From: Gloeobacter kilaueensis JS1
Lineage (GTDB): Bacteria > Cyanobacteriota > Cyanobacteriia > Gloeobacterales > Gloeobacteraceae
Length of the DNA: 64,000 nucleotides
Direction: 5' to 3'
Assembly (NCBI RefSeq): GCF_000484535.1
Contig: NC_022600.1
Coordinates: forward strand, 4,518,234 to 4,582,233
Shown here: piece by piece, positions 1 to 64,000 of the stretch
Numbering within the stretch: the stretch's first letter is position 1
Layout of the letters: each line of letters begins with the position of its first letter
Program-made: the position numbers and the translations under genes
The notes under the pieces: model-generated
Seen by the model: the letters and a program-made list of their open reading frames with translations, nothing else
What the model was told of the DNA's origin: nothing
Database searches by the model: none

Positions 1-2221
1 TCGAACTGGTCGGGGGCGGTGGGGTAGCCGCCGGGACTGGAGCGGCGACGGTCGGTCTGGCCGGTGGGGCTGGAACGGTTTCTACCGGAGCAGCGGTCGT
101 TCCTGCCAGGCCAGTAGCGGGGACAGTCCGCTCCTGGAGAGGGTTTTCCGGCTGTTCCCCGGTGCGCCGCTGCTTGCGCCGCGACGACCTGGTAGTAGAC
201 CCGTCGGTTGCCTTTGGCGGATCCGGTGACACCGTTGCCTGGTCGATCGTGGCAATCTCGCGATCGACGATCGTCGCGGCCTTGCGGGCGGCTTTTGCCG
301 TAACGCCCTCGTCGAGCTTGAGCGTCGGCTCAGGGAGCGGAGCGGCCTGGGCTGCCACCTGGGGAAGCGGCGGTTTCGAGCTGCCCGTCGGCGCTGGCTC
401 GGATTTTGGCTTGATCGAAGTTGGCGGTGCCTGTTTTGCTACCGGAGCCGGCTTCGGTGCCGGAGGCTGGACAGGCGTTTTGACAGCTGCAGCGATAGGC
501 GGGGCACTGCGGGTTTCGGTAGCTGGGGCAGTAGGGCGCGCAGCGGAGATAACCCCCGGAGCAGGGGCGGTGGTCCGGCTCAGGCGCGGCAGCACAAAAA
601 CAGCACCGGCGAGGACCGCCGCCATACTGCCGGCGGCGATGGGCAGCCAGGGTTTGGGCCGGGGGCGCTCGACGCTGAGGGGCTTTGGCGCAGGGGCAGC
701 CACCGGCATCTCTGGAGGTGCTGCCGCTGCTACTGCCGGGATGGGCTCTGCCGGCTCGCTGCTTTTGGGTACGATCGTCTGGGGGCGCTCGGGCAGTTCG
801 ACCGTCGGCAACTCAGGCTCTTTGACCGCACCGGGAACATACTTGAGCAAGACAAAAGTAATGTTGTCGTGGCCAAGTTCACGCAGGGCCAGTTCGATGA
901 GCTTAGGTGCGGCGCTTGAGAGGTCTTGATCGAGGAAGGGCCGCAGAATGCTCTTCCAGTGGCGCTCGATCAGATCGCCGTCGCACAATCCGTCGCTGCA
1001 CAACAGCACCAGGCATTCTTCCGGCAGAACAAAGCTCTGGACGACGGGCTGGAGGGTGCCCTGGGGCATCAGGCCAAGTGCCTGGGTGAGAGTGCCACCG
1101 GTCGGGATCAAGGCGGCGGCGCTACTTGCGGCGTGGGCGCGGGAGATTTCTTTTTGGGTCAGGTCGTGATCGACGGTGAGCTGCTGGCAGTGCTTGCGGT
1201 TAATAAGATAGATGCGGCTATCGCCGACGTGGGCGACGTGCAGCAGGGCTCCGTCCTGGTAGCAGGCGACCACGGTTGTGCCCATCTTGCCGGTACCGGT
1301 GCGGCGCTGCTGCTGGTTGACCTCCCAGATCTGCAGGTTGGCTTTTTGGAGCGTCTCGATGAGCTGACTACGGATCTCGCGGGGCGTCAGTCCCTGGCTG
1401 GCCAGATTTTTGAGATCTTTTTCGAGGCTTTCGGTGGCCATGCGGCTTGCCACCTCGCCGCCGTCGTGACCACCCATCCCGTCGCAGACGATGGCAAAGC
1501 GCCCGCCCGGCTCGTAGGCAAAACAGTCTTCGTTGTTTTTGCGCCGCCGACCAACGTCGGTGGCAGCCGTCACTTCGGCGATGCGCCCCGAGGCAACCAG
1601 GATCGCAAGCGACTCGATCGCCTCAAGCAAATCGGAGGCGTTGCCGACCTGACCCGATTCGACAGCGACGATGAGCGAAGCGAGTACCGAGGAGAGGGGC
1701 TGCAGTGTGCGCCAGCAACCGACCAGATCGCTTAGAGTGACACTCTGCCCATCTGTGTCGCTTTTTAAATAAAACAGGCGAATCTGCCAGCCCTGCACGC
1801 CAATGTTGGTGGGCAAAAGCAGCGACGATGCCACTTTTTGAGCGACGCAGGGTTCCCAGAGCCTGACAATCTGAGCAAGCCAGCCTAGCTGCTGCAGCAC
1901 GTTCGCCTCGCGCCAGCCCTCGATCAAATTTTGCCAGGGCACTCCGTCATCGACCGGCACGTTGCTCAACAGCAGGCAGGGCTCACCGGGACCATTTAGA
2001 AAGGTAAAAACTTCTGGTACAGCCCAGCGCCAATCGTTGAGGCGCTGATAGGGCTGAGCACTCGCCGGCAGATGGCTTGCCGGAGATTCATCGGTGTTGG
2101 GGGGCGGCTGGTGGGGAGAAAGATCGCGCACCACCGGCAGCACCCCGGAGCGCACCTGCTGGTAGCGCTCGCCCAGGCGAGCCGCTAGCTTCTCAGGATT
2201 ACCTAGGGCGAGATAGTACAT
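1..2221 (-). CDS. PP2C-type Ser/Thr protein phosphatase, C-terminus beyond the window
   Basis: Metal-dependent phosphatase that removes phosphate from Ser/Thr residues. The ATG is at 2221 and the frame stays open to position 1, so the end is missing. Residues 1-220 are an extension of no family I recognise. The PP2C domain follows (about 225-465), with a DGMGGHDGG metal-binding motif around residue 249, a GDSR segment and a late CSDGL ... GHDNIT block. Next come one membrane helix (LPIAAGSMAAVLAGAVFVLP) and a long Pro/Ala-rich tail. I infer a membrane-anchored enzyme with a cytoplasmic catalytic domain and a periplasmic tail. The Ser/Thr kinase at 29-31 kb is a possible partner, though nothing here links them. 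It is divergent from trpB across about 150 bp. The family call is firm; the extension and tail have no assigned role. Confidence 0.88.
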   Translation of the reverse strand, partial: MYYLALGNPEKLAARLGERYQQVRSGVLPVVRDLSPHQPPPNTDESPASHLPASAQPYQRLNDWRWAVPEVFTFLNGPGEPCLLLSNVPVDDGVPWQNLIEGWREANVLQQLGWLAQIVRLWEPCVAQKVASSLLLPTNIGVQGWQIRLFYLKSDTDGQSVTLSDLVGCWRTLQPLSSVLASLIVAVESGQVGNASDLLEAIESLAILVASGRIAEVTAATDVGRRRKNNEDCFAYEPGGRFAIVCDGMGGHDGGEVASRMATESLEKDLKNLASQGLTPREIRSQLIETLQKANLQIWEVNQQQRRTGTGKMGTTVVACYQDGALLHVAHVGDSRIYLINRKHCQQLTVDHDLTQKEISRAHAASSAAALIPTGGTLTQALGLMPQGTLQPVVQSFVLPEECLVLLCSDGLCDGDLIERHWKSILRPFLDQDLSSAAPKLIELALRELGHDNITFVLLKYVPGAVKEPELPTVELPERPQTIVPKSSEPAEPIPAVAAAAPPEMPVAAPAPKPLSVERPRPKPWLPIAAGSMAAVLAGAVFVLPRLSRTTAPAPGVISAARPTAPATETRSAPPIAAAVKTPVQPPAPKPAPVAKQAPPTSIKPKSEPAPTGSSKPPLPQVAAQAAPLPEPTLKLDEGVTAKAARKAATIVDREIATIDQATVSPDPPKATDGSTTRSSRRKQRRTGEQPENPLQERTVPATGLAGTTAAPVETVPAPPARPTVAAPVPAATPPPPTSS

Positions 2222-2375
2222 GGGAACTTCCTGGGTACGGACTCCGCCGATCTGGCTGGCAGCTAGGGAAGGATACTGGCCTGCACTGCATATCCTATCG
2301 CCTTAATCGGTGGAGCTTGCAACTTTGAACATTCGGCGCTGGGATATTCTAAATGTGTTGTGAACTACTTCGGCT

Positions 2376-3587
2376 GTGACCTACGTTATCTCTCAGACAC
2401 TCAGCACTCTCCCCGACGAGCGGGGCCGCTTTGGGCGCTTCGGTGGTCAGTATGTACCGGAGACGTTGATGAGCGCTCTGGCACATCTGGAAGCTGCTTT
2501 TCACCAATATAGGCAAGATCCGGCCTTTCTCAGTGAGCTAGCGGCTCACCTGCGCGATTTTGTTGGTCGGCCTACCCCTCTGTACTACGCAGAGCGGCTG
2601 AGCGGACGCTACGGCGGTGCCCAGATCTATCTCAAGCGCGAAGATCTCAACCACACCGGTGCCCACAAGATCAACAACGCCCTGGGCCAGGCGCTGCTTG
2701 CCCTGCACATGGGTAAGCGCCGGATCATCGCCGAAACGGGAGCCGGTCAGCACGGCGTCGCCACCGCCACCGTCTGCGCCCGCTTCGGACTCGAATGTAT
2801 CGTCTACATGGGGGTGCGCGACATCGAGCGCCAGAAGCTCAACGTCCAGCGGATGCAGCTTCTGGGGGCCGAGGTGCGGCCTGTGGCAGCCGGGAGCGGC
2901 ACCCTCAAAGACGCTACCTCCGAGGCGATCCGCGACTGGGTGACGAACGTCGAGACCAGCCACTACATCCTGGGCTCCGCCGCCGGTCCCCATCCCTATC
3001 CGATGCTGGTGCGCGAGTTTCAGGCGGTAATTGGCCGCGAGACGCGTAGACAGTGCCTGGAGCGCTTCAACCGCCTGCCAGATGTGCTCCTTGCCTGCGT
3101 CGGCGGTGGCTCCAACGCCATCGGCCTGTTCCATGACTTTGTCGATGAACCCGCCGTCCGCCTCATCGGCATCGAAGCGGCAGGCGAGGGCTTAGCGAGC
3201 GGCAAACACGCTGCCACCCTCACCGCTGGCCGCTCCGGCGTTCTGCACGGCGCGATGAGCTACGTGTTGCAGGACGACGACGGCCAGGTGCTCGAAGCTC
3301 ACTCGATCAGCGCCGGTCTCGACTATCCGGGCGTCGGACCTGAGCACAGCTACCTCAAAGACATTGGCCGCGCCGAGTACTACGCCATCAGCGACGAGCA
3401 GGCCCTCGAAGCGCTAAAACTGGTGAGCGCCACCGAAGGCATTATTCCGGCCCTCGAAACCGCCCACGCCTTCGCCTACCTCGAAACCCTCGCCCCCCAG
3501 CTTGCAGGTGACTGTCTCATCGTCGTCAACTGCTCAGGACGCGGTGACAAGGACATGGGCACCGTCGCCCGCGCCTTCGGCTGGTGA
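2376..3587 (+). CDS. trpB: Tryptophan synthase beta chain
   Basis: Condenses indole with L-serine to make L-tryptophan, using PLP, in a complex with TrpA. The 403 residues match the usual length. Visible motifs are the N-terminal [15 protein letters not shown], the PLP-lysine segment HTGAHKINN (K98), the catalytic Glu in ETGAGQHG (E120), the phosphate loop GGGSNAIG, and the C-terminal NCSGRGDKD. The start is GTG at 2376, since the conserved N-terminus begins right after it and no in-frame ATG fits better. trpA is not adjacent, as in other cyanobacteria where trp genes are scattered. The call is secure. Confidence 0.97.
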
Positions 3588-3652
3588 TCTGTGGTCCTCC
3601 GAGCGGCAGAAGACAGGCCGTCTAAGCTGGAGGCGGCGAGTGTGGACGGTGA

Positions 3653-4720
3653 GTGACCAGACAACAGTGGGCGATTGTCGTCGTAGGGGCGCTCCTGCTC
3701 TGGGGTGCCTTTCTGGTACTGGTTCCGTTTTTAGATGCGATTCTCTGGGCGGCGATTCTGGCGCTGGTGAGCTGGCCGGTCTATGAGCGGCTGCTGGGTT
3801 CTTCTGGCAAGCGCGGTGTCGGCTCGTCGCTTGCGATGACGGCGCTGGTGTCGCTGGCGGTGATCTTGCCGGTGGTGCTCATCGCTGCCAGTCTTGCCCA
3901 GGATGCGCTCGTCACTTACCGCTCGATCCAGACTGGGGGCGTGTTCTCCCTGGCATCGTTAAAGGCGGACGACGGTGTTTTTGCCAGAACCCTCGGCCAG
4001 ATTCCGCTGGTGGGTACATCGCTGCGCCAGTGGCTGGCCCAGATCGATCTCGTTCAATTGCAGGAGGGGCTCAAGGGCGGAGCCGGGCGACTTTTGACTT
4101 TTCTGGCGACAGCGGGCCGGACGGTGAGCAGTGCAATTGTCACTCTGGCGCTTGTCATCTTTACGGTTTTCTTCTTTTATCTGAGTGGCCCGGAACTGCT
4201 GCGGCAACTGCGAGCCGCCCTCGATCGGTTAGGGGGGCCGCAGCTGGTGGCGCTCCTTGAGCCCCTCGCGACGACGGTACGCTCGGTGGTGCTCGGGCTC
4301 ATTCTTACAGGTGTCGCCCAGGGAGTGCTCGCAGGCATTGGGCTTTGGGCAACCGGAATTCAGGCGGCCTTGATCCTAGGCGTCCTGGCAGCACTGCTAT
4401 CGATTCTGCAGATTCCAACGCCGCTGGTCTGGTTTCCGTGCGTCGTCTGGCTTGGGGCAAACGGGCAGATCTGGCAGGGCGTTGCTCTATTTGCCTGGGG
4501 GGCTCTGATCGTGGGCACGATCGACAACGTCTTGAAGCCCGTCTTTATCAGCCAGGGCACGGGCATTCCCTTTTTGCTCGTCTTCTTTGGCGTGCTGGGC
4601 GGCCTGCTCGCCTTCGGTACGATCGGCATCGTCCTGGGACCGGCGATTCTTTCGCTGCTACTGGTGCTCTGGCGCAGCTGGATTGCACCCACCGAGGCGA
4701 TCGCAAGCAAAGAAAGCTAG
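3653..4720 (+). CDS. AI-2E family transporter (UPF0118 permease)
   Basis: Polytopic inner-membrane protein of the AI-2E/PerM family (355 residues). Members move small molecules or ions, and the substrate cannot be read from sequence. Two hydrophobic segments lie near the N-terminus (LLLWGAFLVLVPFLDAILWA onward) and another near residue 65. A soluble stretch with a long loop follows, then a block of hydrophobic helices in the C-terminal half (LGLILTGVAQGVLAGIGLWA, ILGVLAALLSILQIPTPLVW, FLLVFFGVLGGLLAFGTIGI), the usual family pattern. The chosen start is GTG at 3653; another GTG lies 4 bases upstream in a different frame. The stop overlaps the convergent coiled-coil gene by 4 bp. Confidence 0.85.
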   Translation: MTRQQWAIVVVGALLLWGAFLVLVPFLDAILWAAILALVSWPVYERLLGSSGKRGVGSSLAMTALVSLAVILPVVLIAASLAQDALVTYRSIQTGGVFSLASLKADDGVFARTLGQIPLVGTSLRQWLAQIDLVQLQEGLKGGAGRLLTFLATAGRTVSSAIVTLALVIFTVFFFYLSGPELLRQLRAALDRLGGPQLVALLEPLATTVRSVVLGLILTGVAQGVLAGIGLWATGIQAALILGVLAALLSILQIPTPLVWFPCVVWLGANGQIWQGVALFAWGALIVGTIDNVLKPVFISQGTGIPFLLVFFGVLGGLLAFGTIGIVLGPAILSLLLVLWRSWIAPTEAIASKES

Positions 4721-5127
4721 CGGTCGCTCTCGCCCGGCTCCTCGCCCGTTGCCGCAACGAGCGGTTTGCGCAAAAAAGCGGGCAGGGCCGGGCTGTTGCC
4801 GCTCCAGGTGGCTCCTGGTACGGTGCGCTCCTGGCGTTCGGAGGCGAGAGTCTGCTCGCTGGCGCGCAATTTTTGTTCGAGTCGCTCCTCGCGCTCCTGG
4901 CTAAAGGCGAGCTGATGGTTGAGGCTACTCACCTGATTGCGCAGCGACTGGATTTCGAGTTGTTGCATCTCAAGCAGCAGCAATTGCTTTTTGGCCAGCT
5001 CTACCGTGCGCAATGCCTGAGCGAGCTGGGTGCGCAGGTACTGTTCGGCTGCTACCTGGGTGCGCGCCTCGGCCTGCAACTGAGCAATTTCCAGCTCAAG
5101 CGCCTCGATTTTAGTAGGCTCTGGCAT
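4717..5127 (-). CDS. Hypothetical coiled-coil protein
   Basis: I do not recognise a family. From the ATG at 5127 the product has 136 residues. Most of it (about 5-95) is a continuous heptad-rich coiled coil rich in Glu, Gln, Leu and Ala, followed by a short Pro/Gly-containing tail. There is no signal peptide or membrane helix. A GTG at 5169 would add 14 residues, but ATG 5127 has a GGAAG-like ribosome site just upstream and starts at the coiled coil. It is convergent with the AI-2E permease. A structural or scaffolding role is only a guess. Confidence 0.6.
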   Translation of the reverse strand: MPEPTKIEALELEIAQLQAEARTQVAAEQYLRTQLAQALRTVELAKKQLLLLEMQQLEIQSLRNQVSSLNHQLAFSQEREERLEQKLRASEQTLASERQERTVPGATWSGNSPALPAFLRKPLVAATGEEPGESDR

Positions 5128-5233
5128 CACTTCCCGGCACGAGCAGTTGGTTCTATCTTGACTGCTCACGGTAATTTGTGCTCGAAAGTCCCCCTATCCC
5201 GGTAGGATCGTTGCCACCGGTCAAAGGAGAACG

Positions 5234-5689
5234 ATGTCCTCTGCCCAGTCTCTGGCAGCAGCTCAGCAAAAGCTCCTGCCCGTCGTGCGCGAGCTGGTGC
5301 GGGCCTACCAGGCATTTGTCCGTTACTCGGACCGGCAGGTGCGCACCCTGGGCCTCACTCCGCCCCAGTTCGACGTCATTGCTACCCTCGGCAACACCGG
5401 GGGGATGAGCATGTGCAGGCTGGGGGAGAAGACGCTCATCACCAAGGGCACACTCACCGGCATCGTCGATCGCCTCGAATCGAAGGGACTGGTCCACCGC
5501 CGGGTGGCGGAGGGCAACCGCCGCAGCTTTGTCGTCGCCCTCACACCCGAGGGGGAAGCCCTCTTCGAGCAAGTCTTTCCAGCCCATATCGCCCATCTCC
5601 AGGTGCGCTTCGAGCGGTTGAGCGAGGCGGAGCGGCTGGCCCTGCTCGCCGCCTTCGAGCAGTTTCGCGCCCTCTTTGCCGATCCGTAG
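5234..5689 (+). CDS. MarR family transcriptional regulator
   Basis: A 151-residue winged-helix DNA-binding protein that acts as a dimer. Helices in LRTLGLTPPQFDVIATLGN-type sequence lead into the recognition segment LGEKTLITKGTLTGIVDRLE. The wing (GLVHRRVAEGNRRSFVVALT) and C-terminal dimerisation helix follow. The start ATG at 5234 has a AAAGGAGA ribosome site. It stands alone between a divergent coiled-coil gene and a convergent DUF1003 gene, so its target is not evident. Cys at about residue 60 could be a redox sensor, but that is speculation. Confidence 0.9.
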   Translation: MSSAQSLAAAQQKLLPVVRELVRAYQAFVRYSDRQVRTLGLTPPQFDVIATLGNTGGMSMCRLGEKTLITKGTLTGIVDRLESKGLVHRRVAEGNRRSFVVALTPEGEALFEQVFPAHIAHLQVRFERLSEAERLALLAAFEQFRALFADP

Positions 5690-5691
5690 CG

Positions 5692-6285
5692 CTATTTTCC
5701 TGGTGGAGTTTCACCCTTTTCGGCCTGCCGTACCGCTTCTTCGAGCGATTGTTCGAGTCGGCTTTTGAGCAGCTGCGGATCGGTCGGCTGCTGCATCTGC
5801 TCCGCCTGGGGATCGTGGCGGTTGCGGACAACCGGGATGTCGCGGCGCAACTCTTCTAGCAGGGCAATCGCCTTGGCGGCCTTTTGCTCGGCGAGCAGGC
5901 TGATCTGCAGGCTCAGTTGTTCGCGCCGCTCCGCCAGCCTGCCCTGGCGATTCTGGGTAATCAGCACTGCCGTTGCCATCACCAGCGCACCGACGTTGAT
6001 CGCCGTCGCCATCGCAAAAAAAGGCGGCGGATCGATAGGATGCTGATGAAAGCCGGCAGCGAGAAAGTTATACGCGCTCCATAGCCCGATTATGACCAGG
6101 ATGCTGTACAAAAAAGCCGGTCTACCCAAAAAAGCGGTCAACTTCTCAGCAAAGCGCTGATGGCGGCTGACTTCCTGCTCGGCTTCCTGGCGCAGGGCCA
6201 CCAGCGTACTGATGCTCTCGCTGACGTGCTCGGCCAGCTCAGATTCTGAATCCTGGCGGGGTGGGCTGGTGCGCTTGCCGTTCAT
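5692..6285 (-). CDS. DUF1003 membrane protein
   Basis: A 197-residue inner-membrane protein of the DUF1003 family, function unknown. The order is a soluble N-terminus with predicted helix, then the family core: FLGRPAFLYSILVIIGLWSAYN as membrane helix 1, a short FHQHPIDPPPFF loop and AINVGALVMATAVLITQNR as helix 2. A long charged, partly coiled-coil C-terminus (about 115-197) follows. The QNRQ after helix 2 and the Asp-Pro-Pro loop are typical. It is convergent with the MarR gene, with 2 bp between the stops. Confidence 0.85.
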   Translation of the reverse strand: MNGKRTSPPRQDSESELAEHVSESISTLVALRQEAEQEVSRHQRFAEKLTAFLGRPAFLYSILVIIGLWSAYNFLAAGFHQHPIDPPPFFAMATAINVGALVMATAVLITQNRQGRLAERREQLSLQISLLAEQKAAKAIALLEELRRDIPVVRNRHDPQAEQMQQPTDPQLLKSRLEQSLEEAVRQAEKGETPPGK

Positions 6286-6432
6286 TTTTCTATTGAAGGG
6301 CGCACAGAAGGCAACCAGACCTTCCCAAAGACAGGTTTGGCGTGGACCTCCTGCTGAACAGCGCCGACCAGTTTGGTTATCCTAAGTTGCAGAGGCGAGG
6401 CACACTCGACCGTTCTTTCATAAGGGGGAGCG

Positions 6433-7026
6433 ATGCTCTCACAGATCGTTCGACCGATGGTCCACACCCAGATTCGGCTGCTCGCCAGCTCGGAGGCACC
6501 GCGCTCGACGTTGATGAACCTGCTGGCCCAGTGGCTGGGATTTATCGGCGTCCGCGCCCAGATCACTCACCTCGAACCGGACACCAGCCGCATCCACATC
6601 GCCTTTTGCGTCGAGAAGCCGGAAGCCTGCGATCTCTACGACTGGCAGCACATCCTGGGCAAGTTGCGCTCAGCCCCGACGGAGAGCCCAACTGGCACCG
6701 CCCAACTCAGCGCTTTCCAGGAGCGGCAACTGCACCGCCTGCTCGCCCACATGATCCAGGTAGGCAACCCCGACCCGACGCCGCCCTGGGAACACCTCAG
6801 GCCCCAACTGGTCTCTTTGGGCTTTGCTGAATCGACCCTCACTGGCATCCGCGCCTGCCTGGCTGAGCCGCAGCCGCTCGATGAGATCCTGGCCCACCTT
6901 GAGCCGGATGTGGCGGCGCTGGCCCTCGCCAGGGCGGTCGGCATCGCCATGCTCGATCGCCAGATCAATGCCTCCGAGGACAGCGCCCTCAAGGCGCTGC
7001 TGCGCACGATGAGCCGCTCGCACTAA
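6433..7026 (+). CDS. Hypothetical protein, possible TerB-like C-terminus
   Basis: A 197-residue soluble protein that I cannot place. It has no signal peptide or membrane segment. The last 45 residues (ALARAVGIAMLDRQINASED onward) resemble the acidic helical end seen in TerB-like folds, a weak resemblance only. The start ATG 6433 is preceded by a strong AAGGGGGAG ribosome site, which supports expression. It is convergent with the DprA-like gene, overlapping by 4 bp. Confidence 0.65.
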   Translation: MLSQIVRPMVHTQIRLLASSEAPRSTLMNLLAQWLGFIGVRAQITHLEPDTSRIHIAFCVEKPEACDLYDWQHILGKLRSAPTESPTGTAQLSAFQERQLHRLLAHMIQVGNPDPTPPWEHLRPQLVSLGFAESTLTGIRACLAEPQPLDEILAHLEPDVAALALARAVGIAMLDRQINASEDSALKALLRTMSRSH

Positions 7027-7529
7027 TCGAAGTAAAAGAGCGTGACGACCTTGCGCATATCCTCGGCGAACTGGCAGGCTTCAAGCAGCACATTTGAATC
7101 GTGAAAGGCAAAGCAGATGAGCTGCTGCGCCTTCTCGATGATTTCGCGGTTGCAGAGGATGCTCGCCTCGCTCAGGGGCAGGTGATTGTTCTCAGGATGT
7201 TCGACCAGATGAATGATGTTTTCGAGTTGTTCGCGCGATTCGCGGGGCTGGCTTGCCAGGCTCTGGGGCAAAATGACCGTAAGCGCGTTGGCGTCGGCGC
7301 GGACCGCACCACGGATCACCGCCTGGTTGGTACCGGTGGCACCGCTGGTGAGGATGCGGTTGCCGGTAAGCGCCAGGGCGTAGCTCAAGATCTCGATGAG
7401 CTGCTGATGACCGAGGGGCACATGGCGCGAACCGAGGATGGCGATCTGCTTGGATGCCGTCTGCTGGATGGTCATCAATTCCTGCATGAACGTATCGAGT
7501 GCAGGTGGATTTGTGGCGGCGCGTGTCAA
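7023..7529 (-). CDS. DprA/LOG-like Rossmann-fold protein
   Basis: A 168-residue protein with a nucleotide-binding Rossmann-type fold of the DprA/SLOG superfamily. The strand-turn QIAILGSRHVPLGHQQLIEI opens the fold. LTSGATGTNQAVIRGA forms the phosphate-binding TSGxxxG region, and TVILPQSLASQPRESREQLE the third strand. It lacks the extra domains of true DprA, so a role in DNA uptake is not implied; cyanobacteria carry stand-alone versions of unknown role. The start is TTG at 7529, chosen because GGGAGAGG sits a few bases upstream. ATG 7487 is a weaker alternative. It lies 47 bp downstream of mltA and may be in its operon. Confidence 0.7.
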   Translation of the reverse strand: MTRAATNPPALDTFMQELMTIQQTASKQIAILGSRHVPLGHQQLIEILSYALALTGNRILTSGATGTNQAVIRGAVRADANALTVILPQSLASQPRESREQLENIIHLVEHPENNHLPLSEASILCNREIIEKAQQLICFAFHDSNVLLEACQFAEDMRKVVTLFYFD

Positions 7530-7576
7530 CTACCTCTCCCGTCTGGCCCTGGGCCGAAAACAGCGTTCCTAGCTTA

Positions 7577-8704
7577 TCAACTTGCCGGGTTTTTGAGCAG
7601 CAGATAATACAATCGGGCTGCAGAATTGATCTGCCCGGCTCTGTACTCGGCCTCAGGACCGGTACCGACAAACAGATCCAACCGGCCCCGGCCCCGGATC
7701 GCAGCACCAGTGTCTTGATCGAGGACGAACTGCCTGAGGGGCCCGTCGCGCAGCTCAGCCTGGATAAAAAGCAGCGCCCCCGGCGGAAAGACGCGCTTGT
7801 CCATCGCCGCCGAGTGCATCGCCGTCACGGGCCAACCCAGGCTGCCGTAGGGTCCACCGTCGTCGGTCCAGCGAAAAAAGACGTAAGAATCGTTCTTGTA
7901 GAGGTACGATTCGAGTTCGTCGGGATGGGCCTTGAAATAATCTTTGACCGCCTGGAGCGTCAGATCCTCGGGGCGGATCTTGCCGTCTTCGACCAAGGCT
8001 TTGCCGATGCTGCGGTAGGGCCGGTCGGTCTTGGCGGCAAAGCCGATCGAGCGGGTCGTCCCGTCGGTGAGTTGCAGTCTGGCTGAGCCCTGGACATGGA
8101 CCAAAAACCGTTCCAGCGGATCGGCGAGCCAGACAATCTCCTGACCGGCGAGCAGATTCTGTTTTTCGATCTCGTAGCGGGTCGGATACGGCTGGATGCC
8201 CCGCGCCGTCGCCTGACCGAGGCCGCGCTCGCCACTGGTAACCAGGTCGGCAGGCTTGCGGTAGAGCGGATAGCGAAAGGTGGCAGTCGGTTTGAGGCTC
8301 GCCCGATAGATCGGCGCATAGTAGCCCGTGATCAATACTTCGGGGCTGTCGGGCTTGGGATCGACCTGGTAGAGCTGAAAATCCCGGAGGACGCGGGCGC
8401 TGAAACTCTGGGCATCCGGGGCGGTCTTGAGAATTTCACGAAAGTGCTTGAGACTGCTTGCTAGCCGCGACCGGCTCACGCCCTCCCTCGGATAGACGGC
8501 GGCTGCGGCAGGGCTTTTGAGGTACTTCAAGCTCGTATCGATGCTGCGAATCAAGGTCCAGCGGTCATGCCAGCCTCCCGCTAGATCTACCGCCGTCGCG
8601 TCGGTCGGGACCAGGAGCGGTGCTGCCGCCACCGGCAGGCTCGAAGTGAGATAAAGGGCACTAATCGTCGCCCAGATCGTCCGTGCCCCAGCGCGTCGCC
8701 TCAT
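7577..8704 (-). CDS. mltA: Membrane-bound lytic murein transglycosylase A
   Basis: Cleaves the MurNAc-GlcNAc bond of peptidoglycan to form 1,6-anhydro ends. From ATG 8704 the product has 375 residues. The signal peptide comes first (IWATISALYLTSSLPVAAA). The MltA domain follows, including LITGYYAPIYRAS and the conserved FLVHVQGSARLQL. The C-terminal 3D domain ends in LDQDTGAAIRGRGRLDLFVG, with three conserved aspartates (catalytic Asp in DQDTGAAI). An in-frame upstream start at 8803 would add a segment that antisenses the neighbouring gene, so 8704 is preferred. No lipobox Cys is visible, so it may be soluble in the periplasm. The 5' end is duplicated at 14.5 kb. Confidence 0.93.
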   Translation of the reverse strand: MRRRAGARTIWATISALYLTSSLPVAAAPLLVPTDATAVDLAGGWHDRWTLIRSIDTSLKYLKSPAAAAVYPREGVSRSRLASSLKHFREILKTAPDAQSFSARVLRDFQLYQVDPKPDSPEVLITGYYAPIYRASLKPTATFRYPLYRKPADLVTSGERGLGQATARGIQPYPTRYEIEKQNLLAGQEIVWLADPLERFLVHVQGSARLQLTDGTTRSIGFAAKTDRPYRSIGKALVEDGKIRPEDLTLQAVKDYFKAHPDELESYLYKNDSYVFFRWTDDGGPYGSLGWPVTAMHSAAMDKRVFPPGALLFIQAELRDGPLRQFVLDQDTGAAIRGRGRLDLFVGTGPEAEYRAGQINSAARLYYLLLKNPAS

Positions 8705-8772
8705 CTGCAAATTTCTGCCCAATGCGCTCGGTCTTCCGAAGCAAAGTATACAGCAAAGCCAACTCGTCACTG
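8661..8772 (-). pseudogene. Truncated copy of the small gene at 14547-14780
   Basis: The last 36 codons here are nearly the same as the C-terminus of the intact 77-residue protein at 14547-14780 (shared LLYTLLRKTERIG, then FADEATRWGTDDLGDD). The match stops at about 8772, where the intact copy continues for 40 more codons. Here the sequence jumps into a fragment of the MscS gene. The 3' end overlaps the mltA start, as in the duplicated copy. It is a deletion remnant and probably not functional. Confidence 0.8.
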
Positions 8773-8790
8773 TCGCTGTGGCGGGTATCG

Positions 8791-9009
8791 CTCGACGACG
8801 CACAGCGCAAGTCGCTGCGGATTGCCACGATTTCGCGAGCCTTGAAAGTCACCAAAACCTACGCCATCGTCACCGTGAGCGTTACCTTTGCCCTGGGACT
8901 GGTGGGCATTCCGGTAGGATCAATTCTAGCTATCAGCCATCCTCGCCTTATCGGTCGGCTGCTGGATGTCGGCGACTTCGCTGTCGTAGTCGGGAGCACT
9001 CTTGTCTAG
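8791..9009 (+). pseudogene. Fragment of the MscS channel gene
   Basis: Positions 8791-8951 match 15936-16098 of the intact MscS gene at DNA and protein level (SLRIATISRALKVTKT, then FALGLVGIP). The tail to 9009 keeps a faint MscS-like GDFAVVVG stretch after an internal deletion. The start, the N-terminal helices and the C-terminal domain are absent. With the truncated small gene beside it, it shows that the ancestral order mltA - small gene - mscS was duplicated and then lost its middle. Confidence 0.82.
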
Positions 9010-9369
9010 ATGGACAAGAAACTGTGCCTTGAGATGTCCGCTCTAACAGGGGCAGTCCCCGGTGAGCAGCCGTGCATGCAAAACTTAATATTTTGTGCGT
9101 TTTAGTTTTCTGTCAATGCTGCCAAAACCGTGTTACTATCACTTCGCTCAGGGCGAGTTGACTCATGAATGCTCACAACAATTGATCCTGACTTCCTAAA
9201 ACTGAAACTTATTCAGGATGTAGCTTCCTACTCAAACGAACATTTAAGCTGGGTTTACCTAATCTGGAATAGAGGTCAAAAAAGGTTTTCTAGAGAAATT
9301 TTTTAGGAAAACCTTCTCTTAGGTTTCTATTTTCGAATAAGTGGATAATAACATCATGAGGAGAAAATA
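9010..9369. other. AT-rich intergenic stretch at the left edge of the island
   Basis: Base composition changes abruptly at about 9080 from GC-rich to AT-rich. The stretch holds a 45-codon open frame (9169-9306) listed separately. An inverted repeat lies at 9282-9290 and 9307-9315 (AAGGTTTTC and GAAAACCTT) without a T-run, so I do not call it a terminator. The 14-mer GTAGCTTCCTACTC is at 9220-9233, and its reverse complement is near 14436. The promoter for the three-gene operon that follows should lie here, but I see no clear -10/-35. Confidence 0.5.
9169..9306 (+). CDS. Possible 45-residue peptide
   Basis: A short open frame from ATG 9169 beginning MLTTIDPDFLKLKLIQDVAS. It has no recognised family, no good ribosome site and no signal peptide. 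It lies in the AT-rich stretch where chance frames are short, so its length is mildly notable. It may be a remnant of a larger gene lost when the island formed. Confidence 0.25.
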   Translation: MLTTIDPDFLKLKLIQDVASYSNEHLSWVYLIWNRGQKRFSREIF

Positions 9370-10011
9370 ATGTCAACGGAACTCTATCATCATCCGAAAC
9401 GCTCGGTTGTTTATAATGCAGAGCGACTTTGTGCCATCCTTTGCCTTGGTTTAGCATTGGTTTTGCCAACGGCAGCATGGTCTCAGGAAAATCGTATACA
9501 AATCAGGTCGGGTTTTGAACCGTTTTCAGATAAGGTTCAAGTGCGAGGGGCTGCGTCACCTTCAGATGAGCTAACCCTTGACATCTTCGTTAAGGTAAGG
9601 GACTACGATGGCTATGTGAAATACTTTAAGCAAATGGAGCTAGGTAACAGGCTACCTGAAAAGGAAGAACAGAAACTTCTCCAATCTTTTGAACCATCAC
9701 TTGAAGATTACGACACCCTAATTGGTTGGATAAGAGAGCAGGGTCTGTCTATTGTTTTCATGGATCGAGAAGGAAATCGCAAAATCGTTAGAGCAAAGGG
9801 AAGAATAGATGATTTAGAATCAGCATTTAAGGTAAAGTTTGCGGAGGTTCAGGTGGATGGGAAACATTATAATGCAGCTCAAAGTCCACCAACTTTGCCA
9901 AGCTCCATAGCAAGAATCGTCATGGTAGTTAATGGTTTTCAACCCTATCGACAGCTCATTCAAAATGTTAGAAATGTAGTAGTAAAAGCAGCGCCACTCA
10001 AGGCAAAGTAG
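9370..10011 (+). CDS. Secreted stand-alone sedolisin (S53) propeptide
   Basis: A 213-residue protein with a signal peptide (LCAILCLGLALVLPTAAWSQ) followed by a pro-kumamolisin activation domain. Visible landmarks are LTLDIFVKVRD, the loop LPEKEEQKLLQSFEPS, the YDTLIGWIREQGLSIV helix-strand and RIDDLESAFKVKFAEVQVDG before PPTLPSSIARIV. In S53 proteases this fold acts as chaperone and inhibitor and is cut off on activation. Here the gene stops at the point where the serine-protease domain should begin, and no protease lies nearby. It may inhibit sedolisins in trans or be a remnant. ATG 9370 has a GAGGAG ribosome site. It leads a co-directional set of three AT-rich genes. Confidence 0.75.
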   Translation: MSTELYHHPKRSVVYNAERLCAILCLGLALVLPTAAWSQENRIQIRSGFEPFSDKVQVRGAASPSDELTLDIFVKVRDYDGYVKYFKQMELGNRLPEKEEQKLLQSFEPSLEDYDTLIGWIREQGLSIVFMDREGNRKIVRAKGRIDDLESAFKVKFAEVQVDGKHYNAAQSPPTLPSSIARIVMVVNGFQPYRQLIQNVRNVVVKAAPLKAK

Positions 10012-10039
10012 CATCTAGACATTTAGGAAGGCTCATCAA

Positions 10040-10993
10040 ATGAAGAAGCATCAGACTATAGCCCTAGGTACGCTGGGTGGCAGAGTAAGCAACGCTACTG
10101 CAATTAACGAAAGTGGGAATATTGTAGGGAATGCCGAGAATGAAGAGGGCTGTGCTAGAGCATTTTTGTACAAGCAGGATGGTAATAAGTTAATTAATCT
10201 AGGAACATTGGGCGGCCTTCAAAGTTCAGCTAGTGCTATAAATAGTAGGGGATTTGTTGTTGGTAGTGCAGAAATTGAAGACGGAGTTTATCATGCATTT
10301 CTCTATGGCTCCAATAGTAGAGAACTAATCGACATCAACGTTTTTGAGCATGCTCGAAGCGACGCTAAAGCAATCAATGAGCAAGGGCATATTGTCATTA
10401 ACTCATACAGTGCAGATAAGCTTACAGAGACTTTGTTGTTCAATCTCGATACTTGGGAAACTAAGCAAGTCGCTGAGAATATTGATTATCCTTGCTACGG
10501 CACTGCTATTAACAACAATGATCAAGTTGTCGGTTACATTCAATCTAATGAAGGTGCTAGAGCGTTCGTATATTCTTCTAAAAGTAGTGTTAAGCCATTA
10601 AGTATTGTAGCCAATGACAGTTTTGCCTTCGACATAAATGAACAGGGATTAGTTACTGGTTATGCAAGACAGAAAACAAGTTTCTGTGCTTATATCTATG
10701 ACATATACACAGATAAAATTATGTACTTGGATGTAGCTGAAAATCAAAATTGTTTCGCACGGAGTATCAACGACAACGGCTTTGTAGTAGGCACTTCACA
10801 AAAGCTTCTTGAAGACAATAGGACTTATTATACTTATGGTTTCTTGTATCATGATACCATGGTTGATCTTAATGAAATAGGAATTGTTACAAATTTGGAT
10901 AATATCGTCGATGCAACTTCGATTAACAACAGCGGCTATATTGTTGGTTCTACAACGTCACAGCAGGCATTTCTCCTGAAACTTGATAGTTAA
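10040..10993 (+). CDS. HAF-repeat protein
   Basis: A 317-residue protein made almost entirely of HAF-family repeats, each of the form LGTLGG..S.A.AIN..G.IVG.A....G..HAFLY. At least six copies are visible: LGTLGGRVSNATAINESGNI, LGTLGGLQSSASAINSRGF and degenerate later units such as NDNGFVVG and NNSGYIVG. Such repeats form beta-propeller-like folds found in extracellular proteins, with no known enzymatic role. Unlike most relatives it shows no signal peptide from ATG 10040, which has an AGGAAGG ribosome site. It lies 28 bp after the propeptide gene and is probably co-transcribed. It is AT-rich, unlike the genome core. Confidence 0.75.
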   Translation: MKKHQTIALGTLGGRVSNATAINESGNIVGNAENEEGCARAFLYKQDGNKLINLGTLGGLQSSASAINSRGFVVGSAEIEDGVYHAFLYGSNSRELIDINVFEHARSDAKAINEQGHIVINSYSADKLTETLLFNLDTWETKQVAENIDYPCYGTAINNNDQVVGYIQSNEGARAFVYSSKSSVKPLSIVANDSFAFDINEQGLVTGYARQKTSFCAYIYDIYTDKIMYLDVAENQNCFARSINDNGFVVGTSQKLLEDNRTYYTYGFLYHDTMVDLNEIGIVTNLDNIVDATSINNSGYIVGSTTSQQAFLLKLDS

Positions 10994-11045
10994 CCAAGTT
11001 TGATTTGAAATGTGACTTGATTACAAGAAGAGAGGTAGATGTAAA

Positions 11046-13193
11046 ATGTTCATAAGAGTAACGAACAACTTGAGTGTTTTGTTCGCATCAACAGTGTGCT
11101 CGCTACTTTTTGCTACGCCTCCTGTAGTTGCACAAGTATCACCAGATGCTCTCTCGTGCGGAAACTTAACTCCCGTAAGCAAATCTGATACGAGTAAGCC
11201 TAATATGGTGACCTTTGCATCAAATCTTAGCTACGATACGGGGGACACCACAATTGGGGGGCTTTGGGAAAAATCTGCAGCAGGTAGTCAAGGATATCCG
11301 ATTAATTACGCGTCCTATATCAATGCCCTTGGTCAACCTCTTCCAGGCTATCCAACTACTATAAGTCAGCTTATTACTCCTGATGCTATTGACTCCATTG
11401 TGGTCAATGCAGTTGTGGATGGCATGCCTTACTCACAAATATACCCTACTAGTGCTTTTTTTGATGCTAAAGCATATAAAGCTGGCACTGTTATTACACC
11501 TTCTTCTGGTTCAAGTGCAAACCAGACTCAGGCGTATCTCGATTATTTAGGTACATCACCAGCTGGGACTGCACCTCCCAGTTTAGGATTTCTTCGGCCA
11601 ACGCCCTATCTATTATTTTGGACAGCGGCAGGTGTGAGCATAGGTTCATCTACAATAAGTTACGCTGATAATCCTGCGAAACGTGTAGCTCTTTGGCAAT
11701 CCATAGCTTGTAAGCCCACTTCAGGAGCAAACAATGTGCAGACTGGAGCGTTCGTCCTGTACAATCCAGAAGTAGCCATCAATTCTGCTCCAATCGCGTT
11801 TACGGGTGTAGGTATTCCTGCCTCTTTCAATGCATATGCAGTTGTCATTACGGGCTTAAATCCTGCAGAAGGAGAGATTGGCACCGCACTATCTGTGGGA
11901 GGGTATAATCTCAAACAATCTGCAAGCGGTAACCCAGCAAAAATTTCCTTTTTCAATCCTAGTGGTAATGCTGGTATTGAAAGCAGTCCACCAGCATTTG
12001 TGCCGTCTGGTGCTCCCAATGATGGAACAATATTGCAAGCCACTGTTCCTCCTGGTGCTGCTACCGGCAGGGTCTCAGCTACGGCAGACTCTATTACTTA
12101 CTATGGACCCAGCTTTCGAGTAGATGTTCCCTTGCCCCCCGTAATTGTTGCTCTTTCAGTATCTAGCGGCCCAATCGGCTCAACAGTTGTTATAACGGGT
12201 AGCGGCTTCTCCAGCACCAGTGCGGTCACTCTGAACGGTACTGTTGCTAGCTTTGTCATCAACTCAGATACTCAGATCACGGTGACTATTCCCCCCGGTG
12301 CCACCAGCGGCCCAATTCAAATTACCAATGCTGGTGGCTCTGTAAATGCCGGTACTTTTACGGTGGTTCAAAAACCTGCTGATTTTACAGGTGATGGCAA
12401 GAGCGACATTCTCTGGCGCTATCAGGGAACAGGTTCCAAGCAGGGCTACAACCAGGTCTGGCAGATGAATGGCACCAGCTATGTCACGGCGATCAACCTC
12501 AACACGACCACCGACCTCAACTGGCAAATAGTCGGCACCGGCGACTTTACGGGCGATGGGAAGACTGACATTCTCTGGCGCTATCAGGGCACAGGTTCCA
12601 AACAGGGTTATGTGCAGATCTGGCAGATGAACGGCACCAGCTACGTAACGGCGATCAACCTCGACCCTGTCACCGACCTCAACTGGCAGATAGTTGGTAC
12701 TGGTGACTTTACAGGTGATGGCAAAACCGACATTCTCTGGCGCTACCAGGGAACAGGCTCCAAACAGGGCTACAACCAAGTCTGGCAAATGAACGGCACC
12801 AGCTACGTCTCTTCAATCAACCTCAACACGACCACCGATCTTAACTGGCAGATAGTTGGCACCGACGACTTTACAGGCGATGGGAAGACTGACATTCTCT
12901 GGCGCTACCAGGGCACCGGCTCCAAGCAAGGGCTCAATCAAGTCTGGCAGATGAACGGCACCAGCTACGTAACGGCGATCAACCTCGACCCTGTCACCGA
13001 CCTCAACTGGCAGATAGTTGGTACTGGTGACTTCACAGGTGACGGGAAGACCGACATTCTCTGGCGCTACCAGGGCACCGGTTCCAAGCAGGGCTACAAC
13101 CAGGTCTGGCAGATGAACGGCACCAGCTATGTCACGGCGATCAACCTCAACACGACCACCGACCTCAACTGGCGGATCAGAGGACCGCGCTGA
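11046..13193 (+). CDS. Secreted IPT/TIG and FG-GAP (VCBS-like) repeat protein
   Basis: A 715-residue exported protein. A signal peptide (LFASTVCSLLFATPPVVAQ) leads into an N-terminal domain of unknown type (about 35-265). Two IPT/TIG-like immunoglobulin folds follow (VVITGLNPAEGEIGTALSVG; then PVIVALSVSSGPIGSTVVI). The C-terminus (about 446-712) has five 54-residue FG-GAP units starting DFTGDGKTDILWR, whose acidic loop should bind calcium. Units end in LNWQIVGTG, and the last is cut short (LNWRIRGPR). It is probably an adhesive or carbohydrate-binding surface protein. The 5' two-thirds is AT-rich, while the repeat DNA is GC-richer, suggesting the repeats were acquired or copied separately. 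Confidence 0.8.
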   Translation: MFIRVTNNLSVLFASTVCSLLFATPPVVAQVSPDALSCGNLTPVSKSDTSKPNMVTFASNLSYDTGDTTIGGLWEKSAAGSQGYPINYASYINALGQPLPGYPTTISQLITPDAIDSIVVNAVVDGMPYSQIYPTSAFFDAKAYKAGTVITPSSGSSANQTQAYLDYLGTSPAGTAPPSLGFLRPTPYLLFWTAAGVSIGSSTISYADNPAKRVALWQSIACKPTSGANNVQTGAFVLYNPEVAINSAPIAFTGVGIPASFNAYAVVITGLNPAEGEIGTALSVGGYNLKQSASGNPAKISFFNPSGNAGIESSPPAFVPSGAPNDGTILQATVPPGAATGRVSATADSITYYGPSFRVDVPLPPVIVALSVSSGPIGSTVVITGSGFSSTSAVTLNGTVASFVINSDTQITVTIPPGATSGPIQITNAGGSVNAGTFTVVQKPADFTGDGKSDILWRYQGTGSKQGYNQVWQMNGTSYVTAINLNTTTDLNWQIVGTGDFTGDGKTDILWRYQGTGSKQGYVQIWQMNGTSYVTAINLDPVTDLNWQIVGTGDFTGDGKTDILWRYQGTGSKQGYNQVWQMNGTSYVSSINLNTTTDLNWQIVGTDDFTGDGKTDILWRYQGTGSKQGLNQVWQMNGTSYVTAINLDPVTDLNWQIVGTGDFTGDGKTDILWRYQGTGSKQGYNQVWQMNGTSYVTAINLNTTTDLNWRIRGPR
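12381..13190 (+). repeat. Five tandem 162-bp coding repeats
   Basis: Units begin at 12381, 12543, 12705, 12867 and 13029, an exact period of 162 bp (54 codons). They differ from one another at a few percent of bases, mostly silent. Alternate units share TTTDLNW or PVTDLNW versions, suggesting expansion by two-unit steps. The near-identity implies recent duplication or gene conversion, and the copy number is likely to vary between strains. Confidence 0.9.
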
Positions 13194-13671
13194 AGCCTGT
13201 CCAGTTTGAACTCAGATTTTGCAGCAATAAGGGAAGGCGGGCAGAACAAGTAATAGCAAAGTCCAAAGGTTCATCCGCCTATGCTCAACATCGTGCCATA
13301 GGCCCAGGCTCTGGTCACACTGCTGATCCGCCTACCAACGCAACAGCCTTCAGGCTCTGCTATGTCTATTTCTGACAGTGACCGGCAAGCCCCTGCCCAC
13401 CTACTGCACCCGCTGGTGGCGTATGTGTGGCGTGGTGGTGGCATCTGAGCCAGCAGTGTGAGCGCTCGCCCCCCGCCTGGGGAGCCGCAGCCTGTAAAGC
13501 AATGCAGGAGTTGAGCTGGCCTGCTGTGTGCTGCTTGCCAGAGCCTTACTTGAGATAAAGGGCGCTAATCGTCGCCCAGATCGTCACTGCCCCAGCGCGT
13601 CGCCGTCTCATCTGTGAATTTGCGCCTGATGCGTCCGCTCTAGTAGCATCTTCTCTACCTTTCCTTTGTCC
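13194..13671. other. Non-coding stretch with the third copy of the mltA-junction repeat
   Basis: No convincing gene lies here. Short frames on the plus strand have no start or family match. 13551-13640 repeats the mltA/small-gene junction (listed separately). The part before it is GC-richer than the island genes and might be decayed mobile DNA, but I cannot identify a transposase. Confidence 0.5.
13551..13640 (-). repeat. Junction repeat copy C
   Basis: About 90 bp aligning with 8650-8741 (copy A) and 14532-14623 (copy B), in the same orientation. All share GCTAATCGTCGCCCAGATCG (with one change in copy A) and CCCCAGCGCGT. This copy is the most diverged, with a 3-base insertion and several substitutions. 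It separates the three-gene operon from the toxin-antitoxin pair. Confidence 0.8.
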
Positions 13672-14025
13672 CTACCGTAGAGGGAGAAATCTCACTTGCC
13701 CTTCCCACTCTCCTTCAATGCTGCACTCCGCAATCAAGATAATTTCTTCTATCGCTAAACCTACTGGGACACGACGATTCACCTCAAATAATCCGGGCAT
13801 AGACAAGCCAGCTTGAATGCGTTGGTATACAAAGGTGATCATCGTAGCAACGTCGTGAGTCAGAACAATGCGTCCTTCTTCGGCTGCCCAAGCTAAAACA
13901 CCTGGGTCGTCTACTCCCGACAGATCCACGTCTTGAACACGTATTATGTCGGTGTTTGGGTTTTGGCGAAGAACACCTCGAACAATTTGGTTATTGAAGT
14001 TTTCATCAGCCAGGAATCGAGCCAT
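13672..14025 (-). CDS. DUF5615 PIN-like toxin
   Basis: A 117-residue protein of the DUF5615 family (PIN-like, Mut7-C related), thought to act as an RNase toxin. It has the typical opening ARFLADENFNNQIVRGVLR with acidic D7/E8. DVDLSGVDDPGVLAWAAEEG, RIVLTHD and VPVGLAIEEIILI follow. It lies 5 bp downstream of the DUF433 gene in the same direction, the standard antitoxin-toxin order. The DUF433/DUF5615 pairing is well known, but toxicity has been tested in few cases. All expected acidic residues appear present. Confidence 0.85.
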   Translation of the reverse strand: MARFLADENFNNQIVRGVLRQNPNTDIIRVQDVDLSGVDDPGVLAWAAEEGRIVLTHDVATMITFVYQRIQAGLSMPGLFEVNRRVPVGLAIEEIILIAECSIEGEWEGQVRFLPLR

Positions 14026-14030
14026 CTAGA

Positions 14031-14375
14031 TTACTTGGATTCATTGCGTCGAGCAAGCAAACGATCGCGTATTCCAAGAGGATTAAAGCGTTGTTCAGCC
14101 TCTTGCCGAATCAAATTCGCCTGCTGCTGACGTTCTGCAAGGTAGGTATGCACCTCACCTCGATGTTTAAGGTAGTAACCGATAACCAAGTAGATGTCTG
14201 GCAGTTGTAAAGATGGATACTGCTCCCCTATTTCCTCTGGCGTACATCCCTCAAGAAAGGCAGTCACAACAGTGTCTAAAGTGATACGAGTTTTGGCAAC
14301 TCGTACAACACCTTGAGAATCGGTCTCTATCGGCGCAGGTTCAAGGGCAATTGCTAGAGTCATAGACTTTATCAA
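14031..14375 (-). CDS. DUF433 antitoxin
   Basis: A 114-residue protein. The DUF433 helix-turn-helix lies in the middle (VVRVAKTRITLDTVVTAFLE, then CTPEEIGEQYPSLQLPDIYL), and the C-terminal helix is a presumed toxin-binding tail. DUF433 proteins are antitoxins of PIN-like toxins and usually repress their own promoter, so the operator should lie just above 14375. It is the first gene of the pair with the DUF5615 toxin. Confidence 0.85.
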   Translation of the reverse strand: MIKSMTLAIALEPAPIETDSQGVVRVAKTRITLDTVVTAFLEGCTPEEIGEQYPSLQLPDIYLVIGYYLKHRGEVHTYLAERQQQANLIRQEAEQRFNPLGIRDRLLARRNESK

Positions 14376-14416
14376 GATTTCTGCTTCCCATAGTAGCTAG
14401 TAGCAAATGGCCACTG

Positions 14417-14590
14417 TCAAGTTAACTTTCTGACCGAGTAGGAAGCTACTATTCGCATACGACTTCTCGTCACAAGGCAGAGGATGACACTGACGTGACG
14501 GAGATCTGCTGCCATCACCGGCAGGCTCGAAGTGAGGCAAAGGGTGCTAATCGTCGCCCAGATCGTCTGTGCCCCAGCGCGTTGCCTCAT
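14417..14590 (-). pseudogene. Duplicated 5' end of mltA
   Basis: From ATG 14590 the first 28 codons match the MltA signal peptide (copy B IWATISTLCLTSSLPVMAA against copy A IWATISALYLTSSLPVAAA). After that the frame enters unrelated sequence and stops at 14417. No lytic transglycosylase domain remains. It is copy B of the junction repeat and marks the right edge of the island. Confidence 0.85.
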
Positions 14591-14780
14591 CCGCAAATTT
14601 CCGCCCAATGCGCTCGGTTTTCCGAAGCAAAGTATACAGCAAAGCCAGCTCGTCACTGCCCGGTGCCGCTTCTGCAATCGCTTGCTCCAGGGCACACCCG
14701 AGCACCTCGCATTCTTCGCGGTTCAAGACGAGCGGTAGACGCAACTTCGGAGGCCGGGAACGGGAGCGAGGAAATGGCAT
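14547..14780 (-). CDS. Small conserved-looking protein beside MscS
   Basis: A 77-residue protein from ATG 14780 with no family I recognise. It has a basic N-terminus (PFPRSRSRPPKLRLPLVLNR), then an acidic helical body with EECEVLGCALEQAIAE and SDELALLYTLLRKTERIGRK. It is probably soluble. It ends inside the mltA 5' copy and starts 81 bp from the divergent mscS start, so the two share a promoter region. A truncated second copy lies at 8661-8772. Retention of the intact frame suggests selection. Confidence 0.55.
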   Translation of the reverse strand: MPFPRSRSRPPKLRLPLVLNREECEVLGCALEQAIAEAAPGSDELALLYTLLRKTERIGRKFADEATRWGTDDLGDD

Positions 14781-14861
14781 GTGGACAAAGTAGCACGCCT
14801 GCGCCTGCGCCGCCAAGCGCTTGAGGCTACGATAAACGGGATTGCAGCAGCACGCGATTTT

Positions 14862-16682
14862 ATGAAACTTTTCCAGCGAGTGCTCTACGGCTGGTTGATC
14901 GTCGCAATGCTGATCGGAGCCGGGGCACCTGCGGCCAGAGCCCAGTTGAGCCTGCCCAATTTGATGCAGCAGAAGGTGACGGCGGCACCGGACGGGGTGC
15001 GCAGGCTGGGGGCGATCGAGGTGGCTCCGGTCCGCTTCGAGGGCCGGGAACTGTTTTCTGTCGTCTCACCCACAGTCCGCGACCGCAACAACCCCGGCAA
15101 TCTCGTACCTGTGGAGGTGCGCGCCGAACTTATCGAAGCCCAGCTCAAGCGCGTCGTCAGCCCAAAACCCCTCAAGATCACGATTACAACCGACGACCCC
15201 CCCCAGCCCCCCCTGCAGTTGCCCCGCCCCCAGTCCGCAAGCAGCACCGACTTCGATCCGCGCAGCCTGCGCGTCTACTACTCGACGCTCAACGGCGCGA
15301 TCGTCATCTTCGCTACCGACGACTATCACACCAAGCCCCTGAAGATTCTCACGATCACCGATCAAGACGCCGACTACTACGGACTGACCCCAGAGGAACT
15401 GGCCCAGCAGTGGCGCACCGAACTGGACGAACGGCTGAAGCGCTCGCTAGAGGAGCGCCAGCCGGAGCAACTGCTGCTGCAGATCGAACAGGCTGCCCTG
15501 GCTACTGCCGTTGTCGCGGGGATCAGCGTCGGGCTGTGGCTGTTGCGCGGTCTTGTAAAGTTGCGCGACCGCGTTCTTGCCGAGCGTCAGGCGCAAAGTG
15601 GTGCCGAACCGATGCCACAGACAGAAGTGGCAGCGGACGGTGCAGGTAGGCAGGCGATTCTGGCGGCCTTTCGGCAGCAATTTACCCTGCAGCGGCGGCG
15701 GGGTTTGCTGGCGATCGCAAGCTGGCTTCTCAGTTCGGCGCTGGTCGTCACCTGGATCGTTGGAGCGTCGTTTATTCTGGCCCTTTTTCCCTGGACGCGG
15801 GAGCTGGCCCTGCAGATTCTCAGCGTGCCTTTTTTACTGGTCTCTATCTGGTTTGCCTCTGGCCTCATCAACCGCATCGGCGATGTGCTCATCGACCGCT
15901 TCGGCAACGTCTGGGAAGAAAATGGCTTTTTTAGCCTCGACGACGCCCAGCGCAAGTCGCTGCGCATCGCCACGATTTCGCGGGCGCTCAAAGTCACCAA
16001 GACTTCCCTCGTCATCGCCGTGGGCATTACCTTTGCCCTGGGACTCATCGGCATTCCGGTCGCATCGATTCTCGCCATCGGCGGTATCCTCGCCTTTGCC
16101 CTCACCTTTGGCCTGCAGAACATCATCAAAGACGTGGCCAACGGCTGCCTTATCCTCTGGGAGGACCAGTACGCCCTGGGCGATGTGATCGCCGTCGGTG
16201 CCGCCACCGGACTGGTCGAAAACCTCAACCTGCGCATCACCCAGATCCGCACCAGCGAGGGGCGGCTCATCACCATTCCCAACAGTGCCGTCGTCCAGGT
16301 AGAAAACCTCACCCGCAACTGGTCGCGGGTCGATTTTACGGTCGAGGTAGCCTACGAAAGCGACATCGAGCGGGCACTGGGCCTGCTCAAGGACGTGTCT
16401 CAGAAAATGTACGACGAGCCCTACTGGCGCGAACGACTCATCGACCTGCCCGAGGTGCTGGGGGTCGATGCCCTCCACCACAGCGGCATGTTGCTGCGCG
16501 TCTGGATTAAGACCCGGCCCTTGCAGCAGTGGCCCGTGGGCCGCGAATTTCGCCTCAGGGTACGCCTCGCCCTTGAGGAGCAGGGCATCGCTATCGGCAC
16601 TCCGCAGCTCACCCTTGCAGCTCAGAATGAACACTCCACCCGCGAAGAGAACCGCTCCCACCACCCTGAAACCGACTGGTGA
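14862..16682 (+). CDS. MscS-family mechanosensitive ion channel
   Basis: A large MscS-type channel (606 residues from ATG 14862) that would release solutes when membrane tension rises. A signal peptide (WLIVAMLIGAGAPAARA) leads into a periplasmic domain of about 200 residues. Membrane helices follow near residues 205 and 290-345. The pore-lining TM3 region is VASILAIGGILAFALTFGLQ, then NIIKDVANGCLILWEDQYALGD; the C-terminal beta domain and vestibule carry LRITQIRTSEGRLITIPNSA. A GTG at 14781 extends the frame, but ATG 14862 precedes the signal peptide directly. A fragment of this gene is at 8791-9009. Confidence 0.9.
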   Translation: MKLFQRVLYGWLIVAMLIGAGAPAARAQLSLPNLMQQKVTAAPDGVRRLGAIEVAPVRFEGRELFSVVSPTVRDRNNPGNLVPVEVRAELIEAQLKRVVSPKPLKITITTDDPPQPPLQLPRPQSASSTDFDPRSLRVYYSTLNGAIVIFATDDYHTKPLKILTITDQDADYYGLTPEELAQQWRTELDERLKRSLEERQPEQLLLQIEQAALATAVVAGISVGLWLLRGLVKLRDRVLAERQAQSGAEPMPQTEVAADGAGRQAILAAFRQQFTLQRRRGLLAIASWLLSSALVVTWIVGASFILALFPWTRELALQILSVPFLLVSIWFASGLINRIGDVLIDRFGNVWEENGFFSLDDAQRKSLRIATISRALKVTKTSLVIAVGITFALGLIGIPVASILAIGGILAFALTFGLQNIIKDVANGCLILWEDQYALGDVIAVGAATGLVENLNLRITQIRTSEGRLITIPNSAVVQVENLTRNWSRVDFTVEVAYESDIERALGLLKDVSQKMYDEPYWRERLIDLPEVLGVDALHHSGMLLRVWIKTRPLQQWPVGREFRLRVRLALEEQGIAIGTPQLTLAAQNEHSTREENRSHHPETDW

Positions 16683-17088
16683 TTTGTTGAACACCAGTGG
16701 CAGGGCAGCAATCTAGTGTTTGCTGTTCGGGCCTGGCTCATGAGCAGGCAATCTCAAAATCGAAGAACAAGCAGGTGATGCCAGGACGGCTGGATAGCCA
16801 GTCCCACAACAAGTTGTGTGCAGCTCCAGCCCGCCGACCTGCTAAAGTACCTGCTAGATGCGCCAGAAGATTAAACTGCCTGGACTGGTAAGACCCAGGC
16901 CGAGTCGAGGAAGGGGGGTAAGCTTGCTTCGAGATTTATAGCAACTCGAGTTTATTCAGGAAAAGGAAACTGCGGTGAAGTTTCAAAGGTAGAGGCACCT
17001 ATCAAATTCTCCCGCAAGTGGAAAGGGCAGGGACGATTAGCGCACGAAGCTGAACGAAACACAGAATAGGAAAGAAGGGGGGTAGATC

Positions 17089-17229
17089 ATGAAACACTGC
17101 TCGTTCAGCAAGCTCCTAAGCCGAGGCAAAACAGATCCATCAACCCAGGTCGGGTTGAAGAAAATGCTCCACTTCACCAGGGTTTTGCTGAACGTATCGG
17201 TTGTGCTTTTCGGGGGGGTATCCGGCTAG
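17089..17229 (+). CDS. Possible 46-residue peptide with hydrophobic C-terminus
   Basis: A short frame from ATG 17089 with an AAGGGGGG ribosome site about 8 bases upstream. It has a basic N-terminal half (KHCSFSKLLSRGKTDPSTQ) and a hydrophobic end (VLLNVSVVLFGGVSG). No family is known. It faces the two-component/exporter island and could be a small membrane or signal peptide, but chance cannot be excluded. Confidence 0.3.
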   Translation: MKHCSFSKLLSRGKTDPSTQVGLKKMLHFTRVLLNVSVVLFGGVSG

Positions 17230-17416
17230 TTAGGAATACAGAGTGAGTACTGGGGGGATTGGGCTGGGGGATGCTAGAGAATGTTAGACTCCCAACAAGA
17301 GATAGACCTGAGTATAGGCGTGTTTCCCAAGGCTGTGTACTAGCTCAAGGGACAGGTTTTGAAGAATGGACGAGCACGACTAGAAATCTGCGTTGTCTAC
17401 GAATCTAGTAAAGAGA

Positions 17417-17453
17417 GTAGAGAATCTTTCATAACTAACTACAAGTTCTCTAC
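17417..17453 (-). terminator. Weak hairpin after the response regulator
   Basis: Arms GTAGAGAA (17417-17424) and TTCTCTAC (17446-17453) pair perfectly across a 21-base loop, 14 bp past the regulator's stop. The minus strand then reads TCTCTTTACT, a poor T-tract, so termination is only possible. Confidence 0.3.
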
Positions 17454-17466
17454 CTGAACGCCAAGA

Positions 17467-18096
17467 TTAGGGTTCAAAATAGATCAGTCCCCTTTTTGCT
17501 GCTTCTGCCACTGCTGCAGCTCTATCTCCAACGCCCAACTTGCGAAAAAGATTTACTCTATGAAACCTAATAGTACTCTCAGAGCAGCATAGCGCCTCTG
17601 CCATTTTGTCTACTGAATGGTTTGCTGCCAGCAGCTTGAGCACTTCATGTTCTCGGTCTGTCAGTGTCAATGGCCGCTGATCTGCCAATTTCAGTGCCAC
17701 TTCAGGAGAGATGTGTTCTTTCCCTTCATGAATAGCCAGTAGTGCAGCGTGCAACTCGTGAGGTTGACAGCCCTTGAGCAGATAACCTCTCGCTCCAGCT
17801 TTTAAAGCCCGGTCGATGTCATCGACACCGCCTATAACAGTCAGAAGCAGTATCCTAGCTTCTGGCCACTTGTGACGTATCGCTATGGTTGCTTCAATGC
17901 CATCCATCACCGGCATACGCAAGTCCATTAAGATCACATCTGGCTGATGAAGCAATGCCATCTCTATGGCTTCGCGCCCATTCTCAGCTTGGGCGACGAC
18001 GAGCATCCGAGTGTCACGTTCGATAAATGTGATGAGGGTACTGCGAATTAGGGCCATGTCTTCAACGCAAAGAATCCGAATTCGATCCATGCTCAC
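17467..18096 (-). CDS. NarL/LuxR-type response regulator
   Basis: A 209-residue two-component regulator. The receiver domain (about 5-125) has acidic E12/D13, phospho-acceptor D58 in VILMDLRMP and the conserved Lys in RGYLLKG. The C-terminal LuxR helix-turn-helix (about 145-205) has LTDREHEVLKLLA and CCSESTIRFHRVNLFRKLG. The start overlaps the kinase stop by 4 bp (ATGA), so they are co-translated. It is the last gene of the minus-strand island operon and presumably controls that operon or targets elsewhere. Confidence 0.93.
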   Translation of the reverse strand: MSMDRIRILCVEDMALIRSTLITFIERDTRMLVVAQAENGREAIEMALLHQPDVILMDLRMPVMDGIEATIAIRHKWPEARILLLTVIGGVDDIDRALKAGARGYLLKGCQPHELHAALLAIHEGKEHISPEVALKLADQRPLTLTDREHEVLKLLAANHSVDKMAEALCCSESTIRFHRVNLFRKLGVGDRAAAVAEAAKRGLIYFEP

Positions 18097-19916
18097 TGCC
18101 TGAAATCTCCATTTATGATGGGTACCTCCAGTTCTACCCGTGTACCCTGCCCCTCAACACTCTCTATTTTCAAATTCCCGGAAATTGCCTTAGCACGCTC
18201 GTGCATAATGACGAGCCCTTTGCCTCCGTGATCAGCGCTCAATACTAGTTTGGTATCGAACCCCAACCCGTCGTCTTGAACACAAACTCGGACTGCATTC
18301 ACACTGCGAAACAGTTCCAGATGAACGGTACGCGCCTTACCATTCACGAAGGCATTACGCACTGCCTCCTGAGCGATAAAGTATACGTTCCTGCGAGCCT
18401 CAGTAGGCAGTTCCGGCCCTTTCCCATTCACCGACAAAATCAACTGATTTTTGGCTTTCTCCCATTCTTCTACAAGGCCGCGCAAGCCCTCCTCTAGATT
18501 CACATTCGCCAACCTTGGATCGATACTAAGTGCTGATCTGCGTATTTCTTGGAGCCCTTGCTGTAGAGCTTCTTGCAAGTTCTCCAAAGCCAACGATGCC
18601 TCTTCAGTATCAGGGAGATCTTGTTCTATCGCATCTCGTACTATATAACCGTATGTTTTGCTCAAAGCTATATATTGGCCAACGGTATCGTGAACCATAC
18701 TGGCGAACTCATTCTTTCTCTGGGCAACGATTACAGCTATCCTCTGATCTTGTGCTACCTGTCTGAATCTTTCAGCTTCTTCCTCGGCAATGATCGCCTT
18801 TTTTTCATAATCGCGTTGTCGTGCGTAAAATAGTCCAATTATTGTTAATGCAATAATAAAGATGCTGCCCGCAACTGCAACAGCCCCATACCAGAAACGA
18901 TCCAATCTGAAAAAGCTCTCGTGAATAGATAAACTAAGAATCCCGACTGGAAAAATATCCGGTGAAATAAAATGTGAAACCTTTCGAATTTGGATGCTAT
19001 GATCCCACAGGGGATTTGCAGAGACATAATGTGGTGCGTCTCCAAGGACCACCAGTCCCCAGTAGGTCTGACCATTTTTCAATACTCGCTCTGCAATAGC
19101 TTCAGGCATAGTTACTCCGTACAACCGGTCGATTCTATCCTCCTTGTGCAAATTGGTAGCAATTGCAATATTATCTGCATAGATCGTTACTTCATCTTCC
19201 GCTGCATGGGTTATAAGCATCCGATCCACCAACGTTGGATCGCCGTTTAGCAGCATTCCCGAAATAGCCAATCCCCCAGGGATCTCTCTACTGCTCACGA
19301 TGGCGAGGTTGTGTACTCCCCCTTGTCCTTTCAAACCCAATCTCATCAATATGGACGGGCTAACCCGCTCAATGCCGCTGAACGTTCTTCCCAGGCGCAA
19401 GCTGTCACGAACAATTCCAAATTCCGCGAGCGATTCACCAATTAGCGGAAGCGTGTCATGGTATTGGAGCCTATGCTCAGGAACAGCGAATTCGGCTGGC
19501 ACCCAACGTGGCTCCACGATTTGCTCTTGGTCTGGGCGCATTAGTATCTGTTTGGAGTCGAGGCTCCTATCGAGTATCCGGCTCATACCAGAAGTGATCC
19601 GACCCGCTCCGTCTGTAATAACTATGAAAGACAGCTCGTATTCGCTAAGGTCATTGTGCAATGTCTTAGGCATGGGAACACCCTTACCAGAGCCTATTAA
19701 TTCTCGCATTAGCGCCGTGTGATCCTCAATGCGGCTTCGCTTTTGCCTCAGAATGTCTTCAAAAGCGATACGGTCCCCTTCAAACCAGTAGCCCGTCAAT
19801 CTCACATAAAAATCATAAATCCAGTTATTGTATCCAATCGCCGTTACGATACAGGCAATACCGATTGCAATCATAGTAGTAAAAAGCCATTTAGAACTGG
19901 TCGATAATTTATTCAT
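18093..19916 (-). CDS. NarL-family sensor histidine kinase with Cache-like sensor
   Basis: A 607-residue membrane kinase. Helix 1 is at about 10-30 (FTTMIAIGIACIVTAIGYNN) and helix 2 at about 343-364. Between them is a large periplasmic domain. Its distal half (about 205-335, VTIYADNIAIATNLH, then GQTYWG, then PVGILSLSIHE) looks like a Cache fold. The HisKA_3 box has H409 in MVHDTVGQY. The ATPase domain shows QEAVRNAF and DDGLGFD, then GGKGLVIMHERA. It signals to the adjacent regulator. Its start overlaps the permease stop by 8 bp, tying sensing to the exporter. The ligand is unknown; a small molecule or peptide in the periplasm is plausible. Confidence 0.9.
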   Translation of the reverse strand: MNKLSTSSKWLFTTMIAIGIACIVTAIGYNNWIYDFYVRLTGYWFEGDRIAFEDILRQKRSRIEDHTALMRELIGSGKGVPMPKTLHNDLSEYELSFIVITDGAGRITSGMSRILDRSLDSKQILMRPDQEQIVEPRWVPAEFAVPEHRLQYHDTLPLIGESLAEFGIVRDSLRLGRTFSGIERVSPSILMRLGLKGQGGVHNLAIVSSREIPGGLAISGMLLNGDPTLVDRMLITHAAEDEVTIYADNIAIATNLHKEDRIDRLYGVTMPEAIAERVLKNGQTYWGLVVLGDAPHYVSANPLWDHSIQIRKVSHFISPDIFPVGILSLSIHESFFRLDRFWYGAVAVAGSIFIIALTIIGLFYARQRDYEKKAIIAEEEAERFRQVAQDQRIAVIVAQRKNEFASMVHDTVGQYIALSKTYGYIVRDAIEQDLPDTEEASLALENLQEALQQGLQEIRRSALSIDPRLANVNLEEGLRGLVEEWEKAKNQLILSVNGKGPELPTEARRNVYFIAQEAVRNAFVNGKARTVHLELFRSVNAVRVCVQDDGLGFDTKLVLSADHGGKGLVIMHERAKAISGNLKIESVEGQGTRVELEVPIINGDFRQ

Positions 19917-22311
19917 ATCTTAGAGCCTCTAAAGGGTCCAATGCAGCAGCGGAGCGAGCAGGCAGCCAGCTTGCAATCACGGCAACTACCAATAGAGCTA
20001 CAGACAGTAAGGCATTCAACCAGAGGCTATTCTGCTGCAAGCCAATTACTGCGCTCGTTATTATTGAAAATACTAGTAAGTAGAGGCAAAAACCTAGGGC
20101 AATGCCGATGGTAACTGTAACCAAGGTTCTCGCTATTATTTTGCGGACAATTGCCTCTGGTGTTGCCCCTAACGCAAGCCTCACTCCAATCTCACGGGTT
20201 TGAGCAGAAATCCGAAGGGTTACCTGGCCGTAGACTCCCAAACCAGAAAGAACTATTGCAGCGAACGCGAAAGTCGCGAGCGCTAATGTAAGAGTGCGGG
20301 CCTGACTTAAGTTTTTCTCAAGTAATTGTTTGCCGGATAATATCACAATTCCTAGTTCCGGGTCTTCCCCGAGTAGAGTTTTATTGGCAGCAGGCGCAAG
20401 GGATTCTGGATTGACATAAGTTCGTAGCACGACAGCTACCCCCTCCCATTGATCCTGGCTATAGGGTCGGTATAATTGCGGCCCTGGCCGCTCGGCGAGC
20501 GAGCGTTGATAAACGGACGCTACCACACCGACGATTTCGAGCCATCCATCGGCAATTTCCAGTTTGACGCGCTGGCCAATGGGATCTACGTTTGAAAAAT
20601 ACTTTCTAGCAAACACATCGTTGATTACCGCAACTTGCATCGATTTTGAACTATCTACTTTATTAAAGACCCTTCCAGCCAGCAACGGTATGCCCATCGC
20701 TTCAAAATATCGTTCGCTCACTGACGCATAATCAACTGTGAAAGGTTGCAGGATGGACCTTCCAGCTATTTTTTCTACCTTCGGATAAGAGCTGATGCCT
20801 GAAAGTGGCAGTGCTGTCGTCCAGGCTGAGACAGCTACGCCTGGCTGCAATTCCAGCTTGCTCAATACCGTATCGCTGAAAGTCTTTCTGCTTTCCGCTG
20901 CTTTATATCGCGCTGAATCAAGCGTCGTTTGTATACTCAGCAGCGATTGTGTCTGAAATCCTGGCTTGACCGACTGCAGAGCCCACAAGGCTCCACCTAC
21001 AGTTGCTGCTGTGCAGAGCAGCACCAGCGCGAGAGCCATCTGTAGAGAGACAAATCCCTCCAGTACTCTTCGAATTATTGGTCGCGTCCCTGGTTGCGTG
21101 TCCTTTATACTTGGGATCGACGCCAGACCACGAGTAAGAAACAATGTAGGCAGTCCACCGGCACTAACGCTACAAACAAAGCAGATTGCTGTCACGAATA
21201 CGATCACGGGCCAGTCCCAGCTAAAAAGGGTGTATTGCATCGAGGGAAGTGCAGCTCTCGATAGCCCTTCTAGACCAAGTGCCAGGACTACTCCTCCTAC
21301 TAGGCTAGCGGTAGTAAGTAACGATCCTTCAAGAGCCAACTGCTTGAGTAGGGCTATCTGTGTCGCTCCCAAAGCCGACCGGATTGCAATTTCTCTATTC
21401 CTTGTGATTAGCTGAGCACTGCTCAAATTCGCAACGTTTATACAGGCGAGCATCAATAGCAGGAATACTGCGATTGCAAGCAGATTGAGTGAAGAGGAAG
21501 AATTTGCATTCATGTACTCGCGCAAAGGCAGTAGGATCACCCCGTAGTCTTTGTTCTCGCGAGGATACTCCTTTGCTAGCTGTTCACGAATTCCTTGCAT
21601 CTCCTTTCGCGCACTTAAAATGCTGGTACCTGCTCTTAGGCGAGCGATTCCTATAAGCTGGAGCCGGTTGTTGCGATCTAAGAAGTTTGAGCTATCTTTT
21701 AAATGTTGGGATTGCTGAACAAGAACGCCTAGTGGTATCCAATAATCTGCGATTTTCGGGAATGCAAAGCCTGGTGGCATCACCCCAATAATTGTAGTTG
21801 GCTGGCCGCCGAGAGAGGCTGTTCTACCTAATATTCCTGGATCTGCCGCAAACCATTGTCTCCACGCTCGATCGCTTAGAATTACTACTCGAAGACCCAA
21901 GCGATCCTCCCTCTCATTGAAGGTTCGACCCAGACGCGGCGTTACTCCAAGAGTCTGAAAAAATGCAGGATCAACGTTTGCACCGATAAGAGGAACTACT
22001 TTCTCTTTATCTTTCAAGGCTGCTTGAAATAGCGCATAGCCAGAGAGATTAGAAAACGAGTGTGCTAACCCACGCCAGTCAAGGTAATTAGGGTAGGAAA
22101 CCGAAACTGGTTGTCCCCCATCGGTCTCTCTGACTATCACGAGTTGCTGCGAATCGACATATGGCAATGGTTTGAGAAGTGCAGTGTAAAAGGCGCTAAA
22201 GACAGAAGTGTTTGCTCCGATCGCTACTGCCAAGGTGAGAACAATAGCCATCGAGTATGACCAGTTGCGCTTCAGATATCGCAGACCATGCCATAAGTCT
22301 AGAACGCTCAT
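19909..22311 (-). CDS. ADOP/MacB-type ABC transporter permease
   Basis: From ATG 22311 an 800-residue duplicated permease. It has two MacB periplasmic core domains and FtsX membrane domains: one helix near residue 25, three near 275-390, a helix near 430, and three at the end (TLALATFAFAAIVLSGLGVYG onward). The motif ALGATPEAIVRKIIARTLVT is the usual coupling-helix region facing an ATPase. The start forms an ATGA overlap with the truncated ATPase gene, so the two were an operon. An upstream start at 22329 is less likely. No intact ATPase or membrane-fusion partner remains nearby. It might use another ATPase in trans or work mechanically with the adjacent kinase as a sensor. Confidence 0.88.
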   Translation of the reverse strand: MSVLDLWHGLRYLKRNWSYSMAIVLTLAVAIGANTSVFSAFYTALLKPLPYVDSQQLVIVRETDGGQPVSVSYPNYLDWRGLAHSFSNLSGYALFQAALKDKEKVVPLIGANVDPAFFQTLGVTPRLGRTFNEREDRLGLRVVILSDRAWRQWFAADPGILGRTASLGGQPTTIIGVMPPGFAFPKIADYWIPLGVLVQQSQHLKDSSNFLDRNNRLQLIGIARLRAGTSILSARKEMQGIREQLAKEYPRENKDYGVILLPLREYMNANSSSSLNLLAIAVFLLLMLACINVANLSSAQLITRNREIAIRSALGATQIALLKQLALEGSLLTTASLVGGVVLALGLEGLSRAALPSMQYTLFSWDWPVIVFVTAICFVCSVSAGGLPTLFLTRGLASIPSIKDTQPGTRPIIRRVLEGFVSLQMALALVLLCTAATVGGALWALQSVKPGFQTQSLLSIQTTLDSARYKAAESRKTFSDTVLSKLELQPGVAVSAWTTALPLSGISSYPKVEKIAGRSILQPFTVDYASVSERYFEAMGIPLLAGRVFNKVDSSKSMQVAVINDVFARKYFSNVDPIGQRVKLEIADGWLEIVGVVASVYQRSLAERPGPQLYRPYSQDQWEGVAVVLRTYVNPESLAPAANKTLLGEDPELGIVILSGKQLLEKNLSQARTLTLALATFAFAAIVLSGLGVYGQVTLRISAQTREIGVRLALGATPEAIVRKIIARTLVTVTIGIALGFCLYLLVFSIITSAVIGLQQNSLWLNALLSVALLVVAVIASWLPARSAAALDPLEALRYE

Positions 22312-22658
22312 TGCGCTGCTCTTCCCCAAGAAGGTATACCGAGGTCGTTGCTATCTATTTGCTCGGCGGAGACAACCTTGCCATCGAGCAGGTGGATACT
22401 GCGCCCGGCAAAACCGGCAAAGCGCGGATCGTGGGTGACCATGCAGATCGTCGCTCCCCCGGCGTGCAACTCCGCCAACAGGTCCATCACCGCCTGACCG
22501 TTGACCGAATCGAGGTTCCCCGTCGGCTCGTCCGCCAGCAAAATCGCCGGTGAACCCGCCAGCGCACGGGCGACGGCGACCCGCTGCTGCTGACCGCCCG
22601 ACAGTTGGGCCGGGTAGTGTCTGGTGCGGTGGCTCATCTCGACGCGCTCAAGGAGCAC
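22308..22658 (-). pseudogene. C-terminal half of a MacB/LolD-type ABC ATPase
   Basis: The frame encodes the signature LSGGQQQRVAVARALA, Walker B with D-loop ILLADEPTGNLDS and the H-loop MVTHDPRF. The Walker A loop and the first half are missing. An in-frame TGA lies just above the only GTG start (22658), and the sequence further upstream is unrelated and AT-richer. The fragment itself is GC-rich like the core genome, unlike the genes around it. Without Walker A it cannot bind ATP normally. It is a relic of the exporter that once served the neighbouring permease. Confidence 0.88.
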
Positions 22659-22777
22659 TCACGGTGGATATTTCCTGCTCAAGGGACTCTAGAATTATGC
22701 CCCTAAAAGTGTCATATCACCCCTGATTTGCAGCTTGCGAAGGATGCCCACTTGCCGAATAGAAAATACCTTTTGCC

Positions 22778-23953
22778 TCAATCAAAAAGTGCTGCAAAGC
22801 TTGCTGATGAGCAAAGCACCTCATAGACGTGTTCCATCAAGTAGATCAGATCCGCACAATATACAGACGGATTCCTAAATTCGCCTTGCAAGGAGTATCG
22901 GTGTGATAGAAGTCCCCCGCCACACTGATCCAACCAGACGCAGTTCCTACAGGTCTGGCTTAGGTTTTGTCTTGGTTTCAAGATCATATCCACGATCGGA
23001 TTTTGCATTACGCAATCAATGGTGTTTCTGAGCACATTGAATCTCGTCTTTGTAATGCCTGGGGCACAAGATTTGAAATAGTCGGGCGGTTCAAGGCCGC
23101 CATCCGTTTCGACCACAACCACCGGAAGCGGCTGCAGCCCCCAAAAAGCATGAGGGATGACCTTGCCCATCATGATTCCCAACAAATCTTCAAAAAAACC
23201 AATTCGTACCTGCGGGTTGCCCTCTTCCATCCATAAATCAAACAACTGGGTCAGATACTGGCCGTATACCGGCGGATCCCCAGCTATAGGCGGATCGCAA
23301 TGATGATGGTCTGGAAGCAGAATATCAAAGTCAAATAGTCTTAATTCTTTTCTGAAATAAGCGTACAATTCTTCTGCCGGAAGAGCTGGATCTAATACAC
23401 TGAGGGTTCCACTAAATTGCGCTTGCCCCTCTGGAGTGCTCATCATTAATTTGACTGCCCGTTCGGCTGACTCGTGTGAACCCACTCCCGAAGGATAAGG
23501 CCGGGCAAGATCGTGATGATTTTTTGGTCCATCCAGGCTCACTCCAACATGCACATTGAGCATCCGCAAGTGTGTCAGCCAATCTTTGTCTAACAGAGAA
23601 CCGTTGGTTAAAATACTGAAGCGGGCATCAATCAACACTTCACGCACAATAGATACAAAATCTTCTATCCGCTCTTTGCCATAAAGCAAGGGTTCTCCAC
23701 CATGAATGGAGATCCAAATTTCCCGATCCCTGTCTGAGCATCCATGCTTATCTAGATGCTCGCCAATGCGGTTTGCTGCGGCTCGCACGACTCGTGGATC
23801 CATAAAAAAAGGCTGATCTCGATAAGAGTCGTCACCTTTTCTATACATATAGCAATAACCGCAGGCGAGATTGCAGCGGCTGGCTACTTTAAATACAAAA
23901 TTTCTGATTGGGAGCGAGCAATTATGCTCTAGAGCCTGTTCACCCACAGTCAT
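22778..23953 (-). CDS. Radical SAM/SPASM peptide maturase, FxsB-like
   Basis: A 391-residue radical SAM enzyme. The first cluster is C27-NLA-C31-GY-C34 in SRCNLACGYCYMY, with SAM-binding HGGEPLLYG and LTNGSLLD and the VGVSLDGP strand. A C-terminal SPASM domain has cysteines in YFKSCAPG, QTCRNCVWLDQCGGG and NPSVYCADL for extra 4Fe-4S clusters. The layout and the CGGGLLSHRY...NPSVYCADL ending resemble the FxsB and related cyclophane-forming maturases, which cross-link side chains in a precursor peptide. Its ATG shares one base with the stop of the 76-codon gene upstream (TAATG), which points to that product as substrate. The exact chemistry is not evident. Confidence 0.85.
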   Translation of the reverse strand: MTVGEQALEHNCSLPIRNFVFKVASRCNLACGYCYMYRKGDDSYRDQPFFMDPRVVRAAANRIGEHLDKHGCSDRDREIWISIHGGEPLLYGKERIEDFVSIVREVLIDARFSILTNGSLLDKDWLTHLRMLNVHVGVSLDGPKNHHDLARPYPSGVGSHESAERAVKLMMSTPEGQAQFSGTLSVLDPALPAEELYAYFRKELRLFDFDILLPDHHHCDPPIAGDPPVYGQYLTQLFDLWMEEGNPQVRIGFFEDLLGIMMGKVIPHAFWGLQPLPVVVVETDGGLEPPDYFKSCAPGITKTRFNVLRNTIDCVMQNPIVDMILKPRQNLSQTCRNCVWLDQCGGGLLSHRYSLQGEFRNPSVYCADLIYLMEHVYEVLCSSASFAALFD

Positions 23954-24183
23954 TAAAGCAAAATATCTTTACTTTCTTTGGATGCGGCAGGGCTCGTAGA
24001 ATTCGGAATCGTTTGGCTAACAGGAGGTTTATCTCGCGGGAAGCCAATCAACCACTTTCCAGCTTCCCTGTGCGACAGCTTTTCGAGGATATGTGTTCCC
24101 TTGGGGGCCAATGCGGCTAAAGCAATAAGTATAGCCACATGTAGCAGGACCGTTTTGTTGGAAGAACCTTGAGAGCTATTCAT
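23953..24183 (-). CDS. Candidate RiPP precursor peptide
   Basis: A 76-residue protein that I cannot assign to a family. It has a hydrophobic stretch at 11-26 (TVLLHVAILIALAALA), a basic, aromatic middle (HREAGKWLIGFPRD at 38-51) and a Pro/Ser-rich tail ending in KDILL. It has no Cys. The stop overlaps the maturase start (TAATG), so translation is coupled, the usual arrangement for a peptide and its modifying enzyme. The W44-L-I and F48-P-R tripeptides are possible three-residue cross-link sites by analogy with cyclophane RiPPs. Against this, the tail lacks the FxSxx end of FxsA, and the N-terminal helix could mean a membrane accessory protein instead. ATG 24183 has no good ribosome site. Confidence 0.55.
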   Translation of the reverse strand: MNSSQGSSNKTVLLHVAILIALAALAPKGTHILEKLSHREAGKWLIGFPRDKPPVSQTIPNSTSPAASKESKDILL

Positions 24184-24442
24184 GGTGTTTATTCATTTAG
24201 CAGTGTAAAGCCATTTAGGCAGTGGGTCGTTTTATCGGTGATCTGCGCCCTTTTTCGTCTTCCGAAGCTCCGGCTGACTGTGGATAACTATAAGAGCAAA
24301 CCTTATTAGCAAAAACATTATACAAGAAGAACTTGGAGGTTCACTACCTCAGGGCAACATGTCGGATACGGCTAAGGTTTCTTGGTATTGATTCAATGGG
24401 AGTTCATAGTGCAGGAAAGCTCCGTGCTGTAAGCGAGTGCGG

Positions 24443-24662
24443 TTGTAACTTTCCTGGGGCGACTGACAAACAGCATATCCCTCAGCCGCTCCAGCTCGAT
24501 CGTGCCATCGACGCTCAAATCTGGCCGCACTCCAGCAGGGAGGCTGCTCATCAGGCGCAGTCTACTGTCACCGTCCCGTTTGCACCGCCGGGTCGATCGC
24601 GCCACCGTGCCTGTAACCGCGCCGTTGTACGTATCAACGCAGCTGTTGCGCGGCTGCTCGAT
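24443..24662 (-). pseudogene. HlyD/MacA-like membrane-fusion protein remnant
   Basis: Minus-strand reading gives VDTYNGAVTGTVAR, then, one frame over, IDPAVQT, then GTVTVDCAL in the third frame, and finally LPAGVRPDLSVDGTIELERL and LFVSRP in the first frame again. This is the C-terminal barrel of HlyD-type periplasmic adaptors interrupted by three single-base deletions. The N-terminal coiled coil is gone. The direction and position suit the first gene of the adaptor-ATPase-permease operon whose other parts lie at 19.9-22.7 kb. The peptide and maturase genes now sit between its parts. Confidence 0.8.
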
Positions 24663-24824
24663 TTTAGAAAGAAGTCTGCACCGCCAGGATGTCGTGTTTA
24701 TCTTTAGAAACCCTGTTTGTGGCTCCGGGGGAACCGTACCGTCCTGCGCCTGTGCTCGTGCAACAATGGACCGATAAAGTTTCAACTTTCCCGGTTATGG
24801 GTCTGTCGCCTCGTCTGTCGCTGC

Positions 24825-25799
24825 ATGAGTGAGAGCACCTCAAAGAAGTCCGTCGCCCCCGCCCTGCCGGACGCCCTGCGCGAATGGTTCTCCCGGCAAC
24901 AGGCTTATGGTCCGGCCATTGCTGTGCTGCTTGAAGTGGTGATCTTCAGCGCCATCGCCCCCGGCTTTTTGACCCTCGACAATTTGATCAATATTTCGCT
25001 GCAGACGGCGATCACCGGCATTCTGGCGGTCGGGATGACGATGGTCATCCTTACCGGCGGCATCGATCTGTCGGTCGGTTCGCTGGTGGCTTTGACCGGC
25101 GTGAGCGGAGCACTTACGGCGAGCGCGGCGGGCCTGGGCCTGGTGGTTGCCCTCGCTGTGGGGGGCGGCATCGGTCTTGTAACCGGCATTCTGGTCGCCT
25201 ACTTTCGCGTCGCTCCCTTCGTCGTCACCCTGGCGGGACTGACGATCGCCCGTGGCCTCGCCTTTTTGCTCACCGGTGGCCGCTCGGTGGGCAGTCTGCC
25301 TGCAAGCTTTACCTTCTGGGGACAGACCCAACTGGGCATCCTGCCGTTGCCGGTGCTGGTGATGCTGGTGACGGTGGCGATCGGTCATTTCGTCCTCAGC
25401 CGCACGGTCTTTGGCCGCCAGATCTATGCGATTGGCGGCAACGCCGAGGCGAGCTGGCTGGCGGGGGTGCCGGTTCAGAAGGTGCTGGTGGCCGTCTACG
25501 CCATCAATGGTCTGCTGGCCGGTCTGGCCGGGGCAGTCCTCGCGGCCCGTCTGGGAGCGGGCATTCCCAACAGCGGTCAGCTCTACGAGCTGGATGTGAT
25601 CGCAGCGGTCGTCGTCGGTGGAACGAGCCTGAGCGGTGGCCGGGGAGGCGTGCTGGGCAGCCTGCTCGGGGCACTCTTTATCGGCACCCTCAACAACGGC
25701 CTCAACCTCACCGGCGTCGATCCGTACCTGCAAAAGATCGTTCTGGGGGCTGTGATTCTGGCAGCTGTCCTCGTCGATAGCGCCGGACGGCGACGGTGA
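24825..25799 (+). CDS. Sugar-type ABC transporter permease (RbsC family)
   Basis: A 324-residue inner-membrane permease of the BPD_transp_2 (ribose/xylose) family. It has the hallmark LTGGIDLSVGSLVALTGVSG and the C-terminal VVVGGTSLSGGRGGVLGSLLGA, with about nine hydrophobic helices. It should take up a sugar or similar solute together with an ATPase and a periplasmic binding protein, neither of which is encoded nearby. ATG 24825 is chosen because the upstream extension to 24717 runs through the HlyD relic region and has no membrane character. The stop overlaps the start of lnt, so they are co-transcribed. Confidence 0.9.
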   Translation: MSESTSKKSVAPALPDALREWFSRQQAYGPAIAVLLEVVIFSAIAPGFLTLDNLINISLQTAITGILAVGMTMVILTGGIDLSVGSLVALTGVSGALTASAAGLGLVVALAVGGGIGLVTGILVAYFRVAPFVVTLAGLTIARGLAFLLTGGRSVGSLPASFTFWGQTQLGILPLPVLVMLVTVAIGHFVLSRTVFGRQIYAIGGNAEASWLAGVPVQKVLVAVYAINGLLAGLAGAVLAARLGAGIPNSGQLYELDVIAAVVVGGTSLSGGRGGVLGSLLGALFIGTLNNGLNLTGVDPYLQKIVLGAVILAAVLVDSAGRRR

Positions 25800-27328
25800 T
25801 GAGGATCCGTCCCCCGGCGCTAAAGGGACTGGAGCCACACGCCGGTGTGCTCTCGGCGCTTTTTGGCGGCCTCTGCCTGGGGCTTGCTGCTCCGGATTTT
25901 GGCTGGTGGCCCTTGACCTGGGTAGCGGTTGTGCCCTTTTTGATCTACCTGGAGCGCAGCGAGCGGCCTCCTGCCTTCTGGCTGGGCACGCTGCTCGGGA
26001 TGATCTACTATCTGATGCTGCTTTACTGGCTTCTGGGCTTTCATCCGCTCACCTGGCTGGGCATTGCCTGGTGGCCGAGCCTCGCCATCGCCGTCGGAGC
26101 CTGGCTTTTTGTGAGCGTGAGCCAGGCATGGCTGGTTGGCCTGTGGGCCAGTCTGCTGGTGCGCAGCCGATTGGGCGGCTGGCAGCGGATCGTCTTTGGC
26201 ACAGGGCTGTGGGTTGCCCTGCACTGGCTCTGGGGCCAGGGGGACACGGCCTTTCCGTGGGGCAATCTGGCCCAGTCCCAGGTGCCGGATGTCTGGGTTT
26301 TGCAGATCGTCTCCCTGGGGGGCTCGCAGCTACTGGTCGGGGGGCTGGTGGCCTTCAATCTCTTGCTGGCCGCCGCTTTTACCCGGCCAAAGCGCTTTGG
26401 ACCGGCGGCTCTGGCTCTGCTGGTGACAACCCACCTCTACGGCCTTGTCCAGCTTGCCCGGCCACCAGTGCCGGCAGGTTCGCTGCGCATTGGCGTCATC
26501 CAGGGCAACATCGCCCAGGCCCGCAAGTGGACCGCCCAGGGCCGCCGGCAAGCGATCGACACCTACGTGCGCGGCTACGAGAAGCTCGCCGCCCAGGGAG
26601 CCCAGCTGGTGCTGACCCCGGAGAGCGCCTTTGCCTTTGTCTGGCCCCGCCTCACCAGTGCCTCGCTGCCATTGGTCGCTGAGATTCGGGCGCGCCGGGT
26701 GCCGGTTCTGCTCAGTGCCTTCGACCGACGCCCGGACGGCCAGCTCTCGACGGCGATTTTTGCCCTGGGCAGCGAGGCGCAGGTGCTCAGTTTTTATAAC
26801 AAGATCCATCTGGTGCCCCTGGGCGAGCAGATTCCGTTTAAGGGGCTGATTGGCCCGCTGGTCCGCAAACTCTCCCCCATCCAGGCTGAGGTCTATCCCG
26901 GCACCCTCGATCAGCGCCTGCTCACGCCCTACGGTCCCATCGCAGGCGGTATCTGCTTCGATTCCGCCTTCAGCGAAGGCTTTCGCGCCCAGGTGGCAAA
27001 CGGTGCCCGGTTGCTCGTCCAGGCGACCAACGACGCCTGGTACGGCCCGGCGATGGCCCCCGAGCACCACGCCTTCGACGCGCTGAGGGCCACTGAGACG
27101 GGCCGCTATCTGGTGCGCGCCTCCAACAACGGCACCAGCGCGCTCATCGACTCCCACGGTCGGACAGTGCGGATTACAGGCTGGAACACCTATGCCGACT
27201 TTATCGAAGCGGTGCCCCTGCTGGTGGGCTACACCCCCTACGTGCGCTGGGGCGAATGGTTCGTGCCGGTGGCAGCGGCGGGAGCGCTGGCGGGATTGCT
27301 CCTCGGGCGAACGGCTCCCAAAAAATAA
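25796..27328 (+). CDS. lnt: Apolipoprotein N-acyltransferase
   Basis: Adds the third acyl chain to the N-terminal Cys of lipoproteins at the inner membrane. 510 residues: six to seven N-terminal membrane helices, then the nitrilase domain from about 230, with one helix at the end. The catalytic triad is visible: E276 in LTPESAF, K336 in YNKIHLVPLGE and C387 in GGICFDS. GTG 25796 and ATG 25799 are both possible starts, both overlapping the sugar permease stop. Supports a lipoprotein-bearing, Gram-negative envelope. Confidence 0.96.
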   Translation: MMRIRPPALKGLEPHAGVLSALFGGLCLGLAAPDFGWWPLTWVAVVPFLIYLERSERPPAFWLGTLLGMIYYLMLLYWLLGFHPLTWLGIAWWPSLAIAVGAWLFVSVSQAWLVGLWASLLVRSRLGGWQRIVFGTGLWVALHWLWGQGDTAFPWGNLAQSQVPDVWVLQIVSLGGSQLLVGGLVAFNLLLAAAFTRPKRFGPAALALLVTTHLYGLVQLARPPVPAGSLRIGVIQGNIAQARKWTAQGRRQAIDTYVRGYEKLAAQGAQLVLTPESAFAFVWPRLTSASLPLVAEIRARRVPVLLSAFDRRPDGQLSTAIFALGSEAQVLSFYNKIHLVPLGEQIPFKGLIGPLVRKLSPIQAEVYPGTLDQRLLTPYGPIAGGICFDSAFSEGFRAQVANGARLLVQATNDAWYGPAMAPEHHAFDALRATETGRYLVRASNNGTSALIDSHGRTVRITGWNTYADFIEAVPLLVGYTPYVRWGEWFVPVAAAGALAGLLLGRTAPKK

Positions 27329-27352
27329 GGTGCCGCCAAAATTCTTCGCGAC

Positions 27353-27371
27353 CTTAATCAGCCGTTAATCT
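27353..27371 (+). promoter_or_regulatory. Pho-box-like direct repeat upstream of the phosphate transporter
   Basis: CTTAATCA (27353-27360) and GTTAATCT (27364-27371) are spaced at 11 bp. The first fits the cyanobacterial Pho-box unit YTTAAYY(T/A) exactly and the second differs only at base one. PhoB/SphR binds such repeats in phosphate starvation. The site is about 230 bp before the transporter start, far but usable if the promoter lies between. It sits in the loop of an inverted repeat, GCCGCCA/TGGCGGC (27332-27338, 27371-27377). Confidence 0.5.
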
Positions 27372-27600
27372 GGCGGCGCTAGTCTTGCTGCGGACCACCC
27401 CCTGAATGGATACATTCGCAAGGGATCTGTATCCTTGCAGGTTTTGTAGTGTATCAAACAATTTTTCGCCGCCGTTTCCCTGGGCGAACCTGTAGAAGCA
27501 TCGCTTCAGTGGCCTGCCTGGAACGGCTGGCTGGGGAATTTTTCGTGCCCGGTGAGTGTACAAATTTTGCCACTCGTTTTAATGCTACGAGGACTATGGT

Positions 27601-29091
27601 ATGCAACTATTTGGAGAAACGCTGACAGCCAGCACGGGGCTGCTCTTGCTTCTCGCGCTGGGGCTGGCTTTGAGTTTTGAATTTGTCAACGGTTTTCATG
27701 ACACGGCGAACGCTGTCGCCACCGTTATCTACACCCATACTCTCAAACCGACCGTCGCCGTGGTCTGGTCAGGACTCTGGAATTTGATCGGCGTCCTCAC
27801 CTCCGCCGGTACCGTCGCCTTTGGGATCATCGCCCTGCTGCCGGTGGAGCTGGTGCTCAACGTCGGCTCAGGCGCGGGCTTTGCGATGGTCTTTGCCCTG
27901 CTTATCTCGGCGATCATCTGGAATCTGGGCACCTGGTACCTGGGGCTGCCGGCCTCCAGTTCCCATACGCTCATCGGTTCGATCATGGGCGTTGGGCTTG
28001 CCAATTCGCTGATGTCGCCGGGGTACGTCTTTGGCGAGGGCGTGAACTGGAACAAGGCCGGGGAAGTGTTTACCTCCCTGCTGGTCTCGCCCATCGTCGG
28101 TTTTAGCCTCGCTGCCCTGCTGCTCATCCTTGCCCGCAATTTTTTGAGCCGCCAGGAAGCGCTCTTCAAAGCGCCCGAGGGCGAGCAACCGCCGCCATTC
28201 TGGATTCGGAGCCTGCTCATCCTCACCTGCACCGGCGTCAGCTTTGCCCACGGCTCCAACGATGGCCAGAAGGGCATGGGCCTGATTTTGCTCATCTTGA
28301 TCGGCATCCTGCCGGGAGCCTTCGCCCTCAACCTGGGCACCGACCCGGCGACTCTCCAGAAGTTGCTCGCCAGTTCCCAATCGGTCGTGAGCCTCTTCGA
28401 GGAGCGGGCCAGAGGGACGACGTTGCCGCTCAAAGCCGCCGAGGTGGAACTGTCGAGCTTTCTTAAAACCGGTCAGGCCACCGAGAAGACCTACGCCGCC
28501 CTCGCCGCTGAGAACCGTTCGCTCAGCGAGCGACTCACGGGCAAAAGCGACCTCGCCGCAGTGGCGAGGCCCGACCGCATCGCGCTGCGCAGCGACATCT
28601 ACCTGGTGGGCGAGAGCGTCGGCAAACTGCTCAAAAAAGATGCCTTCAGCGATCCGGGTGCCAAAAAAGCCCTCAAAGGCTATAAGGAAGAACTCGACGG
28701 GATCACAAAGTTCATCCCCGACTGGGTAAAAGTCACCGTCGCCATCGCCCTCGGCCTCGGCACGATGATTGGCTGGAAGCGCATCGTCGTCACCGTCGGC
28801 GAAAAGATCGGCAAAGAACACCTCACCTACGCCCAGGGCGCTTCGGCGGAACTGGTGGCGATGGGCACGATCCTCGCTGCCGACAACCTGGGGCTGCCAG
28901 TGAGCACGACCCACGTGCTCTCCTCCGGGGTGGCCGGGACGATGTTCGCCAACAAGTCCGGCCTGCAGACCGGTACCCTGCGCAACCTGCTGCTTGCCTG
29001 GGTGTTGACGCTGCCGGTGTGTATCCTGCTGGGGGCGGCGACCTTTGCAGCAAACCTGTACGTCATCTTCAACCTGCTGGGCATCAAGTAA
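27601..29091 (+). CDS. PiT-family inorganic phosphate transporter
   Basis: A 496-residue ion-driven phosphate permease. It has the two PiT signature halves: FEFVNGFHDTANAVATVIYT near the N-terminus and GMGLILLILIG after FAHGSNDGQKG, plus the matched repeats LPASSSHTLIGSIMG and LPVSTTHVLSSGVAG. About ten helices surround a large central soluble loop (about 260-375). That loop is typical of the longer bacterial branch. The start has a GAGGA site. A Pho-box-like repeat lies upstream and a strong hairpin terminator follows. Confidence 0.93.
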   Translation: MQLFGETLTASTGLLLLLALGLALSFEFVNGFHDTANAVATVIYTHTLKPTVAVVWSGLWNLIGVLTSAGTVAFGIIALLPVELVLNVGSGAGFAMVFALLISAIIWNLGTWYLGLPASSSHTLIGSIMGVGLANSLMSPGYVFGEGVNWNKAGEVFTSLLVSPIVGFSLAALLLILARNFLSRQEALFKAPEGEQPPPFWIRSLLILTCTGVSFAHGSNDGQKGMGLILLILIGILPGAFALNLGTDPATLQKLLASSQSVVSLFEERARGTTLPLKAAEVELSSFLKTGQATEKTYAALAAENRSLSERLTGKSDLAAVARPDRIALRSDIYLVGESVGKLLKKDAFSDPGAKKALKGYKEELDGITKFIPDWVKVTVAIALGLGTMIGWKRIVVTVGEKIGKEHLTYAQGASAELVAMGTILAADNLGLPVSTTHVLSSGVAGTMFANKSGLQTGTLRNLLLAWVLTLPVCILLGAATFAANLYVIFNLLGIK

Positions 29092-29126
29092 GCAGAACTC
29101 CAGTTACAGCGTGCTTCGATCACCTG

Positions 29127-29159
29127 CCCCGCCCGCAACTCGATGCGGCGGGGTATTTT
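29127..29159 (+). terminator. Intrinsic terminator after the phosphate transporter
   Basis: A GC-rich hairpin, CCCCGCCCGCA paired with TGCGGCGGGG (one bulged C) around ACTCGA, followed by TATTTT. It lies 36 bp past the stop and just before the convergent kinase gene's end at 29166. Confidence 0.75.
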
Positions 29160-29165
29160 CTGGTA

Positions 29166-30836
<1,671 letters not shown>

Positions 30837-30938
30837 TCTGCATCAGGCGTTGCTGAGTTCATCATACTGGCGCTTTTACCTGCCTTATCAGCGTAGACAG
30901 CACAACGGAACCGTCGATGTCATCTGTGCTACGAAGTC

Positions 30939-32819
30939 TCAGGCGGCGGCCTCGCGGCGCGGCCACTCGCAGGTTTCAAGGTACCCGTCGAGGTCGAACC
31001 AGAAAGTGGATCCCCGACCGACCTCGCTCTCGATGTGGATCTGGGAATGGTGCTTCTCGATGATACTGCTGACGATCGTGAGACCGAGGCCGGTACCCTC
31101 TAGGGTATGCACTTTGTTTTCGACCCGGAAAAAGCGATCGAAGATTTTTTGTTGATCTTCGGGAGAAATACCGATGCCAGTGTCGGCGATCGCCACCCTT
31201 ACTTTGTTGCCATCCCCGGTGCAGTGGGCCGAGAGGCGGACTTTGCCTCCCGATTCGGTGAATTTGAGAGCGTTGCCGACGAGGTTGGCCAGCACCTGCT
31301 GCAGCAGATCGTAGTTGCCCAACACCAGCGGCAGGTCGGTGCCGATCTCAGTACTCAACTCGATGCCGCGCTCGCGGGCGGTGAGCTGGTGGGTGCGCAG
31401 CGTCTGCTCGATGGGCTGGGCAATATCGACCGGCTCAAAATGATACTCCCGGCCAGACTCCAAGCGCGAAAGATCGAGCACGTCGTTGACCAGACGGGTG
31501 AGCCGGTCGGTTTCGAGGTTGGCGATCTCAAGAAAGTCGCGCTTGGTCGATTCGTCTAAGCCATCGCCGTACTCGTAGAGCGTCTCGATGTAGGACTTGA
31601 TGCTCGAAAGCGGCGTGCGCAGTTCGTGGGAGACGTTGCTGATGAACTGGCTTTTGGCCTGGTTGAGTTCGGCTTCTTTGGAGAGATCCTGCACGGTGAG
31701 CACGACGCCCTTGAGGTTGGCTGCCCCCCCCGGCACGATCACCGAGGAAATCAGCACGCGCAGGGTGCGCTTTTGGACGACGATCCGGCACTCGGCTTGG
31801 TCGAGGATGTTGCGCGCCACCGCGTCGAGGGGTTCTTCGACCTCGGTGCGCAGGCCCACCGGCAAGAGATCGAGGATGCTCATGCCCACCACCCGCGCCT
31901 GCCAGCCAAAGATCGACAGCGCTGCCGGGTTGACGAGCACAATATGCAGCGAAGAATCGAGCAAGATCGCGCCGTCTAGGATTGTGTCGATGAAGGTCTC
32001 AAGTTTGGCCTTCTCGGAGGTGATCTCTTCGATATTTTGTTCCTCGTAGCGCTGCAGGCGCTCCGCCATCAGGTTAAAGCTGCCGATGAGCGCTCCTAGT
32101 TCACCCGGATAAGACAGGGTGATCCGCTGTTTGAAGTTGCCCTGGGCGACGCGCTGCACGCCCTGCACCAGTTCTTTGAGCGGCTGGGTGATCGTAATGG
32201 CATTGAAGATTGCTCCCAGAATCATCACGATCCAGATCGAGACGAAGACGGCGCTGGTGACATCGCGGGTCAACTCCGAGCGCCCGACCAGACTCGCCTC
32301 CGGGTTGATCCCGACCAGCACCGCTCCCACCCGCTGCTCGTTGGCGTTGATCGGCACGATGATGTCGGTGACCAGCCCTTTGGGCGTGCGGTGCTGGCGC
32401 TTGGCCGGCAGGACCGGTGGCAGCTCGACATGGCGGAGCAGGGCCGGTACGGGGGCCGTATCCTTGTAGGCGCTGGCGCTGGTGCCGAAGGGACTGCCGT
32501 AGAGATAATCGCCGTGGGCGTCTACGTAGAAGATATAGAGGATGTTGTCGGCGTTACTTGCCAGGAACTCCTGCGTAAATTCTTCGACTTTGTCGAGCTT
32601 TTTGCTCGTGATGAGCGGAGCCGCCGTCGTCGCGAGCAGATTGCCCACCGCCTCGCCAAAGCGCTGGTCGCTGCGCCGGGCGTCCTCCTGGATGTAGTTG
32701 AGCGCCCAGAAGACGAAGCTCGCCATAATCAGCGAAATCAGCAGCGCTCCGGCGGTGAGCAGCCGGACCTGAATGCGCAATTCACTGAACCATCTTTGAA
32801 AAGTTTTCGAGGCATCCAA
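30939..32819 (-). CDS. nblS: NblS/Hik33-type sensor histidine kinase
   Basis: A 626-residue kinase of the conserved cyanobacterial NblS (Hik33/DspA) type, which controls responses to strong light, nutrient and cold stress through RpaB-type regulators. Order: helix 1 (about 18-40), periplasmic domain, helix 2 (about 188-210), HAMP (TQPLKELVQGVQRVAQGNFK), PAS (about 270-385), HisKA with H398 in ISNVSHELRTPLSSIKSYIE, and the ATPase domain (NLVGNALKFTESG; ADTGIGISPEDQQKIF; GTGLGLTIV). Wording such as ETDRLTRLVNDVLDLSRLES is typical of this orthologue group. No response regulator is adjacent, as usual for it. Confidence 0.85.
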   Translation of the reverse strand: MDASKTFQRWFSELRIQVRLLTAGALLISLIMASFVFWALNYIQEDARRSDQRFGEAVGNLLATTAAPLITSKKLDKVEEFTQEFLASNADNILYIFYVDAHGDYLYGSPFGTSASAYKDTAPVPALLRHVELPPVLPAKRQHRTPKGLVTDIIVPINANEQRVGAVLVGINPEASLVGRSELTRDVTSAVFVSIWIVMILGAIFNAITITQPLKELVQGVQRVAQGNFKQRITLSYPGELGALIGSFNLMAERLQRYEEQNIEEITSEKAKLETFIDTILDGAILLDSSLHIVLVNPAALSIFGWQARVVGMSILDLLPVGLRTEVEEPLDAVARNILDQAECRIVVQKRTLRVLISSVIVPGGAANLKGVVLTVQDLSKEAELNQAKSQFISNVSHELRTPLSSIKSYIETLYEYGDGLDESTKRDFLEIANLETDRLTRLVNDVLDLSRLESGREYHFEPVDIAQPIEQTLRTHQLTARERGIELSTEIGTDLPLVLGNYDLLQQVLANLVGNALKFTESGGKVRLSAHCTGDGNKVRVAIADTGIGISPEDQQKIFDRFFRVENKVHTLEGTGLGLTIVSSIIEKHHSQIHIESEVGRGSTFWFDLDGYLETCEWPRREAAA

Positions 32820-32953
32820 GGCGAACGCGCCCCTGATTTCGACGGCAATAGGGCTATTGTGCCATATTGCCCCCGCCGGGGATCACGCCTGGATCTGGTC
32901 GATCGCCGGCTGCCGCTGCTATCCTCTTGCCGGGAGAATCCATCGGGAGATTT

Positions 32954-34051
32954 ATGGAGCGGCGTCGATTTTTGCAAGCAGGCATCTTTTCGCTGGCTGC
33001 CCTGACGGCGGGCCGCTCCCTGGCCGCTTCAAAGGCAATCGGGCCATCGGGCTTTTTTGCTCCGCCCCGAGGTGACGTGCGCATCGTGCTCATCAGCGAT
33101 CTCAACAGCGAGTACGGCTCCCTCGCCTACGAGCCCCAGGTGATCCGGGCCGTCTCTCTCATCCCCTCCTGGCAGCCGGATCTCGTGCTCTGCAGCGGCG
33201 ACATGGTGGCAGGCCAGTGGCCCCCCCTCAAAGCCGAGCGTATCCAGCAGATGTGGGCCGCTTTTGATCGTCAGATTGCTGCTCCCCTGCGCAGAGCCCG
33301 CCTGCCCTTCGGCATCACCGTCGGCAACCACGACGCCTCCTGCGAACGGGCGATCCGGGGCGGATTTCTCTATAAAAAAGAGCGCGACCTGGCGAGCGCC
33401 TACTGGAACGATCCTGCCCACGCCACCGGCGTCCACTTCGTCGATCGGGCCGACTTTCCCTTTTACTACACCTTCACGGCCAACAACATCTTCTATCTGG
33501 CCTGGGACGCTTCCTGTGCCCACATTCCGAGCGAACAGCTCGCCTGGGCCGAAAAGAGTCTGGCAAGCCCCGCCGCCCAGAATGCCCGGCTGCGCATCGT
33601 CATTGGACACCTGCCCCTCTACGCCGTCGCCGTCGATCGCGAGACACCGGGCGAATATCTCGAAAACGGCGAAGCCCTGCGCTCGATGCTGGAGCGCTAC
33701 CGCGTCCACACCTACATCAGCGGCCACGACCACGCCTACTACCCCTCGCACCGGGGCAAACTGCAGCTGCTGCAGACCGGAGCCCTGGGCAGTGGCCCCC
33801 GCCCCCTGCTCGAAGGTGCCCTGCGCCCCTGGCATCCCCTCACGGTGATCGACATCGACCTCGCTTCCCAGAACACCGTCTACACCACCTACGACATGGC
33901 CACCGGCAAAGTCTTCGATGTCCACCAGTTGCCCCGCACCCTGATGAGCCCGACGGGTCTGCTCCTGCGGCGCGACATCGAGTGGCAAAATTTGAGCGCC
34001 GACGAGCAGGGAGCCTGCCTCAAACGCTTCGGCGAAAAAGGCTGCCGGTAG
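32954..34051 (+). CDS. Tat-exported metallophosphoesterase
   Basis: A 365-residue calcineurin-like phosphoesterase. The start is ATG 32954 (GGGAGA site). A frame opening at 32867 adds nothing conserved. The N-terminus MERRRFLQAGIFSLAALTAG is a twin-arginine signal, so the enzyme should fold in the cytoplasm and act in the periplasm. Metal-site motifs in order are LISDLNS, CSGDMVAG, VGNHDA, IGHLPLYA and SGHDHAYY. The first motif has Asn where most relatives have His (D-x-N). The substrate is unknown. Divergent from nblS. Confidence 0.85.
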   Translation: MERRRFLQAGIFSLAALTAGRSLAASKAIGPSGFFAPPRGDVRIVLISDLNSEYGSLAYEPQVIRAVSLIPSWQPDLVLCSGDMVAGQWPPLKAERIQQMWAAFDRQIAAPLRRARLPFGITVGNHDASCERAIRGGFLYKKERDLASAYWNDPAHATGVHFVDRADFPFYYTFTANNIFYLAWDASCAHIPSEQLAWAEKSLASPAAQNARLRIVIGHLPLYAVAVDRETPGEYLENGEALRSMLERYRVHTYISGHDHAYYPSHRGKLQLLQTGALGSGPRPLLEGALRPWHPLTVIDIDLASQNTVYTTYDMATGKVFDVHQLPRTLMSPTGLLLRRDIEWQNLSADEQGACLKRFGEKGCR

Positions 34052-34092
34052 TGCTCTCGATCGATTGGCCCTGACTTTTTTAATTTTGTTTT

Positions 34093-35688
34093 TTAATGGG
34101 CGGCAGGCGGCGTGCGCCCGGTCCGTCCGCTGCCCAGAAACAACAGCAGCGGCAGCGAGGCCAAAAAGACGATCCCTACGACCCGGAAGATGTCCTCGAA
34201 GGAGAGGATGGCAGCCTGGGTGTTCACCAGATTGTCCAGCAGCTTGAGCGCCTGGTCGTGGGCAGTGGCCAGATCGCTGCCCTGCGCTCCCAATGCGCCG
34301 CTTAGCTGATCGATGCGGGCGGTGGCAAGCGGGTTGTAGGCGCTGATATTCTCGATCAAGACTGCGCGGTGAAAGGCTTCGCGCTGGGCCAGCAAAGTCG
34401 TGAGAATCGCGATGCCGACGCTGCCGCCCAGCTGACGGGTGAGATTGTAGAATCCGGAGCCGGAGGAGACTTTTTCTTTCGGCAGCGGCCCGAGGGTAGC
34501 GAGACTGAGGGGCAAAAACATCAGCACCGTTCCCACCCCGCGCCACAACAGCGGCCAGAACAGTTCGTCGGTGCCGGTGTCGGGGTTGATGTGAGTAAGG
34601 GCGACCATCGAGCCGACGATGATGAGCCCACCCGCACCGATGAGCAGCCGGGCGTCGATCTTCTGGCTGAGCTTACCGGCGATGGGCATCGTCACCACCG
34701 AGGCGAGCGCTCCGGGCAAAAGCAGCAAACCCGTCTGGGCCGCCGTATAGTGCAGAATGCTCTGCGCAAAGATCGGTACGGCAAAGAGGGCACCGTAAAG
34801 CCCCAGCCCGAGCACCGCCGAGTAGAGGCTACCGGCGGCAAGCGAGCGAAAGCGCAGTACGCGCAGATCGACGGCAGGCTGAGCGGTGCGCAGTTCCCGC
34901 CAGATAAAGAGCGCCAGCCCGACGCAACCTAGAATCGCCATTGCGACGATGAAATTTGAGGTGAACCAGTCGTCCTGCTGGCCTTCTTCGAGCATCGTCT
35001 GCAAACCGGCGAGGCCAAGGGCCAGCAGTCCGATGCCCAGCCAATCGACGGCGGTGCTTTTGGGGCTGGCGGTGGGGCGGGGCAAAAAGAGCACGGCGAG
35101 CACCACCGCCAGGATGCCGAAGGGAATGTTGATAAAGAAGATCCAGCGCCAGCCCAGTGCGTCGGTCAGAAAGCCTCCCAGAGTCGGTCCAATCGCCGGT
35201 CCGGCAATGACGCCGATGCCGAAGACGCCCTGGGCCATCGCCTGTTCGGCGGGCGCGAAGGTCTCAAAGAGAATTGCCTGGGCCTTGGCAAGCAGCCCGC
35301 CCCCGCCCAATCCCTGGAGGATGCGCGCAAAGATGAGCACTCCCAGGTTAGGAGCAAAGCCGCAGAGGGTCGAGGCAGCTGTAAAGGCGATAAGACAAAA
35401 GATAAAGTAGCGCTTGCGGCCAAAGTAGTCGCCGAGCCAGGCAGAGAGGGGAATGACGATGACGTTGGCAATCGCGTAGCCGCTCACAACCCAGCCAATT
35501 TCGCTCAGGGTGGCTCCGAGGTTGCCCTGCATGTCGTTGAGGGCAACGTTGACGATGCTCGTGTCAATCACCTCAAGAATGGCCCCGAGGGCGACAGTAA
35601 GCGCAATCGCCCACTTCAGCCACCCCTGCACGTAGGCTGAAGCTTCGGCGCTGGCCTGGGGCTGGGCTTTTTCAGCGGTCTGGGTCAT
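34093..35688 (-). CDS. DHA2-family MFS drug exporter (EmrB/QacA type)
   Basis: A 531-residue proton-driven exporter with 14 predicted helices. It has the motif-A loop GDYFGRKRYF, the motif-C-like VIAGPAIGPTLGGFL and the DHA2 opening GAILEVIDTSIVNVALNDMQ. The start is ATG 35688, placed inside the end of the TetR gene (overlap 17 bp); an upstream in-frame start at 35721 is less likely. Being coupled to a TetR repressor suggests induction by its own substrate, probably a toxic or amphipathic compound. Confidence 0.92.
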   Translation of the reverse strand: MTQTAEKAQPQASAEASAYVQGWLKWAIALTVALGAILEVIDTSIVNVALNDMQGNLGATLSEIGWVVSGYAIANVIVIPLSAWLGDYFGRKRYFIFCLIAFTAASTLCGFAPNLGVLIFARILQGLGGGGLLAKAQAILFETFAPAEQAMAQGVFGIGVIAGPAIGPTLGGFLTDALGWRWIFFINIPFGILAVVLAVLFLPRPTASPKSTAVDWLGIGLLALGLAGLQTMLEEGQQDDWFTSNFIVAMAILGCVGLALFIWRELRTAQPAVDLRVLRFRSLAAGSLYSAVLGLGLYGALFAVPIFAQSILHYTAAQTGLLLLPGALASVVTMPIAGKLSQKIDARLLIGAGGLIIVGSMVALTHINPDTGTDELFWPLLWRGVGTVLMFLPLSLATLGPLPKEKVSSGSGFYNLTRQLGGSVGIAILTTLLAQREAFHRAVLIENISAYNPLATARIDQLSGALGAQGSDLATAHDQALKLLDNLVNTQAAILSFEDIFRVVGIVFLASLPLLLFLGSGRTGRTPPAAH

Positions 35689-36316
35689 GGGGCTCGCTCG
35701 TAGCGGATGGGGCAGAAGCATCGGCGAGAGCGAGGCCCCTCAGCCAGAGATCGACGCAACTGTCGAGGTAGCGCTCGCGGGAGTACTCGACAGTGGCCAG
35801 ACCAGAGCGCAGCACGCCGGCGAGCAGCATCCCCGTAAACAGATCCACCGCCACAGCCGGATCGATGTCCGGGCGAATCTTGCCCTGCTGCTGGAGGGTT
35901 CTTAGATAGGCGGTCTTGCGCTCGCGCCGGGCGCGGGCCGCCTCGTGCAAGATGGCGCGGGCCGCCTCCGGATGGCGCTTTGCCTCGCCGATAAACATGC
36001 GGATGAGCGCCTCGTTGCTCTCAAGCATCTGGTAGTAGAGCCGGGCGTAGCGGCGCACGTCCTCGCGCACGTTCCCGGTCCACTCCTCGCAGGGTTCGAG
36101 CGTCTGTTTTTGCAGGCTGAAGCTGTAGTCCACCACCGCCTGGAGCAGTTGTTCTTTGTTTTTGAAGTGGCGAAAAAGCGTCACTTCGTTGACGGCGGCG
36201 GTACGGGCAATCTCGCGGGTGGTTGCTCCCTGCAAACCGGCGCGGGCAAATACGGCCACCGCCGCCTCGATCAGACGGTGGCGAGTCTCAAGGCTGGAGC
36301 GCGTCTGAACAGGCAT
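35672..36316 (-). CDS. TetR-family repressor
   Basis: A 214-residue regulator. The N-terminal helix-turn-helix is RLIEAAVAVFARAGLQGATT, then REIARTAAVNEVTLFRHFKN. The C-terminal ligand-binding domain is variable. It precedes and overlaps the MFS exporter gene, the usual arrangement for a drug-inducible pump. Palindromes directly above its start (36331-36349 and 36372-36383) are candidate operators, implying autoregulation. Confidence 0.93.
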   Translation of the reverse strand: MPVQTRSSLETRHRLIEAAVAVFARAGLQGATTREIARTAAVNEVTLFRHFKNKEQLLQAVVDYSFSLQKQTLEPCEEWTGNVREDVRRYARLYYQMLESNEALIRMFIGEAKRHPEAARAILHEAARARRERKTAYLRTLQQQGKIRPDIDPAVAVDLFTGMLLAGVLRSGLATVEYSRERYLDSCVDLWLRGLALADASAPSATSEPHDPDR

Positions 36317-36330
36317 AATGCAAGTGCTTA

Positions 36331-36383
36331 CTTACATTACGAGTGTAAGGCGGAACGGCATCCTTATGCAAGCAAGTACTTGC
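36331..36383. promoter_or_regulatory. Candidate TetR operators
   Basis: Two palindromes lie within 70 bp of the repressor's start. 36331-36349 is CTTACATTACGAGTGTAAG, with arms CTTACA/TGTAAG, a shape common for TetR operators. 36372-36383 is the perfect 12-mer GCAAGTACTTGC. Either could be bound by the repressor; no sequence-based choice can be made. Confidence 0.5.
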
Positions 36384-36481
36384 ACACTTTGTTAGATTGC
36401 CGGGTGGCGCTGTCCGGTTGTCCATCTGACCGGATGGCGGTCCGTAGTCTGGGGAGGCACGAACTTCGATGGAGTGCCGCC

Positions 36482-37033
36482 ATGTCTTTTATTGCCAGAC
36501 GCCCGCTGCGGGGATTTACGCTGGTCGAACTTTTGGTCGTCGTCGTCATCGTCGGCATCCTCGCCGCCGTCGCCCTGCCCAACTTTCTTGGCCAGTCGGG
36601 CAAGGCCAAAACCACCGAGGCGACGGCGACCATCGACGCGATCAAGACGGCTCAGGAAGTGTATCTCAACGAAAACGGCAAATATTTCAGCGACGATTCG
36701 AGTGGAGCGGTCTTTGCTGCCGCCCCCGCCAACACCCTGGGCGGTACCCTCGTCAAGACCGGGGCCAGCTTTGCCAACCTGATGACGGCGCTCTCGGTCA
36801 ACCTCGATCCGAACAAGTTTCAAAATGGAGCCGCCCCGGACGGCAGCAAGTGGGCCGTCGCCACCAGGGCGCTCGCCGATCAGGGCGTCGCAGCCAATCC
36901 GGATGGCGCTGCGAGCTTCGGTGTTTCTATCGACGCCGGTGGGGCTGCCGGGGCCGGGGCGATCAAGGGGCTGGCCTCTTCGTATGTCAAGAGCAACGGC
37001 AGGGTCGTCGTCGATTCGGACCAGGGCCACTAG
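36482..37033 (+). CDS. Type IV prepilin-like protein
   Basis: A 183-residue pilin or pseudopilin. The start is ATG 36482; the long open frame from 35945 runs antisense to TetR and is not used. The leader ends RRPLRG and is cut before F in G|FTLVELLVVVVIVGILAAVA, with Glu at position 5 of the mature form. PilD would cleave and methylate it. The globular part is Ala/Gly-rich and lacks the Cys pair of many pilins. The periplasmic repeat protein 4 bp downstream may serve the same machine. Confidence 0.92.
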   Translation: MSFIARRPLRGFTLVELLVVVVIVGILAAVALPNFLGQSGKAKTTEATATIDAIKTAQEVYLNENGKYFSDDSSGAVFAAAPANTLGGTLVKTGASFANLMTALSVNLDPNKFQNGAAPDGSKWAVATRALADQGVAANPDGAASFGVSIDAGGAAGAGAIKGLASSYVKSNGRVVVDSDQGH

Positions 37034-37037
37034 AAAG

Positions 37038-37814
37038 ATGCGACCGGGTTGCGCGATCGCCCTCGCCTGTAGCCTGGCCGTGGCGAGCGGCGGCCTCCAG
37101 TACGGCAGCCGCTCACAGAAGCCGTCTATCGCCATCGGTTACGGCAACCTCGTCGCCGACTCCGGCTGGCTGCGCTTTGTGCAGTACTACGGCGACGCAG
37201 CGAGCCGCAGCCAATCGGGCTACAGGCAGAGCTACCGCTACCTGGAGGCAATCACCGCCGCCGATCCGCGCTTTGAGCGCGCCTATCTATTCGCCAATGC
37301 AGCAGTAGCCGGGCGCACCGCCCGGCCAGACCTGGCCGGGCAGTTGCTTGAAAGGGGCATCCAGGCTGAGCCCCTGTCGCCCGCCCTCTGGCAGGCGAGG
37401 GGACTGCTGCACTGGATATACACCGGCGACACCCGACAGGCAGCCTGGAGCTTTCGCCGCGCCGCCGGTCTTGCTGTCTTAAAAGCGGGCAACGCCGCCC
37501 AGAACCAGGCCAACCAGTGGCTGCTGCTGTCGCGGGTACTCGGCTGCCTGCCATCCAGCCGCTGGTTGCAGCGAAAGATCTGGCGCGAAGTCTATAGCAG
37601 CGCTCCCGACAGCGAGACGCGCCGCCGGGCCGCCACCCGACTCACCGCCCTGGGCGTCGATGTCTCCGCTGGGGGCAGACTGCAGGAGCGCTATGCCCTC
37701 TCGCCCCCGCCCGGCTACCGGCAGTACCTCCTGTACGGTCCGCAAAAGCATCCCCCGCGCCCCTCCCTCACCGCCCGAATGAACGCCTGTCTGTTCACTC
37801 AAGCGCAACCGTAA
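37038..37814 (+). CDS. Exported TPR-like protein next to the prepilin
   Basis: A 258-residue protein from ATG 37038 (AGAAAG site), 4 bp after the prepilin stop and so in its operon. A short hydrophobic leader (GCAIALACSLAVASGG) suggests export or anchoring. The body has helical pairs of TPR type (SYRYLEAITAADPRFERAYL; LLERGIQAEPLSPALWQARG; AAWSFRRAAGL). It ends in a Pro-rich tail. I infer a helper in pilus assembly or secretion, without a named family. Confidence 0.7.
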   Translation: MRPGCAIALACSLAVASGGLQYGSRSQKPSIAIGYGNLVADSGWLRFVQYYGDAASRSQSGYRQSYRYLEAITAADPRFERAYLFANAAVAGRTARPDLAGQLLERGIQAEPLSPALWQARGLLHWIYTGDTRQAAWSFRRAAGLAVLKAGNAAQNQANQWLLLSRVLGCLPSSRWLQRKIWREVYSSAPDSETRRRAATRLTALGVDVSAGGRLQERYALSPPPGYRQYLLYGPQKHPPRPSLTARMNACLFTQAQP

Positions 37815-37858
37815 ATTCGCTTCGCTGCCCTGCCGCCCGAAAGCGAAGCTAGTAGGAT

Positions 37859-39139
37859 ATGCTTATTTTGCGCGTCCTTGTTGCTATGATTCGCCTCGGA
37901 CAACTCGTCTATACCAGCGTTGCCTCCCAGGGCTTCCAGCTTTTTACCAGCGCCGAGGTGCCGGAGGAGGTTCAGCAGGCGTTTGTTGAACAGATTGTCT
38001 ATCGGCACTGGAACGCTTACGATCCGCCTCATCCAGGCTCGCACTCGGTCTACTTCCACCAACTCGATGCGGAGCATCAACTGTTTGGCTGGGTCTACAA
38101 CGACGGCGAGGACGAGCTGGGCCGCGCCAATGTACCGTACTTTTTGTGCTACTACCTGACGGCACCGCTGGTAGCCGTCCAGCTTGAGAGCATCTTTACC
38201 TGTCTACACAAAGGTCCGGTGCGCGTGATCGATCGCGAGGCGCTGGGCGCTCCCCTGGAGGCGCTGCCTGCGCCGGATCTGTGGAGTTATCAACCCGAAC
38301 GGCCCGGTGTGATGATCCCGGCACCCCTGCGCGAGAGCAGCCACCGCGCTCTGGGCGATGGCCAGCCGGTCGAGCTGTACTATACCGAACTGGCGATGGC
38401 GGCGAGCCCGACGATAGGTCAGCCATCAGCTTCTGCTGGGGTGCAGGAGTTGCCGCCTCCACCAGGGCAGCTGGAGGCAGGCTGGACCACTTTTGGAAGC
38501 ATCTTCTCCCAGCAGCGCTGGCACTGGTTTGCCTCCTTGCGCACGAGTCTGGTGCTGACGCTGGTGGCACTTTTGGGTTTGACGGGCATCTCCGCCGCCG
38601 TCTACTGGCAGACCCAGAAGCAGTTCGACCAGGTAGGCCAGAAAGTGCGCACCCACCAGCGCAGTTTGATCGGTCTCAGCCGCGAGCCGAAGGCACAGCG
38701 AGTCGATCAAAAGCTCAGCGGCACCCAGAAGCGGATCGATCACATCGAGCAGAAACTGATTCGCACCCGCACCCAGGTGGCGAGCGTCGAGCGGAAGCTG
38801 GCCGGAGCCCAGGAGCAGATCGCCTCGATCGAACGGCGCGCCAAAAAGACCGCTTCGCCTCAAAAGCCCAGCGATAGCCGCTCCCGCACTGCTCGCCGCC
38901 AACAAGCCGATCGGCCCGCCGACGCGGTGGGCTCCAGCCGACGGCGGCGGCAGCGGCGCAGCACCGACAGCGAGCAGTACCGCGCCGCTGCCGCCCGCGC
39001 CCTTGCTGGGGCCCATTCGGCGCGCTCCGAGAGCGGTCTTTCAGCGGCGATGGAGATCTACACAGCCCGCCAGCGCGCCCAGGACGCCCTCGATTCGCAG
39101 CGCATGTACGGGTTGTGGCGCAAGAACCGCAAGCGCTGA
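37859..39139 (+). CDS. Hypothetical membrane-anchored coiled-coil protein
   Basis: A 426-residue protein (417 if started at the second Met, 37886). The N-terminal domain (about 10-190) with YTSVASQGFQLFTSAEVP and LFGWVYNDGEDELGRANVPY resembles a cyanobacterial domain of unknown function that I recall from other large proteins. A membrane helix at about 230-252 (SLVLTLVALLGLTGISAAVY) divides it from a long coiled coil with repeated QKxxxHIEQKL-type heptads (about 255-330) and a very basic Arg-rich tail. A scaffold or regulatory role is possible. No enzyme motifs are visible. Confidence 0.6.
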   Translation: MLILRVLVAMIRLGQLVYTSVASQGFQLFTSAEVPEEVQQAFVEQIVYRHWNAYDPPHPGSHSVYFHQLDAEHQLFGWVYNDGEDELGRANVPYFLCYYLTAPLVAVQLESIFTCLHKGPVRVIDREALGAPLEALPAPDLWSYQPERPGVMIPAPLRESSHRALGDGQPVELYYTELAMAASPTIGQPSASAGVQELPPPPGQLEAGWTTFGSIFSQQRWHWFASLRTSLVLTLVALLGLTGISAAVYWQTQKQFDQVGQKVRTHQRSLIGLSREPKAQRVDQKLSGTQKRIDHIEQKLIRTRTQVASVERKLAGAQEQIASIERRAKKTASPQKPSDSRSRTARRQQADRPADAVGSSRRRRQRRSTDSEQYRAAAARALAGAHSARSESGLSAAMEIYTARQRAQDALDSQRMYGLWRKNRKR

Positions 39140-39151
39140 TACCAGAGCCAC

Positions 39152-41365
39152 TCAGCCGTCATCGATGTCGCTCAGCAGCGCCTCGATAAACTCGAAGCTA
39201 TTAAATGGCCGCAGGTCGTCCACTTTTTCGCCGACGCCGATAAAGCGAATCGGCAACTGCAGCTCATCGACGATGGCGAGGGTAATACCGGCCTTGGCCG
39301 AGCCGTCGAGCTTGGTGATGATCACACCGGTCAGGCCCGCCACCTCCCGGAAGACGCGCGCCTGCTGCAGGCCGTTCTGGCCGGTGGTGGCATCGAGCAC
39401 CAGCAGCGCCTCGACGTGGGCATCGGCTGCCTGCTTGTCGATGATCCGCCGCACCTTGGCCAGCTCGTCCATCAGGTTCTTTTTGTTTTGCAGGCGACCA
39501 GCTGTATCGACGAGCAACAATTCGGCTCCCCGCGACCTGGCCGCGCCGATCGCATCGTAGACGACCGCCGCCGGGTCGGCTTTTGGCGATGGGTTGGCGA
39601 CGACCATCACCCCGGCGCGCTCGCCCCAGATGGTGAGTTGCTCGACGGCGGCAGCCCGGAAAGTGTCTCCGGCGGCGATGAGGGTTTTGTAGCCGGAACG
39701 GACGGCGAGTGCGGCGATCTTGCCGATCGTCGTCGTCTTGCCGACGCCGTTGACGCCGACGATGAGCCAGACGTTGAGCCGTCCGCGCCGGGGAGCGAAC
39801 TGGGCCGGGTCGTCCGCTTCCAGCTCCAGTTGCCTGCGCAGCTGCGACTTGAGAAAGGGCAGCACCTGATCGGCGCTCAGCGCCTCGCGGCGCACCCGCT
39901 CCTGTAGAGCGCTCAAGATCCGGTCACTCACGGTCAGGCCAACGTCTGCCTGCAGCAGCAGCGCTTCGAGTTCTTCCAGCTCCGCCGCCCCGATTGGACC
40001 CCGCCCGACGACAGCCTTGAGGTTGTTGACCAGGCTGCGGCGGGTCCGCCCGAGGCCAAAGCGCAATTTTTGCAGCCAGGTGATCTCTTCAACCGTCACA
40101 TCCTCCGGACGGCGGCCCTGGGCGGCGAGCACCTCCGCCGACCACAAAAAACCAGCGTCCAGCTGGAACTGGGGTTGCGGCTGGGGCTGGGGTGCGGGTG
40201 GGGCGACTGGTTCAGGCGGCTCAGCCGCCGGTGTGGATCTGTTGCCTGCCAGAAAGCGCCGCCAATCGAAGGCAGGGGCCCTGGTCGGCTCCTCCTCCAA
40301 TGGCTCCGCTGCCGGTGGCTCTGCCGGAGGCGGCGGTGTCTGGGCGACGGGCGGTTCGGGGACCGGGTTCACCGGTTCGCTGACGGGCGGAGTGTCTGGA
40401 TCTGGCTGGGCAGGCGCGGAGGGAGCGGCCCGATAGCCGGGGAGGAAGCGCCGCCAATCGAAGGCAGGAGATCTGGGAGCTTCCGGAGGCAGTGCTTCTT
40501 CACTCTGAACCGGCGGCTCGACAGGGGCCGGAGGCTGGAGTGAACTTTCAGAAACTGTCTTGGTTACAGGAGCCGGAGGTTCCGCGACGCTCTCAGGCTC
40601 TACTGCTTGGGGAGGACTTTCAGCTGCCGGCGCTGGCAGTTCTTCGATAGGCTCAGCCTCAGCGCGCTCGACTTCAACGGTGCTCTGGATAGCCGGTTCA
40701 GCGGCAGTGACCGGCCCTTCAAAAGCCGACGGCGCTTCTACAGGGACAATTGCCACCGGCGGTTCAGCGACAGGAGGCGATTCAGGAATTGGCGGCGGCT
40801 CCACCGGTGCTTCTGCAACAGCGGGCAGTTCGGGTGCCGGTGGCGCTTCAGCGACCGCAGGCGGAACTGCTGCAACACTTTCTAGAACCGGTGGCGCTTC
40901 TTCTATGGCTGGTACTGGCGGGGGCGGTGGCGCTTCTGCAACCGGCGCTTCTTCTACCGGAGGAGCAGGGGGCGCGGGAGTGCCATAGAGAACGCGCTGC
41001 CAGTCGAAGGCAGCGGTCGCTGCGGGCGGCTCTTCCACCGGCGGTGGGGGTGGGGCGGCTGGCTCTACTACCGGCGGTGGCGGAGCAGGCGCTGGAACAC
41101 TTGGGGCAGGAGGGGAGGAGGTACCGTAGAGAACCCGTTGCCAGTCGGAGATCGCCTCGTCCGCAGTCGCTTGTTGAGCAACCTCAGTGTTGAGCTTCTC
41201 CTGGGCGATGCGCGCCCATCTCATATAGTCCGGCTCCACCTGCGCCTCTGGAGTCGCCGATGATTCTGTCTGCGGTGCTGAAGCTTCAGGCGGAGCTGGT
41301 TCGAGTAAGGGTTCTTCTTCTTTCTTTTCTTTTTTGCCGAAGCGTTTGAACCAGTCGAAGACCAT
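39152..41365 (-). CDS. ftsY: Signal recognition particle receptor FtsY with long N-terminal arm
   Basis: The GTPase that docks SRP-ribosome complexes at the membrane. From ATG 41365 it has 737 residues. The C-terminal NG domain (about 420-737) has the P-loop GVNGVGKTTTIGKIA, LLVDTAGRLQ, TKLDGSAKAGI and the closing FIGVGEKVDDLRPF. Before it lies an acidic, Pro/Ala/Glu-rich arm of about 400 residues, much longer than usual. It carries four copies of DW[QR]R[VF]L followed by YG, PG or AG (DWQRVLYG twice, DWRRFLPG, DWRRFLAG). The first residues FDWFKRFGKK could act as a lipid-binding amphipathic start. The longer frame to 41626 has no ribosome site and is not used. Confidence 0.95.
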   Translation of the reverse strand: MVFDWFKRFGKKEKKEEEPLLEPAPPEASAPQTESSATPEAQVEPDYMRWARIAQEKLNTEVAQQATADEAISDWQRVLYGTSSPPAPSVPAPAPPPPVVEPAAPPPPPVEEPPAATAAFDWQRVLYGTPAPPAPPVEEAPVAEAPPPPPVPAIEEAPPVLESVAAVPPAVAEAPPAPELPAVAEAPVEPPPIPESPPVAEPPVAIVPVEAPSAFEGPVTAAEPAIQSTVEVERAEAEPIEELPAPAAESPPQAVEPESVAEPPAPVTKTVSESSLQPPAPVEPPVQSEEALPPEAPRSPAFDWRRFLPGYRAAPSAPAQPDPDTPPVSEPVNPVPEPPVAQTPPPPAEPPAAEPLEEEPTRAPAFDWRRFLAGNRSTPAAEPPEPVAPPAPQPQPQPQFQLDAGFLWSAEVLAAQGRRPEDVTVEEITWLQKLRFGLGRTRRSLVNNLKAVVGRGPIGAAELEELEALLLQADVGLTVSDRILSALQERVRREALSADQVLPFLKSQLRRQLELEADDPAQFAPRRGRLNVWLIVGVNGVGKTTTIGKIAALAVRSGYKTLIAAGDTFRAAAVEQLTIWGERAGVMVVANPSPKADPAAVVYDAIGAARSRGAELLLVDTAGRLQNKKNLMDELAKVRRIIDKQAADAHVEALLVLDATTGQNGLQQARVFREVAGLTGVIITKLDGSAKAGITLAIVDELQLPIRFIGVGEKVDDLRPFNSFEFIEALLSDIDDG

Positions 41366-41514
41366 ACGCGCCCTGCCACCTCTATTGTTCAATCTTGACA
41401 CTCTCCCAGCGCTAGAGCGCGGGCTTTCAGGAACCTCCAGCCGGCAGACTGCACCCATGTCCCTGCTGGAGCGGACGCAAGGTTCTGGGAGTCGGCAAGG
41501 GCCAGGACAAACAT

Positions 41515-42861
41515 CTACGCGCCAAAAAGTCCGAGCTGGCTGGTCGCCTGCGGGCCTTCCTCGCGCTCCAGCAGCTGCAGCGCTGCCGCCGCCGTCACCT
41601 CGAGCACTTCCTGGTCGCTCTCGCATTCTTCTGTGTCCAGTTCGGGCCGCTCACCTTTGATGAGCACCTCCGCCGTCTGCAGCAGGGCAGAGCGCAACTC
41701 CGCCAATTCTGGCCGACTGTCGAGGTACTGGCCCAGGGCGTCGAGCGGGTCGAGGGCACAACTTTCGCCCAGGCCGGGGACTCTGGGCTGGGTGAGCTGG
41801 CTGATGAGTTCGGGCTGCAACTGAAAAGCAAAGGCCCGCTCCAGCAGGGCACGCAACTCGGCAGTGTCGATGCGCTCGCTCTGATGGGCGTGCAGGCGAT
41901 AGTGGACCCGCACCACCGCCCCTTCGAACTTGTGCTTGCGGATAATCTCGACGAGGTCAGCCTGGGGATCGCTGCTGTCGGCCAGGTTGGCCTGGATCGT
42001 CTTGAAGGCGCGGGCCGGTAGCTCGACAAACTGGTAGCGGCAGCGCCCCCGCTCGACCTCCGCCAGGATGAAGCCTTTTTTTTCTTTTTCTTCGCCAAAA
42101 TCGACCCTTTCGATCGAACCAGGGTAGATAATCGGCGGATCTTCGCACAATACCTGATGGCGGTGGACATGCCCGAGGGCAACGTAGTCGAACTCAGGAC
42201 GGGCCATCAGCGCGAGCGGGATGCTGAAACCCCGGCCCACCGCCAGGTGCCGCTCTGCCCCGTAGACGGCGTTCTCAGCCATCAGATGAGCAAGCAGGAT
42301 TGTCGGAACGGACGGATCGAGGCGGCGCACCTGGGCTTCGAGGGCCAGCTTCATCCGCTCGACGAGGGCCAGATCGACCTGTTCGATGCTCTTGCCGCGC
42401 ATCTCCTCGCGGGTGACGAGCGCAGAACGGTTGACCCAGGGCAGGGTGAGCACCTGGACCGGACCGGAGCGCGTCGCGATCGTGTGGATCACAAGCTTTG
42501 CACCGACTAGAAAACCCGGTACCTGTAGAGCCGAATAGATGTTGAGGCTCGCTCCGCCGACGCCCCGACTGTGCAGGTCGTGGTTGCCCACCAGCAAAAC
42601 CGTCGGGATACCGGCGTCGGTGAGCCGCTTGAACTGGCGGGCGAACTCCTCTTGATGGGTCGGCTCCGGAGTGGCATTCGGGAAGGCGTCGCCGCCAAAG
42701 ACCGCCAGATCGACCTGCTCGGCAATCCCGCGCTCGATCGCCTGCGACAGGCAGTATAGAAAATCCTCAAAGCGAGAATTGTATCCGGTTGCCGGATTGA
42801 TGCGTCCGTGGGAGAGGCCGCTACCAAGGTGAATATCCGAAAGGTGAAGCAGGCGCACCAT
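41515..42861 (-). CDS. sbcD: Exonuclease SbcD (Mre11 family)
   Basis: A 448-residue nuclease of the Mre11/SbcD family, which processes DNA ends and hairpins with the ATPase SbcC. Phosphoesterase motifs are all present: HLSDIHLG, FGGDAF, VGNHDLHS, LLAHLMAENA and ALGHVHRHQ. The C-terminal capping domain follows (about 300-400), with an acidic tail. sbcC is not adjacent, as in other cyanobacteria. It lies upstream of ftsY on the same strand, about 150 bp away. Confidence 0.92.
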   Translation of the reverse strand: MVRLLHLSDIHLGSGLSHGRINPATGYNSRFEDFLYCLSQAIERGIAEQVDLAVFGGDAFPNATPEPTHQEEFARQFKRLTDAGIPTVLLVGNHDLHSRGVGGASLNIYSALQVPGFLVGAKLVIHTIATRSGPVQVLTLPWVNRSALVTREEMRGKSIEQVDLALVERMKLALEAQVRRLDPSVPTILLAHLMAENAVYGAERHLAVGRGFSIPLALMARPEFDYVALGHVHRHQVLCEDPPIIYPGSIERVDFGEEKEKKGFILAEVERGRCRYQFVELPARAFKTIQANLADSSDPQADLVEIIRKHKFEGAVVRVHYRLHAHQSERIDTAELRALLERAFAFQLQPELISQLTQPRVPGLGESCALDPLDALGQYLDSRPELAELRSALLQTAEVLIKGERPELDTEECESDQEVLEVTAAAALQLLEREEGPQATSQLGLFGA

Positions 42862-43013
42862 AGGTTCGATAGACGAATGTCCTCAGCGCATTGTACTGGC
42901 TGCTACCTGCCCTTGTCAGCAAAAGCTCAAAAAAATGCTGACTGCGATACCTAACCGGCGGGCAGTTGCCTGCTATGCTCAAACTCGATTCCTCCGTGAG
43001 ACGGGTAACATCT

Positions 43014-43538
43014 ATGGGTAAAGGTGTAACTATCTGGTTTACCGGTCTATCCGGTGCGGGCAAGAGCACGATCTCGGCGATCGTCGCTCAGAAGTTGCAG
43101 GCGCTTGGCCGCAACGTCGAGGTCCTGGACGGCGACGAGGTGCGGCTCAACTTGAGTGCCGGCTTGAGCTTCAGCAAGGCGGATCGCGACACCAACGTGC
43201 GGCGCATCGGCTATGTCTGCCGCCTGTTGTCCCGCAACGGTGTGATTGCGATCAGTGCCGCCATCAGTCCGTATCGTTCGACCCGCGAAGAGCTGCGCAC
43301 CAACATTTCTGACTTTCTTGAGATCTTTATCGACTGTCCCCTCGGTGTCTGCATCGATCGCGATGTCAAGGGCCTCTACGCACGCGCCCTCAAGGGTGAA
43401 ATTCCGGCTTTTACCGGTGTCTCCGACCCTTACGAGCCGCCGCTCAATCCGGATCTGACCATCCACACCGATTCTGAGACCAAAGAAGCTTCCGCCGAGC
43501 GGGTGGTCCAGTTGCTCTACGAGCGCGGCTACCTCTAA
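43014..43538 (+). CDS. cysC: Adenylylsulfate kinase
   Basis: Phosphorylates APS to PAPS in sulfate assimilation. From ATG 43014 it has 174 residues. P-loop GLSGAGKST near residue 11, the DGDEVRLNLS segment, RRIGYVCRLLSRNG, ISPYRSTREELR and the FTGVSDPYEPPLNPDL lid region are all present. A start at 42966 would add 16 non-conserved residues. No other sulfur genes lie next to it. Confidence 0.95.
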   Translation: MGKGVTIWFTGLSGAGKSTISAIVAQKLQALGRNVEVLDGDEVRLNLSAGLSFSKADRDTNVRRIGYVCRLLSRNGVIAISAAISPYRSTREELRTNISDFLEIFIDCPLGVCIDRDVKGLYARALKGEIPAFTGVSDPYEPPLNPDLTIHTDSETKEASAERVVQLLYERGYL

Positions 43539-43571
43539 GCTCGAAAATTTGTTGCCGGTGTGGCTCGTGGC

Positions 43572-44300
43572 CTACCTGATCTTTGGGCCTGTTTTCTTTT
43601 GGGCGAACACTGCCCCAGCGACGCCACCGCCGATGAGCAAAAGCCCCGGCAGCAACGACGGCTCCGGCACCACCGGGTTGAAGGTGTAGGTGACAGCTAC
43701 CGAGAAGTCTGCAAACGTCGTACTTAAAAATTCGAGGTTGCCGCCACCGCCATTAAAGGTCGTGGTGGTGTTCGAGTTGCCCAGAAAGCTCACCGTGCCG
43801 GTGCCGATGAACAAATTAAACAGGCTCGGATTGATGTTCGTGACGCTGGTGGTCGGTCCAGCCGTCAGTTCGATCGGCCCGCTGGTCTGGCCAGGAGCGA
43901 GGGTAATCGATCCGGAAAAGTCGCGGGGGGTGACGCTCGTCGAGAACGGATTGGAGGGTGTGGGGCCGGTGAGGCTAATCTGCACACTCTGCCCCACCTG
44001 AAAGGTCTGATCGGTGGCCGAGAGGTTTTGCACAGTGAGGGTGCTGTCGAAGCTGCCGCCCAGGGTGAGCTGGATGCCGGTCAGGGTACCCAAAGAGGGA
44101 TCGAACTGGTTGATGGGCAGCGAATAGTTGACGATCTCAGTTAGAAGCGGGCCACTGTCCACCGGGCCAAAGCTGATTGTCGCCGCTTTTGCCCCGTCGG
44201 CACCCACCAGTGTCAGCGCAAGCCAAAAAGCCCCGAGCGGCAGGGCGGACGATCGCAGAACAGCACCAGGAGCAGGAGGGAAACGCAGGGACGGCAACAC
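43572..44300 (-). CDS. PEP-CTERM protein, choice-of-anchor E type
   Basis: A 242-residue exported protein. Signal peptide (LPLGAFWLALTLVGADGAKA), beta-rich body, then the sorting tail: VPEP, a hydrophobic helix (SLLPGLLLIGGGVAGAVFA) and a basic end QKKTGPKIR. This tail directs processing by an exosortase in species with extracellular polysaccharide. The body, with IVNYSLPINQFDPSLGTLTG near the N-terminus, is the choice-of-anchor E type of unknown role. No exosortase gene is in the window. Confidence 0.88.
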   Translation of the reverse strand: MLPSLRFPPAPGAVLRSSALPLGAFWLALTLVGADGAKAATISFGPVDSGPLLTEIVNYSLPINQFDPSLGTLTGIQLTLGGSFDSTLTVQNLSATDQTFQVGQSVQISLTGPTPSNPFSTSVTPRDFSGSITLAPGQTSGPIELTAGPTTSVTNINPSLFNLFIGTGTVSFLGNSNTTTTFNGGGGNLEFLSTTFADFSVAVTYTFNPVVPEPSLLPGLLLIGGGVAGAVFAQKKTGPKIR

Positions 44301-44459
44301 GGGAGAAGATCCTTATTCTTGAATAGACGGCAAGATACCACGTTTTAGCGCAAAGCAAAACATCCCGCGTATACACATGCAGCAAATTTTTCGCTCACCG
44401 TCAGCTTCCGCTCATTTTCAGCTATCTTGGGGAGCAGTGAAGCATGGGAGTCCAAGGTT

Positions 44460-44576
44460 GTGATTGAACCGATCTTGTTGGGCATCGTTCTGGGTTTTGT
44501 ACCGGTGACGATCGCCGGGTTGCTGGTGGCTGCCTGGCTGCAGTACAAGCAGCCTACGAGTCTCGGTGAAAAATAA
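44460..44576 (+). CDS. petG: Cytochrome b6f subunit PetG
   Basis: A 38-residue single-helix protein beginning [20 protein letters not shown] and ending KQPTSLGEK. It aligns throughout with PetG (subunit V) of the cytochrome b6f complex, needed for assembly of the complex in thylakoid or, in thylakoid-less species, plasma membrane. The start is GTG 44460 with GGGAG upstream. It is divergent from the PEP-CTERM gene and stands alone, with the exopolyphosphatase gene following. Confidence 0.93.
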
Positions 44577-44694
44577 GCTCGCCTTCAGGCGCTTGCAGGT
44601 TTTGAAATTTTGAATATCTCCTTCTGCGTCCCGCAGCGGATAGGCTCTGTGCTGCTTTTCCGTTACAATTACAGCGACTATTGCAGGGTTGACG

Positions 44695-46374
44695 ATGCCT
44701 GAAGCTGACGACGCTCAACAGGAGCGCATTCTGGCTGCCATCGATGTCGGCACCAACTCGATACACATGGTGATCGTCCTGGTTCAGCCAAGGCTGGCGA
44801 GCTTCACGATCATCGCCCGCGAAAAGCAGATGGTCCGGCTCGGAGAGTACTGCCTCAAGACCGGCTGGCTCAAGCCCGAGGCGATGGCCCGCGCCCTCGA
44901 TGCGCTGCGCCACTGCAAGGCTTTTGCCGAAGGACTGGGCGCTCAAGAAATCATCGCCGTCGCCACCAGTGCCGTGCGCGAGGCACCGAACGGCCCCGAG
45001 TTTCTTCAGCAGATCCAGCGCGTTGTCGGCCTCAGGGTCGATCTCATCTCAGGCGAGGAGGAGGCGCGGCGGATCTACCTCGGTGTGCTCTCAGCCGTCG
45101 AACTGGATAATCGCTCCCACGTCGTCATCGACATCGGCGGCGGCTCAACGGAGCTGATTTTAGGCGACGGCCACGAACCGCGCTTTCTTACCAGTATCAA
45201 AGCGGGGGCGGTGCGCCTGAGCGAGCAGTTCGTCACCAGCGATCCGATCAGCACCCGCGACTACAACTGCCTGCAAAATCAGGTGCGCAATCTGCTGGAG
45301 CCGGCGATCGACGCGCTGCACAGTCAGGGTTCCTTCGAGCGGCTGGTGGGCACCTCCGGCACGATCATGACCCTCGCCGAGATGGATGCCCGCCAGACAG
45401 GCAACGTGCCCACATCGCTGCAGGGCTACACGCTTACCCTCGCAAGCCTCGAACAACTGCTCGCTCAATTGCGCCCCCTCGATCTTGAGGCGAGACGCCG
45501 CCTGCCGGGCGTCTCAGAGCGGCGCGCCGACATCATCGTCGCTGGAGCGGCAATCTTGCTTGAGGCGATGAAGCTTCTTAAAGTCGAATCGCTGGTCGTC
45601 TGCGAGGCGGCTCTGCGCGAGGGGCTCATCGTCGATTGGATGCTCGCCCACGGCCTCATCGCCGATCGGCTGCGCTACCAGGGTTCGGTGCGCGAGCGCA
45701 GCGTGCTGCATCTGGCGGACAAGTTCCACCTCGACTATGCCCACGCCGAGCAGGTGAGTCGCCTCGCTTTAAGCCTGTTCGATCAGACCCGTGGTGCGCT
45801 GCACCACTGGAGCGGCGCGGATCGCGAGCTACTGTGGGCGGCGGCGATGCTCCACAACTGCGGCCACTTCATCAACCACTCGGCCCACCACAAGCATTCG
45901 TATTACCTGATTCGCCACGGCGGGATGCTCGGTTTTACCGAAGAAGAGATCGAAGTGATCGCCAACCTTGCCCGCTACCACCGCAAGAGTGCCCCCCGGC
46001 GCAAGCACCTGCCCTTTCAGCAGCTTTCAAAAGAACACAAGCGCCTGGTGCGGCAGTTGAGCATCTTCTTGCGCCTCGCCTCCGCCCTCGATCGCCGCCA
46101 CAAGGGCGCGGTGCAGGCGGTGCGCTGCCAGGTTCGTCCCGATCAGGTCGAACTGCACTTGCAGCCGCACGACCCTGCGGATCCCTGCGACCTCGAACTG
46201 TGGAATGCAGAGTACAAAAAAGCGGAGTTCGAGCAAGAATTTGGCCGCGTCCTCACGATCAGCCTCGAACCAGCGATCCGTGACGCCTTTCCCCTGCTCG
46301 CTGTCCCAGCAGGCGATTCCCGGCCCGAAGCCGGCCTGGGTGAGCGGACACCTGCCGCCGGCTCCCGGCGGTGA
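44695..46374 (+). CDS. ppx: Ppx/GppA exopolyphosphatase
   Basis: A 559-residue ASKHA-fold enzyme that releases phosphate from polyphosphate chains (or acts on pppGpp). Phosphate loops are IDVGTNSIHMVIV at the N-terminus and VIDIGGGSTELILG near residue 145. ATSAVREAPNG and the catalytic-Glu region ISGEEEARRIYLG are also present. The C-terminal half is an HD-type domain (AAMLHNCGHFINHSAHHKHS), as in long Ppx forms. The start is ATG 44695. The stop overlaps the next gene (GTGA). Confidence 0.93.
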   Translation: MPEADDAQQERILAAIDVGTNSIHMVIVLVQPRLASFTIIAREKQMVRLGEYCLKTGWLKPEAMARALDALRHCKAFAEGLGAQEIIAVATSAVREAPNGPEFLQQIQRVVGLRVDLISGEEEARRIYLGVLSAVELDNRSHVVIDIGGGSTELILGDGHEPRFLTSIKAGAVRLSEQFVTSDPISTRDYNCLQNQVRNLLEPAIDALHSQGSFERLVGTSGTIMTLAEMDARQTGNVPTSLQGYTLTLASLEQLLAQLRPLDLEARRRLPGVSERRADIIVAGAAILLEAMKLLKVESLVVCEAALREGLIVDWMLAHGLIADRLRYQGSVRERSVLHLADKFHLDYAHAEQVSRLALSLFDQTRGALHHWSGADRELLWAAAMLHNCGHFINHSAHHKHSYYLIRHGGMLGFTEEEIEVIANLARYHRKSAPRRKHLPFQQLSKEHKRLVRQLSIFLRLASALDRRHKGAVQAVRCQVRPDQVELHLQPHDPADPCDLELWNAEYKKAEFEQEFGRVLTISLEPAIRDAFPLLAVPAGDSRPEAGLGERTPAAGSRR

Positions 46375-47135
46375 AGCTGCCCCCTTTGTGGGTGGCCGGT
46401 CCTCTGCCCCTGGCCACTGCCCTTGCAGACAGCTATCGGCTCTGGGGCGGTGAGGCGACGATCGCCGCCGATCCAACCGGGATAAAAGAAACTGAACGGC
46501 TCCTCTGGCTCGCGCCGCCCGAAACGGATGGTGGTTTTCCAGACCTGTCCGGCTGGCAGCAGGCCGCAGCCTCTGCTCCTGCCCGTTTGCCTGTCGCGCT
46601 CTCAAACCCGCAGGCGGCGGAGCGCTTTTGCCTGCCCCTCGTCGTCACCGCCCGTGGCATTCTCTACGGCGAAGCGATCGGCATCGCCGCTGACCACTTC
46701 TGGCAGCCTTTTAGCCTGAGCGACAAAGAACGCCAGCAGCTATACCCTTTTGCCCGCAGTCTGGTTGTCCAGTCCCCCCCCGGCGTCTCGCTCGTCTACT
46801 TCAAGATCGAATCTGCGGCTGTGCGCTTCGAGAAGTGGCTGCCCTTTCCGGACTGGCCCGCCCTCGCCACCCTGGGCACCCAGGAGCCAGATCTCTTTGC
46901 CTGCCACTGGCGCTGTGTACTGGGCTTGCCCATCGTCGATCTGCAGATCCACCGGCCCACTTTCACAGCGCTGTTGAGCGAATGGCCTGCCCATCTGCTC
47001 CGGCAAGCGGCCCTGCTGCCAGAAAGCAGGCTCTATCACTTTGCCCGGATGGTCCAGGTCCAGGCACCAACCGTCCAGCGGGCGCACGAACAACTGCGCC
47101 GGCTGCTGGCAACCGAACCGGCGTTTTCTCTCTAA
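46371..47135 (+). CDS. Hypothetical protein coupled to ppx
   Basis: A 254-residue protein with no family I recognise. The GTG start overlaps the ppx stop, so translation is coupled and a related job is possible. It is soluble and Trp/Leu/Pro-rich, with no signal or membrane segment. The segments LPLVVTARGILYGEAIGIAA and PFSLSDKERQQLYPFARSLV look like an ordered globular core. Confidence 0.6.
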   Translation: MKLPPLWVAGPLPLATALADSYRLWGGEATIAADPTGIKETERLLWLAPPETDGGFPDLSGWQQAAASAPARLPVALSNPQAAERFCLPLVVTARGILYGEAIGIAADHFWQPFSLSDKERQQLYPFARSLVVQSPPGVSLVYFKIESAAVRFEKWLPFPDWPALATLGTQEPDLFACHWRCVLGLPIVDLQIHRPTFTALLSEWPAHLLRQAALLPESRLYHFARMVQVQAPTVQRAHEQLRRLLATEPAFSL

Positions 47136-47140
47136 AGTAG

Positions 47141-47214
47141 CGACCCCGAACGGGCTCGAACCGTCAACCTCCGCCGTGACAGGGCGGCGCTCTAACCAAT
47201 TGAGCTACGGGGCC
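47141..47214 (-). tRNA. trnD: tRNA-Asp (GTC)
   Basis: A 74-nt cloverleaf on the minus strand. Acceptor GGCCCCG pairs with CGGGGTC (one G-T), with discriminator G73. The D-arm is GCTCAATTGGTTAGAGC. Anticodon stem CCGCC/GGCGG holds the loop CTGTCAC, giving anticodon GTC. The T-arm is GACGGTTCGAGCCCGTT-like. CCA is not encoded. It lies between the ppx-linked gene and ndhF. Confidence 0.96.
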
Positions 47215-47421
47215 TGATTAGCGCAATCAACATCTTGGCCTGGGTCTCCGGCCAGTGTCAACTCCGATTACTTCTGCTTATCGCTTCCTTTGAACACTTT
47301 CGTATTGAAAGATGTTTAAAAGCGTTGCAGAATAATAAGACACAGACCGTGGGTGCTGGTGCCGCCTTCTTGCCGGAAGGCGAGCGTCAGGTCTGAGGGT
47401 GCTACAAGGGGAACAACTGGC

Positions 47422-49287
47422 ATGGCCGAGCCTTTCTTGCTGACAGGCTGGTGGGTGCCCTTTTATGGGCTGATCGGCGCGGTGCTGACACTGCCCTGGG
47501 CATTGCCCGGCGTCGTGCGGCGCGGCGGGCCGAGACCGGCGGCGTACTTTAATCTGGCGATGACGTTCCTGGCGCTTGGCCACGCTCTGGCGCTGCTGTC
47601 GGTAGTCTGGGGAAAGGCTCCCGTTCGCCTCGAATATCTCTGGCTGCAGGCTCAAGATCTGCGCCTGACGCTCTCGCTCGAATTTTCACCGACCACGGTT
47701 GGTGCAGTGGTCGTGATTACCGGCATGAGCCTGCTTGCCCAGCTGTACGCTCTGGGCTACATGGAAAAGGACTGGGCGCTGGCGCGCTTTTTTGCCATGC
47801 TCGGTGTTTTTGAAGGGGCGATGTGCGGTCTGGCGCTCAGCAACTCCGTGCTCTTAAGCTACGCGCTGCTTGAGATGCTGACGGTTTCGACCTACCTGCT
47901 GGTCGGTTTCTGGTACGCCCAGCCTCTGGTGCAGACGGCGGCCCGCGACGCCTTTTTAATCAAGCGCGTCGGCGACCTGCTGCTTTTGATGGGTGTGGTC
48001 ACCCTTGCCAACATCGCTCCGAGCCTCGACTTTCAGGATCTGGCCGCCTGGGCTCCCCACGCGAATCTGCCGCCCCTCACGGCGACTCTGCTCGGTCTGG
48101 CGCTGATCGCAGGTCCAGTGGGCAAGTGCGCCCAGATTCCCTTGCACTTCTGGCTCGACGAGGCGATGGAAGGCCCAAATCCCGCCTCGATCATGCGCAA
48201 CTCGCTGGTAGTAGGTTGCGGTGCCTACGTGCTCATCAAGCTGCAGCCGGTGCTCGCCATCTCCACCGTCGGCGTAGGGGTCTTGCTCGCGATTGGCACG
48301 GTGACGGCCATCGGCTCCAGCTGCATCGCCCTCGCCCAGATCGACATCAAGCGCTGTCTTTCTTACACCACCAGTGCCAACCTTGGCCTTATCTTCGTCG
48401 CCGTTGCCCTGCAGCAGAATTCGGTAGCCCTGCTGTTGCTGCTCACCCACGCCATCTCCAAGGCGCTGCTGTTTATGAGTTCTGGGGCGGTGATCCTCGC
48501 CACCAGCACCCAGAACATCACCGAGATGGGCGGTCTATGGTCGCGGATGCCCGCCACCAGCCTCGCCTTTGTCGTCGGCACCACCGCCTCGGTCTCGATT
48601 TTGCCCCTGGGTACCTTCTGGTCGTCTATTTATGCCAGCGAACGCTTCTGGTCGGTTGCCCCCTGGGCGGTGGTGCTACTGCTGCTAGTCAACACCCTCA
48701 CCACCCTCAACCTCACCCGCCTGTTTGTGCGGGTCTTCTTAGGCAGCCGCCAGGCAAAGACGCGCCGGTCTCCAGAGGTGATCTGGCTGATGTCGGTGCC
48801 GATGATCTCGCTTATCATCGTCAACCTGCTCTCGCCAGTCATCCTCTATCAGTTGGGTTTGCTCACCTCGGTGACAGGCTCGGTGCCGACCTGGATGTTT
48901 GCCCTGGGTCTGGTCGCCACGAGTGTGCTCGGTTTTGCCCTTGCCTGGCAGTACACTCCCCGCCCGCCGCAGCTCACCTGCCGGGTCATCCTGGGCTTCC
49001 CTCAAAAAGACTGGATGGGCCTGGTAGACTATCTTTCCCACGATCTGTATATTGAGCGCTTTTACCGGGCGACGATCGTCGCCTGGGTGAGCGGTCTTTC
49101 TGCCGCTATGTCCAAGCTCGATCGGCACTTAGTCGATGGCTTCGTCAACCTGGTGGGGGTCGTCACCCTGGCGGGCGGCGAGAGCCTCAAGCGCAGTGTC
49201 CCCGGCCAGACCCAGTACTATCTGCTGACCATCCTCTTTGGGGTGATGGCGGTCTTTGTCTACGAGATGCTCACTTTGATTCACTAG
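47422..49287 (+). CDS. ndhF4: NDH-1 subunit NdhF of the CO2-uptake complex
   Basis: A 621-residue proton-pumping subunit of the cyanobacterial NDH-1 complex, NuoL/NdhF family. About 15-16 helices, with the antiporter-like core (FLIKRVGDLLLLMGVVTLAN; CAQIPLHFWLDEAMEGPNPA; DIKRCLSYTTSANLGLIFVA). The long lateral helix expected of NdhF is reduced. ATG 47422 has an AAGGGG site; the frame upstream to 47353 is not conserved. Followed by ndhD and the CO2 hydration gene, the order of the CO2-uptake forms. I assign the constitutive type (F4/D4/CupB) because the CupB-like partner is short, but F3 is not excluded. Confidence 0.85.
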   Translation: MAEPFLLTGWWVPFYGLIGAVLTLPWALPGVVRRGGPRPAAYFNLAMTFLALGHALALLSVVWGKAPVRLEYLWLQAQDLRLTLSLEFSPTTVGAVVVITGMSLLAQLYALGYMEKDWALARFFAMLGVFEGAMCGLALSNSVLLSYALLEMLTVSTYLLVGFWYAQPLVQTAARDAFLIKRVGDLLLLMGVVTLANIAPSLDFQDLAAWAPHANLPPLTATLLGLALIAGPVGKCAQIPLHFWLDEAMEGPNPASIMRNSLVVGCGAYVLIKLQPVLAISTVGVGVLLAIGTVTAIGSSCIALAQIDIKRCLSYTTSANLGLIFVAVALQQNSVALLLLLTHAISKALLFMSSGAVILATSTQNITEMGGLWSRMPATSLAFVVGTTASVSILPLGTFWSSIYASERFWSVAPWAVVLLLLVNTLTTLNLTRLFVRVFLGSRQAKTRRSPEVIWLMSVPMISLIIVNLLSPVILYQLGLLTSVTGSVPTWMFALGLVATSVLGFALAWQYTPRPPQLTCRVILGFPQKDWMGLVDYLSHDLYIERFYRATIVAWVSGLSAAMSKLDRHLVDGFVNLVGVVTLAGGESLKRSVPGQTQYYLLTILFGVMAVFVYEMLTLIH

Positions 49288-49298
49288 CCGAGGTGGCG

Positions 49299-50795
49299 AT
49301 GCTCAGTGTCCTGGTGTGGTTGCCAATTGCCGGTGCGCTCGTCGTGGGCTGCCTGCCCGAGTCGTTCAGGCCACGCTGGATCACGCTGGGCTTCACTGCG
49401 CTGGTGCTGCTGCTGTCGGCGGTCGTTGCCTTTCAGTTCAATCTGGCGGACGGCGGGCTGCAATTTCAGGAGCACATCCCCTGGCTCACCTCCCTGGGGA
49501 TCGCTTACTCGCTGGGCGTGGATGGTCTGTCGCTGCCGCTGCTGCTGCTCAATAGTTTTCTAGTCTGGATTGCCGTCTGGATGAGCGACGAGAACCCCGG
49601 CAAGTCGCGGCTCTACTACGCGCTGCTGCTGGTCATGTCTGGCGGGGTAGCCGGCGCTTTCCTCGCCCAGAACGCCCTGTTGTTTTTCTTGTTCTTTGAA
49701 TTGGAACTCATTCCGCTCTATCTGCTCATCACCCTCTGGGGCGGAGCGCGGCGCAACTACGCCGCCACCAAGTTTTTGATCTACACGGCCATCTCGGGCA
49801 TCTTGATCCTGGCGGCTTTCTTTGGGCTTGCGAATCTGGCCGCCACCCCCGACTTTTCTTTTGAAGCGCTGCGCAACCACTCGCTGCCGATGGGCACCCA
49901 GCTGGTGCTGCTTGGGATCGTTCTGGTGGCCTTTGGGATCAAGATCCCGCTGGTGCCCTTTCACACCTGGCTGCCGGATGCCCACGTCGAGGCGAGCGCC
50001 CCGATCTCGGTATTGCTCGCCGGTGTGCTGCTCAAACTGGGTACCTACGGTCTGGTGCGCTTTGGCCTGGGTTTCTTCCCGCAAGCCTGGCATGTGCTCG
50101 CCCCGGCCCTCGCCACCTGGGCGGTGGTGAGTGTGCTCTATGGCTGTCTTACCGCCATTGCCCAGAAGAACATGAAGAAGATGGTGGCCTACAGTTCGAT
50201 CGGCCACATGGGCTACGTGTTGCTGGCGGCGGCAGCGGCCACTCCCCTCAGTATCCAGGCGTCGGTCTGCCAGATGGTCGCCCACGGCCTCATTTCCGGG
50301 TTGATGTTTTTGCTGGTGGGCATCATCTACAAAAAAACAGGCAGCCTCGACCTCGACGAGTTGTGCGGCCTGATGGCACCCGAGCGCGGCCTACCTGTGA
50401 CCGGCAGCCTGATGATCCTGGCGGTGATGGCTTCTGCCGGTATCCCGAGTATGGTGGGCTTTGTGGGCGAATTTCTCGTCTTCAAAAGCAGCTTCGCCGT
50501 CTTCCCGATCCAGACGTTGCTCTGCATCCTGGGCACTGGCCTGACGGCAGTCTACCTGCTCACCTTGATTAACCGTTCGTTCTTTGGCCGCCTCAGCCCG
50601 AAGTTGGGCAACCTGCCGCCGGTGCGCTGGTCGGAGCGCGCCCCGGCAATCGTCGTTGCTCTGGCCATTGTCGTTCTCGGCCTCCAGCCAAACTGGCTCA
50701 CCCGCTGGAGCGAGGCGACCGCCGCCGCCTACGGCACCCAGATTGCAAGCCGCCTTGCCCTTGTCCCGCCCGCACCCCGAACGCTTACCCCTTAG
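49299..50795 (+). CDS. ndhD4: NDH-1 subunit NdhD of the CO2-uptake complex
   Basis: A 498-residue NuoM/NdhD-type subunit with 14 helices. Visible markers are LELELIPLYLLITLWGG with the conserved Glu, the KIPLVPFHTWLPDAHVEA loop and NMKKMVAYSSIGHMGYVLLA. The start is ATG 49299 (GAGG close upstream); GTG 49293 is a near alternative. It lies 11 bp after ndhF and 12 bp before the CO2 hydration protein gene, so all three are one operon. Confidence 0.88.
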   Translation: MLSVLVWLPIAGALVVGCLPESFRPRWITLGFTALVLLLSAVVAFQFNLADGGLQFQEHIPWLTSLGIAYSLGVDGLSLPLLLLNSFLVWIAVWMSDENPGKSRLYYALLLVMSGGVAGAFLAQNALLFFLFFELELIPLYLLITLWGGARRNYAATKFLIYTAISGILILAAFFGLANLAATPDFSFEALRNHSLPMGTQLVLLGIVLVAFGIKIPLVPFHTWLPDAHVEASAPISVLLAGVLLKLGTYGLVRFGLGFFPQAWHVLAPALATWAVVSVLYGCLTAIAQKNMKKMVAYSSIGHMGYVLLAAAAATPLSIQASVCQMVAHGLISGLMFLLVGIIYKKTGSLDLDELCGLMAPERGLPVTGSLMILAVMASAGIPSMVGFVGEFLVFKSSFAVFPIQTLLCILGTGLTAVYLLTLINRSFFGRLSPKLGNLPPVRWSERAPAIVVALAIVVLGLQPNWLTRWSEATAAAYGTQIASRLALVPPAPRTLTP

Positions 50796-50807
50796 GAGAC
50801 CGCTCTC

Positions 50808-51947
50808 ATGGTGATGTCCGAGCAGAAAAAAGTGTTCACCCCCGAACCGTTTGCCACCATCGTCGAACGGCTCGAAGCGGGTGGTGCTCTGCTGCCCGAT
50901 AGCCCCGAGAATCTACTGGAGGTGGTGGGCATCCTCAAAAGTTACGGTGAGGTTCTCAACGCCTACCAGCGCAACCTGCTCTACATCGCCGACCGGCAGT
51001 TTCTGGTCTTCTTTCCTTTTTTTAAGTACTTCAACGGCGAGGTGACGCTCAACAAACTGCTCGATCACTGGGCGCACGAGCGGATCAACTACGAATTTGC
51101 CGAGTACTGCATGAAGGCGATGCTCTGGCACGGCGCTCCCAAGCTCGACGCCTACCTCGACAGTCCCGAATTTTCTGAGCGCGCCGAGCGGGCGATCAAA
51201 GCCAGACTGAAGGGCAACCCGGCGGCCCAACTGCTGCACAGATGCTTTCCTGATTTTTTACCGGAGTGGGTGCGCCAGCAGTGCTACTACAGCGTCCTTG
51301 GCCAGTTCTGGCGGGTGATGTACGCGCTGTTTCTCACCCTCTGGGAGCGCTACGAGCGAGGCGAGATCCGAGCGATCCCGGATGTCGTCCAGCACATCCT
51401 CGAAAATATGGGTGCCGCAGCAAACGACCTGCTCACCTACTCCGTCAAGATCCGGGGTGAAGAGTACGTGATCATCCCCGCTTCCGCCGATCTGCGCTTC
51501 TTGATGGACGCTGCCGTTCCTTACGTCGAAGCGGTCTTCTTCCGCTCTGCCCCCTTTATGGGCACGGTCTCCTACAACGCCCAGGCCGGACAGATCCCCT
51601 TCGAGCAGGCCGACTTCCAGTACGGAGCCCTCTACGCCGATCCGCTTCCTATCGGCGGCGCGGGCATCCCGCCCACCTTGCTGATGCAGGATATGAAGCA
51701 GCACCTGCCCGAGATCCTGCGCCATGAGTACCTGGGCAGCCTGCGCGGCGAAGAGGACATGCGCGTGCAGATCTGCGTCAGCTTCCAAAAGTCGATGTTC
51801 TGTGTCACCACCGCCGCCATCCAGGCTCTTGCCCCCTACCCGCTCACCACCACCCGCCCCGAGCAGCGCCAGGCCAACCGCGCCTACCTCGACGGCTGGA
51901 TGAAGCGCCTGGCCACCTCCCGCCTCGCCGCCGTCAACCCTGTCTAA
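50808..51947 (+). CDS. cupB: CO2 hydration protein (CupB/ChpX type)
   Basis: A 379-residue protein that, bound to NDH-1 through NdhD/NdhF, turns CO2 into bicarbonate using redox energy, so carbon is trapped in the cell. No ordinary carbonic anhydrase motif is present. It has the family signature RQFLVFFPFFKYFNGEVTLN, then LLDHWAHERINYEFAEYCMK. H87/H90/R92 in that segment may be metal-site residues, by my recollection of the CupA structure. ATG 50808 has an AGGAGA site. The length suits the constitutive CupB form rather than the longer CupA. Confidence 0.9.
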   Translation: MVMSEQKKVFTPEPFATIVERLEAGGALLPDSPENLLEVVGILKSYGEVLNAYQRNLLYIADRQFLVFFPFFKYFNGEVTLNKLLDHWAHERINYEFAEYCMKAMLWHGAPKLDAYLDSPEFSERAERAIKARLKGNPAAQLLHRCFPDFLPEWVRQQCYYSVLGQFWRVMYALFLTLWERYERGEIRAIPDVVQHILENMGAAANDLLTYSVKIRGEEYVIIPASADLRFLMDAAVPYVEAVFFRSAPFMGTVSYNAQAGQIPFEQADFQYGALYADPLPIGGAGIPPTLLMQDMKQHLPEILRHEYLGSLRGEEDMRVQICVSFQKSMFCVTTAAIQALAPYPLTTTRPEQRQANRAYLDGWMKRLATSRLAAVNPV

Positions 51948-52027
51948 GCAGGTAGATGTGAACCAATTTTGGTAGATTCCTCAACCGCCCAGATCAGGGT
52001 GTGGGTGTCCAATAAGAAGCGGCTCAC
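51944..52027 (-). pseudogene. Truncated VapC-type PIN toxin
   Basis: From GTG 52027, which overlaps the antitoxin stop (GTGA), the frame reads SRFLLDTHTLIWAVEEST and ends after 27 codons. LLDTHTLIWA is the first acidic-site strand of PIN-domain RNases. The rest of the gene (about 100 codons) is missing, replaced by the end of cupB, so a 3' deletion removed the catalytic domain. Confidence 0.75.
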
Positions 52028-52257
52028 TCCATGCACGCTGCAAATTCATCGAGTGGAGCATCAAAGTCTGGAGCCATATAGAGAACTGTTCCCCGGAGCG
52101 TCCCAAGTTTGCGCACAGTTTGAGGTTGGGGCTCTTTGAGAAGACGTCCGATGGTTACTCCACCTTCGGTCAGGATAATTTCTTCTCCAGCAGCCAATCC
52201 TGCCAGCAACTCAGAGAGCCTTGCCTGTGCTTCCTTCAGAAGAATACTTGCTGTCAT
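52024..52257 (-). CDS. Phd/YefM-type antitoxin
   Basis: A 77-residue antitoxin from ATG 52257. The N-terminal SILLKEAQARLSELLAGLAA matches the Phd fold that dimerises and binds DNA, followed by GEEIILTEGGVTIGRLL. The C-terminal tail would block the toxin. It overlaps a VapC that has been cut to 27 codons, so the antitoxin is now an orphan and may simply be a repressor or antidote to other toxins. Confidence 0.8.
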   Translation of the reverse strand: MTASILLKEAQARLSELLAGLAAGEEIILTEGGVTIGRLLKEPQPQTVRKLGTLRGTVLYMAPDFDAPLDEFAACME

Positions 52258-52321
52258 GGCCGCTACCTTCAAAGTACTTCCCATCCTATCGAAAAACGGG
52301 CTCCTACAGTCCAGAGCTTCT

Positions 52322-53011
52322 CTAGCCCTCGCCATTCTCCGGTTCCAGTCCCAACTGGCGCAGTTGTTCTGCCAGTTGCTGCACGCGCTGTTCAGCCTGT
52401 TCGGCCCGCTCCTCAGCGAGACCGGCCCGCTGTTCGGCCTGTTCCGCCCGCCCGGCAAGTTCTGTATAACTCTCGAAAGGACTGCCGTCTGGTCGCCAGA
52501 GGCGCAGTTCGCCCTGTTCCATCCGCTCGAAGCGCACACCCAGTCGGGGGCTGATCCAGCCTTCCATCTCTTCTATTGCCTCCAGCACCGCTCCCTGGCG
52601 GATAGCACCGTCGAGGCCACCGCTATCCGGGTCGTAGACGTAGTACTCCTCCACCCCGTAGCGCTGGTAGAACTGAAACTTGCGCGTCATCTCCAGCGCC
52701 GTGTTGCCGGGTGAGAGTACCTCGAAGACGACCTGGGGCGGAATGTTCCCTTCTTTCCACTGCAGGTAGCTGCCTCGGCGGCCCTTGGGACGACCAAAAG
52801 CCACCATCGCATCCGGAGCCAGGCGAATCTTGTTTTTGCCCTCCACCGGATACCAGAGCAAATCTCCGGCGACGAAGACGGTCGGATCGGCAGCAAAGAG
52901 CCATTCCAGACCCTCCTTGATGTAGACGATCCAGTGAAATTGCTCGGTGTTTTCCGCCATCGGCTGGCCGTCGGACTCGGGATAGAAGACGGGCTCCTCG
53001 GAGGCAATCAT
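52322..53011 (-). CDS. Uma2-family (DUF820) putative endonuclease
   Basis: A 229-residue Uma2 protein from ATG 53011 (GTG 53047 is possible). The PD-(D/E)XK-like core shows LAPDAMVAFGRPKGRRGSYL and PPQVVFEVLSPGNTALEMTR, then FQFYQRYGVEEYYVYDPDSG. A C-terminal coiled coil with repeated AEQAEQR heptads follows. These genes are abundant in cyanobacteria and often neighbours of mobile DNA; their function is unknown. It sits inside the decay zone with TA and restriction remnants. Confidence 0.82.
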   Translation of the reverse strand: MIASEEPVFYPESDGQPMAENTEQFHWIVYIKEGLEWLFAADPTVFVAGDLLWYPVEGKNKIRLAPDAMVAFGRPKGRRGSYLQWKEGNIPPQVVFEVLSPGNTALEMTRKFQFYQRYGVEEYYVYDPDSGGLDGAIRQGAVLEAIEEMEGWISPRLGVRFERMEQGELRLWRPDGSPFESYTELAGRAEQAEQRAGLAEERAEQAEQRVQQLAEQLRQLGLEPENGEG

Positions 53012-53315
53012 CGGTGTTTCGACTGTGCGACGCCCCAATTCTGGCACCGCCGCACGCTCTTGGGGTAGCCGGACGCACTTCAGCTAGCGATAGTGCAGAA
53101 CCTGGTATGATTGCCCAACTGGAAATCAGCAGGACACCGCGATGCGATGGTGATCGAGAAGCCCGCTGGCCTTTCCTACAGGCCAACGCCACGGGACGAG
53201 TACACCAAGGAACGGCTGTTTGCCGGTGAGACGGTGGACGGCCTGTATGACAAGCTGCAGCCATAGTTCCGCAGTAGAATGTCCTTTTGTGGACAAATGA
53301 ATAGGTTGCCCTTCC
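53012..53315. other. Intergenic region with a 39-codon remnant frame
   Basis: A plus-strand frame at 53147-53266 reads MVIEKPAGLSYRPTPRDEYT and continues to a natural stop. It looks like a gene end but matches no family I know and has no ribosome site. Otherwise nothing coding is visible. The promoter of the DUF2887 gene should lie in its last 50 bp. Confidence 0.35.
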
Positions 53316-54107
53316 GTGAAGACCGATGCGCTGCTCTACGACCTCTTTCAGACATTTCCGGCGCTGTTCTTTGAACTGATCGGTCGGGATATCGCTCTGG
53401 CGGAGCAGTACCGCTTCGATTCGATCGAAGTCAAGCAGATCGCCTTTCGCCTCGACGGCGTCTTCATCCCCGAGGATACAGCTCAGCCGCTTTATTTTCT
53501 CGAATGTCAGTTTCAGAGAGACCAGGCTATCTATTTGCGACTTTTCGCCCAACTCGCCCTTTATTTTCGGCGCAAGCGCTTTTTGGGGGACTGGCAGGCG
53601 GTGGTCTTATTTGCCACCCAGAGTATGGACCCTGGTGTTCCTCGTGCCTACCGGGCTTTCGAGGCGAGTGGACAGGTGCGCAGGTTCTATCTTACAGAGC
53701 AAGTGGAGCAGGGTTCACTCGCCTTCGAGATCCTGGGGATGCTGCGCACGCCAAAGCGCAAATTCAAGGCAAAGATCGAGGAGATGCTGTCGAAAGTGCG
53801 GGCAGAACCGCTGAGCGCAGATCAGCAGCAACAGATAATGGGAATGTTCGCGACAGTACTGGCCGCGAAGTTTCCAGAATTAAGTCGTCGGGAGATTGAA
53901 GCTATGTTGAGGACAAAGAGTCTACGCAACTCGCGAGCATTCCAGGAAACTCTGCAGGAAGGACGCGAGGAAGGGCGCGAGGAGAAAAAGCGGGAGATGA
54001 TCTCCAGAATGGCTGCGCTGCAAATGCCGATCGCGCAAATTGCAGAAGTAGCACAGTTGTCTGTCGAGCAGGTTCAGGCCATTCTGGATTCTCGACTGCC
54101 TGAATGA
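53316..54107 (+). CDS. Rpn/DUF2887-family nuclease-like protein
   Basis: A 263-residue protein of the Rpn-like PD-(D/E)XK group (DUF2887), related to recombination-promoting nucleases. Starts GTG 53316 with MKTDALLYDLFQTFPALFFE. The metal site should be D47 in FRLDGVFIP and E in LYFLECQFQRD. The usual ExK is ExQ here, as in many DUF2887 proteins. The C-terminus has a charged EGREEGREEKKRE helix and a final HTH-like segment. The stop overlaps the HsdR fragment (ATGA). Confidence 0.82.
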   Translation: MKTDALLYDLFQTFPALFFELIGRDIALAEQYRFDSIEVKQIAFRLDGVFIPEDTAQPLYFLECQFQRDQAIYLRLFAQLALYFRRKRFLGDWQAVVLFATQSMDPGVPRAYRAFEASGQVRRFYLTEQVEQGSLAFEILGMLRTPKRKFKAKIEEMLSKVRAEPLSADQQQQIMGMFATVLAAKFPELSRREIEAMLRTKSLRNSRAFQETLQEGREEGREEKKREMISRMAALQMPIAQIAEVAQLSVEQVQAILDSRLPE

Positions 54108-54382
54108 TTGCCGGGGATGGCCGAATAGTCCACGATCAGGCGCGGCTGGTGGACTTTGACAGTCCTGAAAATAACGACTGGCTGGCGCTCAACCAGTTCA
54201 CGAGCGTCGAAAATCGGTACAGCCGCCGAGCAGACGTGCTGGTGTTCTTGAATGGTCTGCCCATCGCGATTATCGAATTAAAAAATCCTGGCGACGAGAA
54301 CGCCACCTTGAACGATGCCTACCACCAGAGTGCCCTTCGACGAGAGGGAGATACCACAGTTGTCTATAAAACCCTGTCATGA
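54104..54382 (+). pseudogene. Fragment of type I restriction subunit HsdR
   Basis: 92 codons matching the HsdR N-terminal nuclease domain: LVDFDSPENNDWLALNQFTS, RRADVLVFLNGLPIAIIELK and NPGDENATLNDAYHQ. The catalytic PD-ExK pattern (D in RRADV, E-x-K in IELKNP) is still visible. The helicase and everything after about residue 85 are lost, and no hsdS/hsdM is near. It is a relic of a type I system. Confidence 0.8.
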
Positions 54383-54446
54383 CAAAATAGGTGCCCTTCT
54401 CAAGCCAGGCGGAGTAGCTTTACAAACTTTTGTTCCATAATCCCTT

Positions 54447-54480
54447 TATATCCATCAATGATATAGCATTGATGGATATA
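54447..54480. promoter_or_regulatory. 34-bp palindrome upstream of the PadR gene
   Basis: Perfect 14-base arms (from TATATCCATCAATG) flank a 6-base spacer ATATAG. A further partial copy (ATATCATTGA) follows at 54477-54486. It lies 30 bp before the PadR start and is very AT-rich. The size and position suit an autoregulatory PadR operator. As RNA it could also form a hairpin, but there is no T-run for termination. Confidence 0.6.
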
Positions 54481-54509
54481 TCATTGACGAATGCATCGGG
54501 AGTGGATGG

Positions 54510-54869
54510 ATGGGTGGCGAGTTGCGGAGTCCAGGACCGCTGACGAGTGCGGAGTTTCAGATTCTGCTGGCACTGGCGGACGGCGAGCGCCACGGCTACG
54601 CAATCATGCAGGAGATCGAAAAGCGGACGGGCGGGCAGGTGCGCCTGGGAGTGGGCACGCTCTACAGTTCCCTCAAGCGCATGTTGCAATCGGGCTGGAT
54701 CGAGGAGTGCCAGTGGCGACCGGACCCGGCGATCGATGATGAGCGTCGCCGCTACTATCGCCTTTCGGATCTGGGCAGGCGGGTGGCCCAGGGGGAAGCG
54801 CTGAGGCTGGCGGGATTGGTAGCCGACGCACGGACAAAGAAGCTCTTGCCGGTGGTGGAGGGAGGCTGA
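54510..54869 (+). CDS. PadR-family regulator
   Basis: A 119-residue winged-helix regulator: FQILLALADGERHGYAIMQE, then VRLGVGTLYSSLKRMLQSGW and the wing with RRRYYRLSDLG. It lacks the long C-terminal helix of classic PadR, as in the short form that regularly precedes ADOP permease genes. The stop overlaps the permease start (TGATG), so they are co-translated. The palindrome upstream is its probable operator. Confidence 0.92.
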   Translation: MGGELRSPGPLTSAEFQILLALADGERHGYAIMQEIEKRTGGQVRLGVGTLYSSLKRMLQSGWIEECQWRPDPAIDDERRRYYRLSDLGRRVAQGEALRLAGLVADARTKKLLPVVEGG

Positions 54870-57490
54870 TGCGGGTAGTAGATCGGCTCTACGGGTTATT
54901 TTTGCGCCTTTATCCTTCTGAATTTCAGCAGGAGTACGCCGATGAGATGCAGCAGGTTTTTCGGCAGGCGTACCGCGAGCAGCGCGAAGACAGTGGCGGG
55001 CGGGCAGCCCTCTGGTGCGCAGCTACATTTGGAGATCTGGTGATGACAGCGATCAAAGAACAGTTGCAGGTTCTCCAGCAAGATCTGCGCTACGGCTGGC
55101 GGATGCTCATTAAAAACCCTGGCTTTACGGCGGTGGCAGTGCTCACCCTGGCTCTGGGAATCGGGGCGAATACAGCGATCTTCAGCGTCGTCAACGCTGT
55201 GCTGTTGCGCACTTTGCCCTATCCCGAACCGGAGCAGTTGGTGCAGGTCTTCGAGAGCCAGTTGCAGCAGGGGCTGGAAAAGGGGGCAGTTTCACCCCCC
55301 AACTATCTCGACTGGCGACAACAGAACCGGGTCTTCACGAACATAGCTGTCTACAACACGGACCAGTTCAGCTTCAAGAGCGGTTCGCAGCCGGAGCGGC
55401 TGAACGGTGCGTTTATCTCAGCCGATTTTTTTAAGACCCTCGGGGTGCGGCCCCTCCTGGGACGCGACTTGTCGCCCGAAGAAGAAAAAACAGGCCACGA
55501 CCGGGTAGTGCTTTTAAGCTATCGCCTCTGGCAGGAGCGCTTCGGCGGCAATCCGGCGGTTTTAGGCAGAGTGATCACTCTGCAGGCAAGGCCATACACG
55601 GTGATCGGAGTGCTGCCACCAGGATTTGCCTTTCCAAGGGACAAGACAGAAATCTGGGTGCCCCTTGCCTTCGGTGAAGCGAAGATGCAAGAGCGTGACA
55701 GCCACTTTCTTAACGGCATCGCTCGCCTGAAACCAGGCATCAGCCTCGCGCAGGCCAGTGCGCAGATGGATGTGGTGAGTGCTGCCCTCGCCCGGCAGTA
55801 CCCGGACTCCAATACCAACCGAAAAGCGCTGCTGGTGCCGCTCTACGAGCAACTGGTGGGCAAGATCCGGCCAGCATTGCTATTGCTGCTGGCGGCAGTC
55901 GCTGCCGTGCTGCTCATCGCCTGCGCCAACGTCGCCAATTTGCTGCTCTCGCGGGCTGTGAGCCGCCAGAAAGAGATCGCCGTGCGCACCGCCCTCGGGG
56001 CGAGCCGGGCCCGGATCCTCCGGCAACTCTTGACTGAGAGTATCCTCCTGGCGCTTCTTGGGGCGCTGTTGGGGCTGGGGTTCGCCCTGCTGGGACTGAA
56101 GATGCTGGTAGCGACGATTCCGCGCAGCCTGCCCCGGATCGATCAGATCGCCCTCGACGGACCGGTGCTCGTCTTTACCCTCGCTGTAGCGGTGCTGAGT
56201 GCGGTTCTCTTTGGCCTGGCACCGGCACTGCAGGTTTCAAAGACCGACTTTAACGAGGCGCTCAAAGACGGAGGCCGAGGCGCGACCAGTAGCCGCGAGC
56301 GCAACCGCGTGCGCGATCTGCTCGTTGTCTCGGAGGTGGCGCTGGCTTTAATGCTGCTTGTGAGTGCCGCCCTGCTCACCCAGAGCTTTTTGAACTTGCA
56401 GAACGTCAAACCGGGTTTTCGGCCCGAGCAGGTGGTAACAGCCACCCTCTCCCTGCCTCTAGCCCGCTATCCGGAGGAGCGCCAGCAGATCACCTTCTTT
56501 GATCGGCTGATCGAGCGGGTGCAGACATTGCCGGGTGTGGAGTCGGTGAGCGTCGTCAACACCCTGCCGCTGGGCGGCAGTGACTCAAGCGTCACTCTTC
56601 TTGTCGAGGGCCAGTCCAGACCTAAGCCTGGCCAGGAACCGCTTTCGGGATATCTGGCGGTTGGCCCCGAGTATCTGCGCACGATGGGTATTGTGCTGCT
56701 GCGGGGACGCCCGCTCAGTCCCCTCGACAACGCCCAGACGCCTAAAGTGGCGCTCATCAACGAGACGATGGCCCGCCGCTTCTGGCCCCACAGCGATCCG
56801 ATCGGCAAACGCTTCAGTACGGACATGCCCGTGCCCAAAGCCGACAGCTGGATCACCGTCGTCGGCATCGTTCAGGATACGCGCTTTCTCGGGCTCAACC
56901 AGGCCATTCGCCCTGAGATGTATCTACCTTACAGACAAGCTGCCTGGCCTTACATGTCCCTGGTCGTCCGCACCACCAATAGCGATCCAGCCACACTTGC
57001 CGCAACTCTGCGCGCCCAGGTGCAGGCCATCGATCCAGACCAGGCTCTGGGGACGATCAAGACGATGGAGCGCGTGGTCGCCGATTCGATCGAACAGCAG
57101 CGCTTCAACGTGTTGTTGCTGGTGAGTTTTGCCGTTGTCGCCCTGATTCTGGCCAGTATCGGTATCTACAGCGTCATGGCCTACTCCGTCACCCAGCGCA
57201 CCCACGAAATCGGTGTCCGCCTCGCCCTCGGGGCACCCCAGGGCAAGATTCTCGCCCTGGTCGTCACCCAGGGAATGCTACTGGTACTCTCGGGAATACT
57301 CGTCGGGCTAGGGGCAGCAGTTGTCCTCGCCCGCGCGCTCTCAAGCCTGCTTTTTGGCGTCAGCGCCTTCGATCTGCCCACCTTCGCCGCCGTCTCGGTA
57401 CTGATTTTGGCCGTTGCCCTCAGCGCCTGTTATCTACCAGCCCGCAGAGCGACCCGCGTCGATCCGATGGTTGCCTTGCGCTACGAATAG
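54869..57490 (+). CDS. ADOP-family duplicated ABC permease
   Basis: An 873-residue MacB/FtsX-type permease. The first 90 residues carry the extra ADOP N-terminal segment (RLYGLFLRLYPSEFQQEYAD). Then come membrane helix, MacB periplasmic domain (SPPNYLDWRQQNRVFTNIAV), three helices, a helix near 490, a second periplasmic domain and three last helices. The coupling region ALGASRARILRQLLTESILL is typical. No ATPase gene is adjacent, which is usual for these orphan permeases. Co-regulated with PadR; the substrate is unknown. Related to the permease at 19.9 kb. Confidence 0.92.
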   Translation: MRVVDRLYGLFLRLYPSEFQQEYADEMQQVFRQAYREQREDSGGRAALWCAATFGDLVMTAIKEQLQVLQQDLRYGWRMLIKNPGFTAVAVLTLALGIGANTAIFSVVNAVLLRTLPYPEPEQLVQVFESQLQQGLEKGAVSPPNYLDWRQQNRVFTNIAVYNTDQFSFKSGSQPERLNGAFISADFFKTLGVRPLLGRDLSPEEEKTGHDRVVLLSYRLWQERFGGNPAVLGRVITLQARPYTVIGVLPPGFAFPRDKTEIWVPLAFGEAKMQERDSHFLNGIARLKPGISLAQASAQMDVVSAALARQYPDSNTNRKALLVPLYEQLVGKIRPALLLLLAAVAAVLLIACANVANLLLSRAVSRQKEIAVRTALGASRARILRQLLTESILLALLGALLGLGFALLGLKMLVATIPRSLPRIDQIALDGPVLVFTLAVAVLSAVLFGLAPALQVSKTDFNEALKDGGRGATSSRERNRVRDLLVVSEVALALMLLVSAALLTQSFLNLQNVKPGFRPEQVVTATLSLPLARYPEERQQITFFDRLIERVQTLPGVESVSVVNTLPLGGSDSSVTLLVEGQSRPKPGQEPLSGYLAVGPEYLRTMGIVLLRGRPLSPLDNAQTPKVALINETMARRFWPHSDPIGKRFSTDMPVPKADSWITVVGIVQDTRFLGLNQAIRPEMYLPYRQAAWPYMSLVVRTTNSDPATLAATLRAQVQAIDPDQALGTIKTMERVVADSIEQQRFNVLLLVSFAVVALILASIGIYSVMAYSVTQRTHEIGVRLALGAPQGKILALVVTQGMLLVLSGILVGLGAAVVLARALSSLLFGVSAFDLPTFAAVSVLILAVALSACYLPARRATRVDPMVALRYE

Positions 57491-57605
57491 TTCTGGTGTT
57501 CGGCCCATTCTTTTGCCGGACAGTTTAGATAGATAGTACCGGCGCAGCTATCGGGCAATTCCCGAGGCTGGGGTTAAGCTGGAGGTCCTGCAGCTGAGGC
57601 TTTTG

Positions 57606-57905
57606 ATGGAAGAACGATTTGAGCAGGTCGAACAGCGCGTAGGGCAACATGGAGAACTGATAGCAGAGTTGCGGGCTGCCACCCTCGCCATCAGCCGGCA
57701 GGTCGGAGAATTGCAGCAGGCCACCGCGAACAATGCCCAGAATCTGGATCGACTGATTGGCATCAGTGAGCGGTTTATCACCGCGACCGCCAATAATCTG
57801 GCACGGCTCGACCAGACAATCGAAGAGCTGCGTGCCTCCAACCGTCGTCAGGAAGCCATAAAAGACTACCTGATTCGCCGAGATCAAGAGCGCAGCAACA
57901 ACTGA
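57606..57905 (+). CDS. Hypothetical coiled-coil protein
   Basis: A 99-residue protein starting at ATG 57606 (GAGG about 9 bases upstream). Nearly all is coiled coil with phased hydrophobics (EQVEQRVGQHGELIAELRAA; LDQTIEELRASNRRQEAIKD). Similar small coiled-coil proteins are common in cyanobacteria, with no known role. Confidence 0.55.
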   Translation: MEERFEQVEQRVGQHGELIAELRAATLAISRQVGELQQATANNAQNLDRLIGISERFITATANNLARLDQTIEELRASNRRQEAIKDYLIRRDQERSNN

Positions 57906-57928
57906 GCTGATGCTCGTTTCCCAGCCGC

Positions 57929-58315
57929 TCAGTGCTCTGACTTTTGCTCGTGGTAGCTTGAAATCTTATCGTAGACTTCCTGGGGAAATTCGAGTTCGCG
58001 GTAGACATTGCAGCTATCAGGATTGTCCGGGTCCGGACAGATGGGAAAGTCCTGCTGCTTTTGAAATTCGAGGATGCGCTCGCGCCGGGGCGGGCTGTAC
58101 TCGCGCTCCTCAACCTGCTGATAGAGCGAACGGGCCTCTGCCTCGCTGCAATTGGGATCTTTTTGCAGGTATTTGAGCAGTTCCTCCGGTTTTAAAAAGT
58201 GCCGGGCCACCATCACAAAGACCAACCGGCCATTGTGGCCAATATCTTGACCTGCTTCGAGCGCATCGATCAGGTGGGCCATCATTGGACTGTTGCGCAG
58301 TTGTTTAATCGTCAT
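57929..58315 (-). CDS. Conserved hypothetical protein
   Basis: A 128-residue soluble protein. It starts MTIKQLRNSPMMAHLIDALE and has GQDIGHNGRLVFVMVARHFL, YSPPRRERILEFQKQQDFPI and CPDPDNPDSCNVYRELEFP. I recall similar proteins throughout cyanobacteria without an assigned function. Two Cys near residues 92 and 101 could bind a metal, but the spacing is not diagnostic. Convergent with the coiled-coil gene. Confidence 0.7.
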   Translation of the reverse strand: MTIKQLRNSPMMAHLIDALEAGQDIGHNGRLVFVMVARHFLKPEELLKYLQKDPNCSEAEARSLYQQVEEREYSPPRRERILEFQKQQDFPICPDPDNPDSCNVYRELEFPQEVYDKISSYHEQKSEH

Positions 58316-58708
58316 CTTGCCTGCCTCCCAAGCTGCCAGTGGCGCTGCCGGCCACCTGTCTCAGTGTCCTGCACCGTGCTTGCGCAAACGGTCCGTCGTC
58401 AGAGAGAAACAGCCCTCCGCCCCAGTGGAGATAGGAGCAGGCGTCCATGCCTGATAGTCTCCGGGCTGCCGTCGGCCCTTCAAAATCTTCCTAACGGCAG
58501 TACCCCTCTGTCCGCTATTTGCAGATAGTTGCCACAGGACGTTCAACAGCGAAAGACAGCGCAGGCGAATGTCCCAGAGCCAGTTGCAGTCGATGCCGTT
58601 TATTGAAGGCATTGCTGCTTCTGGTTGCAGGTTTTGTCCAGTCAGCACCTGTTAAACCCCGCTGCGGCCACCTCCGTCGCGCCCACTGTTGTGTGAAAGA
58701 GGTATTTC
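58316..58708. other. Intergenic stretch with no clear gene
   Basis: A minus-strand frame (58361-58648) gives 95 residues beginning MLTGQNLQPEAAMPSINGID with no family match and no ribosome site; it could be a decayed gene. I see no RNA gene. The promoter and AAGAGGT site for the glycosyltransferase lie at the right end. Confidence 0.4.
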
Positions 58709-59920
58709 ATGTCACAAGTCGGCTGCCCGCCGGTATCCACGCCCCTCGCCCAGGTGCTCAAAAGAATTGCCGCTCCTCCCCTGGTTTGTGCTGCCCCGAC
58801 AGAACGGTGCGAAAGCTGTGTCATCGTCCCCGTGCGCGACGAGGCTGAACTTTTAGAGCAGACTTTAGCTGCCCTCGCTGGGCAGTGTACGCCGACGGGG
58901 GTGCCGCTTGATCCGCGCAGCTACGAGATCATCGTGCTTGCTAACAACTGCCGGGACGACTCGGCAGCAGTCGCTCGCCGCTTTGCTTCTACGCATCCTT
59001 ATCTGCGCCTGCATACAGTCGAATTGACGCTTTCACCGGCAGAAGCCCATGTAGGACGCGCCCGCCAGCTGCTGATGGACGAGGCGTACCGCCGCCTTTA
59101 TCGAGTCGGTCAGCCCAGGGGGGTGATCGCTTCGACGGACGGCGACAGCCAGGTATGCCCGCACTGGCTTTTCACGATTCGCTCTGAGATTTGCAAGGGG
59201 GCGGACGCGGTAGGCGGTCGCATTTTTACCCATCCAACCGAACGGGCCGCCCTCGATCCGGCGACGCGGCTGTGTTTATTGCGCGACGCCGGCTACCAGT
59301 ACCTGGCAAGTTACCTGCAAGCCTGCATCGATCCGGACCCGTTCGATCCGTGGCCGCGCCATTACCAGCACTTCGGGGCGAGTTTTGCCGTTACTGCCGA
59401 GGCTTACGGACGCTCAGGAGGCATCCCGGCTGGGCGCACGCCCGAAGATGTCGCGCTGTATCGGGCGCTTTTGCGCACGGATGCTCGCTTTCGCCACGCA
59501 CCGGGGGTACAGGTGACAACCAGTGCCCGCCGCCAGGGCCGGGCCAGCAATGGCCTCTCTGCCCAGCTCAACGCCTGGAGTGCCAGCGGCGACACCGTGC
59601 AACTGGTCGAGCCGGTGGCACAGTTGGAGGCCCGCTTTGGGGTCCGCCGCCGCCTGCGGCTGCTGTGGCAACAGGCCCAGCCTGTAAACGACTGCGACGA
59701 TGGGGTGCTGCTGGCCCAGGAGCTGCAGGTGAGCTACCCCTGGCTTGCAGGTGAGGTGCAGCGCCATCAACCTTTTGGACTGTTGTGGGAACGGGTAGAA
59801 GCGGCGGGGCCGAAGCGCCTGCCCTGCCAGCCCATCGAGCGGGCGATCGAGCTGTTGCGCAGCCGGATCGCTTTCTGGCAGTCGCGCCGCGCCTGTCCGC
59901 TACGGGCCGGGTGGAGCTGA
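58709..59920 (+). CDS. Family 2 glycosyltransferase
   Basis: A 403-residue GT-A fold glycosyltransferase. CVIVPVRDEAELLEQTLAAL is the nucleotide-sugar-binding opening, ASTDGDSQV holds the metal-binding D-x-D, and FGASFAVTAEAYGRSGGIPA the acceptor side. There is no membrane anchor. It faces the methyltransferase, deacetylase and dehydrogenase genes and its 3' end overlaps the methyltransferase's end by 21 bp. Together they look like one pathway making a modified sugar or glycolipid. Confidence 0.85.
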   Translation: MSQVGCPPVSTPLAQVLKRIAAPPLVCAAPTERCESCVIVPVRDEAELLEQTLAALAGQCTPTGVPLDPRSYEIIVLANNCRDDSAAVARRFASTHPYLRLHTVELTLSPAEAHVGRARQLLMDEAYRRLYRVGQPRGVIASTDGDSQVCPHWLFTIRSEICKGADAVGGRIFTHPTERAALDPATRLCLLRDAGYQYLASYLQACIDPDPFDPWPRHYQHFGASFAVTAEAYGRSGGIPAGRTPEDVALYRALLRTDARFRHAPGVQVTTSARRQGRASNGLSAQLNAWSASGDTVQLVEPVAQLEARFGVRRRLRLLWQQAQPVNDCDDGVLLAQELQVSYPWLAGEVQRHQPFGLLWERVEAAGPKRLPCQPIERAIELLRSRIAFWQSRRACPLRAGWS

Positions 59921-60478
59921 GGGCAGCCGCTCGAAGAGATCCAGACGGTACTGCTCTGCGCGTTGCCCCTGCAGGTGCTTGAGCTGAGCCAGCCCCACAA
60001 AGGCGTCGTGTACCTCATCCCCAGTGAGGGGGTAGTCTCTGGCAAAGAGCGTCCAGTGTACCAGCAGCAGGTGTCCTCCCGGTTCGAGGTGAGCAAGCAT
60101 CAGCTGCTGGGCGGTGCGCAGTTCACTCCAGGACCAGTAGTACCCTACCTCCGAAAGGATGATCAAATCGAAGGAGCCGTCCGGGAAGCGCTCCGGCACC
60201 CGCATCCACTCGAAGTGAACCTGGGGAAGTGTGCGGCAGCGCTGCCGCGCCCGATCGAGTGCCTTTTGGCTCACGTCGATCGACAGAAGCGCCTCGCAGC
60301 GCCGGGCAAGGCGAGCGGTGAGCACGCCGATCGAGCAGCCGATTTCAAATCCGCGCCGATAGAGCGACCTGGGCAGTACCGCAAGGGTAGAACTGTACTT
60401 TTCGTCCTCGTAGGCGCTCGTCTCGAAGTTCCACGGATCGGCGCTCTCGCGGTAGAGCGCCTCGAAGTAGGCGGGCAT
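59900..60478 (-). CDS. NodS-like SAM-dependent methyltransferase
   Basis: A 192-residue class I methyltransferase. SAM loop FEIGCSIGVLTARLA, LLSIDVSQKALDRAR as the second strand, and LIILSEVGYYWS as the fourth. The opening FEALYRESADPWNFETSAYE is typical of the NodS family, which N-methylates deacetylated glucosamine in Nod factors. ATG 60478 overlaps the deacetylase stop (TGATG), so it is chosen over ATGs upstream at 60502 and 60520. Deacetylation followed by methylation would fit the gene order. Confidence 0.85.
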   Translation of the reverse strand: MPAYFEALYRESADPWNFETSAYEDEKYSSTLAVLPRSLYRRGFEIGCSIGVLTARLARRCEALLSIDVSQKALDRARQRCRTLPQVHFEWMRVPERFPDGSFDLIILSEVGYYWSWSELRTAQQLMLAHLEPGGHLLLVHWTLFARDYPLTGDEVHDAFVGLAQLKHLQGQRAEQYRLDLFERLPSAPPGP

Positions 60479-61254
60479 CAGTGAGGGGCGTTCAGGCTGC
60501 ATGGTGCCTCCAGATAACATTCCCAGGGCCGCTCAAAAAAAGCGAGCGTCTCGGGGGTGAGCCGAAATCCATCGGGGTCGTCGTCGATGAGGTCGCTGGT
60601 CTGGGAGCGATGGGCGGCGATGGCTGCGAGCTTGCGCTCGATCACCGCTGCGATGTCGAGCCGCCAGCTTCCCACTTCCCAGGGCTGCGGCAGATGCTGC
60701 GCTCCCCCCTGCTCCCAGAGCCAGATCGGATATTCCAGCCGGCGCTCGAAGCTCCGAAAGCCGCCGCTGGCTCGATACAGCAGATTCCAGGCTGCCCGGT
60801 GGTCGGCGTGGGGGTCGCGCCGCCACGGCAGGACAATCGCCCGCACTTCGATGGTCAGTTCGTCCAGGTAGCGGCGGCAGCGCTGAACGGCCCAGGCAAA
60901 GGCTTCGAGGTCCATCTCGAAGGGCACCGCCCCATCCGGCAAGCCTAAAAAAGTAATGCAGTCGCTTTCGACCCCAAGCACACCCAGAGCCTCCCGCGTC
61001 TCCGCCTCCCGCAGCTTGCGCAGGGCCGGGGCAGGCCAGCGGCGAGAACCGGGGTGGGAGCGGGTACCGTCGCTCACCACCAGCACCTCGACGGGAATAT
61101 TTGCTTTGCGCAGTAGGGCAATTGCCCCGCCGCAGCCCAGGGTTTCGTCGTCGGGGTGGGGAGCGACGACCAGGGCAGGACCGAGTTGCTGGATTGCTGT
61201 AGATGGCAGCAGTGGTCCCTCCGGCACTGCCCTCGGGGCATTAGTGGAGAGCAT
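60478..61254 (-). CDS. PIG-L family deacetylase
   Basis: A 258-residue zinc-dependent deacetylase of LmbE/PIG-L type, which removes acetyl from N-acetylglucosamine-like substrates. Zinc site VVAPHPDDETLGCGG and the third ligand in RDPHADHRAAW; catalytic Asp in PDDE. From ATG 61254 it overlaps the dehydrogenase stop by 14 bp; an earlier start at 61302 would overlap more. Operon with the methyltransferase after it. Confidence 0.9.
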   Translation of the reverse strand: MLSTNAPRAVPEGPLLPSTAIQQLGPALVVAPHPDDETLGCGGAIALLRKANIPVEVLVVSDGTRSHPGSRRWPAPALRKLREAETREALGVLGVESDCITFLGLPDGAVPFEMDLEAFAWAVQRCRRYLDELTIEVRAIVLPWRRDPHADHRAAWNLLYRASGGFRSFERRLEYPIWLWEQGGAQHLPQPWEVGSWRLDIAAVIERKLAAIAAHRSQTSDLIDDDPDGFRLTPETLAFFERPWECYLEAPCSLNAPH

Positions 61255-62485
61255 CGTTCCAGAGGTTGCGGGCGGGTGCTTCCTGGGCGATGACATGGGC
61301 ACCCAGTTGGGCCAGCGCAGCGTCCGGGGCGGGCTGACGCAGGTAGATTGTCAGATCCCGCACCAGGCGCTCGACCGGGTGGGGCCGGATAAGGCAGCGT
61401 GCGCCCAGTGATTTTTCGACCAGGCGCATCACCTCAAGGCAGTGCCCCTCGATCGCGGTGCGGACCATGTTGGCGTAGGCGACCAGGCTCTCGCCTTCCG
61501 CCTCGCCCTCGCCCGCTAAAAAGCGATCCAGCTGCGCTGCAGATCCTTGTAACCAGAGCCTGCCCCCCTCGCAGGCGATCGCCGCCTTTGCCATGCGCTC
61601 GCGCTGATAGGGATCACCCCCCCAGCCGCGTTCGCGCAGGTGGGAGCGGGCACAGTCGAGGAGCGCTTCTGCCCCTCCCAACTGCACCGCTGCGAAGCGG
61701 CTGACCCCGGCGGTGAGCCAGGGCTGGGCGTAGTAGTCGCCCGGTTGACCGAGCAGTGCCGCATCCGTCAACTCGACGCCGCTAAAATCGACTCGAAAAC
61801 TGGCCGAAGCGCGCATCCCCAGGGGCTGCCACCAGCTTGTGTCCGTGCGCGTCCGCACCATCTCCATCGGCACGATCACCATCTGCCAGCCCCCGTCCGG
61901 CAGGGCCGCCCCGACGATGGGCCGCTCGATGTAACCGGCCCCGGAAGCGAAGGTCTTGGCTCCTTCAAGCCGATAGCGGCCATCGGCTAAGGGCAAAAGC
62001 TTCACCCCGTCCACCGACTCGGTGTTCCAGACGCCGTGGAGGCGCTGGTGCTCGCGGATATCTGTCGCACAGGTGCGAATTTGAGCGGGGCTTCCAAAAA
62101 GTCCGACGAGCTGCACGGCGTTGAGGTGCCCCTCGTAGATCCGACCGACTGCCAGGTTGCCGTAGCCGATCTGTCTGAGCAGTTCCAGCAGAGGCCAACT
62201 GCGGCCCACCTCGATGCCGAATCCCAAGCCGCCTCGATCGCAGGGGAGCGCAACCGATAGCAGACCTGCCTCTTTGATCCGGCGGAACTCCTCGACAGGA
62301 AAGCAGCCTTCCTCGTCGATGGCGGCAGCGTTGGCTGCACAAAAGCCGGCGATCCCCTCGGCACTCCGCAGAACTTCTGCTACGGCCAGTCTGTCGCGGT
62401 CCCGGTCCGCGATGTCAGCAAGAAATTGCGAAATAATATCTATGCGCTTATCCCAGCCAGACAGTTGTGGTTTCGTACAGATCAT
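61241..62485 (-). CDS. Acyl-CoA dehydrogenase family protein
   Basis: A 414-residue flavoprotein of the acyl-CoA/acyl-ACP dehydrogenase family. N-terminal helical domain (IKEAGLLSVALPCDRGGLGF), beta domain (LEGAKTFASGAGYIERPIVG; GMRASASFRVDFSGVEL), C-terminal helical domain (GAEALLDCARSHLRERG). The catalytic Glu position is unclear. First gene of the minus-strand set with the deacetylase and methyltransferase; it might desaturate an acyl chain or oxidise a carrier-bound substrate in that pathway. Confidence 0.85.
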   Translation of the reverse strand: MICTKPQLSGWDKRIDIISQFLADIADRDRDRLAVAEVLRSAEGIAGFCAANAAAIDEEGCFPVEEFRRIKEAGLLSVALPCDRGGLGFGIEVGRSWPLLELLRQIGYGNLAVGRIYEGHLNAVQLVGLFGSPAQIRTCATDIREHQRLHGVWNTESVDGVKLLPLADGRYRLEGAKTFASGAGYIERPIVGAALPDGGWQMVIVPMEMVRTRTDTSWWQPLGMRASASFRVDFSGVELTDAALLGQPGDYYAQPWLTAGVSRFAAVQLGGAEALLDCARSHLRERGWGGDPYQRERMAKAAIACEGGRLWLQGSAAQLDRFLAGEGEAEGESLVAYANMVRTAIEGHCLEVMRLVEKSLGARCLIRPHPVERLVRDLTIYLRQPAPDAALAQLGAHVIAQEAPARNLWNDALH

Positions 62486-62614
62486 CCGAGTAGAGGTGCT
62501 TCGCCGTCCTCAGCCTCCAGGAGGAGTTCCCCTTGCGAAACACAGCGCCAGTGATCGTCTAAAAGGGCACGGACGTGCTAGCAAAGAGCAAGCAGGCAAT
62601 CCCCGAGCTTGAAG

Positions 62615-63103
62615 ATGACGACCGACTGGCTGGTGAGCGCTGCAATTCTGGCCGCCCTGGGTTCCGGGCTGATTGGGGGAGTGTTCTTTGCTTTTTCGAC
62701 GTTCGTGATGGCGGCCCTTGCCCAGCTTCCGCCCCCCCAGGGAATCGCAGCGATGCAGTTCGTCAACATCAAAGTGATCAACCCGCTGTTTCTGGGCGTG
62801 TTTCTGGGAACAGCTCTGCTTTCGCTCGTCCTGCTCATCGCTGCTTTGACACACTGGCAGCAGGCCACCGCTTTGTATCTTTTGCTCGGCGCTCTACTTT
62901 ATCTGGTTGGCACCCTGTTTGTGACCATTGCCTTCAACATTCCGCGAAACAACGCCCTCGCCGCCGTCGCTCCCGAAAGTGAGGAAGGTGCGCGCCTGTG
63001 GAAGCGCTATCTTCGGGAGTGGACCCTCTGGAATCATGTGCGCGGGGCAGCAGCTCTACTTGCGGCAGCAGCTTTTATACTTGCGGTACGCGGCTCTTTC
63101 TAA
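62615..63103 (+). CDS. DUF1772 membrane protein
   Basis: A 162-residue protein with four helices (LVSAAILAALGSGLIGGVFF; GVFLGTALLSLVLLIAALTH; LLLGALLYLVGTLFVTIAFN; GAAALLAAAAFILAV). The NIPRNNAL stretch and the WTLWNHVRG ending are typical of DUF1772, a family that includes anthrone-oxygenase-like enzymes; no function is assigned in cyanobacteria. ATG 62615 is preferred to the TTG 6 bases upstream. Confidence 0.85.
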   Translation: MTTDWLVSAAILAALGSGLIGGVFFAFSTFVMAALAQLPPPQGIAAMQFVNIKVINPLFLGVFLGTALLSLVLLIAALTHWQQATALYLLLGALLYLVGTLFVTIAFNIPRNNALAAVAPESEEGARLWKRYLREWTLWNHVRGAAALLAAAAFILAVRGSF

Positions 63104-63225
63104 AAGACCTGTAGGACGCTGGGACGAGGCCAGTACCGTTGAAAAAATTTTTGATTGATAGTTAGATTGAAACTTAAGATTGAAATCTGTAAAAGAGCGT
63201 CTCGAATGCATTCAACGAAGCAATA

Positions 63226-63879
63226 TTACAACGAGCTTTTAGGAGCCGTTTCCTCGTCCCCTAGATGAAGTCGAAATTCCTTTGCGGCTGAAAGTGGGTT
63301 TGGGTTGCGAACGCAAGCTGACAGCAGACGCATATCCAGGCCAGGCAGAAGTTCACTGCCCTCGATCGCTTCGTAGCCGGAAGTTTGAATCCATCGAACC
63401 GGCGACTCCTCGCGCAGATGATAAATTGAAAACTGGCTATTTTGCCAGGACCAGACTTCCTGGACCCCTAACCGTCGATAGAGTTCCAGATGATTGATGC
63501 TACCGCTAGTTACGACTACTTCGATTGCTAGATCTGGACAATCTTTATCCGAGCCGATGCAGTAGCTTTCATCCGGTTCTATGCCTGCTTGTTGTTCTTC
63601 GTTGCGAAGCGTAGTGGAGCCTGCAGGAAAATATTCGGTGTTCGTTTCGAGAAAGTAGACTTCCAGCAACGTACCGATCCGGGTCTTTGCGCTCTCGTGC
63701 CGACGACTGGGGGACACAATCTCCAACACTCCATCTAAGTAAGCGACCCGATAGTGAGCTGTTTCTCCTAGATCGCAAAGCAACACTTCGTATTGTGCCC
63801 AACGAACGTTGCTGATCGTCCGCCGTTCTTCAGGATCGTCGATTTGTAGGCGCTGGATTAAATCACCGGAGAGTACCAT
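63226..63879 (-). CDS. Uma2-family (DUF820) putative endonuclease
   Basis: A 217-residue Uma2 protein. The N-terminal part has RVAYLDGVLEIVSPSRRHES. The nuclease-like core is GIEPDESYCIGSDKDCPDLA and AIEVVVTSGSINHLELYRRL, with the acidic residues in place. YRRLGVQEVWSWQNSQFSIY follows. No coiled coil is present, unlike the copy at 52.3 kb. Function unknown; often multi-copy in cyanobacteria. Confidence 0.85.
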   Translation of the reverse strand: MVLSGDLIQRLQIDDPEERRTISNVRWAQYEVLLCDLGETAHYRVAYLDGVLEIVSPSRRHESAKTRIGTLLEVYFLETNTEYFPAGSTTLRNEEQQAGIEPDESYCIGSDKDCPDLAIEVVVTSGSINHLELYRRLGVQEVWSWQNSQFSIYHLREESPVRWIQTSGYEAIEGSELLPGLDMRLLSACVRNPNPLSAAKEFRLHLGDEETAPKSSL

Positions 63880-63936
63880 CTGAGCGCAATTTCTGGGTTT
63901 GAGCCTATTGTAGGGCGATCAAAATGCGACTTTACC

Positions 63937-63958
63937 CATAAAACTGCCGAAACGGCAG
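63937..63958 (-). terminator. Probable terminator of a gene beyond the window
   Basis: CTGCCG and CGGCAG arms (63944-63949, 63953-63958) form a tight hairpin with a 3-base loop. On the minus strand the stem is followed by TTTT. It would end a minus-strand transcript coming from the right. Confidence 0.5.
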
Positions 63959-64000
63959 CTTTATGCTTCCAAATTTGGATGACATTTCCCGCTGCACTGA

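Follow-up and report, generated by a model that had tools for sequence, protein, structure and literature searches.

A 76-residue protein of Gloeobacter kilaueensis JS1 and the radical SAM/SPASM enzyme encoded directly behind it are very probably a precursor and maturase of the triceptide kind, the precursor belonging to a family undescribed in the libraries searched. Both genes lie in a 64,000-nucleotide stretch (the window; positions 4518234-4582233 of a single-contig genome of 4,724,791 bases). The reading that we favour, and regard as probable, is a triceptide-kind RiPP cassette with a Phe48-Arg50 ring and periplasmic export. The system is not categorically new; it extends a known peptide class, the triceptides, by a new branch. 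With it, this young RiPP class gains an uncurated precursor family from cyanobacteria at the base of the phylum, and the predicted Phe-to-Arg cyclophane is a residue pair absent from those given in PMC11002830. The cassette comprises the following features, compared with copies on pGMOR1, a plasmid of G. morelensis, and in the Gloeobacterales MAG ES-bin-141:

23953..24183, minus strand: candidate precursor, 76 aa, ATG start, assigned by family comparison
22778..23953, minus strand: radical SAM/SPASM maturase, 391 aa, predicted cyclophane synthase
22374..22655, minus strand: C-terminal half of an ABC ATPase, without the Walker A half; 80% identical over 94 aa to the pGMOR1 ATPase
19909..22329, minus strand: MacB-like permease of the ADOP family, 806 aa, intact; 38% identity to those of pGMOR1 and ES-bin-141
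18093..19916, minus strand: sensor histidine kinase with a Cache domain (sCache_3_3)
17467..18096, minus strand: response regulator that partners the kinase; 46% identity to its pGMOR1 counterpart
24456..24755, minus strand: remnant of a HlyD/MacA-type periplasmic adaptor, about residues 257-354 of the pGMOR1 adaptor

On the minus strand, the TAA of the small ORF (23955-23953) and the ATG of the maturase (23953-23951) have base 23953 in common (TAATG), the one-base overlap that the preliminary description had reported. A scan for promoters and terminators returned no more sites than were found in shuffles.

The ORF sequence also bears out the earlier account of the small product as having a hydrophobic stretch and W/F tripeptides but neither Cys nor an FxSxx end. 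The hydrophobic stretch covers residues 12-26 (0 of 1000 shuffles as high) and is followed by a leader helix motif, ILEKL, at 32-36, and by the tripeptides W44-L-I and F48-P-R50. The latter lies in the core KWLIGFPRDKPP and is the predicted cyclophane site. Compared with the precursor families of NCBIfam and Pfam, the protein gave nothing above cut-off. The YhhA precursor model NF041705, which Vibrio YhhA matches at 61 bits, did not match it. A match to Pfam Cbl_N3 (E 0.01, under the gathering score) was taken as chance.

We searched 96 genomes with the 76-residue protein as sole query. The best non-self match was in G. morelensis (E 0.002, 36% identity), and a lower-ranked one was in ES-bin-141 (E 0.056). 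Each of these two places immediately precedes a maturase homologue (49% and 50% identity). The window's own genome holds a second maturase (45% identity) with a 75-aa ORF upstream. In all, Gloeobacterales genomes yielded five maturases, and a comparable small ORF immediately precedes four of them. The fifth, in ES-bin-141 (L020 3785-4694), is cut by a contig end; a GFxR ORF was sought upstream and none was found, what looks like a Uma2-like gene lying there instead, and because the contig ends inside the gene we counted this locus neither for nor against the pairing. The maturase is absent at E 1e-40 from three other Gloeobacterales genomes (G001, G002 and G004), in which the precursor family profile found no match better than E 0.08; over six Gloeobacterales genomes the profile recovered no extra copies. 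Thus the small gene, whose absence beside close maturase homologues had been proposed as the test of the pairing, accompanies four of the five, and the accompanying search for a better precursor next to them turned up no other conserved small ORF.

The four small proteins share more than position. Their alignment has nine invariant columns, including G47, F48, R50, P53 and P54, and three of them carry an ungapped 22-residue leader-core block (LEKLSHREAGKWLIGFPRDKPP / IDKIIKKDEKTWMIGFPRGRIP / LERVTGTSEGEYVIGFRRFGPP) that ends [WY]-h-I-G-F-x-R. The block scores 129, against a mean of 32 (sd 8, maximum 59) in 60 shuffles (z = 12). GFxR is the sole spaced triplet common to all four, and its occurrence together with the shared following dipeptide was matched in 1 of 6000 shuffles. 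Leave-one-out profiles run at genome scale recovered three of the four members at the same place, each as the top match in its own locus (window, E 1.7e-6; pGMOR1, 0.009; ES-bin-141, 0.049). The fourth member, from the second locus of the window's own genome (GFNRGPYRPP), was missed by the profile of the other three; having only GFxR..PP in common with them, it is assigned by core motif and position only. The family is therefore very small, with three clear members and one by core only.

Judged by these comparisons, the association of small ORF and maturase is beyond chance, and the 76-aa gene is shown to belong to a small family directly upstream of this maturase clade. The pairing of precursor and maturase that had been suggested is thus supported by co-occurrence, by position and by the leader-core block conserved between independent loci of Gloeobacterales, and the 76-aa protein is very probably the substrate that the maturase makes into a ringed peptide. 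The small protein might instead stay unmodified, as a membrane-bound partner, an immunity protein or a chaperone for the maturase, with the true substrate encoded elsewhere. Its clear hydrophobic segment would suit such a role, which had been offered before as an option, but the conserved block is carried by the soluble tail. A membrane-bound partner is less likely because that tail, rather than the hydrophobic segment, is the most conserved part. With no other conserved small ORF beside the maturases and no further copies from the family profile in six genomes, we regard an unmodified partner as very improbable.

We next consider the enzyme to which this substrate would be presented. The maturase has C27xxxC31xxC34 and GGEP motifs, and C296, C335, C338, C344 and C366 in its SPASM region. 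The three core cysteines and C335, C338, C344 and C366 are invariant or nearly so among 28 relatives, so the full CxxxCxxC and cysteine-rich SPASM end noted at first sight are both real and kept in relatives. The nearest NCBIfam model is that of YhhB (NF041707), at 307.2 bits, 138 bits under its cut-off of 445; the FxsB model (TIGR04269) gives 294.8 bits, with a cut-off of 370. Reference scores were 522 for Vibrio YhhB and 476 for Actinoplanes FxsB, and the three other Gloeobacterales copies that were scored are likewise under both cut-offs (312-339 bits to TIGR04269). Being under both cut-offs, the maturase belongs to neither FxsB nor YhhB by curated rule. In a 92-row tree, built by a quick method with SH-aLRT support only, the five enzymes from Gloeobacterales group together as a clade (SH-aLRT 100), sister to a Calothrix plasmid enzyme (SH-aLRT 96) and apart from the YhhB and actinobacterial FxsB groups; the window's maturase is the longest branch in the clade. 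Its initial designation as FxsB-type is therefore apt as a broad relationship and too narrow as a family assignment. The AlphaFold model of the enzyme (mean pLDDT 91.4) matches the ChlB-ChlA crystal complexes 9gmc and 9gm3 best in the PDB (TM 0.88, 32% identity), followed by anSME.

Of the three features that mark a triceptide system, two were found: a radical SAM/SPASM enzyme related to known cyclophane synthases, and an adjacent precursor with a conserved aromatic-x-X motif, here GFxR in four loci. The third, a C-C bond from the aromatic ring to C-beta at i+2, is predicted here. For YhhB, links from Tyr and from His to the Arg C-beta are reported, XncB links Trp to Arg or Asn, and MscB links Phe to Ser, the cross-links joining residues i and i+2 (PMC11002830). 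In YhhA-type precursors of Vibrio, of Rhizobium and of two cyanobacteria the motifs are YDR, HHR or HNR, and HNR; the F-x-R conserved in the four loci has the same aromatic-x-Arg spacing. F-x-R also occurs in small ORFs by related maturases in Calothrix (LFSRCP), the cyanobacterium G147 (AFSRGILFSRS) and Taibaiella (PFSRSAFSRSS); we use only these named cases from a survey of aromatic-x-Arg in all small ORFs near 92 maturases, aromatic-x-Arg being common by chance in GC-rich Actinomycetota. The predicted modification is a three-residue cyclophane joining Phe to the Arg C-beta at F-x-R. By analogy, the conserved motif fits the i/i+2 geometry of YhhB with Phe as the donor, and we infer the bond itself from that fit.

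Three members also conserve the W44/Y-h-I that precedes the core, which leaves room for a different or an additional cross-link. The 76-aa protein could then be the substrate of a reaction other than an F-x-R cyclophane, such as a Trp or Tyr ring at W/Y-h-I or another radical reaction, all the more as the SPASM fold alone is compatible with several kinds of chemistry and anSME ranks just behind ChlB among the structural matches. The fourth locus, however, lacks the W/Y yet keeps F-x-R, the nearest characterised relatives use an Arg acceptor two residues past the aromatic (PMC11002830), and ChlB is the closest solved fold. We therefore think a modification of another kind unlikely and retain the Phe48-Arg50 cyclophane as the predicted product.

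In the mechanism that we propose, the conserved helix that precedes the core (xILEKLx) would be bound by the maturase, which, using SAM and a SPASM iron-sulfur cluster, would take a hydrogen from the beta-carbon of Arg50; this carbon would then be joined to the ring of Phe48 to give one three-residue cyclophane (F-P-R, -2 Da). All four small proteins have an N-terminal hydrophobic stretch ahead of the region of the conserved block, with small-x-small sites within or after it that could serve signal peptidase, and this segment is plausibly a signal peptide. In the window's protein it would be a Sec signal with cleavage at ALA|PKG, so the cross-linked peptide would reach the periplasm, from which a MacA/MacB-type exporter could expel it. 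The exporter's permease adjoins in the window; in G. morelensis its adaptor and ATPase are part of the cluster, and in the window's genome they would have to act in trans. Control or sensing of the system probably falls to the Cache-domain kinase and the regulator encoded next to it.

On pGMOR1 the gene order runs adaptor (HlyD), precursor, radical SAM enzyme, ABC ATPase, ABC permease, Cache-domain kinase and response regulator, all intact. The intact copy brings a predicted cyclophane-type peptide together with both a MacAB-type exporter and a two-component system, which makes chemistry, export route and signalling directly testable there. In ES-bin-141 the genes for precursor, maturase, permease and kinase follow one another, with no adjacent ATPase or adaptor. 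Each of the four loci has a Cache-domain kinase, accompanied in three by an adjacent response regulator. The window keeps the pGMOR1 order, with an adaptor remnant of about 100 residues and an ATPase that begins after Walker A. An intact adaptor-ATPase pair without a permease, 67% and 71% identical to that of pGMOR1, lies at 2665514-2667492 of the same genome and could serve the exporter in trans.

The broken exporter means that the window's copy may be in decay. The whole cassette could be a relic of a once complete cluster, without a product, which would be compatible with the triceptide reading for the intact copies. The shortened adaptor, the ATPase without Walker A and the longest maturase branch in the clade are in keeping with decay, as is base composition: precursor, maturase, permease, kinase and regulator have 46-49% GC, and the two remnants and the flanks 60-65%, so that GC-rich remnants accompany a low-GC island (45-50%, compared with about 63% in flanks). 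Precursor, maturase, permease, kinase and regulator are nevertheless all open, the maturase keeps its conserved residues, ES-bin-141 likewise does without a clustered ATPase and adaptor, and the intact distant pair is available. A relic is thus a real but doubtful prospect for the window's copy. The island itself (16900-24500, with about 60-66% GC around it) contains the whole cassette and was likely acquired horizontally.

We then compared the Gloeobacter cassette, read as a triceptide system, with known systems. It resembles YhhA/YhhB and ChlA/ChlB, which make Tyr/His-to-Arg cyclophanes at YDR, HHR and HNR, in its SPASM fold, in a short precursor directly upstream and in the aromatic-x-Arg core motif. 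It differs from them in its predicted donor (Phe, not Tyr or His), in having one motif rather than three, in the signal-peptide-like N-terminus of the precursor and in that no fused or adjacent hydroxylase was seen. With FxsA/FxsB (FxSxx-COOH, Actinomycetota) it shares a related maturase and Phe as probable donor; unlike that system it has a maturase of a separate clade, a precursor without the FxSxx end, Arg as predicted acceptor and 13-33 residues following the Arg. As in darobactin/dynobactin clusters (DarA-DarE), peptide, radical SAM enzyme and MacB-type exporter are clustered together, but the maturase is far from DarE (50.9 bits to NF038005, cut-off 650), a darobactin-type core is absent and a two-component system is included. 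GrrA/GrrM and OscA/OscB are likewise cyanobacterial cyclophane systems with radical SAM/SPASM enzymes; the Gloeobacter maturase, however, stays at 75 bits where the GrrM/OscB cut-off is 310, and its precursor lacks the glycine-rich repeat. The suggestion of a new precursor class without FxSxx can therefore be kept as a new precursor family, since no NCBIfam precursor model matches and the core is G-F-x-R instead of F-x-S, whereas the kind of chemistry expected is not new.

At its widest, the proposal would be a Gloeobacterales-specific RiPP family with a Sec signal on the precursor, a Phe-Arg cyclophane made in the cytoplasm, MacAB-type export from the periplasm and sensing by a dedicated Cache-domain two-component system. 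We hold this only tentatively, as an idea more apt to fail than to stand; if true, the cyanobacteria that branched off earliest would use a cyclophane peptide for signalling or warfare.

Several further observations were made near related maturases. Two cyanobacteria (G594, locus L104, and G141, L021) have YhhA-type precursors ending SYDRMHHRHNRS beside fused maturases of more than 720 aa, and the opening residues of the G594 enzyme are identical to those of crystallised ChlB. Small proteins at L022 12489-12776 and L097 9745-9942 contain a doubled FSR (AFSRGILFSRSTS; PFSRSAFSRSSP); these, from another cyanobacterium and Taibaiella, are possible two-ring FxR peptides. The second, diverged copy in the window's own genome (L017 6323-11988, about 1043322-1048987) comprises Cache kinase, regulator, the 75-aa precursor and maturase, followed by an HtrA-like trypsin/PDZ protease, a possible processing enzyme for the peptide. 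Elsewhere in the window, 54869-57490 is a further large gene for a MacB-like permease, next to which the ORF list shows no recognisable ATPase or adaptor, and 11046-13193 encodes a protein with near-identical tandem repeats (TGDFTGDGKTDILWRYQGTGSKQGYNQVWQMNGTSYVTAINLN) that looks FG-GAP/VCBS-like.
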